57,964 nt of DNA from the IMG/VR virus record IMGVR_UViG_3300020709_000001, positions 1-57,964 of that record. One strand, 5' to 3'. The translations under genes and the position numbers were made by a program. Source of the stretch: a virus. Positions 1-57,964 of this stretch are shown piece by piece. Position 1 is the stretch's first letter, and each line of letters begins with the position of its first letter. The notes beneath the pieces were generated by a model. It saw only the letters and a program-made list of their open reading frames with translations. It searched no databases and was not told the DNA's origin.

Positions 1-106
1 GCTCCAGCACCAAAAGCAGAGTTTTGTGTTCCGCTAGTGTTTGCTTTTAAAGCCGTGTAACCAAAAGCGGTATTATAGTTTCCAGTATTTGCATAAAGAG
101 CCTGAT
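1..106. repeat. Terminal direct repeat (left copy): circular contig overlap
   Basis: Bases 1-106 are identical to 57859-57964. The reading frame of the S74 fibre gene continues across the join (codon made from bases 2, 1 and 57858), so the genome is circular or circularly permuted with a unit length of 57,858 bp. The overlap is most simply an assembly overlap, not a biological terminal repeat. Confidence 0.95.
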
Positions 107-1271
107 AGCCAAAAGCATCAACAGATGAGCCTGTAGTATTGCTGTAAGCTGCTTGATAACCTACTGCTGTGTTATTAGATGCGGTGGTGTTGGCTTGTAG
201 TGCAGAATAACCTAAAGCAGTATTATTTGCACCAGTTGTATTAGCAACTAAAGATTGATAACCTAAAGCAGCATTACTACCACCAGTTGTAGTATTTCCA
301 AGAGAGCTTGTTCCTACGCCTGTGTTTCCACCGCCAGTTGTGTTTCCTCCAAGTGCGCTTGTTCCAACTCCTACATTATTTCCACCAGAAGTTGTAGCTA
401 AACCAGCATTACCACCAACAAAAGTATTATAATCAGCAGTTGAAGCTTTTCCAGCTTGATAACCAATAGCAACTAAATAAGAACCTGTTTGATTGCCGTA
501 TCCTGCTTGAAAACCAACGGCTGTATTGTTTCCAGCAGTAATATTACTATACCCAGCTTGATAACCTACTGCGGTGTTATTAGATGCGGTGGTGTTTGAA
601 CCCAATGCTCCACCACCTATTGCAATGTTAAATGAACCCGTAGTATTTGTATAAAATGCGTAACCTAATACTGTGTTATCAATACCAGTAGTGGTGGCTG
701 AACCAGCAGAATGACCTACAAAAGTAGATGCGTAGTTATCAGAAGCGGTGTTAAAAGACCTACCAGCAACATAACCAATAGCTGTTAAATTACCGCCTGT
801 AGTATTTACAAACCCAGCTTGATAACCGACAACAGTTAATCTAGTTCCAGTTGTAGTTGATTGACCCGCACCACTACCAACGGCAGTATTTGTAGAGCCT
901 GTTGTGTTTGAGGCAAGTGCGCTATTGCCTAACGCTGTATTTGTACTTACACTTCCAGCACCCTTACCAACAGTAAGACCTGATATAGAAGCATCATTAG
1001 CTAATGTTAAGTTGGTTCCGTTAAAGGTCATGTTGGCAGAACCAGCCAATGAGCCGCTAGAGTTGTATTGAACTTGGGTGTTAGAGCCACCTGCAATACC
1101 TGCTCCACCTGCTCCAGCTAAAACTGCAATAGCAGAACCAGTGTTGTAGTAAAGTTTTCCGTCGGTGCTGTTTAGTCCCAGCTCACCAACAGCAAGATTC
1201 CCAGTAGTCGGAGTTGCCGACGCTGTTGTGCTGTGAAACAGAATAATGGGTGTATAACCTGTCTGTGCCAT
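1..1271 (-). CDS. Tail fibre with Peptidase_S74 domain, N-terminal part (continues at 57858)
   Basis: ATG at 1271; the frame stays open to base 1 and continues at 57858 down to 56493, giving an 878-aa protein. The N-terminus (MAQTGYTPIILFHS...) and the following segment GELGLNSTDGKLYY are typical of virion-attachment ends of aquatic phage fibres. From about residue 110 it is built of 14-15-residue repeats of the type NTTASNNTAVGYQAGYSN, like the YadA-head beta-roll repeats of trimeric adhesins. The chaperone domain is in the other piece. The role is host-surface binding, by inference from family. Confidence 0.9.
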   Translation of the reverse strand, partial: MAQTGYTPIILFHSTTASATPTTGNLAVGELGLNSTDGKLYYNTGSAIAVLAGAGGAGIAGGSNTQVQYNSSGSLAGSANMTFNGTNLTLANDASISGLTVGKGAGSVSTNTALGNSALASNTTGSTNTAVGSGAGQSTTTGTRLTVVGYQAGFVNTTGGNLTAIGYVAGRSFNTASDNYASTFVGHSAGSATTTGIDNTVLGYAFYTNTTGSFNIAIGGGALGSNTTASNNTAVGYQAGYSNITAGNNTAVGFQAGYGNQTGSYLVAIGYQAGKASTADYNTFVGGNAGLATTSGGNNVGVGTSALGGNTTGGGNTGVGTSSLGNTTTGGSNAALGYQSLVANTTGANNTALGYSALQANTTASNNTAVGYQAAYSNTTGSSVDAFGYQALYANTGNYNTAFGYTALKANTSGTQNSAFGAG

Positions 1272-1305
1272 ATTTAATCCTTTTGAGTCATTATATCTTT
1301 AAACA

Positions 1306-3621
1306 TTAAAAAGTACCCCCATTGATACCACCTGTAATAGCAGTATTGGTGGCATTGTAAGTAAGACCTGTACTAGTATACTGAGGCTGATTTCCGGTAG
1401 CAGCACTCGCATAAGTAATGTAATTCGTAGCACCTGACCCAGCCGTTAGTGCAAGGTTCGTGGCATTTGTTGCATTTGTTGCATTAGTCACTGCTGTTGT
1501 GCCAATTACTGATACTACTTGAGCAGCGGTTGCAGCGGTAAATGCAGAAGTGCCATTTCCGTAAGCAAGACCTGTAAGAGTTACAACCCCTGTTCCTCCA
1601 TTGCCAACTACTAAAGTACCGCCAAGAGTAATTGCACCTGAAGTCGCAGTCGCTGGAGTCAATCCAGTTGTACCACCACTGAATGTAGTCACAGCCACAC
1701 CACTCAATGTTGACCATTGAGGAGCTGTACCTGATGAAGTCAGAATCTGACCGTTGGTACCGATTGCTAAAGTGTTATACGCGGAAGTGCCATTTCCGTA
1801 AACTAATGATCCCGCAGTCAAGCTGGTTAAACCTGTGCCACCGTTAGCTACTGGAGTCGTGCCGAGTAATGACAAAAGTTGAGCAGTAGTAGCTGCGGTA
1901 GCATAACCAGTAGTATTGTTAGCATAAACAAAACCAGTCAAACCCCCGATTTGAAGGTTAGTAGTGATTAGGTTTGTAAATGATTCAGTGGTTGAGCCAG
2001 GAATCTTCTGCCATGCGCCGTTACTGAATATTGCCCAGTCACCAATGTTCCAGCCTGATACGCCGTTTAAAGTAGTGTTACCAGCAGTCGTTACAACGTA
2101 GTAATAACCAGACGTACCCACGCTAGAAGTCAAAGTAGGACTATTGGTGTTGGCGTTCCATGTACCTTGATAGGCGGGAGCATTGCTAGCTTGAGTGCTG
2201 ATTGAAGTTACTTGACCTTGGGCATTAACTGTCAAAACAGGAATGACGGAAGATGAGCCGTATGTACCGGCTGTAACGCCACTATTTGCAATTGCAATAG
2301 TAACCGGTGATGAACCGTTAAAGCTCGTACCAGACAACCCTGTGCCTATTGTTAATGCATTTGTTGTTGATGCGGTAACTGTTGTAGAGCCACCCAAACT
2401 GACCGCATTTCCATTAATAGTGATTGAACTATTGGTCAATCCACTATTCGGAATATTAGTAAACGTATTTGTGGAGCCACTGATTGACTTATTGGTCAAT
2501 GTTTGAGTGCCAGTCAAAGTAGCAACAGTACTATCAATACTGATTGTTCTAGCTACAGAACCATCGTATGTGGTTCCAGAATTTAGTTGCAAACCAGTGC
2601 TAACAGTTAATGGGTTTGTAGCAGTTGCAGTAATGGTTCCGCTAGCACCTAAAGCAACTGTTACACCATTGTATGTGACTTGTGGGTTTGCAATCTGAGC
2701 ATTTGTAACCGTGCCGCTTAAAGCAGTTGTGGGAATTGTGGTTGATGCAGTCATGGCAGATATGCCATTTCCATACACATAACCAGTTAAGGTGGTTGCC
2801 CCTGTACCGCCATTAGCAACATTTAATGTACCACCAAGGACGATAGCACCAGTACTTGCAAAATTAGGAGTAAAACCAGTAGTGCCTGCACTAAAACTTG
2901 AAACACCAGCACCAGAAATAATGGTTCCCCAATTACTGTTTGCATAAGCTTCTAAAGAGTTTAAGTCTGTATTGTAACGAAGCATTCCGTTGACAGGGCT
3001 TGCCGCTCTTGCTGCAGTTCCTCCACTAGGCACAGTGACACTAGCTGCACCAGGAAGCACAGGATTGCTTGCTAAACCTATGATCGGATTGGTATTTCCG
3101 TTTAATACAGAAATCTGATTGGTTGTTCCTGCAACAGTAGCTACTGAAATTGTAGTTCCGTTGGTCTGTAATAATCCTGTACCGGAAGTAGTTGCAAGAG
3201 CTTGTACTAATCCCGTAAGTGCAAATGTAGGATTGCCACTGACACCATTACCATTTGAAATACTAAGACCTGAACCAGATGCAGTTAGTGTTCTACTAGC
3301 AACTGTTGAGCCTGTGTTCTTAACTATGATGCCTTGAGAGGCATTCTCTAAACTGCCTGATACTCCATTCAAGAAGATATTGTAAATGCCTCCAGAACCT
3401 CCGTCAGAGGATCCTAGGCCTAATCCTGTACCGATGTATCGACTATTTGGAAGAGTGGGCTGAGCAGTAACAGTTAAGAAAGTTTGAGTTAAAGACGGAC
3501 TAGCAGTAATTGCACTAACAGTAGTCTGTACCGTTTGTCCATTTTGGACTATTGGTACTAACTCAGAGCCAGTAATGGCAGTCTGTGCTGGTGGAAGCTG
3601 CGAGATTCTTATATTTGCCAT
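1306..3621 (-). CDS. Large tail fibre or tail-associated structural protein
   Basis: 771 aa, very rich in Gly, Thr, Ser, Asn and Ala. The start (MANIRISQLPPAQTAITGSE) and the many VANGGTG...LTGYVYGNG segments are typical of long beta-structured fibres of uncultured tailed phages. There is no enzymatic motif. It ends in GGINGGTF, matching the end of the 406-aa fibre at 51020-52240. It sits between the S74 fibre and the zinc-finger-like protein in the virion operon. Receptor binding is inferred. Confidence 0.75.
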   Translation of the reverse strand: MANIRISQLPPAQTAITGSELVPIVQNGQTVQTTVSAITASPSLTQTFLTVTAQPTLPNSRYIGTGLGLGSSDGGSGGIYNIFLNGVSGSLENASQGIIVKNTGSTVASRTLTASGSGLSISNGNGVSGNPTFALTGLVQALATTSGTGLLQTNGTTISVATVAGTTNQISVLNGNTNPIIGLASNPVLPGAASVTVPSGGTAARAASPVNGMLRYNTDLNSLEAYANSNWGTIISGAGVSSFSAGTTGFTPNFASTGAIVLGGTLNVANGGTGATTLTGYVYGNGISAMTASTTIPTTALSGTVTNAQIANPQVTYNGVTVALGASGTITATATNPLTVSTGLQLNSGTTYDGSVARTISIDSTVATLTGTQTLTNKSISGSTNTFTNIPNSGLTNSSITINGNAVSLGGSTTVTASTTNALTIGTGLSGTSFNGSSPVTIAIANSGVTAGTYGSSSVIPVLTVNAQGQVTSISTQASNAPAYQGTWNANTNSPTLTSSVGTSGYYYVVTTAGNTTLNGVSGWNIGDWAIFSNGAWQKIPGSTTESFTNLITTNLQIGGLTGFVYANNTTGYATAATTAQLLSLLGTTPVANGGTGLTSLTAGSLVYGNGTSAYNTLAIGTNGQILTSSGTAPQWSTLSGVAVTTFSGGTTGLTPATATSGAITLGGTLVVGNGGTGVVTLTGLAYGNGTSAFTAATAAQVVSVIGTTAVTNATNATNATNLALTAGSGATNYITYASAATGNQPQYTSTGLTYNATNTAITGGINGGTF

Positions 3622-3623
3622 AA

Positions 3624-3998
3624 TTAGGGACTCAAATTGTCGAGGTTTCCGCTTATTGTATCCTCTGACTGCTCAGGTGCAATTCCCCACTCACCAGCAG
3701 TAGACGGAAGTGTTGGATCTTGATTTACATCATTTACAATATTAGGATCAGTTGTTAATGCATCATTATCTGGATTAAGCGGTGCATCAGGACGTGGAAA
3801 CCGAATCGAGATCTTTTCAGGCTGTCTTGCAGGCAGTCTATAGGGATCACGCTCATCATTGCAACCAAAATTACATACTCTTAACCCAGGAATATTTCTA
3901 TCATTACTAATATCATCATAGGCACGTTTCATCTTACACCTATCGCAGATAGCGATACTGAGTACTGTATTGCCACGAGTGTCTAACCAGATGCTCAT
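3624..3998 (-). CDS. Small virion-operon protein with four-cysteine zinc-finger-like site
   Basis: 124 aa. Near the N-terminus it has CDRC (about residues 18-21) and CNFGC (about 42-46), the spacing of a treble-clef or ribbon zinc site, followed by a Pro/Asp-rich tail. Its start codon overlaps the stop of the upstream adaptor gene (ATGA), indicating translational coupling. It probably belongs to the head-tail junction set, but no function is known. Confidence 0.65.
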   Translation of the reverse strand: MSIWLDTRGNTVLSIAICDRCKMKRAYDDISNDRNIPGLRVCNFGCNDERDPYRLPARQPEKISIRFPRPDAPLNPDNDALTTDPNIVNDVNQDPTLPSTAGEWGIAPEQSEDTISGNLDNLSP

Positions 3999-5053
3999 TT
4001 TGTATAAGGACTTATGTTAGGTGCAAAGTAAATAGGAGACTTGTCACGCTCTTCTTGCTCAGCCATCATCCAGTATTTTTCAGCTTGCTGTTCACAATAC
4101 ACAATTCTTGTAGGCTCTACATTTGGTAATTCCATAGCCATTTGATGAGCTAGCATATTCTGTACTGCTAAGTACCATCTTTGAGGAATCTCAATAGATC
4201 CAGATAAAGCGCCTACATCTTGAATATATCTGTGAGCCCAAACTACGATTTGTGGCGAATAGATTTGAGGTGCAGGCCATAAGTACATAGCAGGTTGAGG
4301 AATATTCCTGTCAAACCAGTATTGCAAAGGGTAGTTATTAGTAAAATTTTTGTTCGGCAAGTTGGTGTAATCATCACGATTCATTCTAGCCATTGGAATT
4401 TCAGTAGCGTTGGATCCAAACACTACTTGATATACACCCATATTAATACCAGATGTCTGCTGAATTCTCCAATATGGAACATTAGCAGAAGGATCAAGGT
4501 CATAATACAGCCATGTCCCTGAGACCCAGTTCGTGGCACCAGGGCTATACGCAGTTGTCCAGTTGGTGCCATCATTTGAGTATTGAATCTGTATTGTTAC
4601 AGACCCACTGACAGCAGGTAAAATACCTACAGTTCCAATATAGACATTCTGCCCAGATCCGTTGTTAATTCCAATAGAGCTTGTGTTATTTGTACATTGG
4701 CAAATATTGGTGTACTGACCATCAAATGCATATGAGCCATTACCAGTGGTGGAATATCCGCCTGTAGTGTTCTGAGTAACAGTTCGATAGTTGGCATTTA
4801 GCACGTCAACTACCCCTGTATTCAGATAGTACTGATAATGATCAGGAATTAATCCAAGTACATACTTTTGAATGCACCAATACTGAATACCTCTATTTGC
4901 CAGATTTGACAATAGATAGTACAGACTCTGAGTAGCAGCATTGACTTGCTCAACTGTCAAGTCTTCTGCTAATTTACCTGCTCGCCGAGCACCACTATCA
5001 ATAAGTTGTTGAACAGTGATAACGGTTTGGCTTACTGTTCCGCTTGTACTCAT
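3995..5053 (-). CDS. Head-tail adaptor-like protein with inserted discoidin-like domain
   Basis: 352 aa from the ATG at 5053, which overlaps the previous stop as TAATG; an in-frame ATG at 5059 is the alternative. The N-terminal helical part (about residues 10-60) and the C-terminal part with PAPQIYSPQIVVWAHRYI and the terminal helices resemble phage adaptor or tail-tubular proteins of the gp4/gp11 type. Between them (about 95-215) is a beta-rich segment with FDGQYTN, IQYSNDGTNW and YWRIQ, as in F5/8 type C (discoidin) carbohydrate-binding domains. The adaptor role is inferred from context. Confidence 0.65.
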   Translation of the reverse strand: MSTSGTVSQTVITVQQLIDSGARRAGKLAEDLTVEQVNAATQSLYYLLSNLANRGIQYWCIQKYVLGLIPDHYQYYLNTGVVDVLNANYRTVTQNTTGGYSTTGNGSYAFDGQYTNICQCTNNTSSIGINNGSGQNVYIGTVGILPAVSGSVTIQIQYSNDGTNWTTAYSPGATNWVSGTWLYYDLDPSANVPYWRIQQTSGINMGVYQVVFGSNATEIPMARMNRDDYTNLPNKNFTNNYPLQYWFDRNIPQPAMYLWPAPQIYSPQIVVWAHRYIQDVGALSGSIEIPQRWYLAVQNMLAHQMAMELPNVEPTRIVYCEQQAEKYWMMAEQEERDKSPIYFAPNISPYTK

Positions 5054-5622
5054 TACCACCCTTTTATGTTGTGCTTTTTAGGTTTACCACCGTCTTTACA
5101 ATGCCAACTTTTCAAGGATGCTGCTTTTCGTGTAGGCCGTCCTTTTTCATCTTTCATAGGACCTTTCATGCCTGACATTCTGGCACAAAATGAATCATGT
5201 CTAGGACCACTTGCTTGTGGCGGTTTTAAATGACTACCTGTTTCACGATTCACTTTTGCTCGACCTTTTGCAGTAAGGCCAGCACCTTGATTAGTAGGCT
5301 TCTTTTCACCGCGTTTAATAGACAACTTAACATCACCGCCATGAGCCATCTTCTTAGACTGTGAATGCTTTAAATCATAATCTGTTGGAGCACCTTTACT
5401 TCCGGGCTTTCTCATATGCTCACCAGAACCATGCTTAATCCGTTCTTGCTTAGCATGAATATTTGCCCATAAACCAGGTAGTTTGCCACCGTCTTTCTTC
5501 TTAACAGACCGTTTTACAGAATAAGCAATGGCAACTGCTTGTTTTACAGGTTTACCTGCATGCACTTCTGCAGCTACATTCTTACTAAATGCTTTTGGGG
5601 ATTTAGATTTGATGAGTGGCAT
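5053..5622 (-). CDS. Basic virion-operon protein with DUF6321-like C-terminus
   Basis: 189 aa, strongly basic (Lys/Arg/Gly). The N-terminal 40 residues (MPLIKSKSPKAFSKNVAAEV) form one module. The C-terminal part with GAGLTAKGRAKVNRETGS and SFCARMSGMKGPMKD matches what I recall as DUF6321, common in phage virion operons. It contains KKDGGK, AHGGD and KDGGKPKK motifs that recur in other proteins of this operon. The function is unknown; binding DNA or the capsid interior is a possibility. Confidence 0.6.
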   Translation of the reverse strand: MPLIKSKSPKAFSKNVAAEVHAGKPVKQAVAIAYSVKRSVKKKDGGKLPGLWANIHAKQERIKHGSGEHMRKPGSKGAPTDYDLKHSQSKKMAHGGDVKLSIKRGEKKPTNQGAGLTAKGRAKVNRETGSHLKPPQASGPRHDSFCARMSGMKGPMKDEKGRPTRKAASLKSWHCKDGGKPKKHNIKGW

Positions 5623-5624
5623 GA

Positions 5625-6407
5625 TTATGGGAATGCTGGGTTAACGTTATTGTTATTTGCAATTAATTTACCTGTGACGATTACTCCAGCAGCAATTGTT
5701 CCTGTACTAGTAATTAACTGCCATTGAATATCTGTCTTTTCACTATATGCAAATGGGTCTGATGCACGTGATGCCGTATAAATTGAAACAAATGGTTGTT
5801 GTAATACAGTTAGCTTCACACCAGTTACATTATTAATTGCCTGAACTTTATACGTAATAATTGTACTTCCTGTATAGCTATTTGAAGTATTTACTTCAGC
5901 TAAATCTAAATAAAATGTATAACCGGCAGGAACAGTGTATATCGTACTTTGTGACTTACCTATACCTGCATTAATTTGTGCAACTATGTTAGAAGATTGC
6001 TTAAGAGTAATTGTACCTACATTGGTCGTTTGACCTGTGCCGGGTGACGTCATTAGCAAACTATTGACTCTAAAATAGCTATTAACTGTCGTAACACCAG
6101 CAGTACCGTTTAGCGCCAAAGTTTCAGAAATTGGATTAAAGCTTGAATCCAATCCACTAATAAATATTTTAGCACTTGTATCATCAGATGCTGACGTACT
6201 TACAAGCGTTAAAGTAGATGCTGATGTAATGTATGTATAAGTTGATGCATTTTCCCAAATAGGAATTGATGTTGTAGTTACTGATGACTGATAACCAAAC
6301 AAACTTACCACACTATGGCCCATAATCTGACCACGAGCCACTTGCAAATCAAATGGTTCATATCGACCAGCACGTGTGACTGAAGCGACAATATTATTAT
6401 TGCTCAT
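5625..6407 (-). CDS. Beta-rich virion structural protein
   Basis: 260 aa, rich in Ser/Thr with alternating hydrophobics, suggesting beta-sandwich structure, and no catalytic motif. It contains VPAGYTFYLDLAEVNTSN, similar in type to phage head or tail decoration proteins. It lies between the His-rich protein and the DUF6321 protein. I assign it as structural from composition and operon position only. Confidence 0.55.
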   Translation of the reverse strand: MSNNNIVASVTRAGRYEPFDLQVARGQIMGHSVVSLFGYQSSVTTTSIPIWENASTYTYITSASTLTLVSTSASDDTSAKIFISGLDSSFNPISETLALNGTAGVTTVNSYFRVNSLLMTSPGTGQTTNVGTITLKQSSNIVAQINAGIGKSQSTIYTVPAGYTFYLDLAEVNTSNSYTGSTIITYKVQAINNVTGVKLTVLQQPFVSIYTASRASDPFAYSEKTDIQWQLITSTGTIAAGVIVTGKLIANNNNVNPAFP

Positions 6408-6450
6408 AAATTCTCCAATTTAAAAAGCGGGGGATTGCTCCCCCAACCTT

Positions 6451-7620
6451 TTAGTAATTACACTTAGCCTTGCCACCCATTTTATGGTGTTTAGCATGAC
6501 CACCATGTTTCATAGGATGACCGTCGATCTTGTCATGACCATGCGAATGCTTTGCAGCATGTTTGTGCATATGGGTATGACCAGAATCATGATGACCATG
6601 AGTAGTGTGATGAGCAACATGACCATGGTGCTTAACATGTCCACCTTTTTTGTAGCCAGCTGGTCCTTCTTTAATTTCACCAGTTCCAGCTTTCTTGGTA
6701 GGCATTTTAGCGCCGTCTTTCATGTCATTCAAGTAGCGTTTAGCAACATTCTGCGATACAGTACCGCCTTTTGCATAATGCTTCTTGCTATGACCGCCAT
6801 GTTTATAACCAACACCTTCTACTCCACCTGTCTTGGTGTGAAAAGACTTAGTCTGTTTAGCTTCATGAACTTTATCTTGCACATCAATTTTTGGCTTCAA
6901 TGCACCACGATCTTGAAAACGATCACCTTTAGCTGCCAAAGCTTGACCGCCTTTAGCATAGTGATGTTTAGCATGACCGCCACGTTTCAATTGCTTACCG
7001 CCTTCGTGATCAACAGGGCTTGTACCGCCTGCAGCCATTTTAGCCATGTGCTTGTGATGCTCATGCATTTTGTGATGATGCATAGATCCGCCTTCTGCAT
7101 GTTTAGCTTTGTGATGCTTAGCCATTGCTTTGTGGTGTGCATGTGAGCCTTCAGGATGACCAGAAATACGATGAGCTTTACCACCGTGCTTGTAGCCAGG
7201 TCCTTCAATACCACCAGATGTGCCTTTGTGATGAGGTTTACCTTCACCTAGCAAACCGCCAACCGGAGGATTGTACATACCTGCTTTACCGCCTGCTTTT
7301 AAGCCACGATGAGCTTTACTAGCTTTCATGCTTTCATGATGCTTAAGTTCTTTTTCAATCTTATTCATTTCATGCATTTCTGCTTTGTGCTCTTTACCAC
7401 TTTCAGCTTTACCACCTTTTTTGCGCTGAAGAAGGGCACCAGTTGGCATAGGAGGGCGACGTCCCATTACAGGACGAGGTGCCATTGCCATCATTGGATT
7501 TCCGCCCATGGCCATATGCTTCTTGTGCGCATGACCACCTTTTTTCATACCTTTACCTGCTTCATCAGCAGAAGGCTCGGTAGTCATTTCTTTTGGTTCA
7601 CGACTAAATTTTGTTGCCAT
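6451..7620 (-). CDS. Extremely His/Lys/Gly-rich repeat protein of the virion operon
   Basis: 389 aa. Short repeats of the form K(K/H)GGHxKxHYAKGG recur about every 40-60 residues (KRGGHAKHHYAKGG, KHGGHSKKHYAKGG, KKGGHVKHHGH, KHGGHAKHHKMGGK). Composition is dominated by His, Lys, Gly and Ala. The good ribosome binding site, operon position and conserved repeat spacing argue that it is real. It could bind metal or nucleic acid or be an internal capsid component; none of these is shown by sequence. A long open frame on the opposite strand is a composition shadow. Confidence 0.65.
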   Translation of the reverse strand: MATKFSREPKEMTTEPSADEAGKGMKKGGHAHKKHMAMGGNPMMAMAPRPVMGRRPPMPTGALLQRKKGGKAESGKEHKAEMHEMNKIEKELKHHESMKASKAHRGLKAGGKAGMYNPPVGGLLGEGKPHHKGTSGGIEGPGYKHGGKAHRISGHPEGSHAHHKAMAKHHKAKHAEGGSMHHHKMHEHHKHMAKMAAGGTSPVDHEGGKQLKRGGHAKHHYAKGGQALAAKGDRFQDRGALKPKIDVQDKVHEAKQTKSFHTKTGGVEGVGYKHGGHSKKHYAKGGTVSQNVAKRYLNDMKDGAKMPTKKAGTGEIKEGPAGYKKGGHVKHHGHVAHHTTHGHHDSGHTHMHKHAAKHSHGHDKIDGHPMKHGGHAKHHKMGGKAKCNY

Positions 7621-7636
7621 GATTAATTTCTCCTAA

Positions 7637-8665
7637 TTAGGCTTGAGTAACGCCAAGAGCGCCAGTTTGAGTAGCGTTTGGACCTACTGCAATTGCAGGC
7701 ATATAAATACCCATTACCAAACGATAAGTACCATTAGCATTTGAGCTAGGAGCATAAGTTCCACGCACATCACCAGTGGTTGAAGTTGCAGTACCTTGTA
7801 CAGCGGCTACAAAAGTTCCTGCATCGTTTGCAATAGATTGAGCCCAACCAATATCAGCAATATAAGCCGCATCTGTTGCACGAACTGGCAAACCGTAGAT
7901 ATTAGATACGCCAGCGGAAACAGTATTGGTATTGCTTACGCTTGGAGTAATGGAAACAACAGTCTTGAATGCTTTTTTACCATTTGTGGTGGTAGAAGCA
8001 GTTACAGGAACGCTAATTGCTTCAGTCATTGCTTGACCGTAAATGTCATAACCAGACACAGTAAATACAGAAGCTGTAATTGTAGAACCACCAGTTGTAA
8101 TTGAAATAGTACGAGCTACATCAAGTTGATAAATGGTTGTACCAGCAGTATTTGTAGTCTTAGTTACGCCTGTACCTGAACCTACGGACAATGTCATAGC
8201 TGTGCTTGCTGTGGTAGCTTGAGAAGCTGCTAAGGCAGTTGCAGAAGGAGCAGATGGGCAAATATCGAATACATAAACACGACCTAATGGACCTACGCCT
8301 TGACCCATTGGGGAAGGATAAGAATTGATTGGTGTGCCTAAAGTTAAAGTTACAGTAACCGTACCAGAGCCAGAAGCGCTATTAAGGATAGCTGTATTAA
8401 GTGTTCCAATAGGAGGGGTTGTGTAAGCACCACCAGTTGAAACGGTAACAGTTTGAACAATTCCAGCTGATACGGTTGCTACAGTCAATACTGTAGGTGT
8501 ACCTGTACCGCCTAGAACTTGAAGGGTATCACCAACTGCATAACCACTAGAACCACCTGAAACTATGGTAGCAGCGGTAGCCGCGGTTGTATACATAAGG
8601 TACGCATCTGTACCCATGTAAGCTTGAGCTGAACCCAAGTATAAATCATCACTAAATTGTGGCAT
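7637..8665 (-). CDS. Virion structural protein downstream of the major capsid gene
   Basis: 342 aa from the ATG at 8665, which has GGAG eight bases upstream; the frame is open further upstream but overlaps the capsid gene end without a ribosome binding site. The N-terminus MPQFSDDLYLGSAQAYMG is followed by low-complexity Thr/Ser/Gly/Val-rich beta segments, including GDTLQVLGGTG. It follows the capsid gene, so it is probably a capsid decoration or head fibre protein. Confidence 0.6.
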   Translation of the reverse strand: MPQFSDDLYLGSAQAYMGTDAYLMYTTAATAATIVSGGSSGYAVGDTLQVLGGTGTPTVLTVATVSAGIVQTVTVSTGGAYTTPPIGTLNTAILNSASGSGTVTVTLTLGTPINSYPSPMGQGVGPLGRVYVFDICPSAPSATALAASQATTASTAMTLSVGSGTGVTKTTNTAGTTIYQLDVARTISITTGGSTITASVFTVSGYDIYGQAMTEAISVPVTASTTTNGKKAFKTVVSITPSVSNTNTVSAGVSNIYGLPVRATDAAYIADIGWAQSIANDAGTFVAAVQGTATSTTGDVRGTYAPSSNANGTYRLVMGIYMPAIAVGPNATQTGALGVTQA

Positions 8666-8735
8666 GTTGTCTGCTCCATGAAAAGTATGACAAATGAAGT
8701 GGGGAGTTAAGGTCTCCCCACATAACCTTAGAACA

Positions 8736-9650
8736 TTAGGCTCCTGGAGTTCCCCACATAGCACGTGGATCAGTCCAACCTACCTGATAACGCTCAGTTG
8801 CTTTATAACGCATAGAGTCGGTTTCGAAGTCGCCTTCCATAGTCTTCTCTAATGCACGACGCATCAACAGTTTCATACCTTCTGGCGCATCTGATTGAAT
8901 CCACCAGTTAGTAGAAGATGTCAAACGGCTAATAACCGAGGCACCTTCTGGCAACAAACCAATCGATTTAATTGGGTTGATGTCATTGTTAGCAGTACCA
9001 GTACGTAATACGCTCTTCAGCAATACTTCTGCTTGGAACACGTTACCCGGTGCTACAACTAACTTAAGTGGTTGCAAACGGATTTTCTTACCATTGTTGT
9101 CAACAGCTAGACGCAATTGAATTAACATTTGCTCCAACGAAGTCTGAGACAAAGCAGCAGCAGTATTTAACTGATTGCTGAATGAACCAGCTGCAATTGG
9201 GTGTGCAGTGTTAATTAAAGATACGCCATCACCGCCAACATATGAAGAGTTAAATGCACGGTTCAATACGTTAGCGCATAGCAATTCTTTGGTTTCCACC
9301 AAAGATTGTGCCAAGTGCTTCGCATATACCTGACCAATACGGATGTGATCACCGTCTTCAACCAATACTTTGGTCAAAGCAAATGCCAATCCAAATACTT
9401 GGTAGACATAGCGTTGTAAGAACAGAACACCACCTTGTTGATAGGTTACAGGGCTGCCGTCAGGTAACTGAGGAGCTGCACCAAAACCATACAACACTGG
9501 TTCTTCGTGGTAGTTACGTGGAATACCAGCTTGCTCACGGAATACAGTGCTCCATTCGTCAGCACGTTGGTCATACACACCATCAAAGGACTCGTTCAAA
9601 ATAGGTTCAACTATCGAACGGAAGTCCGTACTTCTCATCGGGGCTGCCAT
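8736..9650 (-). CDS. Major capsid protein
   Basis: 304 aa. The sequence (MRSTDFRSIVEPILNESFDG, later AHPIAAGSFSNQ, QPLKLVVAPGNVFQAEVLL and WWIQSDAPEGMKLLMRR) has the pattern of HK97-fold major capsid proteins of many podo- and siphoviruses: an N-terminal helix, a central P-domain-like part with LVVAP, and a C-terminal strand. The position after scaffold (10839-11828) and two small head proteins supports this. It has a strong upstream AGGAGA. Identification is by family resemblance and context, with no database check. Confidence 0.85.
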   Translation of the reverse strand: MAAPMRSTDFRSIVEPILNESFDGVYDQRADEWSTVFREQAGIPRNYHEEPVLYGFGAAPQLPDGSPVTYQQGGVLFLQRYVYQVFGLAFALTKVLVEDGDHIRIGQVYAKHLAQSLVETKELLCANVLNRAFNSSYVGGDGVSLINTAHPIAAGSFSNQLNTAAALSQTSLEQMLIQLRLAVDNNGKKIRLQPLKLVVAPGNVFQAEVLLKSVLRTGTANNDINPIKSIGLLPEGASVISRLTSSTNWWIQSDAPEGMKLLMRRALEKTMEGDFETDSMRYKATERYQVGWTDPRAMWGTPGA

Positions 9651-9666
9651 TTGTCAGTCTCCTATA

Positions 9667-10299
9667 TTAAACAGTAGCGGTGTAAGCACCGTACCATTGA
9701 GTTCCAGATAATTGAACACGTACGATTGTGTACGCGTCACCCCATGCGTTGTCTACGTTTTGGCATAGATCAACAACACGCATTTGACCTTGGTTACCGT
9801 TACCAACTGCGGTAGAAGCACCAAGAGTAGCTTGCGATAAGCCTGTTACTGTAGAACCAGCAGTGATATTTGTGAACAAATACTCATTACCGATACTAGT
9901 CTGAGCCATTGAACCATCAGCTTGGATTTCATAAACGATGTTGAGGTCGTTATAGAAATACGCATTGGTGGTTGAATTAGCAAAAGTTGTAGTACCAGCT
10001 GGCCAATAATTGGACACACGGCGACGACCTGTAGTATCAGTAAACTCTACACCTTGGAATGAACCAGTTACAGTGTATTGTGCTGATAAAGTTGTTGACG
10101 CGTTGCTAGCTGGGGCTTGAGTAGGAACAATCTGACCAGTGGTGCCGCTGTTAGCGGATTGACCATAAGACACAGGTTGTCCTTTCAGGATATTTGAGTT
10201 ATATCCTGATGGAATACCGTTGGCAAGGACCTGTGCTCTTTCCAAACCTGTTGGGAAGAATGCAGGACGCAAACCAAACGGAGCTGACGTTGCTGACAT
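9667..10299 (-). CDS. Head-associated structural protein
   Basis: 210 aa. It starts MSATSAPFGLRPAFFPTG, an N-terminus seen in many phage capsid-region proteins, then a beta-rich Thr/Ser/Gly part ending in VRVQLSGTQWYGAYTATV. It lies directly upstream of the major capsid gene with a ribosome binding site AAGGAG before the ATG. Probably a capsid accessory or decoration protein; the assignment rests on context. Confidence 0.6.
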   Translation of the reverse strand: MSATSAPFGLRPAFFPTGLERAQVLANGIPSGYNSNILKGQPVSYGQSANSGTTGQIVPTQAPASNASTTLSAQYTVTGSFQGVEFTDTTGRRRVSNYWPAGTTTFANSTTNAYFYNDLNIVYEIQADGSMAQTSIGNEYLFTNITAGSTVTGLSQATLGASTAVGNGNQGQMRVVDLCQNVDNAWGDAYTIVRVQLSGTQWYGAYTATV

Positions 10300-10308
10300 A
10301 AAAACTCC

Positions 10309-10836
10309 TTAAAAGAGGGGTACATCTCTTGTTTGGTCGAATTTCATGCCGTCACCTTCAATTTGGCCAATACGTTTCCCGTCACTGTCTTTTGCATTGA
10401 GTAGTTGATCTTGTTGCACTTTAATCTTCTCTTGCTCATCCATCGGTGCATAGTGATGGAGTTCTGACATCATCTCTTGATAAATGTCATTAGGAAGCTT
10501 AAAGAGCAACATTTCGTTAACTGCTACAAAACCTTCATGCTCACCTGATTTGACTCGATAGTTTTCAAAGCCGGGTACTTCCTCGGCTTTCACTGGCACA
10601 TAACCTAAGCGCATGCGTTTGTGAATGGGATCGTACTGGTTTGTTGTTGATAACCAGCATGGATGAAAGCCAGGAATTTCTGGCGGGGTCGGAAGTGACT
10701 CTTGCGTAAATTCCGAGCGGAACATTCTACGACGTTCCTGTGATGATGCTAATGAATCTTCTGCAGCTGCACGAACTGAATCATGATGTCTATCTGTTCT
10801 ACCAGTGCTTAAGTTTTTCTTTAATCTGTTATCCAT
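10309..10836 (-). CDS. Conserved head-module protein, function unknown
   Basis: 175 aa, charged. It has a conserved-looking core, PGFHPCWLSTTNQYDPIHKR followed by RLGYVPVKAEEVPG, and an acidic helical C-terminus. Proteins with this core are regular neighbours of scaffold and capsid genes in aquatic phages. No enzymatic motif. It may assist capsid assembly, by position only. Confidence 0.6.
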   Translation of the reverse strand: MDNRLKKNLSTGRTDRHHDSVRAAAEDSLASSQERRRMFRSEFTQESLPTPPEIPGFHPCWLSTTNQYDPIHKRMRLGYVPVKAEEVPGFENYRVKSGEHEGFVAVNEMLLFKLPNDIYQEMMSELHHYAPMDEQEKIKVQQDQLLNAKDSDGKRIGQIEGDGMKFDQTRDVPLF

Positions 10837-10838
10837 AA

Positions 10839-11828
10839 TTAACCTTTATTCTTGTTTTGACGATCCCATTCAGCGAATTTACTAATCATTCGCTTACGGG
10901 CTTCAGGATTATCCCATGCGCCTGCTTCTTTAATCGCAGCCACACGGTCGGGACTTAAGCGAAACTCATTCGCTTTCGTTGTTGCCGTTGTTTCTCTTCC
11001 CGAACTAGTCATGACAGATCGCGGTCTTTGTGTGGAATTATTGGGCTTATTATAGCTCATATTATATTTCTCAGGTAAATATTTTTTGAGCCGTCCGTCG
11101 AGTTCTTCCCAATAATCTTCTGTTGTTGGGTCAAATCCTTCATCAGTCAGCCGCTTATCAATCATCTGGGCAATCTGAGACTCTTCATTTCGACCGTTAG
11201 GATCATACCATGGGTTGTCTTCCATCCAGTCTGCTGCTAAACGTTGTACTTGAGGATCAGGAACTTGAATATTAGGCTTCTGTTGATTAATCTGTTTAGT
11301 AGCATTATTCTTAATACTTTGTAATGATTCTAATTTACGACGGGCTTCATATAGCATTTCTTCTGCTTTTGCCACTCCGTCACCGTCAGATTGACCTACA
11401 GCCTCACGCATCTTCATCTTAGCATATTCGACTTGAACGCCAGAGTCCTCGATTGCTTTATCGATTCTAGCTAATTCTGCGCCTGAGGTCTTCTTTTCAA
11501 CCGCGGCTAATCGTTCTGCTAATTCTTGATTCTGCTTTTTAAGTGCCGAAATCAGATGAACTGATTCTTTGGCTTTTGATTGATGCATTTTACGTTTAAG
11601 TCTTCGCTCTTCACGACGGACTTGACGTAATTCTTCTTCATCTGCATCAGTTTCTTGTTCAGTTTGTGTAGTTGGCTCACCGTCTTCTTGTGAGTTTTCA
11701 CTTGCTTGAACTGATTCTTCTTGTGCTTCTTCATGCTGTGGACTAATTTCGCCTTCAGGTAAAGCTACAATAGCACCCCCGTCTTGCGACTCTTCTACTT
11801 GCATATCTGCTTTTTCAGTTGAATTCAT
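10839..11828 (-). CDS. Capsid scaffolding-type protein
   Basis: 329 aa. The first 80 residues are very acidic (Glu/Gln-rich). Residues about 80-190 form a long charged coiled coil (REERRLKRKMHQSKAKES and LAERLAAVEKKTSG), followed by a Trp/Pro-containing C-terminal domain (AADWMEDNPWYDP). This composition and the place between portal and capsid are typical of scaffolding proteins, which fill the procapsid and are then removed. No protease motif is visible in it. Confidence 0.7.
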   Translation of the reverse strand: MNSTEKADMQVEESQDGGAIVALPEGEISPQHEEAQEESVQASENSQEDGEPTTQTEQETDADEEELRQVRREERRLKRKMHQSKAKESVHLISALKKQNQELAERLAAVEKKTSGAELARIDKAIEDSGVQVEYAKMKMREAVGQSDGDGVAKAEEMLYEARRKLESLQSIKNNATKQINQQKPNIQVPDPQVQRLAADWMEDNPWYDPNGRNEESQIAQMIDKRLTDEGFDPTTEDYWEELDGRLKKYLPEKYNMSYNKPNNSTQRPRSVMTSSGRETTATTKANEFRLSPDRVAAIKEAGAWDNPEARKRMISKFAEWDRQNKNKG

Positions 11829-11848
11829 AACAGTTTTCCTTTCAAAAC

Positions 11849-12274
11849 TTAGATGAATGCTTTAATTTCACGTGGATCGCCGGTGACTTTACCAATGAGT
11901 TCATGGTCATTAAAGAAAGTAAATAATGCTCTTCCTTGTGTACCTTTGTCATCATTAAAATCAATTTCCCATCTATCTCCACCCCATTTAGGAACACGCA
12001 CAAAATCGCCAACAGCAGCCCAGACACCTTCTGCCCATGGTTGCATAGTTTCACGATTTTTAAACGCCAAAGGGCCTAGTGCAATGACTTTACCGATCAT
12101 TGTGTTCCACTTCTCCGTTTCTTTTGTGTCTTCTGGAATGTAGATACCAGCTGATGTGACCTTCTCTTTGACCGCTCTTAATTGAATAAGAACACGAGCA
12201 CCGTACGGCGCCATAAGTGGGTCGACAACAGGAAACGCTTCTGCAAGCGTTTGCTCAATGTCAATGTTCGACAT
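11849..12274 (-). CDS. GroES-like co-chaperonin (Cpn10 fold)
   Basis: 141 aa. The pattern PYGARVLIQLRAVKEKVTSAGIYIP from about residue 22 (strand, basic mobile loop, GIYIP), then GKVIALGP, VGDFVRVPKWGG and a final HELIGKV follows the Cpn10 order: P..RVLV, GI.IP, G.V...G, GD.V, D.LI. Phage GroES homologues such as T4 gp31 work with host GroEL to fold the capsid protein. Its location between scaffold and portal fits that. It is longer than host GroES (about 95 aa) through insertions near residues 50-85. Confidence 0.75.
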   Translation of the reverse strand: MSNIDIEQTLAEAFPVVDPLMAPYGARVLIQLRAVKEKVTSAGIYIPEDTKETEKWNTMIGKVIALGPLAFKNRETMQPWAEGVWAAVGDFVRVPKWGGDRWEIDFNDDKGTQGRALFTFFNDHELIGKVTGDPREIKAFI

Positions 12275-12452
12275 CTCGATTTTGCTCCTCTAATAGGTTA
12301 TTTAAAATATTCAAAGATTCTTCCAATCCTTGGTGTTGACCAACTAAACGCTGATAAGTTTCAAAGTTGACTACATTGCCATCTACCATGGCTTGAGCAA
12401 CTTCTAATTTACGTTGTTCAATTAGCGTTATAAAGGAGCTAACAAAGTTCAT
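12261..12452 (-). CDS. Small helical protein of the head module
   Basis: 63 aa, predicted helical (MNFVSSFITLIEQRKLEVAQ, then an acidic Leu-rich C-terminus). The start overlaps the preceding stop as TAATG, and the end overlaps the GroES-like gene by 14 nt, so it is translationally coupled on both sides. Function unknown. Confidence 0.6.
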   Translation of the reverse strand: MNFVSSFITLIEQRKLEVAQAMVDGNVVNFETYQRLVGQHQGLEESLNILNNLLEEQNRDVEH

Positions 12453-12751
12453 TAGCGCCCTCTACCTGCTGCTTTCTTTAGAGGCTTGTGTGCTACATGA
12501 CCACCTTTTTTCAGTGTTGCAACTGAATGAGGAACTGGCTTGGTCAGTTTTGGCTTATTTCCTTTTGCAGGCAAATTAGCAATACCTTTTTCAGGGTATG
12601 CACCAATTAGCATGTTGTCAGGCTGATGTGACTCAGGATAAACCTTACCACCTTTAGCATACTTCTTTACTTTTCCACCTTTTTTTAAGTGGTTTGCTTC
12701 ACTTTCGCCACCCATGGCGATGCGCTTATGCATATTAATTGCTTCAGACAT
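12452..12751 (-). CDS. Small basic KKGG-motif protein
   Basis: 99 aa from the ATG at 12751, preceded by AGGAGAG. It is basic and carries LKKGGKVKKYAKGGKVYPES and LKKGGHVAHKPLKK, the same Lys/His-Gly-Gly motifs as the His-rich protein at 6451-7620. It lies directly downstream of portal. The longer frame upstream overlaps the portal C-terminus and lacks a ribosome binding site. Function unknown. Confidence 0.6.
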   Translation of the reverse strand: MSEAINMHKRIAMGGESEANHLKKGGKVKKYAKGGKVYPESHQPDNMLIGAYPEKGIANLPAKGNKPKLTKPVPHSVATLKKGGHVAHKPLKKAAGRGR

Positions 12752-12752
12752 T

Positions 12753-15338
12753 CTAACTCTCCTTCGGTTGGTGTTGATACTTCTGCTGTGCTTCTTGAAC
12801 AGTTCTTGCCATTTCAGCTTCAACCTTACGGCTGTCAATGTCCATTTCTGCAAATTTAATCTCTTTATTGACTAAATTATTCTGTGTATTTTCAACAAAT
12901 GATGACTGAAGCTTGGCTCGATCTTTTTCCATGTTCTGTGCCATTTGTTGCTGTGTTAACTGACTATGTTGTACAAGTTTAGCTTGTTCAAGTTGCGCTT
13001 TAAGCTGTGCTTCTTGTGCTTTCTGATCAGTCTGCATCTTAGCAGTTTGTTGCATTGCCTGCATTTCAGCCTGAACAGTAGGATCAATCTGAACTTGACT
13101 TTGACGAATTTGTTGAACAGTTTGTACAATTTGTGCAATTGCCTGACCAACTTCTGCAAGCATTTGTTTAGAGTCTTGATGCACATGACCAAGAGCACCT
13201 GCAACTAACTTCTGAGCTTCAACAATATGTGGTTGTACTTTAAAGATGTCAAACGGTTCACCTAATGCATCTGATGTATAGGCTTGTGTTTGTTTTAAAT
13301 ACCATAGTGTTAAATGCTGCTTTAAATGCTCTAGCAAAGCTGGCTTAAAGACAGGGGCAACTATTGGATTAGAACCGAAAATTGGGTCTTGATCATATTG
13401 TAAGTGCGATAACATATGAGCCAAATGATCTTGATCAGGGAATGCACCAACAGGTTTTCCTAATGTCATTGCTACATTTTCTAATGCAGGATTCATGTCT
13501 TCCACTTCATGCGGATCAGGTAGAACACCATTAATATCAGGCAGTTTTATCTGTTTAAGAATACGTTTTTCAACTTCCAAACGATTATACAGATCAGGGT
13601 TAGCCGCAGCACGTTGAGAAAGTGTTTGGATTTGAGCATAGCGTTGTGATTCGGCAAAAATGTGTGGGTCACTGACTGGTATCACATCAGAGTTAGTAAT
13701 AAAGTCATCTTGTGTCACTTCTAAATCAGCTACAACTTCACTCTTTCTTTGTTCATCTAAATACCATCTATTTAAACGAGTCAAGACTCTAAAGACTCGA
13801 CGCTGTGAATCATGTAGTCTGCTATGAATGGAACTAAATACAGCAGCTCCTTGTTCTATCAAAGCTTGTGTCGTTCCGACAGGAGCATTTGATGTAATAT
13901 CAGCTACTTTTTCTTCCGATGTAGTCACTACACCTTTAGCAGCATTTGTCAACCAACCAAGAAGTTCAAAAAGTACAGGACTAGGAGGGTTAAAAGGAAC
14001 AGGCATTGCAATTTTACGAACATCATCAACACCGGGAGCTCCCTCAATTTCAGATACTTGTGTGGGCTCAATTACTGTGGTTTGCCCACTGATTTTTGCT
14101 CCTTTGAGCTTGAGCATGGTAGGCGCTGTATTAATGTGTGCAGAATCCAATAAAGCACGCAATGCGCCAGTAAGAGCAGCAGAAAGACCACCAATGAGAT
14201 GAGGAAGACCAATAGCATAGGCGCCACGCCAAGGAATGAACTTAAACTCAATGAGCCAGTCAAGTTTAGTGAATGAATCATCGCCGTCCTCCCAGTTTCT
14301 GTAAAGACCAACCACTGCTCTTTCATTCTCATCAATCATGAGGATATATGGAGCACGATCACCTTTTGTAAATTTATCTTCTTCAAGTTCTAACCATGTG
14401 AAGATGTGATAAACACGTCTGACACCATCTACGTTATCATGTTTTTGTGATCTACCTTCGATCTTGTCATTTGCTTTTTGCGACTTACTTTCATTAGGCT
14501 CCATAGGAGCTCTATATACATCTAAGTCCGTATACAGTCCGTTCTTAACACGAAGGTCATATTCTTCTTGTGTAATGTCTTGAACTTCAGTAACTCGACC
14601 GGCAGTGTAAAAATTACCAGCCGCAAAAGGTAAATACACATTATCAATAGGAACAAATTCAGTGCAAGGGCGTTTCTTGCTTTCGTCGTACCACATCTTA
14701 AGGTACTGACTACCACCGAGAGGAAGTTGTGTGAGCATTTGCTCTTCTTCATCACGATATTCTTCAATTTGCTCGGTTAACTGCCAATTCATGAAATCGC
14801 GTTTGCGATTTGCTCTTTCTTGCTTTTCTTTCGTGGCTTCACCGATGATTTTTGTCCTGACCGGACCATCTGCTGGGAAAAGCTCTTTAATTGCTCTGGC
14901 TGCAAAGTCAACGCATGCTTCCGCCATGACCGGGTGGACGACTTTTGAGGCTCCCATGAATTGAGCGCCGCCAGGAGCATCATGCCCCAATCCAGTTCTT
15001 CTAAGTCCGTCTTCATACTGCTTATCTCTGTCTTCACGAGCTTGTTTATCTTTTTCTATTAAATCTAAGTACTTTAAAGCAATAGTATCAAGATCCCATG
15101 AATCAACAGACCCAGAATCGGCTAGATTTTCATAGAAATCAGGAGATTCCTCCGGTCCTCTTAAGTCATTGAACCGAATAATTGCACTGCCATCCGGAAG
15201 TTCTTCTATATTATCAGCAGATGCTTCAATATCTTCAAGAATCTCATAAACAGACTCATTATCATCAGTATCAGGGTTTGACCCTTCTTCACCTTTAATA
15301 AAACGATTGTAGTCTTGGGGAATTGGCATTTCCGGCAT
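12753..15338 (-). CDS. Portal protein
   Basis: 861 aa. The acidic N-terminus is followed by a portal core: LGHDAPGGAQFMGASKVVHP, then FVPIDNVYLPF, the wing/clip segment PWRGAYAIGLPHLIGGLSAA near residue 370, and a long Gln/Ala-rich C-terminal coiled coil (from about 720) suggesting a barrel. The length is typical of P22-like podovirus portals. A GAGGAAA site precedes the ATG. It forms the dodecameric DNA channel at one capsid vertex, by family knowledge. Confidence 0.85.
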   Translation of the reverse strand: MPEMPIPQDYNRFIKGEEGSNPDTDDNESVYEILEDIEASADNIEELPDGSAIIRFNDLRGPEESPDFYENLADSGSVDSWDLDTIALKYLDLIEKDKQAREDRDKQYEDGLRRTGLGHDAPGGAQFMGASKVVHPVMAEACVDFAARAIKELFPADGPVRTKIIGEATKEKQERANRKRDFMNWQLTEQIEEYRDEEEQMLTQLPLGGSQYLKMWYDESKKRPCTEFVPIDNVYLPFAAGNFYTAGRVTEVQDITQEEYDLRVKNGLYTDLDVYRAPMEPNESKSQKANDKIEGRSQKHDNVDGVRRVYHIFTWLELEEDKFTKGDRAPYILMIDENERAVVGLYRNWEDGDDSFTKLDWLIEFKFIPWRGAYAIGLPHLIGGLSAALTGALRALLDSAHINTAPTMLKLKGAKISGQTTVIEPTQVSEIEGAPGVDDVRKIAMPVPFNPPSPVLFELLGWLTNAAKGVVTTSEEKVADITSNAPVGTTQALIEQGAAVFSSIHSRLHDSQRRVFRVLTRLNRWYLDEQRKSEVVADLEVTQDDFITNSDVIPVSDPHIFAESQRYAQIQTLSQRAAANPDLYNRLEVEKRILKQIKLPDINGVLPDPHEVEDMNPALENVAMTLGKPVGAFPDQDHLAHMLSHLQYDQDPIFGSNPIVAPVFKPALLEHLKQHLTLWYLKQTQAYTSDALGEPFDIFKVQPHIVEAQKLVAGALGHVHQDSKQMLAEVGQAIAQIVQTVQQIRQSQVQIDPTVQAEMQAMQQTAKMQTDQKAQEAQLKAQLEQAKLVQHSQLTQQQMAQNMEKDRAKLQSSFVENTQNNLVNKEIKFAEMDIDSRKVEAEMARTVQEAQQKYQHQPKES

Positions 15339-15339
15339 A

Positions 15340-18300
15340 TTATTTCCTCATTGCGAGTTCTAATTTCATGTAATCAGGCGTGATTTTATGCTCGATCATA
15401 CCACCTTTTTTGTGGCCCTTAGGCTTATTACTTTGTAGTAACTCACGAAGATGATCTGTTGTCACAAAACGCGGCAAGTCAGGGTTTTTCTCAAGCAACT
15501 GATTATATAGATCCATTTTGCTTCCTTTAATGTCCATAGAAGGAGACATTAAAGAATCCATTACACTTTTCGTATCATTACGATCAATAATTCCTGCGCC
15601 TGCTAAATCACGTCTACCTTCATCAGTAATTGAATAAATCGTATGAACATTTTCAGGATTGTTTAGCAAATCAAGTGCTTGATCACGATATTTTTCAATG
15701 ATCGGTCTATTTTGCTTACCTTTAAACTGATTAAGCACAACAGTTGGGTTGGCTTTAATCCATTTGTCTTGATCTTCTGCAAGTTGATATTTAAGACTTG
15801 ATGGTAAATCTTCATAGCGCGGTGCAACTACATTCATTTCAACCGTTGCATGAGGCTTATTTGACTTATCACGTAATGTAAAGATCTTTGTGTCACCGCT
15901 AGCTACTTCAGATGTATAACAACCTACGCAGTGACCCATCATGTCACCTTCATTCTTAAGCGCTTTTTCAAGAAGATCATAGTTTTTCTGACTTCTATAT
16001 TCTTCCATAGCATGTTCAGGATGCTTAGTAGTGGCTACAAGTTGCTTACCTGTGCTTTTATCAACAATATTATGAACAGGATTACCATGCTCATTATTAA
16101 ACTGAATCAGTTCATGTCCTTCTTCTAATGGATGCTCTACATCAGGCATTTTTAGTTCATGCCATTTATCGCCATTTTCATACTTCTTAATAGGCGGAAA
16201 ATGCTCCATGTCTTTAGCAGCGGTCTTTGCCATCTGCTTTTCACGGTAGTCATTAATCTTGGCAACATGGCGAACTGCATCTGGAACGGTCATTCGTTCT
16301 AGATCTTTAGTCTTTAACTGCAACTGCAGTGGAAGATCAGATCTCGGGTTCAGTGAACTTCTTAATTCATCCATTAAATGGTCAAATCCAAGATGATTAA
16401 AGTCTGATCTATTTGGCATTGAGTGAATTGGTGCATTAGGGTCTTTTTCTGCCAATTTCTCAATCCATGGATAATCTTGCAATGTTGCACCAGATGCATG
16501 TGCATTTTCCATTGCATGTTCTGCTGAAATAGAGCTAATTGCTGCATCTGCTCTGTTTTCCCAGTCTTTTCCTTTAACTGTTGTTGAATGTCCTTTAGAT
16601 GGGTATCCTGCTAAAACTCGTTTATCAGGTAAATGAGCAGGATACCAATGATTTTCTCCTATGTCATTAATATGACTAATTCCATGCTCATCTGCAAGTT
16701 TTCTTACAGAGTCATTAGGTGTAGCCAGCTCATTTTTAATATATGACTCTAGTCTTTTGTCAACCCATTTATTAAGCGCTTCTGTGTGAAGAATATCTTG
16801 CTGATGCTCAAGAGTATATCCCATCTTATCAGCAACTTCTTTCCAGTTTGGCTTAAGCTCATAAAAATTTTGATTTAAAGGTGGAGGAAGACCTTGCTTT
16901 AGTGTTCTTAAATGAGCACCTAGTGCTTTATCTATCCAGTTGCCACCTTTTTCTTTGACTGACCAGTTAATGTCTGGATTGTTCAGTGTCAGAGCTGCTT
17001 TCATCTCATCAACAGATGGCTTTTTCAGATCTTCGAGCTCTTTCTGATCTTTCATTCTCTGTTCTAGAGTGCGAGGCTCGGTCTTAGCTTTCTCTTCTTG
17101 ATCTTTAGCTAGACTTTCTCTGTTCTTTCTAAACAGCTCTTCACGCATCTGCTCTGGAGTAAGCGGCACTTCTGACATAGAAGCAGACGGCTTGTTTAGC
17201 TGCAGAGTTTTCTCTTGATCAAGCTTCTGTCTAAGCTCTTGTATACGTTTCCACTCAGGGTATGTTAGGAATGTGCCTTGGCCACCATGGATTAATGCAT
17301 AGTCAGGGTTAATAGACTTCTCAATACCGTAGTTAGACCAGCCAGGAAGACCTGTACTAGCTTGCTTAGGGTGAAACTTCATTGGATAGTAGTTGCGAAG
17401 TGCTTTGTCTGATAAATCAGCACGACGCTCATCTAATCTTGCTTCAATCTCGCCTACAATATGTCGATAATTCTCATGTGGGTCAGTAAAGGGTGTTAAG
17501 TTAGCTTGACCTGAATTTGCATAGTCAATTGCTTCTTGAGTTGGCTTCTCACCTGTAATTTGCTCATGAAGTTTTGCAGCCTCATTAGCATTAATGTTGT
17601 GCTTCTCCATCAATGCATCAATTGCTTTTGCATGAATCGCATCTTTTTCTGATGGAAACATGCCAGTGGATCCACCTCTACCATGTCCTTCATGCTGTTG
17701 AATTGCATGTGATAGTTCATGCTCAAATAGCAGTCTTAGTGCTACAGGGTCATTTGCTAATTTCTCATTGACAAAAATTGTATTGTAGTCAGGTATGAAA
17801 GCACCATGATTATATGGATCAAGATCCATAAAGTGCACATCCATATCAGCCAGATGCGGATATGCTTTGTATAGATCTGGATGTTGATAGACATCTTTCA
17901 TCTTCAAGTCCATCTTAGGAACCATGTCAGGAGTAACCGTGACTTTAGATCCTTTACTAGAAATCTCTTGGCGTGGCTTTAAGTCAAAACTTTTGTACGT
18001 TCCTGTTTCATACATGTTTTGAGCAGGGTCCATACCTGCTTCTTCATTCTTCTTAAACTGCTCATAGTCAGTGTCTCTCCAGCTTCTGGATTTTCTGCCT
18101 TGAGTAATGCCAAGAGCTGTAACTTCAGGAGATAAACTACCAAACTGACTTGGAACTAATGACTCACCCATGAATGCTCTGTTTGCAGCTTCTTGAGCAA
18201 CTGCTTTAGCACCTGTTCCTACAGCTTTAGCAGCTGGACCAGCAAACTCACCTGATGCACCTAGCATGGTGTTCATCATATTCTCTACATCTTGAACTGG

Positions 18301-18795
18301 TAGTCCAGTCTGATTGGAGATCCATTGTGATCCTTGACCGATGTTCTGACCAACATAGTCCATCAGTTGCGATGTTGCCTCATTCCTATAAGCAGGGTCA
18401 TTGGTAATGCCTAGTGCACTACCGAAAGGCTGATTAAAGTAGCCGGCTGCTTGATTCGAAGTCTGCTCTGCTTCTTCAGGAGACTGCCCAAATGCTCGAC
18501 TGCCTGCGTACGTCGCTTGCTTTGCAAAGTAAGGAAGGACGCCACCGACTGTATTGTCAAGTACAGAGGCAACCCCTTTACTTAGATCCAATGCATTACT
18601 TGCAAGTGTGCTGAGCGGCCCAAAGGGTGATACCTGAGGCTGAGGAGCTAGTTGTGCTGCTACTTCGGGTTGTTGCTGTGAAGCTTGCTGAGGAACTACG
18701 GACTGTAATGTCGGAGTCTGCTGTGCAGACTGATTGAGTATCGCCTCGATTTCAGACGGGTCAAACGAAACCGAGACGTTCGAGCTAGGATCCAT
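15340..18795 (-). CDS. Giant polyvalent protein: zinc metalloprotease-like and PcfJ-like domains
   Basis: 1151 aa from the ATG at 18795. The N-terminal 60 residues are Gln/Pro-rich. Around residue 358 lies FEHELSHAIQQHEG, an HExxH zinc-protease motif in a large-polyvalent-protein (LPD) setting (DYNTIFVNEKL before it). Around residues 940-1010 is MGHCVGCY...KIFTLRDKSNKPHATVEM, the signature of PcfJ-like domains. It ends with KKGGMIEHK, the tag shared with other virion-operon proteins. It heads the virion operon next to portal, so it may be packaged and injected. Whether the protease is active is unknown. Confidence 0.7.
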   Translation of the reverse strand: MDPSSNVSVSFDPSEIEAILNQSAQQTPTLQSVVPQQASQQQPEVAAQLAPQPQVSPFGPLSTLASNALDLSKGVASVLDNTVGGVLPYFAKQATYAGSRAFGQSPEEAEQTSNQAAGYFNQPFGSALGITNDPAYRNEATSQLMDYVGQNIGQGSQWISNQTGLPVQDVENMMNTMLGASGEFAGPAAKAVGTGAKAVAQEAANRAFMGESLVPSQFGSLSPEVTALGITQGRKSRSWRDTDYEQFKKNEEAGMDPAQNMYETGTYKSFDLKPRQEISSKGSKVTVTPDMVPKMDLKMKDVYQHPDLYKAYPHLADMDVHFMDLDPYNHGAFIPDYNTIFVNEKLANDPVALRLLFEHELSHAIQQHEGHGRGGSTGMFPSEKDAIHAKAIDALMEKHNINANEAAKLHEQITGEKPTQEAIDYANSGQANLTPFTDPHENYRHIVGEIEARLDERRADLSDKALRNYYPMKFHPKQASTGLPGWSNYGIEKSINPDYALIHGGQGTFLTYPEWKRIQELRQKLDQEKTLQLNKPSASMSEVPLTPEQMREELFRKNRESLAKDQEEKAKTEPRTLEQRMKDQKELEDLKKPSVDEMKAALTLNNPDINWSVKEKGGNWIDKALGAHLRTLKQGLPPPLNQNFYELKPNWKEVADKMGYTLEHQQDILHTEALNKWVDKRLESYIKNELATPNDSVRKLADEHGISHINDIGENHWYPAHLPDKRVLAGYPSKGHSTTVKGKDWENRADAAISSISAEHAMENAHASGATLQDYPWIEKLAEKDPNAPIHSMPNRSDFNHLGFDHLMDELRSSLNPRSDLPLQLQLKTKDLERMTVPDAVRHVAKINDYREKQMAKTAAKDMEHFPPIKKYENGDKWHELKMPDVEHPLEEGHELIQFNNEHGNPVHNIVDKSTGKQLVATTKHPEHAMEEYRSQKNYDLLEKALKNEGDMMGHCVGCYTSEVASGDTKIFTLRDKSNKPHATVEMNVVAPRYEDLPSSLKYQLAEDQDKWIKANPTVVLNQFKGKQNRPIIEKYRDQALDLLNNPENVHTIYSITDEGRRDLAGAGIIDRNDTKSVMDSLMSPSMDIKGSKMDLYNQLLEKNPDLPRFVTTDHLRELLQSNKPKGHKKGGMIEHKITPDYMKLELAMRK

Positions 18796-18840
18796 GTACA
18801 CGAATCATAACACCCTTTGTCAGGATGTTACAATACTGCT
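18796..18840. promoter_or_regulatory. Divergent control gap between virion operon and terminase large gene
   Basis: 45 bp separate two divergent ATGs. Minus strand: TTGTAA (18833-18828), 18-nt spacer, TATGAT (18809-18804), placing the start about 2 nt before the ATG at 18795. Plus strand: TACAAT (18829-18834), about 6 nt before the terminase ATG. Neither gene has a clear Shine-Dalgarno site, so near-leaderless messages are possible. Tentative. Confidence 0.3.
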
Positions 18841-20283
18841 ATGCCTTTGACTGATGAGCAGCTCAAACTAATATCAAAACGAATTACCAAACACGATGCC
18901 GAGTTATCGAAGATGTCGCCTGAGTGGCGGGCAGCTTTCAAAGCTCGGCTTAAGTGGATGACTGTAGCTCTTCCTCATCAGATCGAGCCACCGACTGACT
19001 GGGCGATCTGGCTATTGCTAGCTGGCCGTGGAGCCGGAAAGACTAGGTTAGCAGCAGAGTGGGTCTGGTGGACTGCATGGTCAACTCCTAAGGTCCGCAT
19101 TCTAGTCACTGCTCCTACCAGTGGCGACATTCGTGACGTGTGCTTTGGTGGTGAATCTGGGCTTCTGAACGTTTGTCCTCCCGAAATCATCGAGAACTAC
19201 GGCATTTCTCTGCACGAACTGACTTTAAAGAATGGTTCTTTAATCAAAGGTATTGCCGCCTCAGAACCGTCTCGGTTCCGAGGTCCTCAATGGCACCATG
19301 TCTGGGCTGACGAGCTTGCCGCTTATGACTATTTGGATGATGCCTGGGACATGATTCAGTTCAGTCTTAGGCTCGGTAAGAAGCCACGAATGGTTTGCAC
19401 AACCACTCCAAAACCGGTTCCTAAGATCGTAGAGCTGTATGACCGTGATGGTGAAGACGTACATGTTACCACTGCAAGCACATACTCGAATATGCACAAT
19501 TTGGCACCGACCTTTCAGAATCAGATTCTCCAGTACGAAGGCACCGAGATCGGTAGGCAAGAGATACATGCTGAGATACTGAACCCAGAAGAGAGTGGTC
19601 TGGTCAAACGGAGTTGGTTCAAGCTCTATGACTCTGATAAGCCATTTCCTGAGTTTAGCTATGTCATACAATCCTATGACGTAGCTACCTCTGATAAGAC
19701 TGTGAACGACCCCACTGCGTGTGTAGTTCTAGGTATCTTCAGGCCAGGACCGGATTCTGGTAACCGTGTCATGCTGATTGACTGTTGGTCTGAGCACTTA
19801 CTGTACCCGGATCTAAGGGCTAAGTTACAGGACGAGTACACCGAGGTGTATGGCAATCCGGACGAGTTTGGTTCTGGTAAGAAGGTAGACATGATTCTGA
19901 TTGAGAATAAGTCTAGCGGCATAGCACTGATACAGGATCTGCAACAAACACGAATACCAATCAGAGGCTACAATCCGGGGTCGGCAGACAAAGCAACACG
20001 CCTGAACATCGTAGCTCCGATGATCGAGAAGGGGTTGATGTACCTACCGGAAAGTAGTGAGATACCGGGGCAGCCAAGGACTTGGATACAACCTTTCGTG
20101 TCTGAGGTATGTAGTTTTCCACTGGGACGGCATGACGATTACGTAGACGCTCTGAGCCAGGCACTCCGATATTTAAGAGACAGTGGCATGATCACACTGG
20201 ACTACCATGCCAGTGAACCAAGCATCTATGCCGATGATGATAATCCTAGACCAAACCGGTCCGTAAATCCTTATTCAATCTGA
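18841..20283 (+). CDS. terL: Terminase large subunit
   Basis: 480 aa from the ATG at 18841; an upstream in-frame TTG at 18817 is less likely. The packaging ATPase has Walker A LAGRGAGKT (about residues 59-67), Walker B with ADELAAYDY (about 155), and coupling motif CTTTPKP. The C-terminal RNase H-fold nuclease has acidic residues in SYDVATSD (about 277), ILIENKSSG and GRHDDYVDA (about 430). It cuts and pumps DNA into the procapsid. It is transcribed away from the virion operon, and the small subunit lies beyond a non-coding region on the other strand. Confidence 0.95.
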   Translation: MPLTDEQLKLISKRITKHDAELSKMSPEWRAAFKARLKWMTVALPHQIEPPTDWAIWLLLAGRGAGKTRLAAEWVWWTAWSTPKVRILVTAPTSGDIRDVCFGGESGLLNVCPPEIIENYGISLHELTLKNGSLIKGIAASEPSRFRGPQWHHVWADELAAYDYLDDAWDMIQFSLRLGKKPRMVCTTTPKPVPKIVELYDRDGEDVHVTTASTYSNMHNLAPTFQNQILQYEGTEIGRQEIHAEILNPEESGLVKRSWFKLYDSDKPFPEFSYVIQSYDVATSDKTVNDPTACVVLGIFRPGPDSGNRVMLIDCWSEHLLYPDLRAKLQDEYTEVYGNPDEFGSGKKVDMILIENKSSGIALIQDLQQTRIPIRGYNPGSADKATRLNIVAPMIEKGLMYLPESSEIPGQPRTWIQPFVSEVCSFPLGRHDDYVDALSQALRYLRDSGMITLDYHASEPSIYADDDNPRPNRSVNPYSI

Positions 20284-20494
20284 CATCTGCAGAGCTGCAG
20301 AGAGCTGCAGAGGAAAGTGTTTACTTTAGGTACTGAGGACTGTGGACTCAGAAGCTGACCTAGCGCGCCCCCGGAGAAGTGTTCGAGGTCCTATGCTTTC
20401 TGTAGCAAAAAAGCCCGCAGCTCAGTGCCCAGAGCTAAGCTGAAGCTTCGAAAAGAATCGGCACCCAACTGCTATGAGCTGGGTGCCTAGCTGC
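20284..20494. other. Non-coding region after terL: repeats and candidate packaging site
   Basis: No gene seen. Directly after the terL stop, CTGCAGAG occurs three times (20287-20294, 20295-20302, 20305-20312). A GC-rich patch (CTAGCGCGCCCCCGG) follows at about 20360. A hairpin lies at 20460-20487. With 20980-21153 this could hold the packaging start site, but nothing in the sequence proves it. Confidence 0.4.
20460..20487 (-). terminator. Stem-loop terminator for the 62-aa minus-strand gene
   Basis: GGCACCCA (20460-20467) pairs perfectly with TGGGTGCC (20480-20487) around a 12-nt loop. On the minus strand it is followed by GATTCTTTT. It lies just after the stop at 20495 and would keep minus transcription out of terL. 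Confidence 0.55.
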
Positions 20495-20683
20495 TTACTT
20501 GAATTCGATGTAGATGTAATCTGACATCGTAACTTCACAAACATCTGAATTTGCTGGGAGAGATTTAAGATATTCGAGAATCGATTTTTTCTCGATATTG
20601 ACATAAACATCTGTGCCAGCGATTTTGGCTTTTAATTTCGAAGGGAAACATTCGATGTTCTTGATTGCGAACGCGTTTTTCAT
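20495..20683 (-). CDS. Small early protein, unknown function
   Basis: 62 aa (MKNAFAIKNIECFPSKLKAK...). It has a strong AGGAGT site seven bases before the ATG, its own -10 box on the minus strand at 20742-20737 and a terminator after it, so it is a monocistronic unit. There is no recognisable domain; alternating hydrophobic residues suggest a small alpha/beta fold. It lies beside a cluster of operator-like boxes, so a regulatory role is possible but not shown. Confidence 0.6.
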   Translation of the reverse strand: MKNAFAIKNIECFPSKLKAKIAGTDVYVNIEKKSILEYLKSLPANSDVCEVTMSDYIYIEFK

Positions 20684-20931
20684 ATTTAATACTCCTGTTT
20701 AGAATTAAGAAAATACAACTTTGTACTACAAGATTCATTATACATAGTTCTTTTAAAAAGAACATAAATTTCATTTCACATTGTGACAAAACTGAAAAAG
20801 AATTTATTTCACATGATGATATAGAAAATTGTACTTTTTCTAAGAAACGTGATATGCGTGCACAAAGAAAACTTTGTCATATAGTGAAATAAGATATTGT
20901 ACTTTTTTATAGAACCATGTATAATGAACTC
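20684..20931. promoter_or_regulatory. Divergent control region with operator-like boxes
   Basis: Two facing promoters share the -10 context GAACYATGTATAATGAA: minus strand -10 at 20742-20737, plus strand -10 at 20920-20925 with -35 TTGTAC at 20897-20902 (17-nt spacer). Between them lie TTTCACATTGTGA (20774-20786), TTTCACATGATGATAT (20807-20822) and TGTCATATAGTGAAAT (20875-20890), all related to the 16-bp box of the early promoters. An inverted repeat GTTCTTTT/AAAAAGAAC lies at 20747-20763. Confidence 0.55.
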
Positions 20932-20979
20932 ATGAACAACAAAAAAGAAAGAGAGGAAAATCTACAATCTAACAGCTGA
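20932..20979 (+). CDS. Possible 15-aa leader peptide
   Basis: ATG at 20932 starts MNNKKEREENLQSNS and stops at 20979. It begins seven bases after the -10 of the plus promoter, so it would be almost leaderless. No plus-strand gene follows before 22728, so the transcript would run antisense to the small terminase gene. It may not be translated at all. Confidence 0.25.
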   Translation: MNNKKEREENLQSNS

Positions 20980-21153
20980 GATCAGAATCTGCAAGCTCAG
21001 CACTCGGCACAGTCTCAAAATCGCCTAGGGAATAATCCACTCCTGCGCGTCATCTCGAGAGCTCAGCACTCAGAATCTAAGCGTTCTCGAGACTCTGCTC
21101 TGAATCGGCAAGAGCTAGAGCCCGTTTTAAAGCCCGTTTGCCGAGAGCCCGAT
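20980..21153. other. Non-coding repeat and hairpin region next to terS
   Basis: No gene seen. AGCTCAGCACTC is repeated at 20994-21005 and 21060-21071. The palindrome TCTCGAGA occurs twice near 21053 and 21085. TCGGCAA (21105-21111) pairs with TTGCCGA (21138-21144) around a repeated GCCCGTTT, while TGAATCGG (21101-21108) can instead pair with CCGATTCA (21149-21156). It is a candidate packaging site or structured 3' end of the terS message. Confidence 0.4.
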
Positions 21154-21597
21154 TCAATCTTCTTGGCTCGACTTTTGGAGGCTGCCAAGAATCTCATTCA
21201 GAATCTCTTGGCCCAGAGTGTGACTGTTCTCGATTTGCACAGCTCCACCATCGGCGCCCGTAAGCTCGACTTTGTTCCGCTCTGAGTATTTATTTGGAAA
21301 ACGAGCTGCAAGTATTTTGTTATAAACCGCTCCATTTAGTCTCGAAGCACCAGGCGACTCTAGAACATTATCCAGTCCTAGATTTTCCCAATATGCAAGC
21401 TCTAAGTTCTTAGCCGTACGTAAGGCCATCATAAACTCTTCATGCTGCTTGGCCCAATTGTCGAGTGTGTTCCATGCTAAATCAAGTTTTGCAGCAATCT
21501 GTTCTTTAGACATACCTTCCCGACCCATTTCAACAACCATTTCACAATATTCCGGCTTATATAGAGATGGACGACCGTTCTTTTTTGCTGCTGTCAT
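21154..21597 (-). CDS. terS: Terminase small subunit
   Basis: 147 aa from the ATG at 21597, with GGAAGGAAG upstream. The N-terminal helix-turn-helix (GRPSLYKPEYCEMVVEMG, MSKEQIAAKLDLAWNTLDNW) is followed by a helical oligomerisation part and ARFPNKYSERNKVELTGADG, the usual C-terminal end of phage small terminases. It recognises the packaging site for TerL. The start overlaps the stop of the upstream homing endonuclease (ATGA), so translation is probably coupled. Confidence 0.9.
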   Translation of the reverse strand: MTAAKKNGRPSLYKPEYCEMVVEMGREGMSKEQIAAKLDLAWNTLDNWAKQHEEFMMALRTAKNLELAYWENLGLDNVLESPGASRLNGAVYNKILAARFPNKYSERNKVELTGADGGAVQIENSHTLGQEILNEILGSLQKSSQED

Positions 21598-22157
21598 AAT
21601 ACTTCCTTCCAAAGAGATTCAGTTAATTTTAATACTTTCGATCGTCTAATGCCTATTGTTCTTGAAATAATATGTGCAGATGATAGCTTTCTTCCTTTTC
21701 TTACTGCAGACAATGCTGCAATATGTTCAGGCGTTTGTGGAATTCCTTTTTTCCCTTTAGAAATGTTTTTAGCATGCTCAATTGTTTTTGGCTTGCCTTT
21801 AAGTTTCCATCTGTTTGCATGTGCATTTCTTTGTCTTGTTTCAATGGGTATTCCTGCTAATGGTGAATCTTTAGTCGTTTCAAATGCTCTATTTGCAAAC
21901 TCTTCAGATTTCCAATATTCAAAAGGTAATGAATCTAACCATGATTGTGCTAATCCTTCATTGTCGAACCATTTGCTAAACAGCACCTCGACGTTTGATC
22001 GATTATGGCCTCCGTGCTTAGTGCAATGTGCGATCCAATATCTACCACTTCCACAATACTGATCCATCTGCAACATCACTGTTTGCCCGACATATTTCAT
22101 GCCTGAAGTCTTGTTTTGCATGATGTAATACCAACGAGATTGCCATGGTTTTTGCAT
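21594..22157 (-). CDS. GIY-YIG homing endonuclease with NUMOD3 motifs
   Basis: 187 aa from the ATG at 22157 with GGAG six bases upstream; a TTG at 22169 is the alternative. The N-terminal nuclease has WYYIMQNKTSGMKYVGQT, the GIY-YIG core in variant form, then YCGSGRYW. The C-terminal DNA-binding part has tandem NUMOD3-type motifs (TIEHAKNISKGKKGIPQTPE, HIAALSAVRKGRK). It resembles Seg-type free-standing homing enzymes. Its stop overlaps the terS start, so it has inserted exactly upstream of that gene. Confidence 0.85.
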   Translation of the reverse strand: MQKPWQSRWYYIMQNKTSGMKYVGQTVMLQMDQYCGSGRYWIAHCTKHGGHNRSNVEVLFSKWFDNEGLAQSWLDSLPFEYWKSEEFANRAFETTKDSPLAGIPIETRQRNAHANRWKLKGKPKTIEHAKNISKGKKGIPQTPEHIAALSAVRKGRKLSSAHIISRTIGIRRSKVLKLTESLWKEVL

Positions 22158-22172
22158 TTTGCTCTCCAAATA

Positions 22173-22200
22173 ATCATAATTTTAACCTTATTTGCGTCAA
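22173..22200 (-). promoter_or_regulatory. Possible promoter for homing endonuclease and terS
   Basis: Minus strand TTGACG (22200-22195), 16-nt spacer, TATGAT (22178-22173). The transcription start would fall very close to the Shine-Dalgarno site at 22167-22164, so the exact placement is uncertain. Confidence 0.35.
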
Positions 22201-22323
22201 TCGTATACAACAAGATTTCAATGAGCAGGAAGTAACGGTTACAAATTTTGGTTACAGTTACACAAAAACGAGGTGAGATTGTATACTATATAATATATAT
22301 ACTTTTATTTAATAATTAAATAT

Positions 22324-22566
22324 ATGTAACTATGTAACTCAGTTACTAGCCTTACACAGCTGTCATCTCTCAGTTACATATTCGCTCTCAGTTACACAAT
22401 TTTATGTAACTTTTTCAGCTAAATTTTAGAACTCTCAGCTCTTCTACGATTTAGAATGTAACTTATGCATCTGCATGATCAGAAGACATACTAATTCTTA
22501 GCACACAGAGATGTTAGATCTGAAGGTCTACATACTTCTATAATGTAACTATGTAACTATGTAACT
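22324..22566. repeat. Iteron-like array of ATGTAACT
   Basis: Exact ATGTAACT at 22324, 22332 (tandem), 22404, 22456, 22543, 22551 and 22559 (three in tandem), plus the inverse AGTTACAT at 22372. Near-matches (AGTTACAC, AGTTACTA, GGTTACAG) occur at about 22250, 22256, 22340 and 22390. The sites can bind a protein repeatedly on one DNA face only where tandem; spacing elsewhere varies. Confidence 0.7.
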
Positions 22567-22621
22567 TTCTAACCTATTCTCGAACATTCTCACACACGAA
22601 TTGTCGATTTCTCACTATTTA

Positions 22622-22663
22622 TTTCACATAGTGATATCAAATAGTTCAAATCTATGGTATAAT
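22622..22663 (+). promoter_or_regulatory. Early promoter with 16-bp upstream box
   Basis: Box TTTCACATAGTGATAT (22622-22637), 20-nt gap, extended -10 TGGTATAAT (-10 hexamer 22658-22663). The same arrangement with the same 20-nt gap occurs at 24056-24097 and 27526-27567. There is no consensus -35. It drives the gene group from 22728. Confidence 0.7.
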
Positions 22664-22727
22664 GTTTATGTCGGAAATAACATTTTCGATTTTGTAGATT
22701 CTAAATTCTAAACTAAGGAGCATTACT

Positions 22728-22964
22728 ATGAAGGTTCAAGAACTTATAGAACGATTAAAGTTCGCAAATCCTGAAGCAGATGTACACTTCGCCTACAACT
22801 ACGGCGATTATTGGAATACAGTAGTAGCACCATCAGTCAACTCAGTCGAAGATGGCATGGTTACTTACAGCGAGTACCATCGTATGGACAAACTCATCAC
22901 CGATGTAGATGATGATAACGATGACATCCTCGACCCTGTTAATCCTGTCATTGTTTTAAGTTAG
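22728..22964 (+). CDS. Small acidic early protein
   Basis: 78 aa. The N-terminal MKVQELIERLKFANPEADVH is a helix-strand start seen in many small phage proteins, and the C-terminus is very acidic (TDVDDDNDDILDP). It has AAGGAG nine bases before the ATG and is the first gene after the box-type promoter. Function unknown. Confidence 0.65.
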   Translation: MKVQELIERLKFANPEADVHFAYNYGDYWNTVVAPSVNSVEDGMVTYSEYHRMDKLITDVDDDNDDILDPVNPVIVLS

Positions 22965-22971
22965 GATAATC

Positions 22972-23148
22972 ATGACCATAGATCAATTACAGCAGCAGAT
23001 CTCAGTTCTGAAGCAACAGCTCGAAGCTACAACTGGCTATGCTCTCAGCCTCGAAGAAACCATCTGTCTTAACCTCGGTTATACAGTCGAAGATCTTCGC
23101 TCTCAATGCGAAGTAGTTCTTTATGATGAAAATGGAAAGGCACTCTAA
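22972..23148 (+). CDS. Small helical early protein
   Basis: 58 aa (MTIDQLQQQISVLKQQLEAT...), with a Gln/Leu-rich N-terminal helix that could form a coiled coil. AGGA lies upstream of the ATG. The stop overlaps the next start as TAATG. Function unknown. Confidence 0.55.
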   Translation: MTIDQLQQQISVLKQQLEATTGYALSLEETICLNLGYTVEDLRSQCEVVLYDENGKAL

Positions 23149-23330
23149 TGAAACCCGATCAAATCCGTCAGATTCTTAATGCTTTGGAAGAACACTCCAA
23201 CACACCGAATCGCACATGCGTAGTTGCAAAGCAGCTTGGTTTACCCAAGTCCACTATTCAGCATGTCATTAGCGAATGGTGTATCGATACAGCCCGTCGT
23301 CATGAAGGAACTATCCATGTCAAGCACTAA
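23148..23330 (+). CDS. Small helix-turn-helix protein
   Basis: 60 aa. KPDQIRQILNALEE is followed by CVVAKQLGLPKSTIQHVISE, a good helix-turn-helix (recognition helix around residues 34-45). It is probably a small DNA-binding regulator. It overlaps the genes on both sides. Confidence 0.6.
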   Translation: MKPDQIRQILNALEEHSNTPNRTCVVAKQLGLPKSTIQHVISEWCIDTARRHEGTIHVKH

Positions 23331-23505
23331 GTCCTTCCGTGTATCATTCATGCTAGATCTCAAAGGCATGGAATCGACCTCCGACGTTACAGCTTGGATC
23401 GAAAGAGCTATCGAACAGCAGTTAGAACGCCATGAAACGCTTCATCCTGTGCTCGTTAAGCCCTTCGATGCTGGCATGGGCAACACTCCTCTTAAACTTC
23501 TATGA
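23317..23505 (+). CDS. Small early protein, unknown function
   Basis: 62 aa from the ATG at 23317, chosen because AAGGAA lies six bases upstream; earlier in-frame starts lack a site. MSSTKSFRVSFMLDLKGMES is strand-like, followed by an amphipathic helix VTAWIERAIEQQLERHE, a beta-helix layout reminiscent of ribbon-helix-helix proteins but too weak to assign. Confidence 0.5.
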   Translation: MSSTKSFRVSFMLDLKGMESTSDVTAWIERAIEQQLERHETLHPVLVKPFDAGMGNTPLKLL

Positions 23506-23515
23506 AAGATCTACT

Positions 23516-23770
23516 ATGAATACCACTGATTCAGTTCAACCTTTTCACTTTTATGCTGCCAACTATGCAGAGTGGCGCACATCCGATAATATTAACGATG
23601 TTATCGATTGGTTTAAAAAACAGAAAGCAACCTATACCATTTTCTACGTTCCATTGCCTAATGCGGCGAATTACGAGATCAAGTGGTATGCTCCACAAGT
23701 AGAAGGTTGCCAGTACCTAGGTACGTACAAAGGCACCAAGCTCTATGATGCCGAGAAAGAGGCTGCATAG
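23516..23770 (+). CDS. Small early protein upstream of the ribozyme
   Basis: 84 aa from the ATG at 23516 (MNTTDSVQPFHFYAANYAEW...), aromatic-rich, with a central helix INDVIDWFKKQ and an IKWYAPQVEG strand. Its stop codon TAG (23768-23770) supplies the first G of the hammerhead ribozyme stem I. Self-cleavage would detach its message from the genes downstream. Function unknown. Confidence 0.55.
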   Translation: MNTTDSVQPFHFYAANYAEWRTSDNINDVIDWFKKQKATYTIFYVPLPNAANYEIKWYAPQVEGCQYLGTYKGTKLYDAEKEAA

Positions 23771-23821
23771 ACTAACTGATGAGGCTTTAATAGCCGAAAC
23801 CACAGCGATGTGGTCTTAGTC
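23770..23821 (+). ncRNA. Hammerhead ribozyme, type I
   Basis: Stem I: GACUAA (23770-23775) with UUAGUC (23816-23821). Core CUGAUGA (23776-23782). Stem II: GGCU (23783-23786) with AGCC (23792-23795), loop UUAAU. Core GAAA (23796-23799). Stem III: CCACA (23800-23804) with UGUGG (23809-23813), GNRA tetraloop GCGA. A23799 pairs U23814, and the cleavage nucleotide is C23815 (GUC). Every invariant core base is present and all three stems pair perfectly. CUG (23763-23765) and CAG (23827-23829) could extend stem I beyond an internal loop able to contact loop II. Cleavage would leave a 23-nt leader with AGGAG before the gene at 23839. Confidence 0.88.
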
Positions 23822-23838
23822 AACAACAGGAGAAATCC

Positions 23839-24033
23839 ATGAACTTACAACCTAGTATTACTCAAGCTCAGAAAAAGACGGCTCTTAAGTTTTATAAAGA
23901 GCATTTAATGGATAACTGCAATCTTAGTGAACTTGCAGAAATGGTCATTAAATATATGCCCGCTAAAGAATTACAATCTGAACTTGAAAATGTGGTTGAA
24001 CTGTGTGATATCGAGCCTGATGGCACATACTAG
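23839..24033 (+). CDS. Small helical protein downstream of the ribozyme
   Basis: 64 aa (MNLQPSITQAQKKTALKFYK..., C-terminal acidic). Predicted all-helical. AGGAG seven bases before the ATG lies in the 3' product of the predicted ribozyme cut, so translation would be from a message with a 5'-hydroxyl end. Function unknown. Confidence 0.55.
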   Translation: MNLQPSITQAQKKTALKFYKEHLMDNCNLSELAEMVIKYMPAKELQSELENVVELCDIEPDGTY

Positions 24034-24055
24034 AATCGTACTAAGATTTAAACTA

Positions 24056-24097
24056 TTTTACATAGTGATATGAGATAGCTGTAATCTGTGGTATAAT
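24056..24097 (+). promoter_or_regulatory. Early promoter with 16-bp upstream box
   Basis: TTTTACATAGTGATAT (24056-24071), 20-nt gap, extended -10 TGGTATAAT (hexamer 24092-24097). The leader that follows (CTTAATTCTTAACTTTTAAT then CGGAG) is nearly the same as that after the 27562 promoter. Confidence 0.7.
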
Positions 24098-24142
24098 GTT
24101 TATGTAGTAACTTAATTCTTAACTTTTAATACGGAGTAAATC

Positions 24143-24568
24143 ATGACTCAAATGCAAGTATTACCTCCCGAAACAATCAAGGTCATTGTGCCACCCGGCA
24201 AGTATGTCCTTGGTGATCCATGTTATGTAGTCCCACAAGAGGATTGGCAACCACTCCTCGAATCATGTGATTATTTCAATCTTCCTGTAGGCTTATGCAA
24301 AGGCTTTCAAGTCCTCGGTTTTTCAACTAAGTATGGCGATGGTACATATGCCGATAATAAGCGCAGGCACTATCCTGTAGATGCTGGCCTTATTGGTCTA
24401 GTTCCTTGGGCATATGCAGAGAATGTTAATCCCGAGTATTCGCACATTGTAGAGTTTAGCTTTAACACTGTATGTTCACGTAATACTGATGGTACATTAA
24501 CATTTGGCGCTATTAGTATCGAAACAGGCGATGATGCTTCATTCGAGGATAACGAAGATGAAGAATGA
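24143..24568 (+). CDS. Conserved phage protein with LGDPCYV motif
   Basis: 141 aa. It contains VIVPPGKYVLGDPCYVVPQE near residues 14-33, a motif seen in several uncharacterised phage and bacterial proteins, then YGDGTYAD and PVDAGLIGLVP. The protein looks beta-rich with an acidic end. It is the first gene after a box-type promoter. No catalytic function can be assigned. Confidence 0.6.
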   Translation: MTQMQVLPPETIKVIVPPGKYVLGDPCYVVPQEDWQPLLESCDYFNLPVGLCKGFQVLGFSTKYGDGTYADNKRRHYPVDAGLIGLVPWAYAENVNPEYSHIVEFSFNTVCSRNTDGTLTFGAISIETGDDASFEDNEDEE

Positions 24569-24704
24569 CACTACTAAATTAGTATACGTTTTAATGGAAG
24601 AGGTAGACCCGATTGCGGTCTACTATCGTAAAATCGATGCTCAGAATGATGCAATTAAGTATCAACTTCATAACTGGACCATCATAGCCAGGGAGTTAGT
24701 ATGA
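24558..24704 (+). CDS. Small early protein
   Basis: 48 aa from the ATG at 24558 (MKNDTTKLVYVLMEEVDPIA...), chosen because it gives the short overlap usual in this operon; the frame is open upstream inside the previous gene. Function unknown. Confidence 0.5.
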   Translation: MKNDTTKLVYVLMEEVDPIAVYYRKIDAQNDAIKYQLHNWTIIARELV

Positions 24705-24976
24705 ACTTCGAACATGACTTCACTATTGATGATAGTCTAAAACAAGCTTATTCCTATGATCGCCCGTCTTGGATGGTCATGAATGCGCTTATGAACGGTT
24801 TTATGGCAAACGGATTAACCGAAGAACAAGCTCGTGTATTATTTAGTTCTAAGGCAATCAGGCATGCCCTCGACCAATCATTTGGAGAAGCCCTAGAAGC
24901 AATGGCATACCATTTCGGTATTACCATTTCAAATCAATATAAACACGAGCCTTGGCTCAATGAGGAGTTAGTATGA
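24701..24976 (+). CDS. Small early protein, unknown function
   Basis: 91 aa, helical, with MNALMNGFMANGLTEEQARV. Start and stop overlap the neighbours as ATGA, and GGGAGT precedes the start. Function unknown. Confidence 0.55.
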   Translation: MNFEHDFTIDDSLKQAYSYDRPSWMVMNALMNGFMANGLTEEQARVLFSSKAIRHALDQSFGEALEAMAYHFGITISNQYKHEPWLNEELV

Positions 24977-25317
24977 CCGATAAGCCCTTTTTAACGCATA
25001 ATGATGACGATTCCATCACAGCCAACGGCACATCATTGCAAGCCTACTTACATAATTTGCCATATACCACATTGGTTGATATGTTTGGCGAACCTTCTGA
25101 TCATTTTGATGACTTCAAATGTGATGCCGAGTGGTACATAGAATTTCCCGATGGCGAAGTTGCTACCATTTATAACTGGAAAGACGGTAAGAACTATTGC
25201 GGTCCTTCAGGTAAAAACAAAGAAGAGATTCGCACATGGCATATTGGTGGAAAATCTCGTGATGTAGTACTAAGAATTCACCAATTACTTAGCAAAACAC
25301 CGATAAGTTACTGCTAA
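24973..25317 (+). CDS. Small early protein, unknown function
   Basis: 114 aa. MFGEPSDHFDDFKCDAEWYI and FPDGEVATIYNWKDGKNYCG suggest a small alpha/beta fold of a type often found in phage early regions. The start overlaps the previous stop and GAGGAG lies upstream. Last gene before the hairpins ahead of the primase gene. Function unknown. Confidence 0.55.
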   Translation: MTDKPFLTHNDDDSITANGTSLQAYLHNLPYTTLVDMFGEPSDHFDDFKCDAEWYIEFPDGEVATIYNWKDGKNYCGPSGKNKEEIRTWHIGGKSRDVVLRIHQLLSKTPISYC

Positions 25318-25342
25318 GCTGCTAATTGGTGTTATGATAGTT

Positions 25343-25366
25343 ACCCGGCACAAAAAAGTGCCGGGT
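25343..25366 (+). terminator. Strong hairpin after the early gene group
   Basis: ACCCGGCAC (25343-25351), loop of six A, GTGCCGGGT (25358-25366): a perfect nine-pair stem. It is not followed by a T run on either strand, so it may be a weak terminator, RNA processing site or message-stabilising hairpin. Confidence 0.45.
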
Positions 25367-25394
25367 GAATAGTGCATAGTATTAAGTAAAGATT

Positions 25395-25451
25395 ATGAAC
25401 AAAAAAATCCCCAATGCAGAAACATCGGGGATTAAGAGGATAGACCAATGA
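25395..25451 (+). CDS. Possible 18-aa upstream peptide
   Basis: ATG at 25395, MNKKIPNAETSGIKRIDQ, stop at 25451 overlapping the next mini-frame (ATGA). No clear ribosome binding site. It covers the hairpin at 25406-25433, so ribosomes moving here would open the hairpin. Confidence 0.25.
   Translation: MNKKIPNAETSGIKRIDQ
25401..25433 (-). terminator. Minus-strand terminator ahead of the primase gene
   Basis: On the minus strand AATCCCC (25433-25427) pairs with GGGGATT (25412-25406), followed by a T run (complement of A at 25401-25407). No minus-strand gene ends here, so it may block antisense transcription, or the hairpin may serve the plus-strand leader. Confidence 0.45.
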
Positions 25452-25480
25452 AGTCATCTAACAATTTGAAGGAGCATTGA
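25448..25480 (+). CDS. Possible 10-aa leader peptide coupled to the primase gene
   Basis: MKSSNNLKEH, start 25448 with AGAGGA seven bases upstream, stop one base before the TTG start of the primase gene. Its codons contain the primase ribosome binding site (AAGGAG at 25469-25474), a layout for translational coupling. Confidence 0.35.
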   Translation: MKSSNNLKEH

Positions 25481-25481
25481 C

Positions 25482-27521
25482 TTGGGTTTCAATGAACAAA
25501 CAATTAGACCCGAACAATTATATCAGGACTTCCTAGAATCACGTAATTTTGATCAAGATGATATTAATGCCCTCGGTCTACAATATTTAAGCGAACAAGA
25601 CACACAAACACTTCTCGGTTTTCCTGAGTTTTCGGCATCAGTAAAGATTCCGTATTTTGATATGGACGGAAACGAAACAGATTTTGTTCGCGTTCGCGTT
25701 CTGAATCCGCGCGGAAAAAGAAAGTATAGCCAACGGCAGCATTCAGGCTCTCACATTTATTTTCCTAAGAACTCGATGTGGGCAACAGCCCGAACGAATT
25801 TAGGATTGCCGCTTATTATTACAGAAGGTGAGTTTAAAGCTCACGCAATCACCAAGGCAATTCAAAAAGAAGGATTGCCGCATATCTGTTTAGCCCTTGC
25901 AGGTGTATCATCTTGGACCGACAAATCCAAGCTGCCAATACACAAAGACCTAATGGCGATCCTATACAGTAAAGGATTAGCCTCACGAGACGTGTATATT
26001 CTCTTTGATTATGACGGGAAATATGAAGACGGTGAGCCCAATGATCAGGTTGCATTGGAAGAGACTAAATTAGCAATTACACTTGCAGGTCTTGGAGCCA
26101 AAGTACATTTATGCCGCATTGGTAAGTTTAAGTCCATTAAAGGCCAGAAATATGCAATTGATGATCACCTAGAAATTGGTGGCACATTATCAGAGGTTTT
26201 AAATGATTGTATAGATCCAACCATGGTGAAGAATAGTGAGGAATACTATTTGTACACCGCTAGAACACAATGGGGAATATTTAATGGGCAATGGGTACGC
26301 TTATCTGACGGCATGCAAATGAGCAGTCAAAGAATACGCACGGAACTTGCTAATCAGTCGTGGCTTCGTCCTGGGCCAAATGGTCGAATGACTATCGCAA
26401 AATTAGCAGATGCTTATCCCGCTTGGAGCAAGCGCCTGAATCTAAAAGGATTAGGCATGTTTCCACAACACCAAGGGTTTAACATTACGCCCGACGGCTA
26501 CTATAATTTCACGAAAAACTGGAAATATGAGCCACTTGCAGGACCATGTGATCCATGGCTGCATTGGTGCAAATACTTTTTTAAAGATGCTCCAGAGTTT
26601 GAAGAGTTTTTCCATAATTGGGTTGCACAGTTTTTACAAAAACCTTGGGAAAGAAACAACACAACCATTCAGTTTATTAGTCCAAGGCAAGGCATTGGTA
26701 AAAGCTTTACTGTAGGTTGGATAGCAGAAATGATGGGAGAATTATCACTGTCATTAGGCCCTGATCGGTTATTTGAGAGGTTCAACTCATTTCTATTGAA
26801 CCGCATATTGATTATTGTAGATGAGCCAAGCACTGACAATGCAAGGCATGCAGATACAGTGAAAAACTACGTAACCAATGACTCGATTCCTATCGAGATT
26901 AAAAACCAAGATGTATTCTCAATTACAAATTACATTAACTATGCATTTACAACCAATCATGCAAAAGTGACTACAGTAAATGAAGGTGCAAGGCGGGAAG
27001 CCATTTATATTCCCCATTCATTAGACCCTATTGCATGCCATGCAATGATTCATGATGTTAAAACATGGTGTAAAGAAGAGCAAGGCTTTGAGCACATGAT
27101 GCATTTTTACACAACAAGAGATCTTTCTACATTTGATTCACGAGCACCAGCGCCAATGACCGATCATAAGCAAGAAGTAATACAAGCCAGTAAGTCGGCA
27201 TGGGCACAGTTTGCACAGGATGTTTGGGAATGGGTTGATTTAGAACTTGATGGTGTGGCAGCACTTAGTAAGAGTATGATGACCACATTAATTCGTTATT
27301 TTGACTATGAGTCAGCAAGACTCACAAGTCACAACATTAATAATTCATTTAATGAGCTTTGTTTTGTACAGCAGAATAAAGTGATTAAGAATCATGATGG
27401 ACAACCAGTAAGATGTCTTTTATTAGGTAGAACCGCAAGAGACTTAAATGTGAACTATAAAGACGTATTAGACAAAACCAACCTTGCAATCGAGAAATTA
27501 ATTCAGAGAACAAATTTTTAA
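25482..27521 (+). CDS. Primase-helicase (TOPRIM-type primase, SF3-like helicase)
   Basis: 679 aa from a TTG at 25482 with AAGGAG seven bases upstream; no nearby ATG is in frame. N-terminal half: TOPRIM-like acidic sites ITEGEFKAH (about residue 113) and YILFDYDGK (about 170), as in DUF3854-type phage primases. C-terminal half: Walker A SPRQGIGKS (about 400), Walker B IIVDEPS (about 444), then NYINYAFTTNHAKV, as in DUF5906/D5-like helicases. It would prime and unwind DNA at the phage fork, partnering the polymerase at 33362. Confidence 0.85.
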   Translation: MGFNEQTIRPEQLYQDFLESRNFDQDDINALGLQYLSEQDTQTLLGFPEFSASVKIPYFDMDGNETDFVRVRVLNPRGKRKYSQRQHSGSHIYFPKNSMWATARTNLGLPLIITEGEFKAHAITKAIQKEGLPHICLALAGVSSWTDKSKLPIHKDLMAILYSKGLASRDVYILFDYDGKYEDGEPNDQVALEETKLAITLAGLGAKVHLCRIGKFKSIKGQKYAIDDHLEIGGTLSEVLNDCIDPTMVKNSEEYYLYTARTQWGIFNGQWVRLSDGMQMSSQRIRTELANQSWLRPGPNGRMTIAKLADAYPAWSKRLNLKGLGMFPQHQGFNITPDGYYNFTKNWKYEPLAGPCDPWLHWCKYFFKDAPEFEEFFHNWVAQFLQKPWERNNTTIQFISPRQGIGKSFTVGWIAEMMGELSLSLGPDRLFERFNSFLLNRILIIVDEPSTDNARHADTVKNYVTNDSIPIEIKNQDVFSITNYINYAFTTNHAKVTTVNEGARREAIYIPHSLDPIACHAMIHDVKTWCKEEQGFEHMMHFYTTRDLSTFDSRAPAPMTDHKQEVIQASKSAWAQFAQDVWEWVDLELDGVAALSKSMMTTLIRYFDYESARLTSHNINNSFNELCFVQQNKVIKNHDGQPVRCLLLGRTARDLNVNYKDVLDKTNLAIEKLIQRTNF

Positions 27522-27525
27522 TTTA

Positions 27526-27567
27526 TTTCATATGATGATATTCAAAAGTACAATTATGTGGTATAAT
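27526..27567 (+). promoter_or_regulatory. Early promoter with 16-bp upstream box
   Basis: TTTCATATGATGATAT (27526-27541), 20-nt gap, extended -10 TGGTATAAT (hexamer 27562-27567). The box differs by one base from the one at 20807-20822. It starts the transcript of the DUF932 gene after a 68-nt leader ending in AAGGAG. Confidence 0.7.
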
Positions 27568-27635
27568 GTACTTGTAGTTAGTAATACAGGTTGTAAGTTT
27601 AATTCGTAATTCTTAACTTTAATAAGGAGCTTTAT

Positions 27636-28577
27636 ATGGCACATATGATAGCCAAAACAATCGACGGCAAGGATGCTATTGCCTATGTCGGTGAAACACC
27701 ATGGCATGGTCTTGGTCAACAATTAACCGCTGATGCACCTATCGATACTTGGGCAAAAGAAAGCGGTCTTGATTTTCAATTATTAACCACACCTATTTTA
27801 TTTCAACCTACTGCAGATAGAATTAACCATGTTTATAACGGTAAGACAGTAATCTATCGTAAAGACACAACAGAAGCCTTAGGTATTGTGTCCAACCGTT
27901 ACAAAATTGTACAACCTATTGAGGTCCTACATTTCTTTAAAGAAATTATTGGCCCTGTTGCACAACTTGAAACAGCTGGTGTATTACGCAACGGTGCACA
28001 TTATTGGGCACTCGCTAAAATGGAAGGTGAATTTAACCTTGCAGGCGATAAAGTAATGCAGTATTTGTTATTAGCTTCATCAGCCGATGGTTCATTGGCA
28101 ACACAAGCAAGATTGACTACGGTCCGTGTGGTATGCAACAATACAATGCAAATTGCACAAAATCAAGGTCAAGCAGTTAAAGTTAGACATAATTCCATCT
28201 TTGATCCTTCTGATGTGCTTAAGAAATTAGGTGAAATTAATGCTGGCTTTAAGGCATTTCAAACAACTGCCGAAACATTAGCACGGATTAAGTTGGACTC
28301 CGCAAAAGCCAAACAAATCTTTGTCAATGTATTAGGTGGTACCGAGGACAAACCAAGCCGCCAAGCATTACGTGCCTTGGATTTGTTTGAAGGTCGTGGT
28401 ATTGGCAGTGATCTGGAATCAGCAAATGGTACTGCATGGGGTGCATTAAATGCGGTTACACAATTAGTTGATTGGGAAAATGCTAGAACCGATGATGCAC
28501 GTATCCGTAGTGCATGGTTTGGTTATGGTGCAACACTTAAGCAAAAGGCATTGGATAACTTATTGCTAGCTGCTTAA
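27636..28577 (+). CDS. DUF932 family protein
   Basis: 313 aa. The start region (AYVGETPWHGLGQQL near residues 18-32), then VIYRKDTTEALGIVSNRYK and RLTTVRVVCNNTMQ, is the recognised DUF932 pattern (phage/plasmid-like TIGR03299). The length is typical. It has its own promoter and a strong terminator right after, so it is a one-gene unit and probably highly expressed. The molecular function is not known; DNA metabolism is often suggested. Confidence 0.85.
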   Translation: MAHMIAKTIDGKDAIAYVGETPWHGLGQQLTADAPIDTWAKESGLDFQLLTTPILFQPTADRINHVYNGKTVIYRKDTTEALGIVSNRYKIVQPIEVLHFFKEIIGPVAQLETAGVLRNGAHYWALAKMEGEFNLAGDKVMQYLLLASSADGSLATQARLTTVRVVCNNTMQIAQNQGQAVKVRHNSIFDPSDVLKKLGEINAGFKAFQTTAETLARIKLDSAKAKQIFVNVLGGTEDKPSRQALRALDLFEGRGIGSDLESANGTAWGALNAVTQLVDWENARTDDARIRSAWFGYGATLKQKALDNLLLAA

Positions 28578-28583
28578 TATGGT

Positions 28584-28613
28584 GGGGTATAGCTAAACAC
28601 TATGCCCCTTTTT
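28584..28613 (+). terminator. Rho-independent terminator after the DUF932 gene
   Basis: GGGGTATAG (28584-28592) pairs with CTATGCCCC (28600-28608) with one G-U pair, loop of seven, then TTTTT (28609-28613). Confidence 0.85.
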
Positions 28614-28634
28614 GTTTATATGAAAGGAAACAGA

Positions 28635-28742
28635 ATGTTTTTAGATAAATACAACATTCCACAATGGTTAGAAGTTATAGCTTTGGCTGTAACAGGAATT
28701 GTACTAGGTTGCATGTTTGCTTATGGGATACTTGACCTATGA
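28635..28742 (+). CDS. Small single-span membrane protein
   Basis: 35 aa (MFLDKYNIPQWLEVIALAVT...), one hydrophobic segment from about residue 12 to 33. AAGGAAA lies seven bases before the ATG, and the stop overlaps the next start (ATGA). Function unknown. Confidence 0.55.
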   Translation: MFLDKYNIPQWLEVIALAVTGIVLGCMFAYGILDL

Positions 28743-29026
28743 GAACACCTTTAGCATGGCATCAAAAACGTCAACAGGCAGAAATGTCACATGTTGCAGA
28801 AATAGTTCTTGATTTAATTCGAGAACAAGGGCCGATTAAGATCACAGACTTAGCTACAGCAGCTGAAAAAGAACGAATCGGTTCTAGAGCTCACATTTAC
28901 ATGAACCTAACTTGGCTTCGAAACAATGATTATGTGAAGGTTGAAAACCCGAATAATAATCTACGAATTAAAGAGTTGTCGGTCTCTGATAAAGGTACGC
29001 AATATTTAGAGTCGGACAATGGTTGA
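28739..29026 (+). CDS. Winged-helix DNA-binding protein
   Basis: 95 aa. HVAEIVLDLIREQGPIKITD, then an HTH-like stretch to MNLTWLRNNDYVKVE and a wing-like LRIKELSVSDKG. The layout matches small winged-helix regulators. It sits between a membrane peptide and the phosphoribosyltransferase gene and overlaps both. Confidence 0.6.
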   Translation: MRTPLAWHQKRQQAEMSHVAEIVLDLIREQGPIKITDLATAAEKERIGSRAHIYMNLTWLRNNDYVKVENPNNNLRIKELSVSDKGTQYLESDNG

Positions 29027-29453
29027 TTTTTCAACTATAGAATACACGTATTGGGAGCCCGGAATGAAGAAAGAAAAAGTCTTTATTGATTGGTCTACAA
29101 TCGAATTTTTAGTTGATCAACTAACCACGCAAATTCGTAAAAGTGGTAAGCAATATGATGCAGTTGTTGGTGTCCTTAGAGGTGGATTGGTGCCTGCAGT
29201 AATGCTTAGTCATCGGTTAAAGTTGCCTATGTATGTAGTTTGGCCTGATTCACAATTAGGCGACGGTTTACCTAATTTATTATTTGTTGATGAAATTTAT
29301 GATACAGGTAAAACCATAAACCGTTTGCAAGCATGTCACCCATCTGCGGATTTTGCAGTGTTATATCATAATAGTGACTTACCGCCTTTAAAGTTTTACG
29401 GCACAAAACAATTATTAAACAAATGGTTGGTCTTTCCTTGGGAGATAGAATGA
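29019..29453 (+). CDS. Phosphoribosyltransferase
   Basis: 144 aa. YDAVVGVLRGGLVPAVMLSH (about residues 47-66) is the substrate loop, and LLFVDEIYDTGKT (about 87-99) is the PRPP-binding motif of type I phosphoribosyltransferases. The substrate base cannot be read from sequence; guanine or hypoxanthine type is most common for this short form. It fits the other nucleotide salvage genes in this operon. Confidence 0.8.
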   Translation: MVDFSTIEYTYWEPGMKKEKVFIDWSTIEFLVDQLTTQIRKSGKQYDAVVGVLRGGLVPAVMLSHRLKLPMYVVWPDSQLGDGLPNLLFVDEIYDTGKTINRLQACHPSADFAVLYHNSDLPPLKFYGTKQLLNKWLVFPWEIE

Positions 29454-29641
29454 CTTCATTCACTACAGAAGATCGTGAAAATGTAGCAAAAACACGTTAT
29501 TGCTCATCATGTATTTCTTATCAACCTGCAGAAACAGGACAAGTTATACAAACAGCAAACAAGCATATTAAACGTTGGCAATGTGCTAATTGCACAAATA
29601 AAGTTAGCGCACAGCAATTAAAAACAAAGAAAGACAGATAA
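29450..29641 (+). CDS. Small zinc-ribbon-like protein
   Basis: 63 aa from the ATG at 29450 (ATGA overlap). YCSSC and WQCANC form a four-cysteine zinc-ribbon site; the C-terminus is basic. Could bind nucleic acid; function unknown. Confidence 0.6.
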   Translation: MTSFTTEDRENVAKTRYCSSCISYQPAETGQVIQTANKHIKRWQCANCTNKVSAQQLKTKKDR

Positions 29642-29865
29642 TGAGTGTTATTTTGTACAATAAGCAAAAATGGGAAATTGCTTATGAGGATTGGGAAAGG
29701 CTACTTAAAACTGCAAAAGCCGAAGAACTTTTATTAGACCCGAAAGCAATATGGGATGAGGCATGGAGGCATGCATTCATGATCTCACTTAGCATTGTAC
29801 ATAAGCATGATGTGGCCAATAATACAAAGCCAATACAGGATGACCTGTTAAAGGAGCTAAAATGA
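29641..29865 (+). CDS. Small early protein, unknown function
   Basis: 74 aa, helical, with WDEAWRHAFMISLSIVH. Overlaps neighbours by one and four nt. No recognised domain. Confidence 0.5.
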   Translation: MSVILYNKQKWEIAYEDWERLLKTAKAEELLLDPKAIWDEAWRHAFMISLSIVHKHDVANNTKPIQDDLLKELK

Positions 29866-30338
29866 CTGCAAATGAACTAGCTGATGTATTGGAAAACGAT
29901 GACAGGCTTTGGTTTGTTAATGAAGATTTAATGGTTAAAACCTGTGCCATGCTCCGCCAGCAACAAGCTGAAATAGAAGAATTGAAGTTAGCTAGGTTGG
30001 CTGATTTAGATGTTATCTTAAAACAGAGAGCTGAAATAGAGTTATTGTTTAAAGAAATACCTGAATTTGAAAAAGTCTTTAGCAATGAACCAGTAGCGTA
30101 TGGAAAGTATTTAGAAGAACATGATTATTGGGTAACGGCAAGCGGTATTATTCCAAACCCAAAAGAAGGTTATGTTCCACTCTACACCCATCCAGCAAAG
30201 ACACTAACACCATTAACCGATGACGAATGTGAAGCAATCATCAATCGCCACGATTGGTTTTCAAAGTCTTGGCGTGAAATGGCAAAAGAAATCCATGATG
30301 CAATACTAAGAAAGGCACAAGAGAAATGCACCAAATAA
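29862..30338 (+). CDS. Protein with EPVAY / PLYTHPAKTLT module
   Basis: 158 aa. N-terminal helical coiled-coil part (to about residue 70), then SNEPVAYGKYLEE, VPLYTHPAKTLTPL and a C-terminal ILRKAQEK. The EPVAW...PLYT motif pair is widespread in phage accessory proteins of Ea22/ead type. Unlike its relatives at 39435 and 40055, the KAQEK end reads through four more codons because ATGA is ATGC here. Confidence 0.6.
   Translation: MTANELADVLENDDRLWFVNEDLMVKTCAMLRQQQAEIEELKLARLADLDVILKQRAEIELLFKEIPEFEKVFSNEPVAYGKYLEEHDYWVTASGIIPNPKEGYVPLYTHPAKTLTPLTDDECEAIINRHDWFSKSWREMAKEIHDAILRKAQEKCTK
30311..30329 (+). repeat. Junction repeat AAAGGCACAAGAGAAATG, copy 1
   Basis: Encodes the KAQEK end of one gene and the ATG of the next. 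Other copies begin at 30484 (one mismatch), 39698, 39813, 40040, 40294, 40506 and 40618. Confidence 0.85.
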
Positions 30339-30502
30339 CTTGTAAAAATTGCAATAAAAACTTTGATGGAATCATGGGTGCTTGTGGTGGAAGTAATACT
30401 TGCACAATCTATAGATGCACCCATTGTCATCATGAGGAAATTGTTGAGCGAGAACCTATTGATTGGTCAAAAGCATTGGTTGAAAAGGCGCAAGAGAAAT
30501 GA
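30326..30502 (+). CDS. Small zinc-ribbon protein ending in KAQEK
   Basis: 58 aa (MHQITCKNCNKNFDG...). Cys 6, 9, 31 and 34 (CKNC, CTHC) form a zinc-ribbon, with two further cysteines between. It ends in LVEKAQEK, encoded by a junction repeat. The start lies inside the upstream junction repeat. Function unknown. Confidence 0.6.
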   Translation: MHQITCKNCNKNFDGIMGACGGSNTCTIYRCTHCHHEEIVEREPIDWSKALVEKAQEK

Positions 30503-30888
30503 ATCAAGACATATTTCAAAAAGTCCGAGAGTTTAGAACAAAATTAAAACTCCCAGTTTCTAATAAAGCTCAGCTTTTAGACCCTGTTGATATTAGCTTT
30601 TATGCCCGCTTTTTAATGGAAGAACTTAGTGAATTGATGAAAGCACATGAAAAAAATAACTTGGTTGATGCTGCTGATGCTATTGCTGATTTGGCCTATG
30701 TCACAATGGGTTGTGCTCATCATATGGGGATTAACCTACCTAAAATTCTAAATATTGTGCATGAAGCCAATATGAAGAAAGAACCCGGAACTACAAGCCG
30801 CGGTTATATACAAGATGCAGTTAAGCCTGAAGGATGGACAGGCCCTGAAGACATGATTGCATTAGAGCTGTTAAACCAGTGTAGATAG
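30499..30888 (+). CDS. MazG-like NTP pyrophosphohydrolase
   Basis: 129 aa. EELSELMKAHEK (Glu 41, 42, 45) and DAADAIADLAYVTMG (Asp 57, 60, 64) form the magnesium-binding helices of the MazG/HisE all-alpha pyrophosphatase fold. Phage members hydrolyse dNTPs or related nucleotides. It starts within a junction repeat (ATGA overlap). Confidence 0.8.
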   Translation: MNQDIFQKVREFRTKLKLPVSNKAQLLDPVDISFYARFLMEELSELMKAHEKNNLVDAADAIADLAYVTMGCAHHMGINLPKILNIVHEANMKKEPGTTSRGYIQDAVKPEGWTGPEDMIALELLNQCR

Positions 30889-30897
30889 GAGAAAACA

Positions 30898-31107
30898 ATG
30901 AATAATGCATATATTTGGACAGCTGCAGGTACTGACATTACAATCCGTTGGCGTGCAAAGTATGGTTGGGTTCCACCATCAGAGCTGCAAGAATACAAAG
31001 ACAAATGGAAGTTTTTCCAAAACTTACCTTTGCGTAATTTAGATGATGCAGCCAAAGAACAATACGAACAAGTGCTTCGTAAAGCAAAAGTCATGCGCAT
31101 CAAATGA
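30898..31107 (+). CDS. Small conserved early protein
   Basis: 69 aa. TIRWRAKYGWVPPSELQEYK followed by a helical FQNLPLRNLDDAAKEQYEQV. AGGAG precedes the ATG. The stop overlaps the next start. Function unknown. Confidence 0.55.
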   Translation: MNNAYIWTAAGTDITIRWRAKYGWVPPSELQEYKDKWKFFQNLPLRNLDDAAKEQYEQVLRKAKVMRIK

Positions 31108-31256
31108 TATTTCGTGAACTTAAACCTCGTAAATCAAGAACTAAAATGTCAGTACGTAGAAGATTTTCTCGTACTGATAAGTTTAATCGATACCATTTTT
31201 ATAAAACACTAATTAACTGGGGTCGTATTGCACCTAGAAGATGGTGGAAAAAATAA
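31104..31256 (+). CDS. Small very basic protein
   Basis: 50 aa with about a third Lys/Arg (MIFRELKPRKSRTKMSVRRR..., ending RRWWKK). The start overlaps the previous stop (ATGA). The composition suggests nucleic-acid binding. Function unknown. Confidence 0.5.
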   Translation: MIFRELKPRKSRTKMSVRRRFSRTDKFNRYHFYKTLINWGRIAPRRWWKK

Positions 31257-31293
31257 TGTTTACTATTTATCAAAGTATGGTATAATGTAAACA
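31257..31293 (+). promoter_or_regulatory. Promoter flanked by TGTTTAC inverted repeat
   Basis: -35 TTTACT (31259-31264), 16-nt spacer, extended -10 TGGTATAAT (hexamer 31281-31286). TGTTTAC (31257-31263) and GTAAACA (31287-31293) flank it as inverted halves, and the same halves form a 20-bp palindrome at 38237-38256. It drives the group from 31327. Confidence 0.65.
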
Positions 31294-31326
31294 CTTAATT
31301 CAAAACACTAAATACAAGGATACTAA

Positions 31327-31809
31327 ATGAATATTTTCTTTTTGCATTCCAATGCTAAAATGGCTGCTATATTCCACTGTGATAAACATGTGGTTAAGAT
31401 GATTATAGAGTCAGCACAGCTCTTAGCCACTGCTCATCACGAACACGGCCATCCAGTTTCGTATAAACCAACACATAAGAATCATCCATCGGCCGTATGG
31501 ACTAGAGAATCTAAGCTTCATTACAACTATGTCTATGACCTAGCTATTGCATTGTGTAAAGAATACACAAAACGTTACGGTAAGACACATGCAACAGAAC
31601 ACATACTTAAAAAAGAGTTATCAGTTGCACCTCCTTCTCTTACATTTAGTGGTTGGAAAAACCCACCACAATGCATGCCAGATGAATGTAAAACAAATGA
31701 TACGGTCCAAGCATACCGCCAATATTATCGCTATAAGAAAAATATTATGGTTATGAAATGGAATAAAGATAAAGCTTATGCACCTGATTGGATGAGGCAC
31801 CATGCTTAA
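31327..31809 (+). CDS. Conserved phage protein with CDKHVVKM motif
   Basis: 160 aa. The start (MNIFFLHSNAKMAAIFHCDK), then HVVKMIIESAQLL, HKNHPSAVWTRES and CKEYTKRYGKTH, and a late MPDECK...AYRQYY are the conserved blocks of a common phage family. Several invariant His, Cys, Asp and Glu residues suggest an enzyme or metal site. I do not know an established function. Confidence 0.7.
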   Translation: MNIFFLHSNAKMAAIFHCDKHVVKMIIESAQLLATAHHEHGHPVSYKPTHKNHPSAVWTRESKLHYNYVYDLAIALCKEYTKRYGKTHATEHILKKELSVAPPSLTFSGWKNPPQCMPDECKTNDTVQAYRQYYRYKKNIMVMKWNKDKAYAPDWMRHHA

Positions 31810-32245
31810 TAAAAATAAATGGGATTTAAGGTATTTGGAAATGGCTAAATTGGTATCCACATGGTCCAAAGATCCATCAACCAAATGTGGTGCGGTTATT
31901 GTGGATCCAAATAACCATATTGTTAGTGTTGGCTTTAATGGTTTTCCTGTATATGTTGATGATAAACCTGAACGCTTACATGACCGTGAACTAAAGTATG
32001 CAATGACAATTCATGCCGAGAGAAATGCAATTATCTTTGCTCATCAAAACTTATATGGTTGCACAATGTACACATACCCGATGCAAGCTTGTAGTGAATG
32101 TGCTGCAATGATGATACAATCAGGAATAACTAGACATGTAAGCTTTAATAAAAGGCCTGAAAGGTGGAATAAATCATTTCAAATAGCAAGCGACATGTTT
32201 AAAGAAGCATTTGTAGAAATAAAACTTTATGAGGAAAACCAATGA
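31802..32245 (+). CDS. dCMP deaminase
   Basis: 147 aa. Zinc site: His71 and catalytic Glu73 in IHAERNAI, Cys97 and Cys100 in PMQACSECAAMM. The N-terminal DPSTKCGAVIVDP is also typical. It converts dCMP to dUMP, the substrate for thymidylate synthesis, which links it to the ThyX-like gene at 40907. Overlaps the genes on both sides. Confidence 0.9.
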   Translation: MLNKNKWDLRYLEMAKLVSTWSKDPSTKCGAVIVDPNNHIVSVGFNGFPVYVDDKPERLHDRELKYAMTIHAERNAIIFAHQNLYGCTMYTYPMQACSECAAMMIQSGITRHVSFNKRPERWNKSFQIASDMFKEAFVEIKLYEENQ

Positions 32246-32616
32246 ATTTATCAGAGCTAATTAACCAATTAGTAGAAGTAAAGCAACAAAGAGCTGATCT
32301 TGCACTACAAGATAGTGATTTATCTAAACAAGCGGCACAATTAGAAGCAGATATTATGCATGCCATGTCAGAGGCAGGTACAACCAAGGCTGCATCAGAA
32401 GCTGGTCATTCTGTTACTATGTCTAAAAAGACTGTACCCGTTATTACGGATTGGGAATCCTTTTATGAATATGTTTCCCAAACCAAAAGCTTTGATTTAC
32501 TCCATAAACGTTTAAGCTCTACTGCGTTTAAGGATCGAATCGAACAAGGTGAACAAATCCCCGGTTCATCGGCTACTGAATTATGGGGAATTAACTTAAC
32601 TAAGTCACGTAAATAA
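32242..32616 (+). CDS. Coiled-coil protein ahead of the ssDNA-binding candidate
   Basis: 124 aa. Residues 1-45 form a coiled coil (ELINQLVEVKQQRADLALQD), followed by a small C-terminal domain with WESFYEYVSQ and PGSSATELWGINLTKS. Proteins of this layout commonly lie beside SSB-like genes in podovirus replication modules. ATGA overlap with the deaminase gene. Function unknown. Confidence 0.55.
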   Translation: MNLSELINQLVEVKQQRADLALQDSDLSKQAAQLEADIMHAMSEAGTTKAASEAGHSVTMSKKTVPVITDWESFYEYVSQTKSFDLLHKRLSSTAFKDRIEQGEQIPGSSATELWGINLTKSRK

Positions 32617-32625
32617 GGAACTAAA

Positions 32626-33360
32626 ATGGCTAAAAACGAAATTGTAACTTTTGAATCCGAACTTGCTAAATTAGCAGAACAAAGTATTGCAGCAGAAAAA
32701 AGCTCTGCAGGTGTTTCATTCATTACAACCAGCGGTGGCACACTAAAGTATCGTGATAACCCTATTGCAAAGAATGAATTGGAAGTCGTTGTATTGGCAT
32801 CCCCAATCGAGCGTTTGTACTATACATCACGTTATGATCCAACCAATAATGCACCTCCTACATGTTTTGCTCTAGGCTCTACATTAACAGGACTAAAACC
32901 AAGTCATTTATCGGATACTCCACAATCAGAACTATGTGAAACATGCCCTAAAAATCAATGGGGTAGTGCTTCAAATGGCGGTAAAGGAAAGGCTTGTAGT
33001 GAAAAGCGTCGTTTATTCCTAATGACAGCTGATTCTATTGCAACACCAGAAGCAGTAAATATGAGTGAAGTGGCAGCTCTTCGTATTCCAGTAACTAGTG
33101 TTAAAGGCTTTGCAACATATGTTCAAACGGTGGCATCAACAGTTAAACGACCATTGGCAGGAGTTGTTACTAAGATTGCATTGGTACCTGATCCTAAAAC
33201 ACAATTTAAGATTCAGTTCACCTTTGTTAAAGCCATTGAGTCTATTGACATTGTTAAAGCTTTATTGGCAAGAGGTGAGAAAGAAGTAGCCAATGCTATC
33301 AATTCACCAGATGTAGAAGGTGAACCAGAAGCGCCTGCATTAACATCATCAAAGTATTAA
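32626..33360 (+). CDS. Candidate single-stranded DNA-binding protein
   Basis: 244 aa. Beta-rich centre, a cysteine cluster (CETCPKNQWGS, later KACSEKRRLFLM), and an acidic flexible tail ending PDVEGEPEAPALTSSKY, the kind of tail that phage SSBs use to bind partners. It lies immediately upstream of the polymerase (one base between stop and next ATG). Identification is by context and layout. Confidence 0.5.
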   Translation: MAKNEIVTFESELAKLAEQSIAAEKSSAGVSFITTSGGTLKYRDNPIAKNELEVVVLASPIERLYYTSRYDPTNNAPPTCFALGSTLTGLKPSHLSDTPQSELCETCPKNQWGSASNGGKGKACSEKRRLFLMTADSIATPEAVNMSEVAALRIPVTSVKGFATYVQTVASTVKRPLAGVVTKIALVPDPKTQFKIQFTFVKAIESIDIVKALLARGEKEVANAINSPDVEGEPEAPALTSSKY

Positions 33361-33361
33361 G

Positions 33362-35182
33362 ATGACAGATCCAATCTTTTTGGATTTTGAGACAGAAGCC
33401 ATCGGGCCAAGACCGGAACAGTATCCGCCTAAACCCGTTGGCTTGGCTGTTTTAGATCGTACAAACCAGTTTAAATCTGGATATTACGCATTTTGTCATG
33501 ACAGCAACAATAATTGCACTTATGAAGATGCAAGAAGACTATTAATTCGTATATGGGAATCAGGTAGATCTATTTGTTTTCATAATGCAATGTTTGATAT
33601 GTCAGTCATTACTGAGAAATTTAACCTACCTTTTATTTCTGCAGAAAGGGTACATGATACCTTGGTATTAGCTTTCTTGTACAATCCATATGTCAGAAGT
33701 TTATCATTAAAAGAACTATGTGTTGAATGGCTTAATATACAGCCTGAAGAGCGTGATCAGCTCTTTGAATGGCTAGTCAATCACATACCTGCAGTTGCCA
33801 AAAAACCTAAGACCGCTGGAGCTTACATTGCCCGTGGTCCGGCGGACCTTGTAGGAATGTATGCAGAGGCCGACGTTGCATTAACAGCCAAGCTATGGGA
33901 CTTTACCTTAACTGTTAGACAGCATATGCCACGGGCCTATCTCAGGGAAATTGAGCTAATGCCTGTTTTATTGGAAAACTCTAAGTTAGGTATCCGAGTG
34001 GATAGAGATGGTCTGAATCAGTCATTGGAAAAAGCCAAGGCAGATATTTTTCAATGTGAGGTCTGGTTGAATAAATACTTCAATGCAGACGATATTAACT
34101 ATAATTCTGGTGCTCAGCTGGTTCAAATCATTCAAAATAAAGGTTGTTATGACAAGAACAAAAAGTGGCCAACGAGTGATAAAGGTACGCCTTTGTCAGA
34201 TAAAGATACACTTGCAAATCTGATTACAGATCCTGAGCTATCATCCGTTCTACGGCATCGAGATGTGTTGGTCAAATTGACAGGCACATACATCGAGCCA
34301 TGGTTAGAGCAGTCTGCTTCTACAGGTCGGATTTATACAGAGTGGAACACGGTGAGAGGTGAAGCAGGAGGTACTAGAACAGGCCGACTATCATCAAAGC
34401 CGACTCTACAGACAATGCCTACACGAGGCCCAAAGACTCCTCTACCCTCCGAGATTCGTGATCTTATTATACCTAAGGTTCGTGAGTACATTCTGCCCGA
34501 TGAAGGCCATTCCATGATTGCCTGTGACTACAATGCGCAGGAGCTTAGATTGTTTGCCTACTTTGAGGATGGAAAACTAAAGCAGCAATACCTTAAAGAC
34601 CCTAAAGCTGATCTACATACATTCAGTAAAAACTTAATGAGTGAAAAAGTGGGTAGAGACATTCCTCGTGATTATGTAAAGACTCTATCATTCGGTATTT
34701 TGTATGGTGCAGGCCCTAAAAAGCTATCTGAGATGCTAAGAATTCCGTATGAAGAAGCTAAAGAACTCGTGGATCTTTACAAAACAGAGGTTGCTACAGG
34801 TCTGCCTAAAATTAATGAAGATCTTATAGCTAGATACAGAGCAAAGATACCATTTAAGACAGTTGGCGGACGTCTAATAAAAGGCGAACCGCCAAAGATA
34901 ATCCATGGTAAATTAATGGAATTCGGATTTAAATCTCTTAATACATTAATTCAAGGATCTGGTGCTGATATGGCAAAGAAAGCTATGATTGATTATGCCA
35001 AAGTAGCTACGCATTCACGGCTTTTACTATCTTTGCATGATGAAATTGTTATTACTTGTCAAAAAGGGTATGAAGAGCAAGAGTCTAAAAAACTAGAATT
35101 AAGTATGGTCAATGCATTTCCAATGGATGTCCCTTTTATTGCCGAGGCTGTAATAGGCAACAACTTTGCAGAAACTAAATAA
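33362..35182 (+). CDS. DNA polymerase I family (family A) replicative polymerase
   Basis: 606 aa. N-terminal 3'-5' exonuclease with LDFETEA (about residues 8-14), FHNAMFDM and a later AEADVALT. Polymerase motif A is DYNAQELRLFA (about 387), motif B RDYVKTLSFGILYGAG (about 435), and motif C LLSLHDEIVI (about 558). No 5' nuclease domain, as usual for phage enzymes. It is the main replication enzyme, working with the primase-helicase. The length is close to that of T7-like polymerases (about 700) but shorter. Confidence 0.95.
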   Translation: MTDPIFLDFETEAIGPRPEQYPPKPVGLAVLDRTNQFKSGYYAFCHDSNNNCTYEDARRLLIRIWESGRSICFHNAMFDMSVITEKFNLPFISAERVHDTLVLAFLYNPYVRSLSLKELCVEWLNIQPEERDQLFEWLVNHIPAVAKKPKTAGAYIARGPADLVGMYAEADVALTAKLWDFTLTVRQHMPRAYLREIELMPVLLENSKLGIRVDRDGLNQSLEKAKADIFQCEVWLNKYFNADDINYNSGAQLVQIIQNKGCYDKNKKWPTSDKGTPLSDKDTLANLITDPELSSVLRHRDVLVKLTGTYIEPWLEQSASTGRIYTEWNTVRGEAGGTRTGRLSSKPTLQTMPTRGPKTPLPSEIRDLIIPKVREYILPDEGHSMIACDYNAQELRLFAYFEDGKLKQQYLKDPKADLHTFSKNLMSEKVGRDIPRDYVKTLSFGILYGAGPKKLSEMLRIPYEEAKELVDLYKTEVATGLPKINEDLIARYRAKIPFKTVGGRLIKGEPPKIIHGKLMEFGFKSLNTLIQGSGADMAKKAMIDYAKVATHSRLLLSLHDEIVITCQKGYEEQESKKLELSMVNAFPMDVPFIAEAVIGNNFAETK

Positions 35183-35190
35183 GGAGCAAT

Positions 35191-35700
35191 ATGTCTATTA
35201 AAACAGAACAAGAAGTACAAGAAATGATGGAAGGTAAAGATGCGCCATTAACCGATATGATTTATGGCATTCCACAACAGCCTACTCATCGTGATACAGA
35301 TATATTGCCTGAACCAAATGGTTTATTAAGAGGTGAAAGTAATCCATTACAGTTATTTATTAACATGTATCAACCCGGCGAATTTGTTACTAAAGAACAG
35401 TTTAGAAAGCACTTACTTCAGATTTTAAATAATTGGCACAAGTCAATGACTGAAAAAGAAGAATGGGCTGGAAATCATCAGCTAGGAATATCTTTAAAAC
35501 AAACATCTCCTCATGTGCAATGGGGCGATAAGTTTAAAGGATCTATGTTTTATGTAAAAGCTGAGACACATTTTGAAAAATGGTTATTTGATGACACTAT
35601 GACCACAGAAAAGAAATCAGTGGGCGCATTAAACCAAAAGCAATTGCATAAAGCTTTAGATGACTTTATTGCTACATTTAAGGAAACTGACAATGGCTGA
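35191..35700 (+). CDS. Conserved replication-module protein
   Basis: 169 aa. It contains NPLQLFINMYQPGEFVTKEQ and a C-terminal helical part. AAGGAG precedes the ATG. It lies between polymerase and nuclease genes, so a replication or recombination role is likely, but no motif supports a specific one. Confidence 0.55.
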   Translation: MSIKTEQEVQEMMEGKDAPLTDMIYGIPQQPTHRDTDILPEPNGLLRGESNPLQLFINMYQPGEFVTKEQFRKHLLQILNNWHKSMTEKEEWAGNHQLGISLKQTSPHVQWGDKFKGSMFYVKAETHFEKWLFDDTMTTEKKSVGALNQKQLHKALDDFIATFKETDNG

Positions 35701-35971
35701 GCAATCTGATTTTCAAAAACAGTTCTTTGCTAAAGGAACAGGCGGTACTTTATTTACTCAAAAAGAGTTTGATGATGCCTTGGTTATGGCTAAAGCTGAA
35801 ATTATGTCTATGGCAATTGAAGCATCTAAAATGGCAGTTGCAATGGAACGTGAAGCATGCGCCAAATTAGTTGATGATGAAGGCGAAAATCATACAGACA
35901 TGCCATATAAAGAGCACTTTAGTGAATTAGCCGAAAGAATCCGCAACCGAATTCCAAGTCAAAGACAATGA
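35693..35971 (+). CDS. Small helical protein
   Basis: 92 aa from the ATG at 35693 (8-nt overlap with the previous stop). Ala/Met/Glu-rich helix (MAKAEIMSMAIEASKMAVAM, then EREACAKLVDDEGE). Proteins with such EREACAKL stretches are common in phage early operons; function unknown. Confidence 0.5.
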   Translation: MAEQSDFQKQFFAKGTGGTLFTQKEFDDALVMAKAEIMSMAIEASKMAVAMEREACAKLVDDEGENHTDMPYKEHFSELAERIRNRIPSQRQ

Positions 35972-36606
35972 TCCATTCATACTCCGCAGTTAAAATGCAT
36001 GAGCAATGTGCTCGTAAATATAAATTTGTCCGTATTGATAAGCTTCAGGATAAATCAGGTGAAGCTGCCAATCGAGGCAAAATGATTCATGAAGAGATTG
36101 AAGCCATTCTTAAAGGCGGATTGCCTATCTTATCAGAGGATATTGCTTATTTAGATGATAAACTATCTAATTGGCTAAAGCTAAAAGCTGCATCTGAAAT
36201 GACTATTGCAGTCGATAAATCATGGAGCCCTGTTTTATACAATGATCCAACTGCTATGTTTCGTGGTGTGATTGACTTGTATATTGAGAATGGTCCTGAA
36301 GCTACTATCATTGACTTTAAAACAGGTAAGCATCGTGATTATTCGGATCAAGTATCAGTATATGCAGCATTAATTATGTCATGTAAACCTCATATTGAAT
36401 ATGTCAAAACTGCTATCGAGTTTCTTGACCTTGCTAAAACCGATGAATACAAACTAATTACAAGAGTAGACTTACCGACTTTACAAGTCCAGTTAAAACA
36501 TCGGCTTGAAAATGTGGAAAAAGATAAGATTTTTGCCCCTAATCCATCATTCTTGTGTAATTACTGCAATTTTAGTAAGAAAAGTGGCGGCCCATGTAAA
36601 TGGTAA
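35968..36606 (+). CDS. Cas4/RecB-like PD-(D/E)XK exonuclease with Fe-S cysteines
   Basis: 212 aa. SAVKMHEQCARKYKFV places Cys14 near the N-terminus. FRGVIDLYIENGPEATIIDF followed by KTGK gives the nuclease core (Asp, Asp-x-Lys), and QVSVYAAL is the usual Q-x3-Y motif. CNYCNFSKKSGGPC adds three C-terminal cysteines. This is the arrangement of Cas4/AddB-type 4Fe-4S nucleases. Probably processes DNA ends in recombination-linked replication. Confidence 0.85.
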   Translation: MIHSYSAVKMHEQCARKYKFVRIDKLQDKSGEAANRGKMIHEEIEAILKGGLPILSEDIAYLDDKLSNWLKLKAASEMTIAVDKSWSPVLYNDPTAMFRGVIDLYIENGPEATIIDFKTGKHRDYSDQVSVYAALIMSCKPHIEYVKTAIEFLDLAKTDEYKLITRVDLPTLQVQLKHRLENVEKDKIFAPNPSFLCNYCNFSKKSGGPCKW

Positions 36607-36905
36607 CTAAAGTACTTGAACGAGATCTGGAAAGACATTTTTCAGCAGAATGCAAACGCTTAAAGACTACATCAATTAAGCTGCATTTAAAGTTCAGTAC
36701 AGGATACCCTGACCGTCTTGTTGTTTTGCCGTTTAATAAAGTGCTATGGATTGAGCTAAAAACACTAACAGGAAAGTTATCAGCTAGACAAGAACATATA
36801 CATATGTTATTACGATTACATCATCATTGCGTACTCGTATTAAGAACAAAAGAGGAAATTACCAATGCTTTGGAAGCCACACGAGTACCAAACAAAAGCA
36901 ATTAA
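36600..36905 (+). CDS. VRR-NUC domain nuclease
   Basis: 101 aa. STGYPDRLVVL and LWIELKT are the catalytic Asp and Glu-x-Lys of the VRR-NUC branch of PD-(D/E)XK nucleases, followed by SARQEHIHMLL. Such stand-alone phage nucleases cut branched DNA. It overlaps the helicase start by 41 nt, the usual pairing with SNF2 helicases. Confidence 0.85.
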   Translation: MVTKVLERDLERHFSAECKRLKTTSIKLHLKFSTGYPDRLVVLPFNKVLWIELKTLTGKLSARQEHIHMLLRLHHHCVLVLRTKEEITNALEATRVPNKSN

Positions 36906-38235
36906 GTTTCTCCTAGAAAATGGTTCAGGCCAATTATGGCTAAGCCCAGGGCTAGGAAAAACCGCAATTACGCTTGAAACAATCAAGTTATTAATTGAAG
37001 CCAATGCAGTAAAGAAAGTCTTAGTTATAGCGCCTTTACGACCTTGCTATGCAGTTTGGCCTGATGAAATACAAAAATGGGATAACTTTAAAGACATTAC
37101 TTGCAGTGTGCTTCATGGCCCTCAGAAAGACAAGAAAATCCATGATAAGGCAACCATTCATGTGGTTAACTTTGATGGTCTGGCATGGTTATCCAATACC
37201 TTTAGAAGGTTAGGAGTTAAACTACCTTATGACATGCTTATTGTGGACGAAATAAGCTATTTAAAAAATACTCGTACACAAAGATTTAAGTCTTTAAGCC
37301 CTTTATTAGATCACTTTCCTAGACGAATTGGATTAACAGGATCTCCAGCATCTAATGGATTAATGGATATATTTGGGCCACAGCTTGTAATTGACCGTGG
37401 AGCCACGTTTGGTAAATATGTAACACACTTTAGAGCAAACTACTTCTATCCTAGTGGGTATGGCGGTTATACATGGGCTTTACAAACAGGTGCCGAAGAA
37501 CGAATTTATGAAGCATTGGCTGATAAAGTATTAAGAATGTCGGCTGAAGACTATCTAGAACTACCTGAGCTAATCACCAATAAAGTATATGTGGATCTTC
37601 CGCCTGAAGCATTTAAGAAGTATAAAGAGCTTGAAGACAAGCTATTACTTGATATAGAAAGTGGCCAAGTTACTGCATCTACAGCAGCAGTTGCTATTGG
37701 TAAATGCCAGCAAATTTCTAATGGGGCAGTCTATTTAGACGGATCAGAGCGCGAAGTACAGCATATACACGATGCCAAACTGGAAGCGGTGATTGATATA
37801 GTAGAAGAATTATCAGGGCAGCCATGCTTGATTGGCTACCATTTTAAGCATGATTTAGACAGACTTAAGAAAGCATTTCCATCGGCGCCAGTGATTGGAT
37901 CAGGAGTTTCAGGTGATAAGCTAACTAAGATTATTAATGTATGGAATGAAGGTAAAACTCCTGTGCTTCTTGCCCATCCACAATCTGCAGGGCATGGCTT
38001 AAACTTACAAGGAGCTGGTCATGCTGTGATCTGGTTTAGTAATACTTGGTCCTTAGAAATCTATGAGCAGTTTGTAAGACGACTCTACCGTCAAGGACAA
38101 AGAAATAACATTATCATTCACCAGATTATTGGTAGAAAAACTATTGATGAAGCTATTATTAAAGCAATTGAAGGTAAAGATAAGACGCAACAAAGTCTTA
38201 TGAATGCAGTTAAAGCATATGCAAAAGAAAAATAA
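36865..38235 (+). CDS. SNF2-family DNA helicase/translocase
   Basis: 456 aa. Motif I SPGLGKTA (about residues 27-34), motif II IVDEISYLKN (about 127), motif III LTGSPASNG (about 160), motif V-VI region LQGAGHAVIWF and FVRRLYRQGQRNN (about 400). Typical compact phage SF2 helicase encoded with VRR-NUC. Probably acts in replication fork or branch processing. Confidence 0.9.
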   Translation: MLWKPHEYQTKAIKFLLENGSGQLWLSPGLGKTAITLETIKLLIEANAVKKVLVIAPLRPCYAVWPDEIQKWDNFKDITCSVLHGPQKDKKIHDKATIHVVNFDGLAWLSNTFRRLGVKLPYDMLIVDEISYLKNTRTQRFKSLSPLLDHFPRRIGLTGSPASNGLMDIFGPQLVIDRGATFGKYVTHFRANYFYPSGYGGYTWALQTGAEERIYEALADKVLRMSAEDYLELPELITNKVYVDLPPEAFKKYKELEDKLLLDIESGQVTASTAAVAIGKCQQISNGAVYLDGSEREVQHIHDAKLEAVIDIVEELSGQPCLIGYHFKHDLDRLKKAFPSAPVIGSGVSGDKLTKIINVWNEGKTPVLLAHPQSAGHGLNLQGAGHAVIWFSNTWSLEIYEQFVRRLYRQGQRNNIIIHQIIGRKTIDEAIIKAIEGKDKTQQSLMNAVKAYAKEK

Positions 38236-38236
38236 G

Positions 38237-38267
38237 TGTTTACTTATAAGTAAACACATGGTACAAT
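38237..38267 (+). promoter_or_regulatory. Promoter with 20-bp TGTTTAC palindrome
   Basis: Perfect palindrome TGTTTACTTATAAGTAAACA (38237-38256) overlapping the -35 TTTACT (38239-38244); 17-nt spacer; extended -10 TGGTACAAT (hexamer 38262-38267). A protein bound to the palindrome would block the promoter. It drives the gene group from 38297. Confidence 0.65.
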
Positions 38268-38296
38268 GATTTGTTGTTAACTAAAAAGGATAAATC

Positions 38297-38497
38297 ATGA
38301 ATCAAGCAGATAAAGATGCACAAAAATGGATGGAAGCCAATGCAAAATGGCAACAACGAGAACTATACAAAGCCAAAGAAACAGGCCAACTTCACTATAT
38401 CAGTCAGCATGGCGATGTTGTGATGTATAACCCAAAAGATGCACAAGATCTTTTAATCAATATAGCAAAACAACTTGGAGAAAACAATGCTGGATAA
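38297..38497 (+). CDS. Small early protein
   Basis: 66 aa (MNQADKDAQKWMEANAKWQQ...), helical N-terminus and YISQHGDVVMYNP strand. AAGGA upstream of the ATG. Overlaps the next gene by 11 nt. Function unknown. Confidence 0.5.
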   Translation: MNQADKDAQKWMEANAKWQQRELYKAKETGQLHYISQHGDVVMYNPKDAQDLLINIAKQLGENNAG

Positions 38498-38939
38498 CTT
38501 ATATGTGTATATAGCAGCCCCGTTTTTTAATGAAACTCAAATCAGACGTTTAGAGTTTGTTAAAGAGATTCTAGAAGATAAACAAATTCCTTTTTTCAGC
38601 CCTAAAGATGAAAGTTTGTTTATGCCTGGTATTACAACCCCTGAAGAAGTCTTTGCATCTAACATGGCTGCATTGGATAAAACGACTTTATTGGTCTGTA
38701 TTACTGATGACAAAGACACAGGCACAATCTTTGAAGCAGGCTATTGTAGTGCAAAGAATATTCCGATTATCTATCTTTGGACAACGGCACAAAAAGGTCA
38801 AAAATTCAATATTATGTTAGCTGCATCTGGATCAGTATGCACTTCATATACTCAGCTTCGTGATGCATTAGAAGATGTGTTGGAAACTCAGCGCTTTACT
38901 CGTAAGGATTGGTCTAAAGAGGCTATTGACTATGAATGA
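38487..38939 (+). CDS. Nucleoside 2-deoxyribosyltransferase-like enzyme
   Basis: 150 aa from the ATG at 38487, with GGAG six bases upstream. VYIAAPFFNETQIRR (residues 7-21) is the nucleotide-binding start, and DTGTIFEAGYC (77-87) holds the likely catalytic Glu83. The family moves deoxyribose between bases or hydrolyses deoxynucleotides. It is followed by an HD phosphohydrolase, a pairing that fits nucleotide salvage. Confidence 0.8.
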   Translation: MLDNLYVYIAAPFFNETQIRRLEFVKEILEDKQIPFFSPKDESLFMPGITTPEEVFASNMAALDKTTLLVCITDDKDTGTIFEAGYCSAKNIPIIYLWTTAQKGQKFNIMLAASGSVCTSYTQLRDALEDVLETQRFTRKDWSKEAIDYE

Positions 38940-39438
38940 AAAAGACCTAGACTTCTTTATGAGAAGTTATTCATTAGAGCACACAAAACGATACTCTATG
39001 AAACCTGTAGTTCATCCAGAATCCGTAGCTACTCATAGTTTCTTTGTAGCTCTTGGTGTTTTAATGATGTCTAAAGAATATGAATTTGATGTTGATATAG
39101 CATTAAAGATTGCTTTATGCCATGATTTAGCAGAGATGGAAATATCAGATGTTAACCATCTCGTCAAAAAGAATTACCCACATGTTGCCGATGCACTTAA
39201 AGATGCAGAAGCACAGATAGTAGAAAACTTTCCAGAACAGGTACGTGAATTCTGTGATATGTACCATAATGATACACCAGAAGCATTGGTGGTTCATTAT
39301 TGTGATGCACTTCAATGTCTACAATATGCCGATAATGAAATCAAAATGGGCAATACTGGTTATATGGTAGATGTATACACCAATAGTGCAAAGCGCATGG
39401 CTGTGCTAGCTCATAAACTGGAGGCATACAAAGTATGA
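38932..39438 (+). CDS. HD-domain 5'-deoxynucleotidase (YfbR-like)
   Basis: 168 aa from the ATG at 38932 (8-nt overlap). Metal ligands His35 (VATHSF), His64-Asp65 (CHDLAEME) and Asp126 (YCDALQ) give the H...HD...D order of the family. YfbR-like enzymes remove the 5' phosphate from dNMPs. In the phage it could tune the dNMP pool used by the deaminase and the ThyX-like enzyme. Confidence 0.8.
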   Translation: MNEKDLDFFMRSYSLEHTKRYSMKPVVHPESVATHSFFVALGVLMMSKEYEFDVDIALKIALCHDLAEMEISDVNHLVKKNYPHVADALKDAEAQIVENFPEQVREFCDMYHNDTPEALVVHYCDALQCLQYADNEIKMGNTGYMVDVYTNSAKRMAVLAHKLEAYKV

Positions 39439-39716
39439 ACAATGAACCAGTAGCGTGGATGACAGAAAATGGATATTTAATTACTAAAGATGAAAATCTT
39501 GCAAATATTATTAAAGAAAAAGGTGAAGAACCAATTATTCCACTCTACACCCATCCAGCAAAGACACTAACAGATGAGGAAATAGAGCAAGTGCGTATAG
39601 CGATTATGGGGATAGCGTATTGGTGTGCTGATGAAAATATGCCAGAAGCCTATAACGCAGTGAAAGTGTGTTGTGGTGAAGTGTTAGAAATACTAAGAAA
39701 GGCACAAGAGAAATGA
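39435..39716 (+). CDS. EPVAW/PLYTHPAK module protein, copy 2
   Basis: 93 aa. It starts MNNEPVAWMTENGYLITKDE, has IPLYTHPAKTLTDEEI and ends LRKAQEK in a junction repeat. The DNA of the two motifs is almost identical to that in the genes at 29862 and 40055, showing recent duplication. The middle and C-terminal helices differ. Function unknown; related motifs occur in phage Ea22/ead-type accessory proteins. Confidence 0.65.
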   Translation: MNNEPVAWMTENGYLITKDENLANIIKEKGEEPIIPLYTHPAKTLTDEEIEQVRIAIMGIAYWCADENMPEAYNAVKVCCGEVLEILRKAQEK

Positions 39717-39811
39717 ATAAGTTAGATTGCAAAGACAAAGGATTGTTATTGGCTATTGCTATGTATTTTATTGGAATTATCAATGCTTATTTGATATGGG
39801 GTGTTAAATGA
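39713..39811 (+). CDS. Small membrane protein in junction-repeat cluster
   Basis: 32 aa (MNKLDCKDKGLLLAIAMYFI...), one membrane segment (residues about 11-29). It starts inside a junction repeat. Its stop overlaps a seven-codon frame MRKAQEK (39808-39831) made of the next repeat. Confidence 0.5.
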   Translation: MNKLDCKDKGLLLAIAMYFIGIINAYLIWGVK

Positions 39812-39827
39812 GAAAGGCACAAGAGAA

Positions 39828-40058
39828 ATGATAATAGCGTTCAAAGAAATTCCAATAGGAAAATTTAGTTTGCGGTTTTATAAAACAGACCATGTTTGGA
39901 CTTGCACAATAAATGAAGATGTATTGAATGAAATTAGAGAATTAACCAGACCGCAAGAAGACTTGTATAACCCTTATGCAGTTCCGCATTTTGTATTAAA
40001 TCCACCAACCGAACTGCCAGTTAGTTTTATTGCTGAAGAAAAGGCACAAGAGAAATGA
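39828..40058 (+). CDS. Small protein ending in KAQEK
   Basis: 76 aa from the ATG at 39828 inside a junction repeat (MIIAFKEIPIGKFSLRFYKT...), a beta-rich core, and the end LPVSFIAEEKAQEK. Unrelated in its core to the EPVAW proteins; only the last residues are shared. Function unknown. Confidence 0.55.
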   Translation: MIIAFKEIPIGKFSLRFYKTDHVWTCTINEDVLNEIRELTRPQEDLYNPYAVPHFVLNPPTELPVSFIAEEKAQEK

Positions 40059-40312
40059 ACAATGAACCAGTAGCGTGGATGGTAGATGGTGTGCTTTTTA
40101 CTAGCTTGGGTGCAGCATTAAACATATCTTTTGATATTGAACAGCCTTGTATTCCACTCTACACCCACCCAGCAAAGGCACTAACAGAACAAGACTTGGA
40201 TAAATTGGTTAAAGATGCTGAAGAAAGCGGTTATATGGATATGTATATAACAGGTCTTATTGATGGATTTAATAATGCTAGAGAAATACTAAAAAAGGCA
40301 CAAGAGAAATGA
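40055..40312 (+). CDS. EPVAW/PLYTHPAK module protein, copy 3
   Basis: 85 aa. MNNEPVAWMVDGVLFTSLGA, then IPLYTHPAKALTEQDLDKLV and the end ILKKAQEK. Paralogue of the gene at 39435. The start and stop both lie in junction repeats. Function unknown. Confidence 0.65.
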   Translation: MNNEPVAWMVDGVLFTSLGAALNISFDIEQPCIPLYTHPAKALTEQDLDKLVKDAEESGYMDMYITGLIDGFNNAREILKKAQEK

Positions 40313-40524
40313 ATGGTAACGATTTAACAATCAACCGAGATATGAGCCAATACACAATCTTGAAATCTCCTGAGCCTATTGGATGGTGGCAGATTACACC
40401 TACCGTAGAAGGCGGTTGGTCAACAAGATTTGCGGTATATGCGCCATTAAACCCAACTCACATTAAAAACACAGAAGAATTGCTTGGTTGGAAATGGATT
40501 GCAGAAAAGGCACAAGAGAAATGA
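40309..40524 (+). CDS. Small protein ending in KAQEK
   Basis: 71 aa (MNGNDLTINRDMSQYTILKS...). PEPIGWWQITPTVEGGW may be a diverged form of the EPVAW motif. Ends WKWIAEKAQEK in a junction repeat. Function unknown. Confidence 0.55.
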   Translation: MNGNDLTINRDMSQYTILKSPEPIGWWQITPTVEGGWSTRFAVYAPLNPTHIKNTEELLGWKWIAEKAQEK

Positions 40525-40616
40525 CTACATTTTGGAGCAGAGTAACGATAACTATTTTAAGTATTATTGTAATTTTTCAGTCTTTTATGATGATTATTGC
40601 TAATAAACATTGTTAA
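40521..40616 (+). CDS. Small membrane protein in junction-repeat cluster
   Basis: 31 aa (MTTFWSRVTITILSIIVIFQ...), one membrane segment (about residues 7-27). Second tiny membrane peptide of the cluster; it starts in a junction repeat. Confidence 0.45.
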   Translation: MTTFWSRVTITILSIIVIFQSFMMIIANKHC

Positions 40617-40632
40617 GAAAGGCACAAGAGAA

Positions 40633-40923
40633 ATGACAACCACTGATCAAGTCATTAAAGAACGTGGTGAAGTTTATGGCGACTTTTTTGAAGGAATTAC
40701 ATTGGAAGCTCAAATCATTCAGCTATTAAAAGACCGTTATAAGCATCATTATGGCCTTGAAATGGGATTGGTTTATCAAATGTATTTTTCTAAGATAGCC
40801 ATGAAATTATCTAGATTAGCTGTTACACCAGACCATGTGGATAGTTGGCGAGATATTGCCGGTTATGCACGCCTTGTTGAATTACACTTACTAAAGAGAG
40901 TAGAAAATGCCAAAAATCCATAA
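40633..40923 (+). CDS. DUF6378-like phage protein
   Basis: 96 aa from the ATG at 40633, directly after the last junction repeat. TTDQVIKERGEVYGDFFEGI, a central MGLVYQMYFSKIAMKLSRLA and PDHVDSWRDIAGYARLVE are the pattern of a small all-helical family common beside nucleotide genes in phages. Function unknown; possibly MazG-related in fold. Confidence 0.65.
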   Translation: MTTTDQVIKERGEVYGDFFEGITLEAQIIQLLKDRYKHHYGLEMGLVYQMYFSKIAMKLSRLAVTPDHVDSWRDIAGYARLVELHLLKRVENAKNP

Positions 40924-41839
40924 ATCAGAAATGAAAAATCTTCAGCCAATGCATACAACACTGAAGTTTGGTAAAAAGACAGAACCAATCCAGTTCATGA
41001 ATCAATTAGAATGTATTGATGTTAAACTAGTTCATGCACCTACAGTTGCAGAGTTTAGAAAAACTATATCCGTCTTTTTATTAAATACATGGAATGACAA
41101 GATCCAATGGGACTTTCCAGAGGATCAAATTGACCAAACCATTGATGAGCTATTCCGTTATGAACTGCTACCTACTGCCATGGAGACGATCAACATTACT
41201 TGGTCGGTTAATGGTATGGATATGATTGATACAACTCATTTAATACGCCATCGTCTGTTTAGTTTTGCGGCCCAAGTTCATGGTGACAGGGATATGCGAG
41301 ATGACAGAGTAATGGTTAAACCGGGGATTATGGCAAATGCTGATTTTTTCGAAAGATACAAACAAATTACTACAATGGCTCGTGATCTCTATGTTGACAT
41401 GCTTGATAGTGGTCTTGTTCATGGCCTTGATACCCGTACTATTATGCCTCGCAATTTTGAACACTTTTATATGGTACGCTGTACAATTAAAGACCTTATT
41501 GGTTACTGCATCATGCGCGGTGATGAACAGATTCAAACAACAGTAGATAACATTATTGCCATGAAACTATGGTTAGAAGTATTAAAAGTCTATCCATTCT
41601 TAAAAGGATTGGTTGATTTCCGTAAACCTGATGCTTTCTATCAACGTCAATCTGCCAAAGGTAAAACCAATATATTCCCACCAAATAAGAAGAATGATAA
41701 TTTTGATTGGTGTGAAGATCAGTTCTACCATCCAATCGGTCGTGATGAATTCCCAGGCAGTGAGACTTATTTAAGAATCAGGGAAGACTTGTTAAAACAA
41801 ATTGATGCTATTGAAATGAGGCATATCCATGGCAAATAA
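40907..41839 (+). CDS. ThyX-like (FAD-dependent thymidylate synthase family) protein
   Basis: 310 aa. TTHLIRHRLFSFAAQVHGDR (residues 109-128) matches the ThyX signature RHRxxS, but the following NExSxR positions are altered. DTRTIMPRNFEHFYMVRCTI followed by KDLIGYCIMR...EQIQ fits the later FAD/dUMP-binding block. A ThyX enzyme makes dTMP from dUMP with FAD and folate, which would complete the route from dCMP deaminase. The altered motif leaves activity and product uncertain. Overlaps the previous gene by 17 nt. Confidence 0.7.
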   Translation: MPKIHKSEMKNLQPMHTTLKFGKKTEPIQFMNQLECIDVKLVHAPTVAEFRKTISVFLLNTWNDKIQWDFPEDQIDQTIDELFRYELLPTAMETINITWSVNGMDMIDTTHLIRHRLFSFAAQVHGDRDMRDDRVMVKPGIMANADFFERYKQITTMARDLYVDMLDSGLVHGLDTRTIMPRNFEHFYMVRCTIKDLIGYCIMRGDEQIQTTVDNIIAMKLWLEVLKVYPFLKGLVDFRKPDAFYQRQSAKGKTNIFPPNKKNDNFDWCEDQFYHPIGRDEFPGSETYLRIREDLLKQIDAIEMRHIHGK

Positions 41840-42071
41840 GAACTGGGCAGCTATTAAATTTAATCTTAGTCATATGACTAAACAGCAACGATTTAATTAC
41901 TTTAAGTACTTTAGGTTACAACGTCCTCGATGGTCTGACCATCTCATGGATGCTTTGTATTTAGTAGTTGTTGACTTACAGTCTCAGTCTCATGCAGCTC
42001 GGTTATTTGGTATGCATAAGCAAGAAGTTAATCGAGCAGTTAAAAAGTATCAGACTTACTTAGGTGGATAA
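41829..42071 (+). CDS. Small helix-turn-helix protein
   Basis: 80 aa. MTKQQRFNYFKYFRLQRPRW and AARLFGMHKQEVNRAVKKYQ, the latter a clear helix-turn-helix (about residues 55-75). Last gene of the plus-strand operon. Its 3' end overlaps the convergent virion gene by 16 nt. Perhaps a late regulator. Confidence 0.6.
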   Translation: MANKNWAAIKFNLSHMTKQQRFNYFKYFRLQRPRWSDHLMDALYLVVVDLQSQSHAARLFGMHKQEVNRAVKKYQTYLGG

Positions 42072-43264
42072 AGCTTATCATGCAAGTATTCACCTAACTC
42101 ATACCCCATATATGGGACCTGCGCAAGAGCACCTACAGCTCTTGTCGCAGGATGAGGAAATGCTCCGATCACTCCACCTGTACCACTTAACATTTCTAAA
42201 GCACCTTTAAGCTTTTGGCCTTCATTGTAGTGTTGCATGCCTGCAAATGTTTGAGGACCACCTAAACCTGCACTTAATGCTGGAGCTGCATACTTAAGAC
42301 CAGGAGTTTTGTTAATAAAATTATTCACTTCTCCAAGAGCTTCCATTGCTTTATCCGCATAAGGAACTTTTTCAGATAAAAATTGTTGAACAGTAGATGC
42401 AGATGGTGTCTTAGCTTTTAGTCTTTGCTCAATTTCAGCACGTTCAATTGCTAAATCATTTAATCGCTTTTGTAAATTAGTTACATTAGAGGGCACAGCT
42501 TTCTTCATTTTCTCTAATTCAGCTGCTGACTGAGCTGCAATCTTTTGGTGTGTATCTCTTAATTGCTGTGCTGCTATATAATTTCTAGCAGCTGCTGCTT
42601 TAGCAGCTTCTTGCTCTTTGGTCAGAATTGGTGCAACATCACCTTGACCTTGCACCCAAATGCCTGAATTTGTGAGGTTATACCCAGGCGGTCTGTCTTT
42701 AGCAAGCCTAGATAATTGGCCTGCTTCTGATACAGTAGTTTCTGCTGCGCCTGTTGGTGTTCCTGTAGCTGCTGATGTAGGAATCCACTTTTGACCTGCT
42801 CCTTCAGGAGGAATAGCATCTAACTGTTGTGCATGCTCGGTAGCTTGTGCTAACATGTCTTCTGCATTTTTTAATGCTTCTAACTTATCCATGTGTAACT
42901 GATGAGCAGTGTCAAATGTAGATGCATGCTCAGTTCTTGCCATGTCAAGTAAGTCTGCTGCTTTATTGTGCGCTGCAATTTTACCTGACAAAGCTTCTTG
43001 ATCTTTAAGAAAATCAGGTGCTAGATTATATGGCTGAGGACCATACTTAGCAGCAGCTGTACCGACAGCAGCACCTCCTAATGCAGGACCTAAATAATCA
43101 GCAGGTGCGCCTGTAACAGTAACAGATGCATTAGATGATGGCTTGTCATAAGTAATATTACTGTATGGGCTATTATTAATCTTATCAGATGCATCAGGTG
43201 AAGTAATAGGCGTATCGCCTAATGTAACGGTATCATACGGATTGTATTGTTTTGTGTCTGCCAT
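42056..43264 (-). CDS. Internal virion (ejection-type) protein
   Basis: 402 aa, mostly helical and Ala-rich. A Gly/Ala-rich segment near 52-72 (GPALGGAAVGTAAAKYGP) could insert in membranes. Residues about 85-150 and 215-295 form long coiled coils. Last gene of the virion operon, where ejection proteins normally lie. Identification is from composition and position. Confidence 0.55.
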   Translation of the reverse strand: MADTKQYNPYDTVTLGDTPITSPDASDKINNSPYSNITYDKPSSNASVTVTGAPADYLGPALGGAAVGTAAAKYGPQPYNLAPDFLKDQEALSGKIAAHNKAADLLDMARTEHASTFDTAHQLHMDKLEALKNAEDMLAQATEHAQQLDAIPPEGAGQKWIPTSAATGTPTGAAETTVSEAGQLSRLAKDRPPGYNLTNSGIWVQGQGDVAPILTKEQEAAKAAAARNYIAAQQLRDTHQKIAAQSAAELEKMKKAVPSNVTNLQKRLNDLAIERAEIEQRLKAKTPSASTVQQFLSEKVPYADKAMEALGEVNNFINKTPGLKYAAPALSAGLGGPQTFAGMQHYNEGQKLKGALEMLSGTGGVIGAFPHPATRAVGALAQVPYMGYELGEYLHDKLYPPK

Positions 43265-43272
43265 ATTAACCT

Positions 43273-44991
43273 CTATTGTTCACCATAGAATTTGTTTACT
43301 TTTTCAATGTGTTCTCTGTGCCGTTGCGGCAAGTCTTTTAAGTATGTATCACTTAGAATAAATGCACGAGGATCGGCAGGTTGATTCTTTTGTAATGACT
43401 GTCTTTGAAAGTTAGTCCATTCATTTTGAGCATCTAGTAATGCTGCATTATCCACTTGACGCCTTGTTGCCCAACCACCAATAAACTTAGGCAGCTGATT
43501 CATATTAGCATTTAGTGCTGATAACTGTTGGTCTTGATAGTTAGTCACGCGTGATCCACCAAATGCCTTAGTCTTATTGGCAATAATGTTATTAATCACC
43601 TGTTGCGCAATGATCTGTTGTGCTTTAGCAGCAGCTACTTTTTGATCCGGACTTAAGTTTAAGTTCTGATATACTGGCTCAAAGTTTACACCAACACCAG
43701 CATGAATACTACCTGCAGTAACATTCATGCCTTCTTTAAACTGTTGAATAGCAACCTTCGTAGCTGCTTGAGCATAAGTTTCACCACCTTGCAATTGCAA
43801 CGGTGCAAAGATCTTATTAGCATCAGGTCTAGCTGCAATCTTCTTCAGCTCATTTAAATCAGAGTTTGAAGCTGTTAAACTGTCAGTATCAATCTTACTT
43901 AATCCAGATGCCACTTCTGCTGCATCTTTAATTTGCGGTGCTTCAATTTCTTTCTTACGAGCATTAAACTGTTCTTGAGTTTCATCAGGGCGTTGTACTA
44001 ATGTGCCACTAATTACTGTTGGCTTTGCTGCTGTTACAGAAGCAAGCTCCCAATGATTAGGATCTCGATCCGGCATAGGCTGTTTATAGCCATTGTCTTC
44101 TAACCATTGACGGCCTTGTGGTGTAAGACTCTTAGAATCAACATCCAATGCAGCACCTTTTTCATGCATACTGGTTCCTGGTTTAGCAACAGGTAGCCCA
44201 TTTGGCTGAATTCCAGGAGTACCATTTGCCACACTATCAGCATATAACTTCTCATTAGAGCCAAGACCACGAATTACAGGAACGCCTGCATTCTTAGCAG
44301 CGATTGCAGGATCTTCTACTAAAGACTGTGCATTATTGCTATGAGGCCCAGGAATACCGAGCATATTTCTATATGCATCTATATTAGCAGTAAACTCTTT
44401 CTTTTGGTCTGGACTCATATTAGCAGTTGCTTTTGACATATCAACGCCTGAGTCAAGAAGTTTAATGGCATTTTCCATTTGCTTTTGCTCAACATCAATG
44501 CCTGCTTTTAAGGCAGCCCCTGCATCTTTGTCGTAATACATTAATGCTGCTAGTTGCTTACCATTGGCAAGACGGCTAATACCTGCAGGTACGTTGCCTG
44601 ATTCTAATGACTGTCTTGCAGTGGATGGATCAGTCCCTAAAATACTGCCTAGAATCTTATTACCTTGCAGCTGTCTGCCAACTTGGTATTGCTTACCTAG
44701 AATCTCGGCTTTCATCTGTGCTACTGGTAATTCTTCTTGTCTTTGTCTTTCGACTTGTTGGCCTACTACATCAGCTGCATTTCCAATTGCTTCACCTGCA
44801 TTTCCTGTGCGACCAGGTTTTAGCAATGCACCAGCCACACTAAACCAGTTCATTGGCTGGCTTGTACGTTGATTCAGAGTTTCATTAATTTTATTTAAGG
44901 CATCGATATATTTTGATGAATAGTCTTCATCTCCGCCAATTTCTGTAGGTACTGGAGCATCTTTTAATGCATTTAGTGGTGATGTTGCCAT
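43273..44991 (-). CDS. Internal virion protein with peptidase M15-like domain
   Basis: 572 aa. Around residues 235-320, SMHEKGAALDVDSKSLTPQG and DRDPNHWEL contain the His...Asp...His zinc ligands of M15/VanY-type peptidoglycan peptidases. The flanking parts are helical and Gln-rich, as in ejection proteins. It would cut peptidoglycan cross-links or stem peptides as the DNA is injected. The gene lies next to the other ejection-type proteins and far from the endolysin. Confidence 0.75.
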   Translation of the reverse strand: MATSPLNALKDAPVPTEIGGDEDYSSKYIDALNKINETLNQRTSQPMNWFSVAGALLKPGRTGNAGEAIGNAADVVGQQVERQRQEELPVAQMKAEILGKQYQVGRQLQGNKILGSILGTDPSTARQSLESGNVPAGISRLANGKQLAALMYYDKDAGAALKAGIDVEQKQMENAIKLLDSGVDMSKATANMSPDQKKEFTANIDAYRNMLGIPGPHSNNAQSLVEDPAIAAKNAGVPVIRGLGSNEKLYADSVANGTPGIQPNGLPVAKPGTSMHEKGAALDVDSKSLTPQGRQWLEDNGYKQPMPDRDPNHWELASVTAAKPTVISGTLVQRPDETQEQFNARKKEIEAPQIKDAAEVASGLSKIDTDSLTASNSDLNELKKIAARPDANKIFAPLQLQGGETYAQAATKVAIQQFKEGMNVTAGSIHAGVGVNFEPVYQNLNLSPDQKVAAAKAQQIIAQQVINNIIANKTKAFGGSRVTNYQDQQLSALNANMNQLPKFIGGWATRRQVDNAALLDAQNEWTNFQRQSLQKNQPADPRAFILSDTYLKDLPQRHREHIEKVNKFYGEQ

Positions 44992-45001
44992 AACTTAACC
45001 T

Positions 45002-46027
45002 TTAATTAAATGCACAGCATGAATAATAACAAGCTATGTTACCGCCGGTAGGTGTCGGACCATAGTTACCGCATGCGCCTGAAACGGCATTCGGTGGAAT
45101 GCAAGGAGTTGGGCCACATACGCCTGGCTGAGGATTAGTAGAATTGTTCTTACCAAATAAGTAATTTGATATAGAGCATACTGCTTTTGATGCGCCTGTG
45201 CCAATTGCTTTTCCAAGAGCTGTACAACTGATACCAGCTGCTAATGCTCCCATACCCGCAATTTGTTGTAATGGGGATGCTGCATAAGCACCAGGAATTG
45301 GGCCTGTATATGATGATGCAGATGATGTAGGCATTGTATAACCACGTAACAATGCCGACTCATTGGTTAGTTGCTGTAATGGAAATAATTGTTGATTCTG
45401 TGCAATGGTTTGTTGTTGAGCGCCTAATGTAGAAAGCGCATTCACGCAACCAATACCTAAATTCTGCTGTGTTGTAGCCAAGTTTTCAAGTGTATTAGCA
45501 GCTGCTAGCTTATTGGCTTGGCATTGCTGTAATGCTTGCTCTTGTAACTGTGTAATTCCTAAGTCTGCATTAGATAAATTTTGTGCTAATGCACCAGCAC
45601 CTCTAGTCGATCCAAACTGTCCGGCGCCAACTATGCCTGCAGTTGTCTGTGGTGCCAAGTTCATAGCAATATTAGACTGACCATAATTACCAACAGCACA
45701 TGCTAAATTGGTTCCTTTAACTTGATTAGCAGCACAAATTGCAGAATTTAATGTGGGTTGATAATTGCCTGCATTCTTAGCAACTTGGCAAAATGCTTGT
45801 TGCTGCAATGGCTGAGCACCAACGTACTGAGCATTTTGAGCAGCTTGCTGACCTTGACTTGCTAAATTACTTAAATAGCAAGTATAAAACTGAGGAGCAG
45901 CTGTTGCTGATGTCTGCGTAGTCGTAATATTAGGAAGGGCAGCCCCTTGAGTAAATGTGCCTCCTTGTGGTGATCCTGCAGTTACGCCAATACAAGGAAC
46001 TGCAGGTGATGCTGATGGTAGTGCCAT
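45002..46027 (-). CDS. Cysteine-rich internal virion-type protein
   Basis: 341 aa with 15 cysteines, spread along the chain and dense at the end (CGPTPC, ACYYSCC). The body is Ala/Gln-rich helix (VGAQPLQQQAF, QLQEQALQQCQANK), typical of phage internal core proteins. The cysteine content is unusual for a cytoplasmically made phage protein; disulphides could form after assembly. Confidence 0.55.
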   Translation of the reverse strand: MALPSASPAVPCIGVTAGSPQGGTFTQGAALPNITTTQTSATAAPQFYTCYLSNLASQGQQAAQNAQYVGAQPLQQQAFCQVAKNAGNYQPTLNSAICAANQVKGTNLACAVGNYGQSNIAMNLAPQTTAGIVGAGQFGSTRGAGALAQNLSNADLGITQLQEQALQQCQANKLAAANTLENLATTQQNLGIGCVNALSTLGAQQQTIAQNQQLFPLQQLTNESALLRGYTMPTSSASSYTGPIPGAYAASPLQQIAGMGALAAGISCTALGKAIGTGASKAVCSISNYLFGKNNSTNPQPGVCGPTPCIPPNAVSGACGNYGPTPTGGNIACYYSCCAFN

Positions 46028-46029
46028 AA

Positions 46030-47244
46030 TTAACCTTTCGAATGCCGTTTAAGCGCTTCTTTCATATATGCCAGTGGTGATGCTTTTGGTGGTATTTTGT
46101 CAGAAGCTGCTGATCGTTTATGCTCACGTAAAGACTCTCTAAAATGGTCTAAAAGTTTGGCGCCAGCATCACTAGAACCGTTACCCAAAGCAGCAACAGT
46201 ATCGGCGTCAAAAACATACTCACCGTCAGCCAGCATAGCAGGGATATCGTCAGATTGTCCATCACCTTTGCCTTTTACATAATGCCCAGTGGCACCAGTA
46301 ATGAATTCTGGTACATGTTCTCTATGTTCACCATTCTCTTCATGCTGTGCGCCACCTGCTTTTTGTCCACTGAGTAATTTTAATCCGGAATTCATAAGCG
46401 CGCCAGATCTATTTCTTTGATTCTGATCTTGGAATCTTTGGAGAATGTCGGCCTGACTACCACCTTCTGCAGCTACTGGATAACCCGGTGAAGGGTTCGA
46501 TGTACCTAGACCGCCTAGCATTGTTTGATATAAAGCAGCATACGGATTAGGCTGTGCTGATGCACTCATAGCTTGAGTAGGCATACCAGTAGGATCGCCT
46601 ACTCGTAAGTTTGTAGCTGCTAATGTCTGAGGTGCAGTAGCTGATTGAGACTCAGGTGTTCCGTTTAAATTCTCTAACTGTGTCAATGGTTTAAGAATAT
46701 TTGCATTTGTGTTATAAACAGGAGCAGCTGCTAATCCGGCACTCTGTAATGGAGTAGGTAAAGCACCACCGCCACCTGAAGATCCACTTCCTGAAGATCC
46801 ACCAACCATGCTTGCACCTGATGAAGTCAGAGCACTTCCTACATTGGACTGTGCTTTTGCGCCTCTACTAGGTGCACAAGGTGAAAATAAGCCTGCAAGA
46901 ACTTGTTTGCCTAGCGTTGTAGCAGCAGTTGTACCTGCAGCTTTTAATGCAGCTTGTGCAGCAGCACATGTTCCACTGGCATTATATGGTCCACAATAAG
47001 GAGCACTATAACAGTGAACAGGAGCAGGCTGACATGTAGGAGGTGTAGGTGTGCATGTAGGAGGTTCAGGTGCACAAGGTACTGCACCACAACCTGGAGT
47101 ACTTGTAGGCCCACAACTAGGCCCACAGAAAGGATTTAAACAGCCAATACAACAAGGTAGTAAACAGCTAATACCTGGCATGCACACACCTACAACGCAA
47201 TCAACAATACAGCTAACAATAGGTACACAAACGACGCAACTCAT
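46030..47244 (-). CDS. Virion protein with very cysteine-rich N-terminus
   Basis: 404 aa. Eighteen cysteines occur in the first 93 residues (MSCVVCVPIVSCIVDCVVGV onward, with CC and CxxC pairs and Pro-rich spacing). The C-terminal part (GATGHYVKGKGDGQSDDIPA, MLADGEYVFDADTVAALGNG) is a domain I recognise from other podovirus ejection-region proteins. The N-terminus could bind metal, be acylated or be disulphide-bonded. Function unknown. Confidence 0.6.
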   Translation of the reverse strand: MSCVVCVPIVSCIVDCVVGVCMPGISCLLPCCIGCLNPFCGPSCGPTSTPGCGAVPCAPEPPTCTPTPPTCQPAPVHCYSAPYCGPYNASGTCAAAQAALKAAGTTAATTLGKQVLAGLFSPCAPSRGAKAQSNVGSALTSSGASMVGGSSGSGSSGGGGALPTPLQSAGLAAAPVYNTNANILKPLTQLENLNGTPESQSATAPQTLAATNLRVGDPTGMPTQAMSASAQPNPYAALYQTMLGGLGTSNPSPGYPVAAEGGSQADILQRFQDQNQRNRSGALMNSGLKLLSGQKAGGAQHEENGEHREHVPEFITGATGHYVKGKGDGQSDDIPAMLADGEYVFDADTVAALGNGSSDAGAKLLDHFRESLREHKRSAASDKIPPKASPLAYMKEALKRHSKG

Positions 47245-47247
47245 AAT

Positions 47248-47706
47248 TTACTCCGTAATAAGATATGTTGTTTCAAAAAGACTTGCGCCTATTCTTTCCA
47301 ATATCGGACTAAAGTCCATAAATGGTTTTACATGTAAAAATATTCTAGAAGGTTTTCTCTTCTTAATTTCTTCTACAGACCATTTAATAAACTTCATTCC
47401 TAATATGCCTTTTCTATAATCAGATCTTAAAAATAAAGCATTTGAATTTGCAACAAGAGTGTCAGAAAATTGCATTGGCTTATTAATAATCCATGTACTA
47501 TAACCAATCATTTTGCCGTCATCTCTCACTGTATGTATTTCCAAAATATCTTTATCATATAACTGACTATATGCTTTTAAATTTAATTTTAACTGCATCA
47601 CTTCTTTTTGCGTTACTAGTTCTTCATAATGCTGAAGAATTAACTCATTTGCTTCTTGTTCCCATATGCTAAATGTTTCAACTTGTTCTTTCTGAAATGT
47701 AATCAT
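47248..47706 (-). CDS. GNAT-like acetyltransferase-fold protein
   Basis: 152 aa. A strand-helix pattern with MIGYSTWIINKP, then LFLRSDYRKGILGMKFIKWS, where RKGILG is in the place of the acetyl-CoA-binding R/QxxGxG/A loop. GNAT-like proteins, such as T7 gp13-type, often lie beside ejection proteins in podoviruses. Enzyme activity is uncertain. Confidence 0.65.
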   Translation of the reverse strand: MITFQKEQVETFSIWEQEANELILQHYEELVTQKEVMQLKLNLKAYSQLYDKDILEIHTVRDDGKMIGYSTWIINKPMQFSDTLVANSNALFLRSDYRKGILGMKFIKWSVEEIKKRKPSRIFLHVKPFMDFSPILERIGASLFETTYLITE

Positions 47707-48179
47707 TTTCCTAATATTTGTGCATGTACTTTACCATCAGGCTCCCCAGTCCAATTTAACACTACTGAATCAGGCTCTTTTTCTTTCCAATGCTCAAAAC
47801 TTAAAAATGCACCGCCTTCTTTAAATGTTCTAACAGAATGTAGCATACCATCAGGTGCATCGGCAGACTTACCTAATAGCATATGTGCCCCGTTCTCTTT
47901 AGCTTTTTGAAATTCAGACAAATCAGGAAATGTTCCATCTTCTAGTCCAAATTCTAGATTGCCGCCTAAATAAATAAAAGTAGAATCTACTCCTGGGTGA
48001 GAATGAAATGGAGCAGTACTATTAGGTTTAAGTATGTACAGCTCAATTTGAAATGCATCTTCTCTATATAAACAAAGAGAATAAGCTAAATCTGTAATAA
48101 ATGATGCTTGATCAAACGGAGGACGTAATGGTCGACTCTTTAACCACCATTGTTTAAATTCAGTAACATTAGACCACAT
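47703..48179 (-). CDS. Cupin-like protein, paralogue A
   Basis: 158 aa. FHSHPGVDSTFIYLGGNLEF has the HxH...cupin motif 1 layout, and later LHSVRTFKEGGAFLSFEHWK supplies the second motif. About half its residues match paralogue B at 48169. Cupins bind metal ions and small sugars or acids; role here unknown. Confidence 0.65.
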   Translation of the reverse strand: MWSNVTEFKQWWLKSRPLRPPFDQASFITDLAYSLCLYREDAFQIELYILKPNSTAPFHSHPGVDSTFIYLGGNLEFGLEDGTFPDLSEFQKAKENGAHMLLGKSADAPDGMLHSVRTFKEGGAFLSFEHWKEKEPDSVVLNWTGEPDGKVHAQILGK

Positions 48180-48660
48180 GATTAACCTCTATTGTTTTTG
48201 CATGCATTGGTCCTACATATTCACCTTCCCAGTGCGTAGTTACTGATGATGGATTGTCTTTTAACCAATGCTCAAAAATTAAAAATGAGCCGCCTCTTGA
48301 TCCAGTTTTCAATGCATGAGGTGTTCCATTGTTCTTATCAGCAGTCTTTCCTAATAGCATATGCGACCTATCTTGTTTCGGGTATTGATATGCGGATAAA
48401 TCAGCAAAATTACCTTGGCTGTCTGAAAAAGATAAGTCACCTGTTAAATACATAGATATTGATTCTACATTTGGATGACTGTGCATTGGAGACTCAGTAT
48501 TAGGTTTACATACATATAGCTCTACTTGATATTGTCCTTCTCTGTATAAGCACAAAGAATATGCAATGTCAGTTGTATGAATACAATTCTTAAATGGAGG
48601 ACGAAACGGTCTTCCTGACTTAATCCACCAATCTTTAAATTGTTCTACAGTTTTAGCCAT
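48169..48660 (-). CDS. Cupin-like protein, paralogue B
   Basis: 163 aa. MHSHPNVESISMYLTGDLSF, HMLLGKTADKNNGTPHALKT and GGSFLIFEHW parallel the neighbouring gene (paralogue A), so the two arose by tandem duplication. It overlaps paralogue A by 11 nt and the upstream gene by one. Role unknown; possibly modification of a host surface or virion component. Confidence 0.65.
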   Translation of the reverse strand: MAKTVEQFKDWWIKSGRPFRPPFKNCIHTTDIAYSLCLYREGQYQVELYVCKPNTESPMHSHPNVESISMYLTGDLSFSDSQGNFADLSAYQYPKQDRSHMLLGKTADKNNGTPHALKTGSRGGSFLIFEHWLKDNPSSVTTHWEGEYVGPMHAKTIEVNHVV

Positions 48661-49022
48661 TATAAAATGATTGCCAATTTTGAAGGACTTTGTGGAGATC
48701 TCATAACATGAGCATGATTTGACTGTAAAGCTTGCATTACTTTAGGGTTCTTAGAAGATGTATGAAGCACTTTAATTCCGTGCTTTCTAGCTAAGTCTAA
48801 AAAATACTTAATTGCGCTGGATAAAACCAATGGCGCATCGATTGTAATAAAGTGCACGTCGGCATTATGATCATCAATTCTTTTTAAGTACATTAATGTA
48901 TCATGCTTTTGTAGTAAATTAGCATCATGCTCATGTATATGCTTTCTTAGCTTGGCTAAGATTACATTAGAGTTCATGCCTTTACGGCCAGTTTCATACG
49001 CGATAATTTGTTCTGGTGTCAT
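48660..49022 (-). CDS. Small alpha/beta protein of the tail region
   Basis: 120 aa. ADVHFITIDAPLVLSSAIKY and HGIKVLHTSSKNPKVMQALQ suggest an alpha/beta fold. It is in the same overlapping gene group as the cupin-like and GNAT-like genes. I recognise no family. Confidence 0.5.
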   Translation of the reverse strand: MTPEQIIAYETGRKGMNSNVILAKLRKHIHEHDANLLQKHDTLMYLKRIDDHNADVHFITIDAPLVLSSAIKYFLDLARKHGIKVLHTSSKNPKVMQALQSNHAHVMRSPQSPSKLAIIL

Positions 49023-49023
49023 T

Positions 49024-49266
49024 TTAAAGTTGCCTTGTATCTACATTCATAATACCTACTAATGATTCAGCCCATTGATACCATTCATCAAAACCTCTTG
49101 GATCAGGTACAGCAGAGTTTACAAAATATCCAATACCTTGCATACCATCTGCCCAGTCTCTCCATTTATCTTCAGACACTGTGCCTAGCTGATTTGCTGC
49201 AAACAAATCAGCCATTCTGGAACACCAATAGTCCCATGTTAGTCCGCGTGGATCATAGACTACCAT
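49024..49266 (-). CDS. Small conserved tail-region protein
   Basis: 80 aa. It begins MVVYDPRGLTWDYWCSRMAD and has two DPRG motifs and many Trp. This type of short protein is a frequent neighbour of the gp10-like tail protein in aquatic phages. The start overlaps the upstream stop (TAATG). Function unknown. Confidence 0.55.
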   Translation of the reverse strand: MVVYDPRGLTWDYWCSRMADLFAANQLGTVSEDKWRDWADGMQGIGYFVNSAVPDPRGFDEWYQWAESLVGIMNVDTRQL

Positions 49267-51023
49267 TATGGGTTACCTGTAGAGCGTTCATCACCAATAT
49301 CAGCGCTTAATAGAACATTACCTAGCTGATAGTTTCCGCCTTCTGTATTACTTGTAAAGCGAAGTCTCATTTCACGTCTTTGTTCACGCATATCAATCTT
49401 TAAAGTGTCAGGATCAAATGTATAAGGCGCAGTGGTAATATCTGTATCATCTGCATAGCCTCTACCTGTGACTGTTACACTCATTTGTCCAGATTGTACA
49501 AAGTCAGGTTCTATACGTTCTAAGCGAATCCATTTATTTGGTCCTGTTATGGATGCTTGCCCAGGACCACCTCTTACCCAACCAATACTATTTGTTTCAA
49601 AATACGATTCAACAGCATTTACTGTGCTTAAAAAGATTTCATCAGTGCCAATTTCATGCTGCCATAATGTGTATGTACCTGCAATATTCTGCACATTCTC
49701 TGCCCAAATAGGATAACGGAATACTTCAGAGAACACACCTGCTGATCGATTTGCTGCAGGAGCAAAACCAGCATCATACCAAGTCTTTTCACGTACATTA
49801 TAGATAATGGCATTGTTACACTCGGTAGAATCACCTGCAGGATAGAACCACCAGATCTCACCCCAACGAGGAATCTTCATTGCCCAAACTTTTTGTCGCT
49901 GCGTATAGTTCAAGTTATCAAAGAAATAGTTTTGATTTGTAGTGTTAGGAATTTCTTGTACAACACCGTTATACATTAAGAATCGATCTACACCACACCA
50001 ATAGAATATACCATCATACTCAATAACACAAGAACTAGACATAATGGATGTCTGTGTGCTAATAATGTCATAACGCCAATACAATACAGATGATCCTACA
50101 GTGGTAGGACTATATGACACACGTGTAAGCTGATCAAGTGACCAGAATAAACCAGAAGGCGATGTAGTTCCGCCTCTAAGTGCCATGCCTTTAACTACTT
50201 TTGTGCTTGACACATTGTTTGAGTTAGCATCAGCACCTGTCCAGTTTGTAAAGTCACCTGCTGAGTTATTTTGAATTAAGCCATTGTTTCCATACACAAA
50301 AAGGTATGGATAAATCATGCAAGCTCCGCCTGACACAGAGATATTATTATCAAATGTCAATGTTTGTGTACCTGAACCACCGCCACTACTTAAAGTCACA
50401 GTGGTAGTAGAACCTGTAATCGATACTAGTGTCACTACCGTATTTGCAGGTAAGCTAGCACCTGTTACTGTCTGACCTAGTCCGATTTTATAGTTGGCAG
50501 AGCTAATAACAAATGATGTACCAGTTAATGTTCCAGTGGCTGTAAAGACGCCAACTTTGGACAAAGCTCCATATGGAAAATCACCTGACAGTACAGGGAC
50601 GTTAATAGTGCTATCAATATCAGTTAGATTTTGACCTGGGTGTGCAACCACTTGAAGCTGACCTGATCCATTAGAGTTATAACCAATATCAAACTGCCAT
50701 AAGTTATTCTCATTTGCTGTAAAGTTATTTAATGTAATATTAATCGGGCCTGAGCCTACACCATCATCATTATCAGTTTGCCAAGCTTGTAAATAATTTT
50801 GTGAACCTGAATAGACATAGTTTAGACCTTGCTGTGATTGCATGGTCATACCACGACTTACTTCAAGCGCGCTTAAAAAGATGCCTTTGTACCCACCTAT
50901 CTTACGAGGACGACCGCGCTGAAATCTGACCCATTGCCCATCAACGTACATCGGTGAGTCAAACTGAGTACCATCTCGCTGAATTCCTGCAGGAATATTG
51001 AGGGAAATAACATTAGTGGTCAA
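49266..51023 (-). CDS. Tail protein, P22 gp10-like / tail tubular B-like
   Basis: 585 aa, beta-rich. N-terminal NVISLNIPAGIQRDGTQFDS, then YVDGQWVRFQRGRPRKIGGY, and later CVIEYDGIFYWCGVDRFLMY and EIWWFYPAGDSTECNNAIIY, the repeated blade-like segments seen in phage DNA-stabilisation/tail-hub proteins. It would form the short tail below the adaptor ring. ATGA overlap with the upstream fibre gene. Confidence 0.7.
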   Translation of the reverse strand: MTTNVISLNIPAGIQRDGTQFDSPMYVDGQWVRFQRGRPRKIGGYKGIFLSALEVSRGMTMQSQQGLNYVYSGSQNYLQAWQTDNDDGVGSGPINITLNNFTANENNLWQFDIGYNSNGSGQLQVVAHPGQNLTDIDSTINVPVLSGDFPYGALSKVGVFTATGTLTGTSFVISSANYKIGLGQTVTGASLPANTVVTLVSITGSTTTVTLSSGGGSGTQTLTFDNNISVSGGACMIYPYLFVYGNNGLIQNNSAGDFTNWTGADANSNNVSSTKVVKGMALRGGTTSPSGLFWSLDQLTRVSYSPTTVGSSVLYWRYDIISTQTSIMSSSCVIEYDGIFYWCGVDRFLMYNGVVQEIPNTTNQNYFFDNLNYTQRQKVWAMKIPRWGEIWWFYPAGDSTECNNAIIYNVREKTWYDAGFAPAANRSAGVFSEVFRYPIWAENVQNIAGTYTLWQHEIGTDEIFLSTVNAVESYFETNSIGWVRGGPGQASITGPNKWIRLERIEPDFVQSGQMSVTVTGRGYADDTDITTAPYTFDPDTLKIDMREQRREMRLRFTSNTEGGNYQLGNVLLSADIGDERSTGNP

Positions 51024-52240
51024 AATGTCCCTCCACTAATGCCATTAAATACATGTAATCCGGTAGAGTCTAAATACCCAGCTTCTGTATTTCCAATAAC
51101 AAAACCTAATGTTCCAGTAGACGGTAAATAAATACCAGTATTTAGATCGCCGGTAAACTTCAAAGAAGGAACTGCCGTAGAGCCATTGCCTAAAGTCAAT
51201 GAAGTGATTGAGCTAACTGCTCCTGAAGTCGCATTATAAACATTAGTACCATCACAAATTAGAATCACACTAGTTGATTGAGGCACAGTAACAGTTGCAC
51301 CACCGACTGATACAGTTTTAAATGTTAAGTTAAATGAGCCAGTTGTATTATTGGTAACTGAATATAGCTGAACAGTAGAAGGTAGAATAATAATTTGATT
51401 TGATGTTAAGTTACCGCTAAACTCTTGAATTAAGTTAGATGCTTGTGCATTAGTCTCAGTCAGTGTTCCACCGGAGACTACAAGTGCTAACTGTGTAAAT
51501 GCAAACTGAGTAGCTTGTCCGTAACCAAAGCTGTTAAATCCCGAACCATTACACACAACCACAAATGACTCAGAAATTTGTAATTGCTTAGATGTATTAC
51601 CATCTATTGTGTCAGTACCTTGCAATCCAATGTTCAGAATTCCTGTACCGTCATTGGCAATCATCACAAACCAGCCATTGCCAACAGATGCTGAAGGAGG
51701 AAGTGTTATGGTTCCTGCACCACTTGACCAAACTACAAACTCAGCTCGATTAGTGGCATCAAGAGTCTGATTTGCATAATAGTTGGTCGTAACATACTGC
51801 TGATTCAGCGTTGTTGTAATAGGATATAGACCATATCCAGAAAGAGCTGAAGCATTAGCAGATGATGTGCCTGCACCAAAAGTAATAGTTGCCCATGTAC
51901 CATTGGAGGTTGTATTATCGGTTAAGTAGATGTATTCTGCAATGCCAGAAGCAATGTTAATAATGGTTCCGCCACTATTATTTGTGACAGTAAATGAGTT
52001 TGACCCAATATTACGAATAATAACAGCTTCACCTACAGAGACTTGAGTAGCTACTGGCAGCAACAAATCTAAACCACCTATAGTGGCAGTTACTTCTATA
52101 ATATTTGCAGTCGTAAGTGAAGAACTTGTACCATTTATAGGCCACTGTAATGTGGTGTTTGTTGATATGGTTAATGATTCATAAGATACCTGAGCAGGTG
52201 ATACAGTCTGCCCAGTGAATGGATTTGTATATGTGGTCAT
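51020..52240 (-). CDS. Tail fibre protein
   Basis: 406 aa, Thr/Ser/Gly/Asn-rich and beta-structured. N-terminal MTTYTNPFTGQTVSPAQVSY is likely the virion anchor. It ends LDSTGLHVFNGISGGTF; the GGTF end is shared with the 771-aa fibre at 1306. It lies between the tail protein and the DUF6682-like adaptor. Receptor-binding role inferred. Confidence 0.65.
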   Translation of the reverse strand: MTTYTNPFTGQTVSPAQVSYESLTISTNTTLQWPINGTSSSLTTANIIEVTATIGGLDLLLPVATQVSVGEAVIIRNIGSNSFTVTNNSGGTIINIASGIAEYIYLTDNTTSNGTWATITFGAGTSSANASALSGYGLYPITTTLNQQYVTTNYYANQTLDATNRAEFVVWSSGAGTITLPPSASVGNGWFVMIANDGTGILNIGLQGTDTIDGNTSKQLQISESFVVVCNGSGFNSFGYGQATQFAFTQLALVVSGGTLTETNAQASNLIQEFSGNLTSNQIIILPSTVQLYSVTNNTTGSFNLTFKTVSVGGATVTVPQSTSVILICDGTNVYNATSGAVSSITSLTLGNGSTAVPSLKFTGDLNTGIYLPSTGTLGFVIGNTEAGYLDSTGLHVFNGISGGTF

Positions 52241-52242
52241 AA

Positions 52243-52899
52243 TTAACTATCCTGAGCAATTGCTTGACGGTCAGCAATACGAAGCTGATCTTCCAACTTG
52301 AGAGCTTGCATTCCTTCAGTATATTTCTGTTGAAATATTTGTCTTTGGTCATTCTTTAAAAATGGCATTGCTTGAAGCAGCGTACCATATAGCATCACAT
52401 TTGGTGCATTCTGTGTGATCCAGTTTGTCTGGTTTGATGAAGACAAAGGCGGAATCCTCTCATAGTAAAGAACTTCAAATGTGTATGCCTGATCAGGCGT
52501 AGGAGCGACTAACCAGTTGTCATAATTATAATCACAATAGTATAAAGGAACACTAGTTGCGCCACTAGTTGGGGCATAATTTCTTAAATATTCATACTTA
52601 CGAAGATATACAGGCTGCTTCACACCTGCATTGGTAATGTTAAACGATGTGGTTTTTCTCCATCTTGCTGGCTTAGGAATAACAGGATTACCTGCATTCA
52701 TAGTACTTTCTACTACACTTAATTGACCAAGTGTTTTGATTTCTTGTGCAATTTCAAACTCAGCCAGCATAATGAACTGAGGAATCTGATTAACAACAGC
52801 TGTATCATTCCGCTCTAAGTACTGAGTGACATCAGTAATTAGACTATTGTAAGTCATTGCCGCTGCTGCGGTACATGCGGGAGTACAGGAGGTAGCCAT
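52243..52899 (-). CDS. Head-to-tail adaptor (DUF6682-like)
   Basis: 218 aa. MTYNSLITDVTQYLERNDTA (after a 14-residue leader with two cysteines), IPQFIMLAEFEIAQEIKTLG, PLYYCDYNYDNWLVAPTPDQ and YGTLLQAMPFLKNDQR follow the phage adaptor family. It forms the ring under the portal. A second in-frame start at residue 15 is possible. Confidence 0.75.
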   Translation of the reverse strand: MATSCTPACTAAAAMTYNSLITDVTQYLERNDTAVVNQIPQFIMLAEFEIAQEIKTLGQLSVVESTMNAGNPVIPKPARWRKTTSFNITNAGVKQPVYLRKYEYLRNYAPTSGATSVPLYYCDYNYDNWLVAPTPDQAYTFEVLYYERIPPLSSSNQTNWITQNAPNVMLYGTLLQAMPFLKNDQRQIFQQKYTEGMQALKLEDQLRIADRQAIAQDS

Positions 52900-52902
52900 T
52901 TT

Positions 52903-53415
52903 TTATCCTAACATATTACTAGCATTAACACGAGCTTCATCAACTCGTTTTAACCAACCATTGCCAAAAGTAGCAAAAGTCGGTAATGATTCATAAAACT
53001 GCTTCTTAGCATCTGAGAACCTAGCAATTAGTTCTGTTTTATCCATGACATCAATGGTCTGAATTGTGACAGGGCCAACAGCACCATCTTCAGGCAGACC
53101 AAGAGCTCTTTGTAGTATTTTGACAGACCGCCCTGGGCCTGAGTTTACTGCAAAATCAAATACAAGGTAGTCAATGCCAGAAGGTAAGTCATCGCATTTA
53201 CAAGCATCCCAATATTTCTTTTCATATAAAGGGGCAACATCATCTCTTGTAAGAGATCGCATTTCTTTTTCATTAGTGTTTCTGCCTTTAAAGCTTGCCC
53301 ATGTGTTTGCAGTTACGCCTAAGTTGGTCATGCCGCCTGGGTCTTTTGGGTTGTTAACAAACCCACCTTCTGACTTAAGCACTAAGTCTAATGAATGATC
53401 AAAGTTCTCGGTCAT
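52903..53415 (-). CDS. Endolysin: GH108 muramidase with peptidoglycan-binding domain
   Basis: 170 aa. LKSEGGFVNNPKDPGGMTN (residues 13-31) carries the catalytic Glu16 of glycoside hydrolase family 108; FDFAVNSGPGRSVKILQRAL and DGAVGPVTI are the C-terminal PG_binding_3-type domain. No signal peptide, so release depends on a holin. It is overlapped by the spanin gene (ATGA), forming the lysis cassette. Confidence 0.92.
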   Translation of the reverse strand: MTENFDHSLDLVLKSEGGFVNNPKDPGGMTNLGVTANTWASFKGRNTNEKEMRSLTRDDVAPLYEKKYWDACKCDDLPSGIDYLVFDFAVNSGPGRSVKILQRALGLPEDGAVGPVTIQTIDVMDKTELIARFSDAKKQFYESLPTFATFGNGWLKRVDEARVNASNMLG

Positions 53416-53828
53416 TTAGTCACCATTAAAGCATTATATTTATTAATCACATCATTCCGCTCTATTTCTGAGGTTTGGCATTGTCTTGCAAATCCGATAA
53501 GAACTTCTGCATCTGATTCAAGTAATCTGAGTCCTTGATTTGATATTGCAAGGGAGGTGGGTTTACCATCTGCGGTGTGGGTGTTCCGCAAGCCTCTAAG
53601 CTCAGCAATAGCGTCATCATAACGAGTTTGGAGGTCATCTTTGTCCTTTTGTGTTTGTTGGCTAATCATAGCTTGGTCATTGACCACTTTATTTTGTACT
53701 TCAACCACATGCTGCACAGCTTCTAACTTTTCTTTTTCAGAATAATAGCCATCAACTCTATGAGTAATGAATGCAGTGCCAAGTGCTATGGCAATATAGA
53801 TATAAGTGGAAATAGGTAGCGGAAACAT
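53412..53828 (-). CDS. i-spanin (Rz-like)
   Basis: 138 aa. N-terminal membrane segment (YIYIAIALGTAFITH, about residues 9-23), then a long periplasmic coiled coil (EKEKLEAVQHVVEVQNK onward) and a C-terminal part with a cysteine. This is the layout of Rz inner-membrane spanins, which fuse inner and outer membranes at lysis. The o-spanin is nested in another frame (53462-53638). Confidence 0.8.
   Translation of the reverse strand: MFPLPISTYIYIAIALGTAFITHRVDGYYSEKEKLEAVQHVVEVQNKVVNDQAMISQQTQKDKDDLQTRYDDAIAELRGLRNTHTADGKPTSLAISNQGLRLLESDAEVLIGFARQCQTSEIERNDVINKYNALMVTK
53462..53638 (-). CDS. o-spanin (Rz1-like lipoprotein) nested in Rz
   Basis: 58 aa, wholly inside the i-spanin gene in a different frame. 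MTSKLVMMTLLLSLEACGTP is a lipoprotein signal peptide with Lys4, a hydrophobic core and a lipobox ending at Cys17 (Glu at -2 is unusual). The mature part is Pro-rich (GTPTPQMVNPPPLQ), as in Rz1. AAGGA lies five bases before the ATG. Nested Rz1 is the classic arrangement in lambda-like lysis cassettes. Confidence 0.75.
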   Translation of the reverse strand: MTSKLVMMTLLLSLEACGTPTPQMVNPPPLQYQIKDSDYLNQMQKFLSDLQDNAKPQK

Positions 53829-54184
53829 TATTTTTTCGTAGTAATAGTGTCAGAACCTTTAGTAACTGTTACTTTATCTCCATCAACGCTTACTGACATT
53901 GGAGGTTCTTTTTCAGCAAGATGATCTAAACGCTGAATAAGTTGTTGTATAACTTGAAACTCTGGCTTTTCTTCTTTTTCGGTAGTACCAGCAACACCAT
54001 TCATCATATTGATAATAGCCATTAATGCACTACCAGCCATACCAATAACTGCGGCAATTTTTGCTGAATCTAAAAAAATACTTGCACCAACAGAAATAAG
54101 AATAATTGCAGTAATATAAGCAAGACCATTTTTGCCTATTGATTTACCAGCAACTTCTTTTGCAGTTTCCAATTGATTATCCAT
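53828..54184 (-). CDS. Holin candidate with two membrane segments
   Basis: 118 aa. Segments at about residues 20-38 (GLAYITAIILISVGASIFL) and 43-61 (IAAVIGMAGSALMAIINMM), then a charged C-terminal tail. Directly upstream of the spanin and endolysin genes, so a holin role is likely. The neighbouring 78-aa protein is the other candidate. Confidence 0.6.
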   Translation of the reverse strand: MDNQLETAKEVAGKSIGKNGLAYITAIILISVGASIFLDSAKIAAVIGMAGSALMAIINMMNGVAGTTEKEEKPEFQVIQQLIQRLDHLAEKEPPMSVSVDGDKVTVTKGSDTITTKK

Positions 54185-54413
54185 TACTATCTCCAGGTTC
54201 TGAGTTTTGTTTCATAGCTACAGCAGCCCCACCAGCTCCAGAGACAATGCCTAAAGCTTCTGCAAACTCTGTTAAGCTGATAGACTTGGCTTGAAGTACT
54301 TCATATGCAGCAATACAGATAACCGCTATAAACCCAATTAACCAAGTCCAACGACCAATGTCATGAGTTTTATTGTCTTTACCTGTAACAAGATGAGTTA
54401 AGAATTCAGGCAT
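54177..54413 (-). CDS. Small membrane protein, second holin candidate
   Basis: 78 aa. A strong membrane segment WTWLIGFIAVICIAAYEVLQ (about 22-41) and a weaker Gly/Ala-rich one (GIVSGAGGAAVAM). Overlaps both neighbours. Similar short proteins are annotated as holins in related phages; it may be holin or antiholin. Confidence 0.55.
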   Translation of the reverse strand: MPEFLTHLVTGKDNKTHDIGRWTWLIGFIAVICIAAYEVLQAKSISLTEFAEALGIVSGAGGAAVAMKQNSEPGDSNG

Positions 54414-54628
54414 TATCCACCTATAAACTTTTCTAACATTTTAGCTGCAAAGTTAGGGCCTAACAGGACAGCAGCAATGACTGCGTATAAAAGATATTCA
54501 ATTTTTTGCATACGTTTAACACCTTTAGCAAGTGCATCTTGAATACCTTCATAGCGCTCCGCACAAACAGCTTCATGGACCATTAGACGCTTGTCTGTTT
54601 CGTTAATTTGTAGTTCTATTGGATCCAT
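54413..54628 (-). CDS. XhlA-like membrane-associated protein
   Basis: 71 aa from the ATG at 54628 (MDPIELQINETDKRLMVHEA...). N-terminal coiled coil then one C-terminal membrane segment (EYLLYAVIAAVLLG). This is the layout of haemolysin XhlA-like lysis accessory proteins. Overlaps the next gene (TAATG). Confidence 0.55.
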   Translation of the reverse strand: MDPIELQINETDKRLMVHEAVCAERYEGIQDALAKGVKRMQKIEYLLYAVIAAVLLGPNFAAKMLEKFIGG

Positions 54629-54638
54629 GATAAACACT

Positions 54639-54968
54639 TTATTCAGCTGCAGGTGCGCAAGTAGTTGGTGCTGGAGTGATTGTTACTTCAGATGTATTGT
54701 CTTCAGGTAACGTTACTGTTATCTCAGGTGCTGATACAGGTTCCGGCGTTGGTTCTGGTGTTGCATCCGCTGCAGGTGCGCAAACTGGAACCAAAGTAAC
54801 AGGTGCTGGCACAGGAGTAGTAACAGTCAATGGTGCAGGAGGTGGCACTACTGCATCAGTCACCGGTTGATACTTTGTATATAAATGGTCAATAAACTTT
54901 TGAATTTCTTCTTTGGCTTTTGATTCAAAGTTTTCCAAATGTGCTTCAATTTCTTTTAAGAATTGCAT
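54639..54968 (-). CDS. Helix plus Pro/Ala/Thr-rich protein
   Basis: 109 aa. An N-terminal helix of about 35 residues (FLKEIEAHLENFESKAKEEI), then a Pro/Ala/Thr/Val-rich low-complexity tail with repeated PxPxP and two Cys-Ala-Pro-Ala motifs. It lies at the head of the lysis group. Function unknown. Confidence 0.5.
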   Translation of the reverse strand: MQFLKEIEAHLENFESKAKEEIQKFIDHLYTKYQPVTDAVVPPPAPLTVTTPVPAPVTLVPVCAPAADATPEPTPEPVSAPEITVTLPEDNTSEVTITPAPTTCAPAAE

Positions 54969-54970
54969 GA

Positions 54971-55207
54971 TTACTCCTTAGTAGCTTTAATAGTGATTAG
55001 GGATTCTTCTTTATTGATTTCCATATAGCCATAACCGCAGAGAGACCAGTCTTCACCAGTTCTTTCATCGTGGACAGGAACTTCAATTTTGATATGCTTG
55101 CATAAAAATTCTTTACCATTTTCAAATACTCTCCATACATGTTCAATTGTTCCTCTGCCTGGTTGTCCTCGTGTTTTGTTGTATCTGACCAAGTACTTGT
55201 TCATCAT
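54971..55207 (-). CDS. Small conserved protein, unknown function
   Basis: 78 aa (MMNKYLVRYNKTRGQPGRGT..., WRVFENGKEFLCKHIKIEVP). Beta-rich. An in-frame ATG three bases later is an equal start. Overlaps the oxygenase-like gene by four nt. Function unknown. Confidence 0.55.
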   Translation of the reverse strand: MMNKYLVRYNKTRGQPGRGTIEHVWRVFENGKEFLCKHIKIEVPVHDERTGEDWSLCGYGYMEINKEESLITIKATKE

Positions 55208-55836
55208 ACAATTGTCACCTCTTGCTGAGGAGGCGCTTGTTGCACAGACAGATTCATATGAATAAACTTAAATGGTTTATCATTGTTATGCCGTGAAAAA
55301 GAATGTGCTAACCAAGCATTGGTTAAATACAATTTACCAACTTCAGGTTTAAAACTAATATGAGCAGATGCCATACTGATCTTAGAAGGATCCGCTTCTA
55401 CCATTCCTAATAAGTTCTTACCTACTCGAGGATCAGTAAAGATCATATGCGAACTATTTTCTGGGCAATCTAGAAAATAAAAGCCTACAATTTGCACACC
55501 ATCATTATGAGCATGCTCTTCCATATTTGATGTTTTATGATGCTCTTGTCCCCACATAGAATGGAAATAAGTAATCTTATCGTCCATCTTATAGCCTTGT
55601 GAGTTCAGCACATTCCATGCGGTAGATGCAATATAAGTGCTGAAATCATTTAATCGTGGATCCATATACAAATTTCCTGTCATATAGACAGGATAGAGTG
55701 CATTGATTTCTTTTAACTGCTGTTGTTTTTTAATTGCTTCATCAAAAACAGCAAGCACTGACGGTAAAAAGTCAGGCTTGCTGATACTATAAACAGCAGT
55801 GGCAAAATGCGCTGAAGTTTCTAAGTTATCTTGCAT
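55204..55836 (-). CDS. 2OG-Fe(II) oxygenase-like protein
   Basis: 210 aa. Iron ligands would be His110 and Asp112 (HAHND) and His178 (AWLAHSFSRH), with Arg182 in place to bind 2-oxoglutarate. VGFYFLDCPENSSHMIFTDP is the typical strand between them in the TIGR02466/2OG-FeII_Oxy_5 type. The substrate is unknown; such phage enzymes may hydroxylate proteins or nucleic acids. Confidence 0.75.
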   Translation of the reverse strand: MQDNLETSAHFATAVYSISKPDFLPSVLAVFDEAIKKQQQLKEINALYPVYMTGNLYMDPRLNDFSTYIASTAWNVLNSQGYKMDDKITYFHSMWGQEHHKTSNMEEHAHNDGVQIVGFYFLDCPENSSHMIFTDPRVGKNLLGMVEADPSKISMASAHISFKPEVGKLYLTNAWLAHSFSRHNNDKPFKFIHMNLSVQQAPPQQEVTIV

Positions 55837-56090
55837 TATTGAACTGCAGGAGCAGGCTCTGAGGCTACTACATCAGTGGGAACTTCAACAGCTTTAGCCA
55901 ATGACTCTTCAAGCAATTTAAAGAAGGCTTGTTTGCCTACTTGCATTTGGTCAAGGTTAAAAGCGGTTGAACTAATCTTGCGGTCAAGGTCAATACAATG
56001 ATTGAACAGCGTTTGTTGCTCCGCTGTTAAGTCCTCATATTGATACTCTTTGTCGTTAATGGTAATGGGGGTCTTTTTGTCGTTTCCCAT
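55836..56090 (-). CDS. Small DUF6447-like protein
   Basis: 84 aa. ITINDKEYQYEDLTAEQQTL at the N-terminus, then a helix and an Ala/Pro-rich acidic tail. Short proteins with this start are common near phage tail-fibre genes and are annotated DUF6447. Function unknown. Confidence 0.6.
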   Translation of the reverse strand: MGNDKKTPITINDKEYQYEDLTAEQQTLFNHCIDLDRKISSTAFNLDQMQVGKQAFFKLLEESLAKAVEVPTDVVASEPAPAVQ

Positions 56091-56139
56091 GTCATTCTCC
56101 TAAATGTGCCGTCAAAAAGGGCTGACGGCTTGCCCTAAA

Positions 56140-56490
56140 TTATGCAGCGGGTGTTGGTGTTGCTTGTGTTGCCCAAGGCAGCGGTGTGTTAGATGGTGAA
56201 ATGGGCGGTGTCACCATTGATGCAATTTGTCCGTCAATATTGGCATAGTAGTTAGCCTGATTGTCAGTAGCTTCGTTAATCCAACCCAATACGATTTGCT
56301 CGGTGAGGTTAGCGTAAGGAATAAAGCCTGACTCTTTAGCTTCTTGGGCAAATTGGATATTGCCGTCAATAGAAGCGGTATGAGTGCCGTCTGTGCCAGA
56401 TACAGTAAATAACACATTAACCACATAATCGGGGTCAGGTGTATTAAGGGTAAACATATTGGTAATAGTTGTTGTGTAAGTTGTTGCCAT
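56140..56490 (-). CDS. Small protein between S74 fibre and DUF6447 gene
   Basis: 116 aa. MATTYTTTITNMFTLNTPDP, then VLFTVSGTDGTHTASIDGNI and NLTEQIVLGWINEA, a beta-sandwich-like pattern frequent in proteins coded next to phage fibres. GGAG lies six bases before the ATG. May be a fibre accessory protein. Confidence 0.6.
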   Translation of the reverse strand: MATTYTTTITNMFTLNTPDPDYVVNVLFTVSGTDGTHTASIDGNIQFAQEAKESGFIPYANLTEQIVLGWINEATDNQANYYANIDGQIASMVTPPISPSNTPLPWATQATPTPAA

Positions 56491-56492
56491 TT

Positions 56493-57964
56493 TTATGCTC
56501 CTAATTGTGCTTCTAAAGCGGTTACTTTTGCGTTGAGTTCTTGAATAGCTTTAATCATTGCTGGAACTAAAGCTGACGCATCCACTTGCCAAGGTTTATC
56601 AATAGAACCATCTTCATTATCAATTCCTTGTGTTACAGCTTCAGGTGCAACATCATTTAATTCTTGAGCAATAAGTCCAAAATCAACTTGTTGTTTATTT
56701 GAAATCCAGTCAAAACTGCGAATTTTTACATTTGCTAATTTTGCCAAGCCTGAACCAGCATCAACAATATTTTCTTTTAATCGTTGGTCAGAAGTTGCGT
56801 TGTAAAGTGTATTTGTTCCGTTGTAAGTAATAGAACCAACAGCACTAAATGTTGCTCCTGAACCAAAATAATGCAAATATCTTGTTCCAGATGTTCCTTG
56901 ATTCCATGCTGTAAAACATTGAATTGCTGATGTTGCTGATGTTGAAGAAATGCCAGCACCACTACCAAAAACACCATTAACAAAGAAGGCACCATTACCA
57001 TCAATTACCATTCTAGGATTACCATCACCATCAGATAACACAATGTAGTTACTTGCTGTACGGATGTCTAGACCGCCTTGGTTGCCTGTATAAGCACCAA
57101 GAATTGTATTTTTAGAACCAGTTGAAACTAAATAACCAGAACCTACACCAATAAATGTGTTGTATTGTCCAGTTGTTTGTTGTCCAGCAAAATAACCAAC
57201 GCCTGTATTTGAAATACTTGTAGTATTACTATAAAAGGCTTGATAACCTACTGCTGTGTTGTTAGATGCGGTGGTGTTGTTTCCAAGTGCTGAATGACCA
57301 AGGGCAGTATTATAGCTACCAGTTGTATAAGCACTAGCAAAATAACCTAATGAACCATAACCAATAGCTGTCGAATATGAACCAGTTGTAAGTCCATAAC
57401 CAGCAGCTAAACCAACTGCCGTATTTTGTGTGCCAGTAGTATTGCTATAACCAGCCTGATAACCTACTGCTGTGTTATTAGATGCGGTGGTGTTTGAAAC
57501 TAATGCTGCGTAACCTATTGCAGTATTGTTTGCACCAGTTGAATTTGTATATAAAGCGCCATTACCAAATGCGCTGTTGTTTGCACCAGTTGTAGAATAT
57601 GCTGACTGATATCCTACTGCTGTATTTGCGTTTGATGTGCTATTTGTATATAAAGCACCTAAACCAATTGCAGTATTTTGTGTGCCTGTTGTGTTGGAGT
57701 ACCCAGCCTGATAACCTACTGCTGTGTTATTAGAGGCGGTGGTGTTGTTATATAAAGCCTGAATTCCTAAAGCAACATTATAAGAACCTGTTGTACTGAA
57801 ATTCATTGCATTTAAACCCATTGCAATGTTGTATGAGCCAGTTGTGTTAGCTGGCATAGCTCCAGCACCAAAAGCAGAGTTTTGTGTTCCGCTAGTGTTT
57901 GCTTTTAAAGCCGTGTAACCAAAAGCGGTATTATAGTTTCCAGTATTTGCATAAAGAGCCTGAT
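56493..57964 (-). CDS. Tail fibre with Peptidase_S74 chaperone domain, C-terminal part
   Basis: The frame is open from the right end of the window and continues the protein begun at 1271 (full length 878 aa on the circle). It continues the beta-roll repeats (NNTTASNNTAVGYQAGYSNT and variants), then a beta-rich linker, then the intramolecular chaperone: ATSDQRLKENI with catalytic Ser780 and Lys785, FDWISNKQQVDFGLIAQELN and a C-terminal coiled coil. Family members trimerise the fibre and cut themselves off before the Ser. The ATG at 57857 is internal, not the start. Confidence 0.92.
   Translation of the reverse strand, partial: QALYANTGNYNTAFGYTALKANTSGTQNSAFGAGAMPANTTGSYNIAMGLNAMNFSTTGSYNVALGIQALYNNTTASNNTAVGYQAGYSNTTGTQNTAIGLGALYTNSTSNANTAVGYQSAYSTTGANNSAFGNGALYTNSTGANNTAIGYAALVSNTTASNNTAVGYQAGYSNTTGTQNTAVGLAAGYGLTTGSYSTAIGYGSLGYFASAYTTGSYNTALGHSALGNNTTASNNTAVGYQAFYSNTTSISNTGVGYFAGQQTTGQYNTFIGVGSGYLVSTGSKNTILGAYTGNQGGLDIRTASNYIVLSDGDGNPRMVIDGNGAFFVNGVFGSGAGISSTSATSAIQCFTAWNQGTSGTRYLHYFGSGATFSAVGSITYNGTNTLYNATSDQRLKENIVDAGSGLAKLANVKIRSFDWISNKQQVDFGLIAQELNDVAPEAVTQGIDNEDGSIDKPWQVDASALVPAMIKAIQELNAKVTALEAQLGA
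57859..57964. repeat. Terminal direct repeat (right copy)
   Basis: Exact copy of bases 1-106. It lies inside the coding sequence of the S74 tail fibre gene, which is itself internally repetitive, so the number of repeat units at this point could be mis-assembled. Confidence 0.95.

Follow-up and report, generated by a model that had tools for sequence, protein, structure and literature searches.

In phages and prophages, type I hammerhead ribozymes occur in arrays that flank small, non-constant genes, and splitting of polycistronic transcripts has been proposed for these arrays (Perreault 2011; PMC3088659). Some of the arrays cleave in vitro and in E. coli (PMC3088659). The purpose of hammerheads in bacteria and phages has been called open since they were discovered there (PMC6155905; PMC3088659). 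RiboJ, which was engineered from sTRSV and is followed by a 23-nt hairpin, is placed between a promoter and a ribosome binding site and renders the 5' end of the mRNA independent of the upstream sequence; in E. coli the transcript rises about twofold and protein two- to tenfold (PMC6206723). The PeSL of T4-like phages, a small repeated element between early genes, is said to shuffle genes between related phages (Arbiol 2010; Comeau 2014; both via PMC4503421). The start-associated sequences of Cluster K mycobacteriophages are likewise repeated just upstream of many unrelated small genes and consist of a 13-bp motif, in some cases accompanied by an inverted repeat, but contain no ribozyme (PMC3203893).

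The window analysed here is the whole 57,964-nt stretch of the IMG/VR virus record IMGVR_UViG_3300020709_000001, in which a hammerhead lies between two genes, A and C (Table 1). Core, stems and topology are like those of the phage and prophage hammerheads of PMC3088659, from which the window copy and most of its relatives differ in falling below the Rfam 15 gathering scores. A measure of gene exchange and the fixed spacing of stop codon and leader are added here to that description and were not found in the literature searched. As with RiboJ, the hammerhead stands just before a ribosome binding site and would make the 5' end of the mRNA independent of what lies upstream, but its leader is short and it follows a gene, not a promoter. 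The PeSL, in the outline given by PMC4503421, combines a promoter with a stem-loop and acts on transcription, whereas the hammerhead lacks both and works at the level of RNA. No promoter or terminator was predicted at 23770-23838, and on the terms of that outline the locus was not classed as a PeSL-type cassette; the function may be alike.

Table 1. Coordinates of the hammerhead, its parts and the neighbouring features in the window.
Feature	Position	Strand	Basis or detail
Type I hammerhead ribozyme	23770-23821	+	Sequence, chance test, covariation, covariance model
Stem I	23770-23775 / 23816-23821	+	Sequence; GACUAA / UUAGUC
Catalytic core CUGAUGA	23776-23782	+	Sequence
Stem II	23783-23786 / 23792-23795	+	Sequence; GGCU / AGCC, loop UUAAU
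Core GAA	23796-23798	+	Sequence
Stem III	23799-23804 / 23809-23814	+	ACCACA / UGUGGU; A15.1-U16.1 plus 5 bp, GCGA loop
H17 = C	23815	+	Sequence
Predicted self-cleavage site C/U	23815-23816	+	H17 position in established core
Predicted post-cleavage 5' leader of downstream mRNA	23816-23838	+	23 nt; AGGAG at 23828-23832
Gene A, upstream	23516-23770	+	84 aa from ATG 23516; in-frame ATG also at 23432
Gene C, downstream	23839-24033	+	64 aa; other genes stand here in close relatives
Promoter-like repeat, head of operon (gene A, ribozyme, gene C)	22620-22693	+	Repeat family D1; putative function
Promoter-like repeat, second copy, just past gene C	24054-24127	+	Repeat family D1
Promoter-like repeat, third, weaker copy	27524-27597		Repeat family D1

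Direct reading confirmed the earlier note's claim that every invariant hammerhead base is present: CUGANGA, GAA, A15.1-U16.1 and an H17 other than G all occur at 23770-23821. Stems I, II and III have the 6, 4 and 5 pairs and the GCGA loop that it had described, and loops close stems II and III, while stem I is open. Stem I does begin on the last base of the gene A stop codon UAG (23768-23770), and the positions given for a cut after C23815, a 23-nt leader with AGGAG and an ATG at 23839 are correct, the cleavage itself being predicted. For the 67-nt element (23763-23829) that the note had proposed, the MFE structure is the hammerhead fold (z = −2.46), yet only 23770-23821 was upheld. Its outer stem (CUG 23763-65 with CAG 23827-29), and with it the internal loop that this stem would make, found no support, since flank pairing of at least 3 bp was as frequent with shuffled mates (56.1%) as with the true ones (56.8% of hammerheads); the supported element is therefore confined to 23770-23821.

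A covariance model built from 74 hammerheads, the window copy among them, scored that copy at 81 bits. The covariance-model search found no second convincing hammerhead in the window (next-best match E 0.07), and a pattern search gave a single full match in the whole window. In 400 shuffled windows, searched on both strands with criteria looser than the window copy satisfies, six matches were obtained. A chance motif was ruled out by the shuffled windows, by stem formation relative to shuffled sequence and by intact cores in bystander hammerheads (both below). A complete type I hammerhead at 23770-23821, with its predicted cut located between two genes, is well supported. In a longer, uncut transcript the predicted MFE structure lacks the ribozyme, stem II being paired instead with the first bases of gene C (GGCTCTTAAG; pairing within 23779-23895); this competing fold is probably incidental because gene C is replaced in relatives and gene D differs there, and co-transcriptional folding should avoid it.

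With Rfam 15 at the gathering score, which is an annotation cut-off and not a biological criterion, RF00163 and RF00008 gave no match in the window, and there was one match in 13 loci that jointly hold several dozen complete hammerheads. The best match at relaxed threshold was the RAGATH-1 hammerhead (RF03152, E 0.068), the catalytic core of which is identical to that of the window copy. Membership of RAGATH-1 was rejected: the window copy scores 24.3 bits where the gathering threshold is 56.3, and its alignment to the RAGATH-1 5' hairpin contains mismatches. The Rfam gathering thresholds overlook nearly all of these hammerheads, and standard annotation misses a common phage RNA element.

Neither gene A nor gene C had a match in a PHROGs search. 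Genes for DNA primase, polymerase and helicase lie downstream of gene C, so that the label 'early genes' is reasonable for A and C, if presumptive. The promoter-like repeat is 74 bp long, its copies being 62-77% identical to that at 22620, and is likely to be the early promoter of the phage; the copies contain TATGGTATAATG or TGTGGTATAATG, and each precedes a gene cluster. A tRNA search of the window found none, a search of INPHARED gave no DNA match to the hammerhead region, and the DNA polymerase of the window is at most about 34% identical to those of named phages. The two ends of the record carry one direct repeat of 100 bases or more (1-106 and 57859-57964 of 57,964), a pattern of complete genomes that are circular or terminally redundant. 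Past a terminase-like gene lies an inverted repeat (20720-20790 / 20873-20943) with arms of about 71 bp and roughly 78% identity.

Hammerheads of this type were found in hundreds of viral contigs. Three DNA patterns, each consisting of the fixed core with part of stem II or one flank, matched at least 120 viral contigs apiece. This core-pattern test presupposes neither stem I nor stem III, and 63%, 71% and 93% of the distinct matches listed for the three patterns also form both, compared with about 0.1% after shuffling of the downstream sequence. Among 74 hammerheads, which were picked by their pairing, both sides had changed in 14 of 16 pairs and 99.7% of cells were paired. The compensatory changes that the earlier note had proposed to look for in related phages were found, in close relatives, in stem II (GGCU/AGCC, GCCC/GGGC and GCUC/GAGC) and in stem III (CCACA/UGUGG and CCCC/GGGG). 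Bystander hammerheads, those that share a contig with the one searched for, had an intact core in 86 cases and a mutant core in one, which shows selection on the catalytic core; the stems are under selection as well. The census contained no element with H17 = G, although the pattern permitted it. The single mutant bystander with intact stems (L024, about 2650, − strand; GGTTAACCGATGAGGC...) carries U4 to C in the core and is perhaps a dying copy.

The surroundings of the element are regular. In 373 hammerheads the distance from the cut to the ATG is mostly 20-35 nt, and the upstream stop codon either abuts stem I or is the UGA within CUGAUGA (the latter in about 41 of the 373). The conserved architecture has a 6-bp stem I and a loop II consensus of UNANU; an unpaired A stands on both sides of stem I in 243 of 278 hammerheads, and no additional conserved domain was seen. 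The conserved A's and loop II are the features that bear on a possible tertiary contact of loop II with the region of stem I. Two isolates, Pelagibacter phage HTVC019P and Flavobacterium phage elemoB, carry a hammerhead of this model. An extended leader, (C)AACTGCTAGGAG, is shared 3' of the ribozyme by L004, L095, L230, L263, L293, L312 and L318; because these are different contigs, leader and ribozyme may travel together. A second architecture, with a stem I of 4-5 bp and a stem II of 5-7 bp, occurs in L014, L026, L027, L068, L084, L099 and others. Its loop II (UGGU, UGGAU or UGGCU) is complementary to the bases just 3' of stem I, with which it apparently covaries; pseudoknots of this kind have been described (PMC3088659).

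Relatives of the window were collected with gene A, not the ribozyme, as query. L325-L329, the nearest, share 93-97% identity with the window as far as about 23832; the ribozyme and its leader are retained to that point, and the gene that follows in the relatives is C, D, E or X. Gene C follows in the window and in L324, gene D in L325, L327, L328 and L329, and gene E in L326, where stem II is altered by compensatory pairs. In the more distant L331 the order is X then C, and stem III is altered by compensatory pairs. L330 has the order A, F (ATGA overlap), ribozyme, E, D, and its gene F terminates within the ribozyme, at the UGA of CUGAUGA (254-430). In L332 gene A is joined to C by an ATGA overlap without a ribozyme; such joining of A to C or, in L330, to F means that the junction can exist without one. 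Homology between the window and its relatives returns near 24043, ahead of the second promoter-like repeat. In this series ribozyme and leader are constant and the genes are variable.

The same tendency was measured across contigs. Homology broke at 35.5% of hammerhead junctions and at 18.6% of other same-strand junctions (p = 8e-6); junctions within 2.5 kb of a hammerhead gave 21.4%, and random windows 7.8%. For loci fetched later with a different pattern, breaks occurred at 83.6% of hammerhead junctions and 29.7% of other junctions, but these loci all share the ribozyme sequence and alignments may be pulled to the ribozyme edges, so that more weight was given to a gene-level adjacency test. 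In about 400 loci, with duplicates removed and shared genes 70-97% identical, a gene kept its neighbour at a frequency of 0.32 across hammerhead junctions, compared with 0.56 across other junctions (p = 3e-7) and 0.50 across other junctions within 2.5 kb (p = 1e-4). The lower adjacency also held against short-ORF and gapped junctions before duplicate removal. Of 166 downstream swaps 132 retained the hammerhead, as did 118 of 181 upstream swaps, against a baseline of 329 of 4368 junctions, although this persistence (and possibly the 83.6% above) is inflated, most contigs having been fetched for holding a hammerhead. By these comparisons the hammerhead marks borders of gene exchange; the type of gene, instead of the ribozyme, could account for the lability of the junctions.

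We consider it reasonably probable that the element is a natural insulator or adaptor resembling RiboJ, by which early genes become interchangeable. Insulation is the most economical mechanism. The hammerhead would cut the early transcript past the stop codon of gene A and ahead of the short leader of the next gene. The upstream mRNA would keep its stop codon and end in the folded ribozyme, and the downstream mRNA would begin with a short standard leader bearing its own ribosome binding site, whatever gene had preceded it. Each gene would be separated by the cut from the sequence before it, which is what would make ribozyme and leader an adaptor, and genes on either side could be exchanged and still be expressed. 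The position of the window hammerhead fits this RiboJ-like function. The common ribozyme sequence may also supply homology for recombination. That the window copy cleaves, that this affects expression and that recombination passes through the ribozyme are all inferences. A 5'-OH end may slow 5'-end-dependent decay.

The first alternative is plain mRNA processing, in which the cut in the polycistron sets the stability or ratio of two products; the nearby swapping would be incidental, the ribozymes being located by chance among accessory genes that change fast. Splitting of a polycistronic message by the window hammerhead, as the earlier note also proposed, is plausible and has been proposed for phage arrays (PMC3088659), and the geometry of leader and stop codon agrees with it, as does an operon with one ribozyme flanked by two promoter-like repeats. 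Against it, synteny is higher at junctions within 2.5 kb of a hammerhead, at small-ORF junctions and at gapped ones than at the hammerhead junctions themselves, and the ribozyme remains whichever neighbour changes and so is not tied to one gene pair. We regard plain processing as unlikely, though far from negligible.

A more elaborate form of the exchange idea concerns stem I. Hammerheads would again be exchange adaptors, with cleavage making early genes plug-and-play, but each product RNA would receive one strand of stem I, recombinants within the ribozyme would be active only with matching stem I halves, and the hexamer would serve as a compatibility key, so that phages with the same key would form a gene-sharing club. 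Stem I hexamer identity was 0.91 and 0.83 for exchange partners and 0.53 for unrelated pairs. The comparison within and between contigs was confined to stems I and III, the patterns having fixed part of stem II, and gave similarities of 0.80 within and 0.52 between for stem I, and 0.63 and 0.53 for stem III. Exact-hexamer enrichment was alike for both stems (35.6% against 5.0% for stem I, 12.0% against 1.5% for stem III), and for this reason no claim is made that stem I by itself is under selection. The identity profiles resolved no crossover point inside the ribozyme. We hold the key to be doubtful.

The hexamer identity of exchange partners could also be read as a role in DNA only, the element being a short homology block for early-gene recombination and its cleavage irrelevant; that homology stops at the ribozyme edges in many contig pairs agrees with this. 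Compensatory stem changes, however, keep the fold while lowering DNA homology, and the ratio of intact to mutant bystander cores and the missing H17 = G argue against an irrelevant cleavage, which makes a DNA-only role very improbable. Only a slim chance is given to a regulated switch, in which cleavage would free the ribosome binding site, or a ligand or terminating ribosome would control the cut. The stop codon abuts or overlaps the ribozyme, in L330 as the core UGA itself, so that a terminating ribosome should block folding. The predicted SD accessibility is equal for cut and uncut RNA, contrary to the note's suggestion that the cut might uncover the ribosome binding site; the outer stem lacks conservation, and an extra conserved domain is not seen. 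Release of a gene-sized RNA by paired hammerheads, to be circularised by ligation or moved between transcripts, would suit arrays such as that of L286 (whole contig G007, 39.8 kb; 14 hammerheads, all on one strand) but is extremely improbable here, the window phage having one hammerhead and circular or spliced products having been sought and not found in comparable arrays (PMC3088659).

That phage hammerheads flank non-constant small genes, the idea that they split transcripts and the activity of such hammerheads are already published (PMC3088659). What is added here is a quantified association with gene exchange and a series of alleles at one site; neither was found in the literature searched, a body outside which most subscription journals lie. 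Near-identical phages that differ behind the ribozyme, together with the excess of exchange at hammerhead junctions, provide a testable claim on the role of phage hammerheads. If the insulation claim is true, these phages would achieve modular gene exchange by the same trick for which RiboJ is used in synthetic biology.
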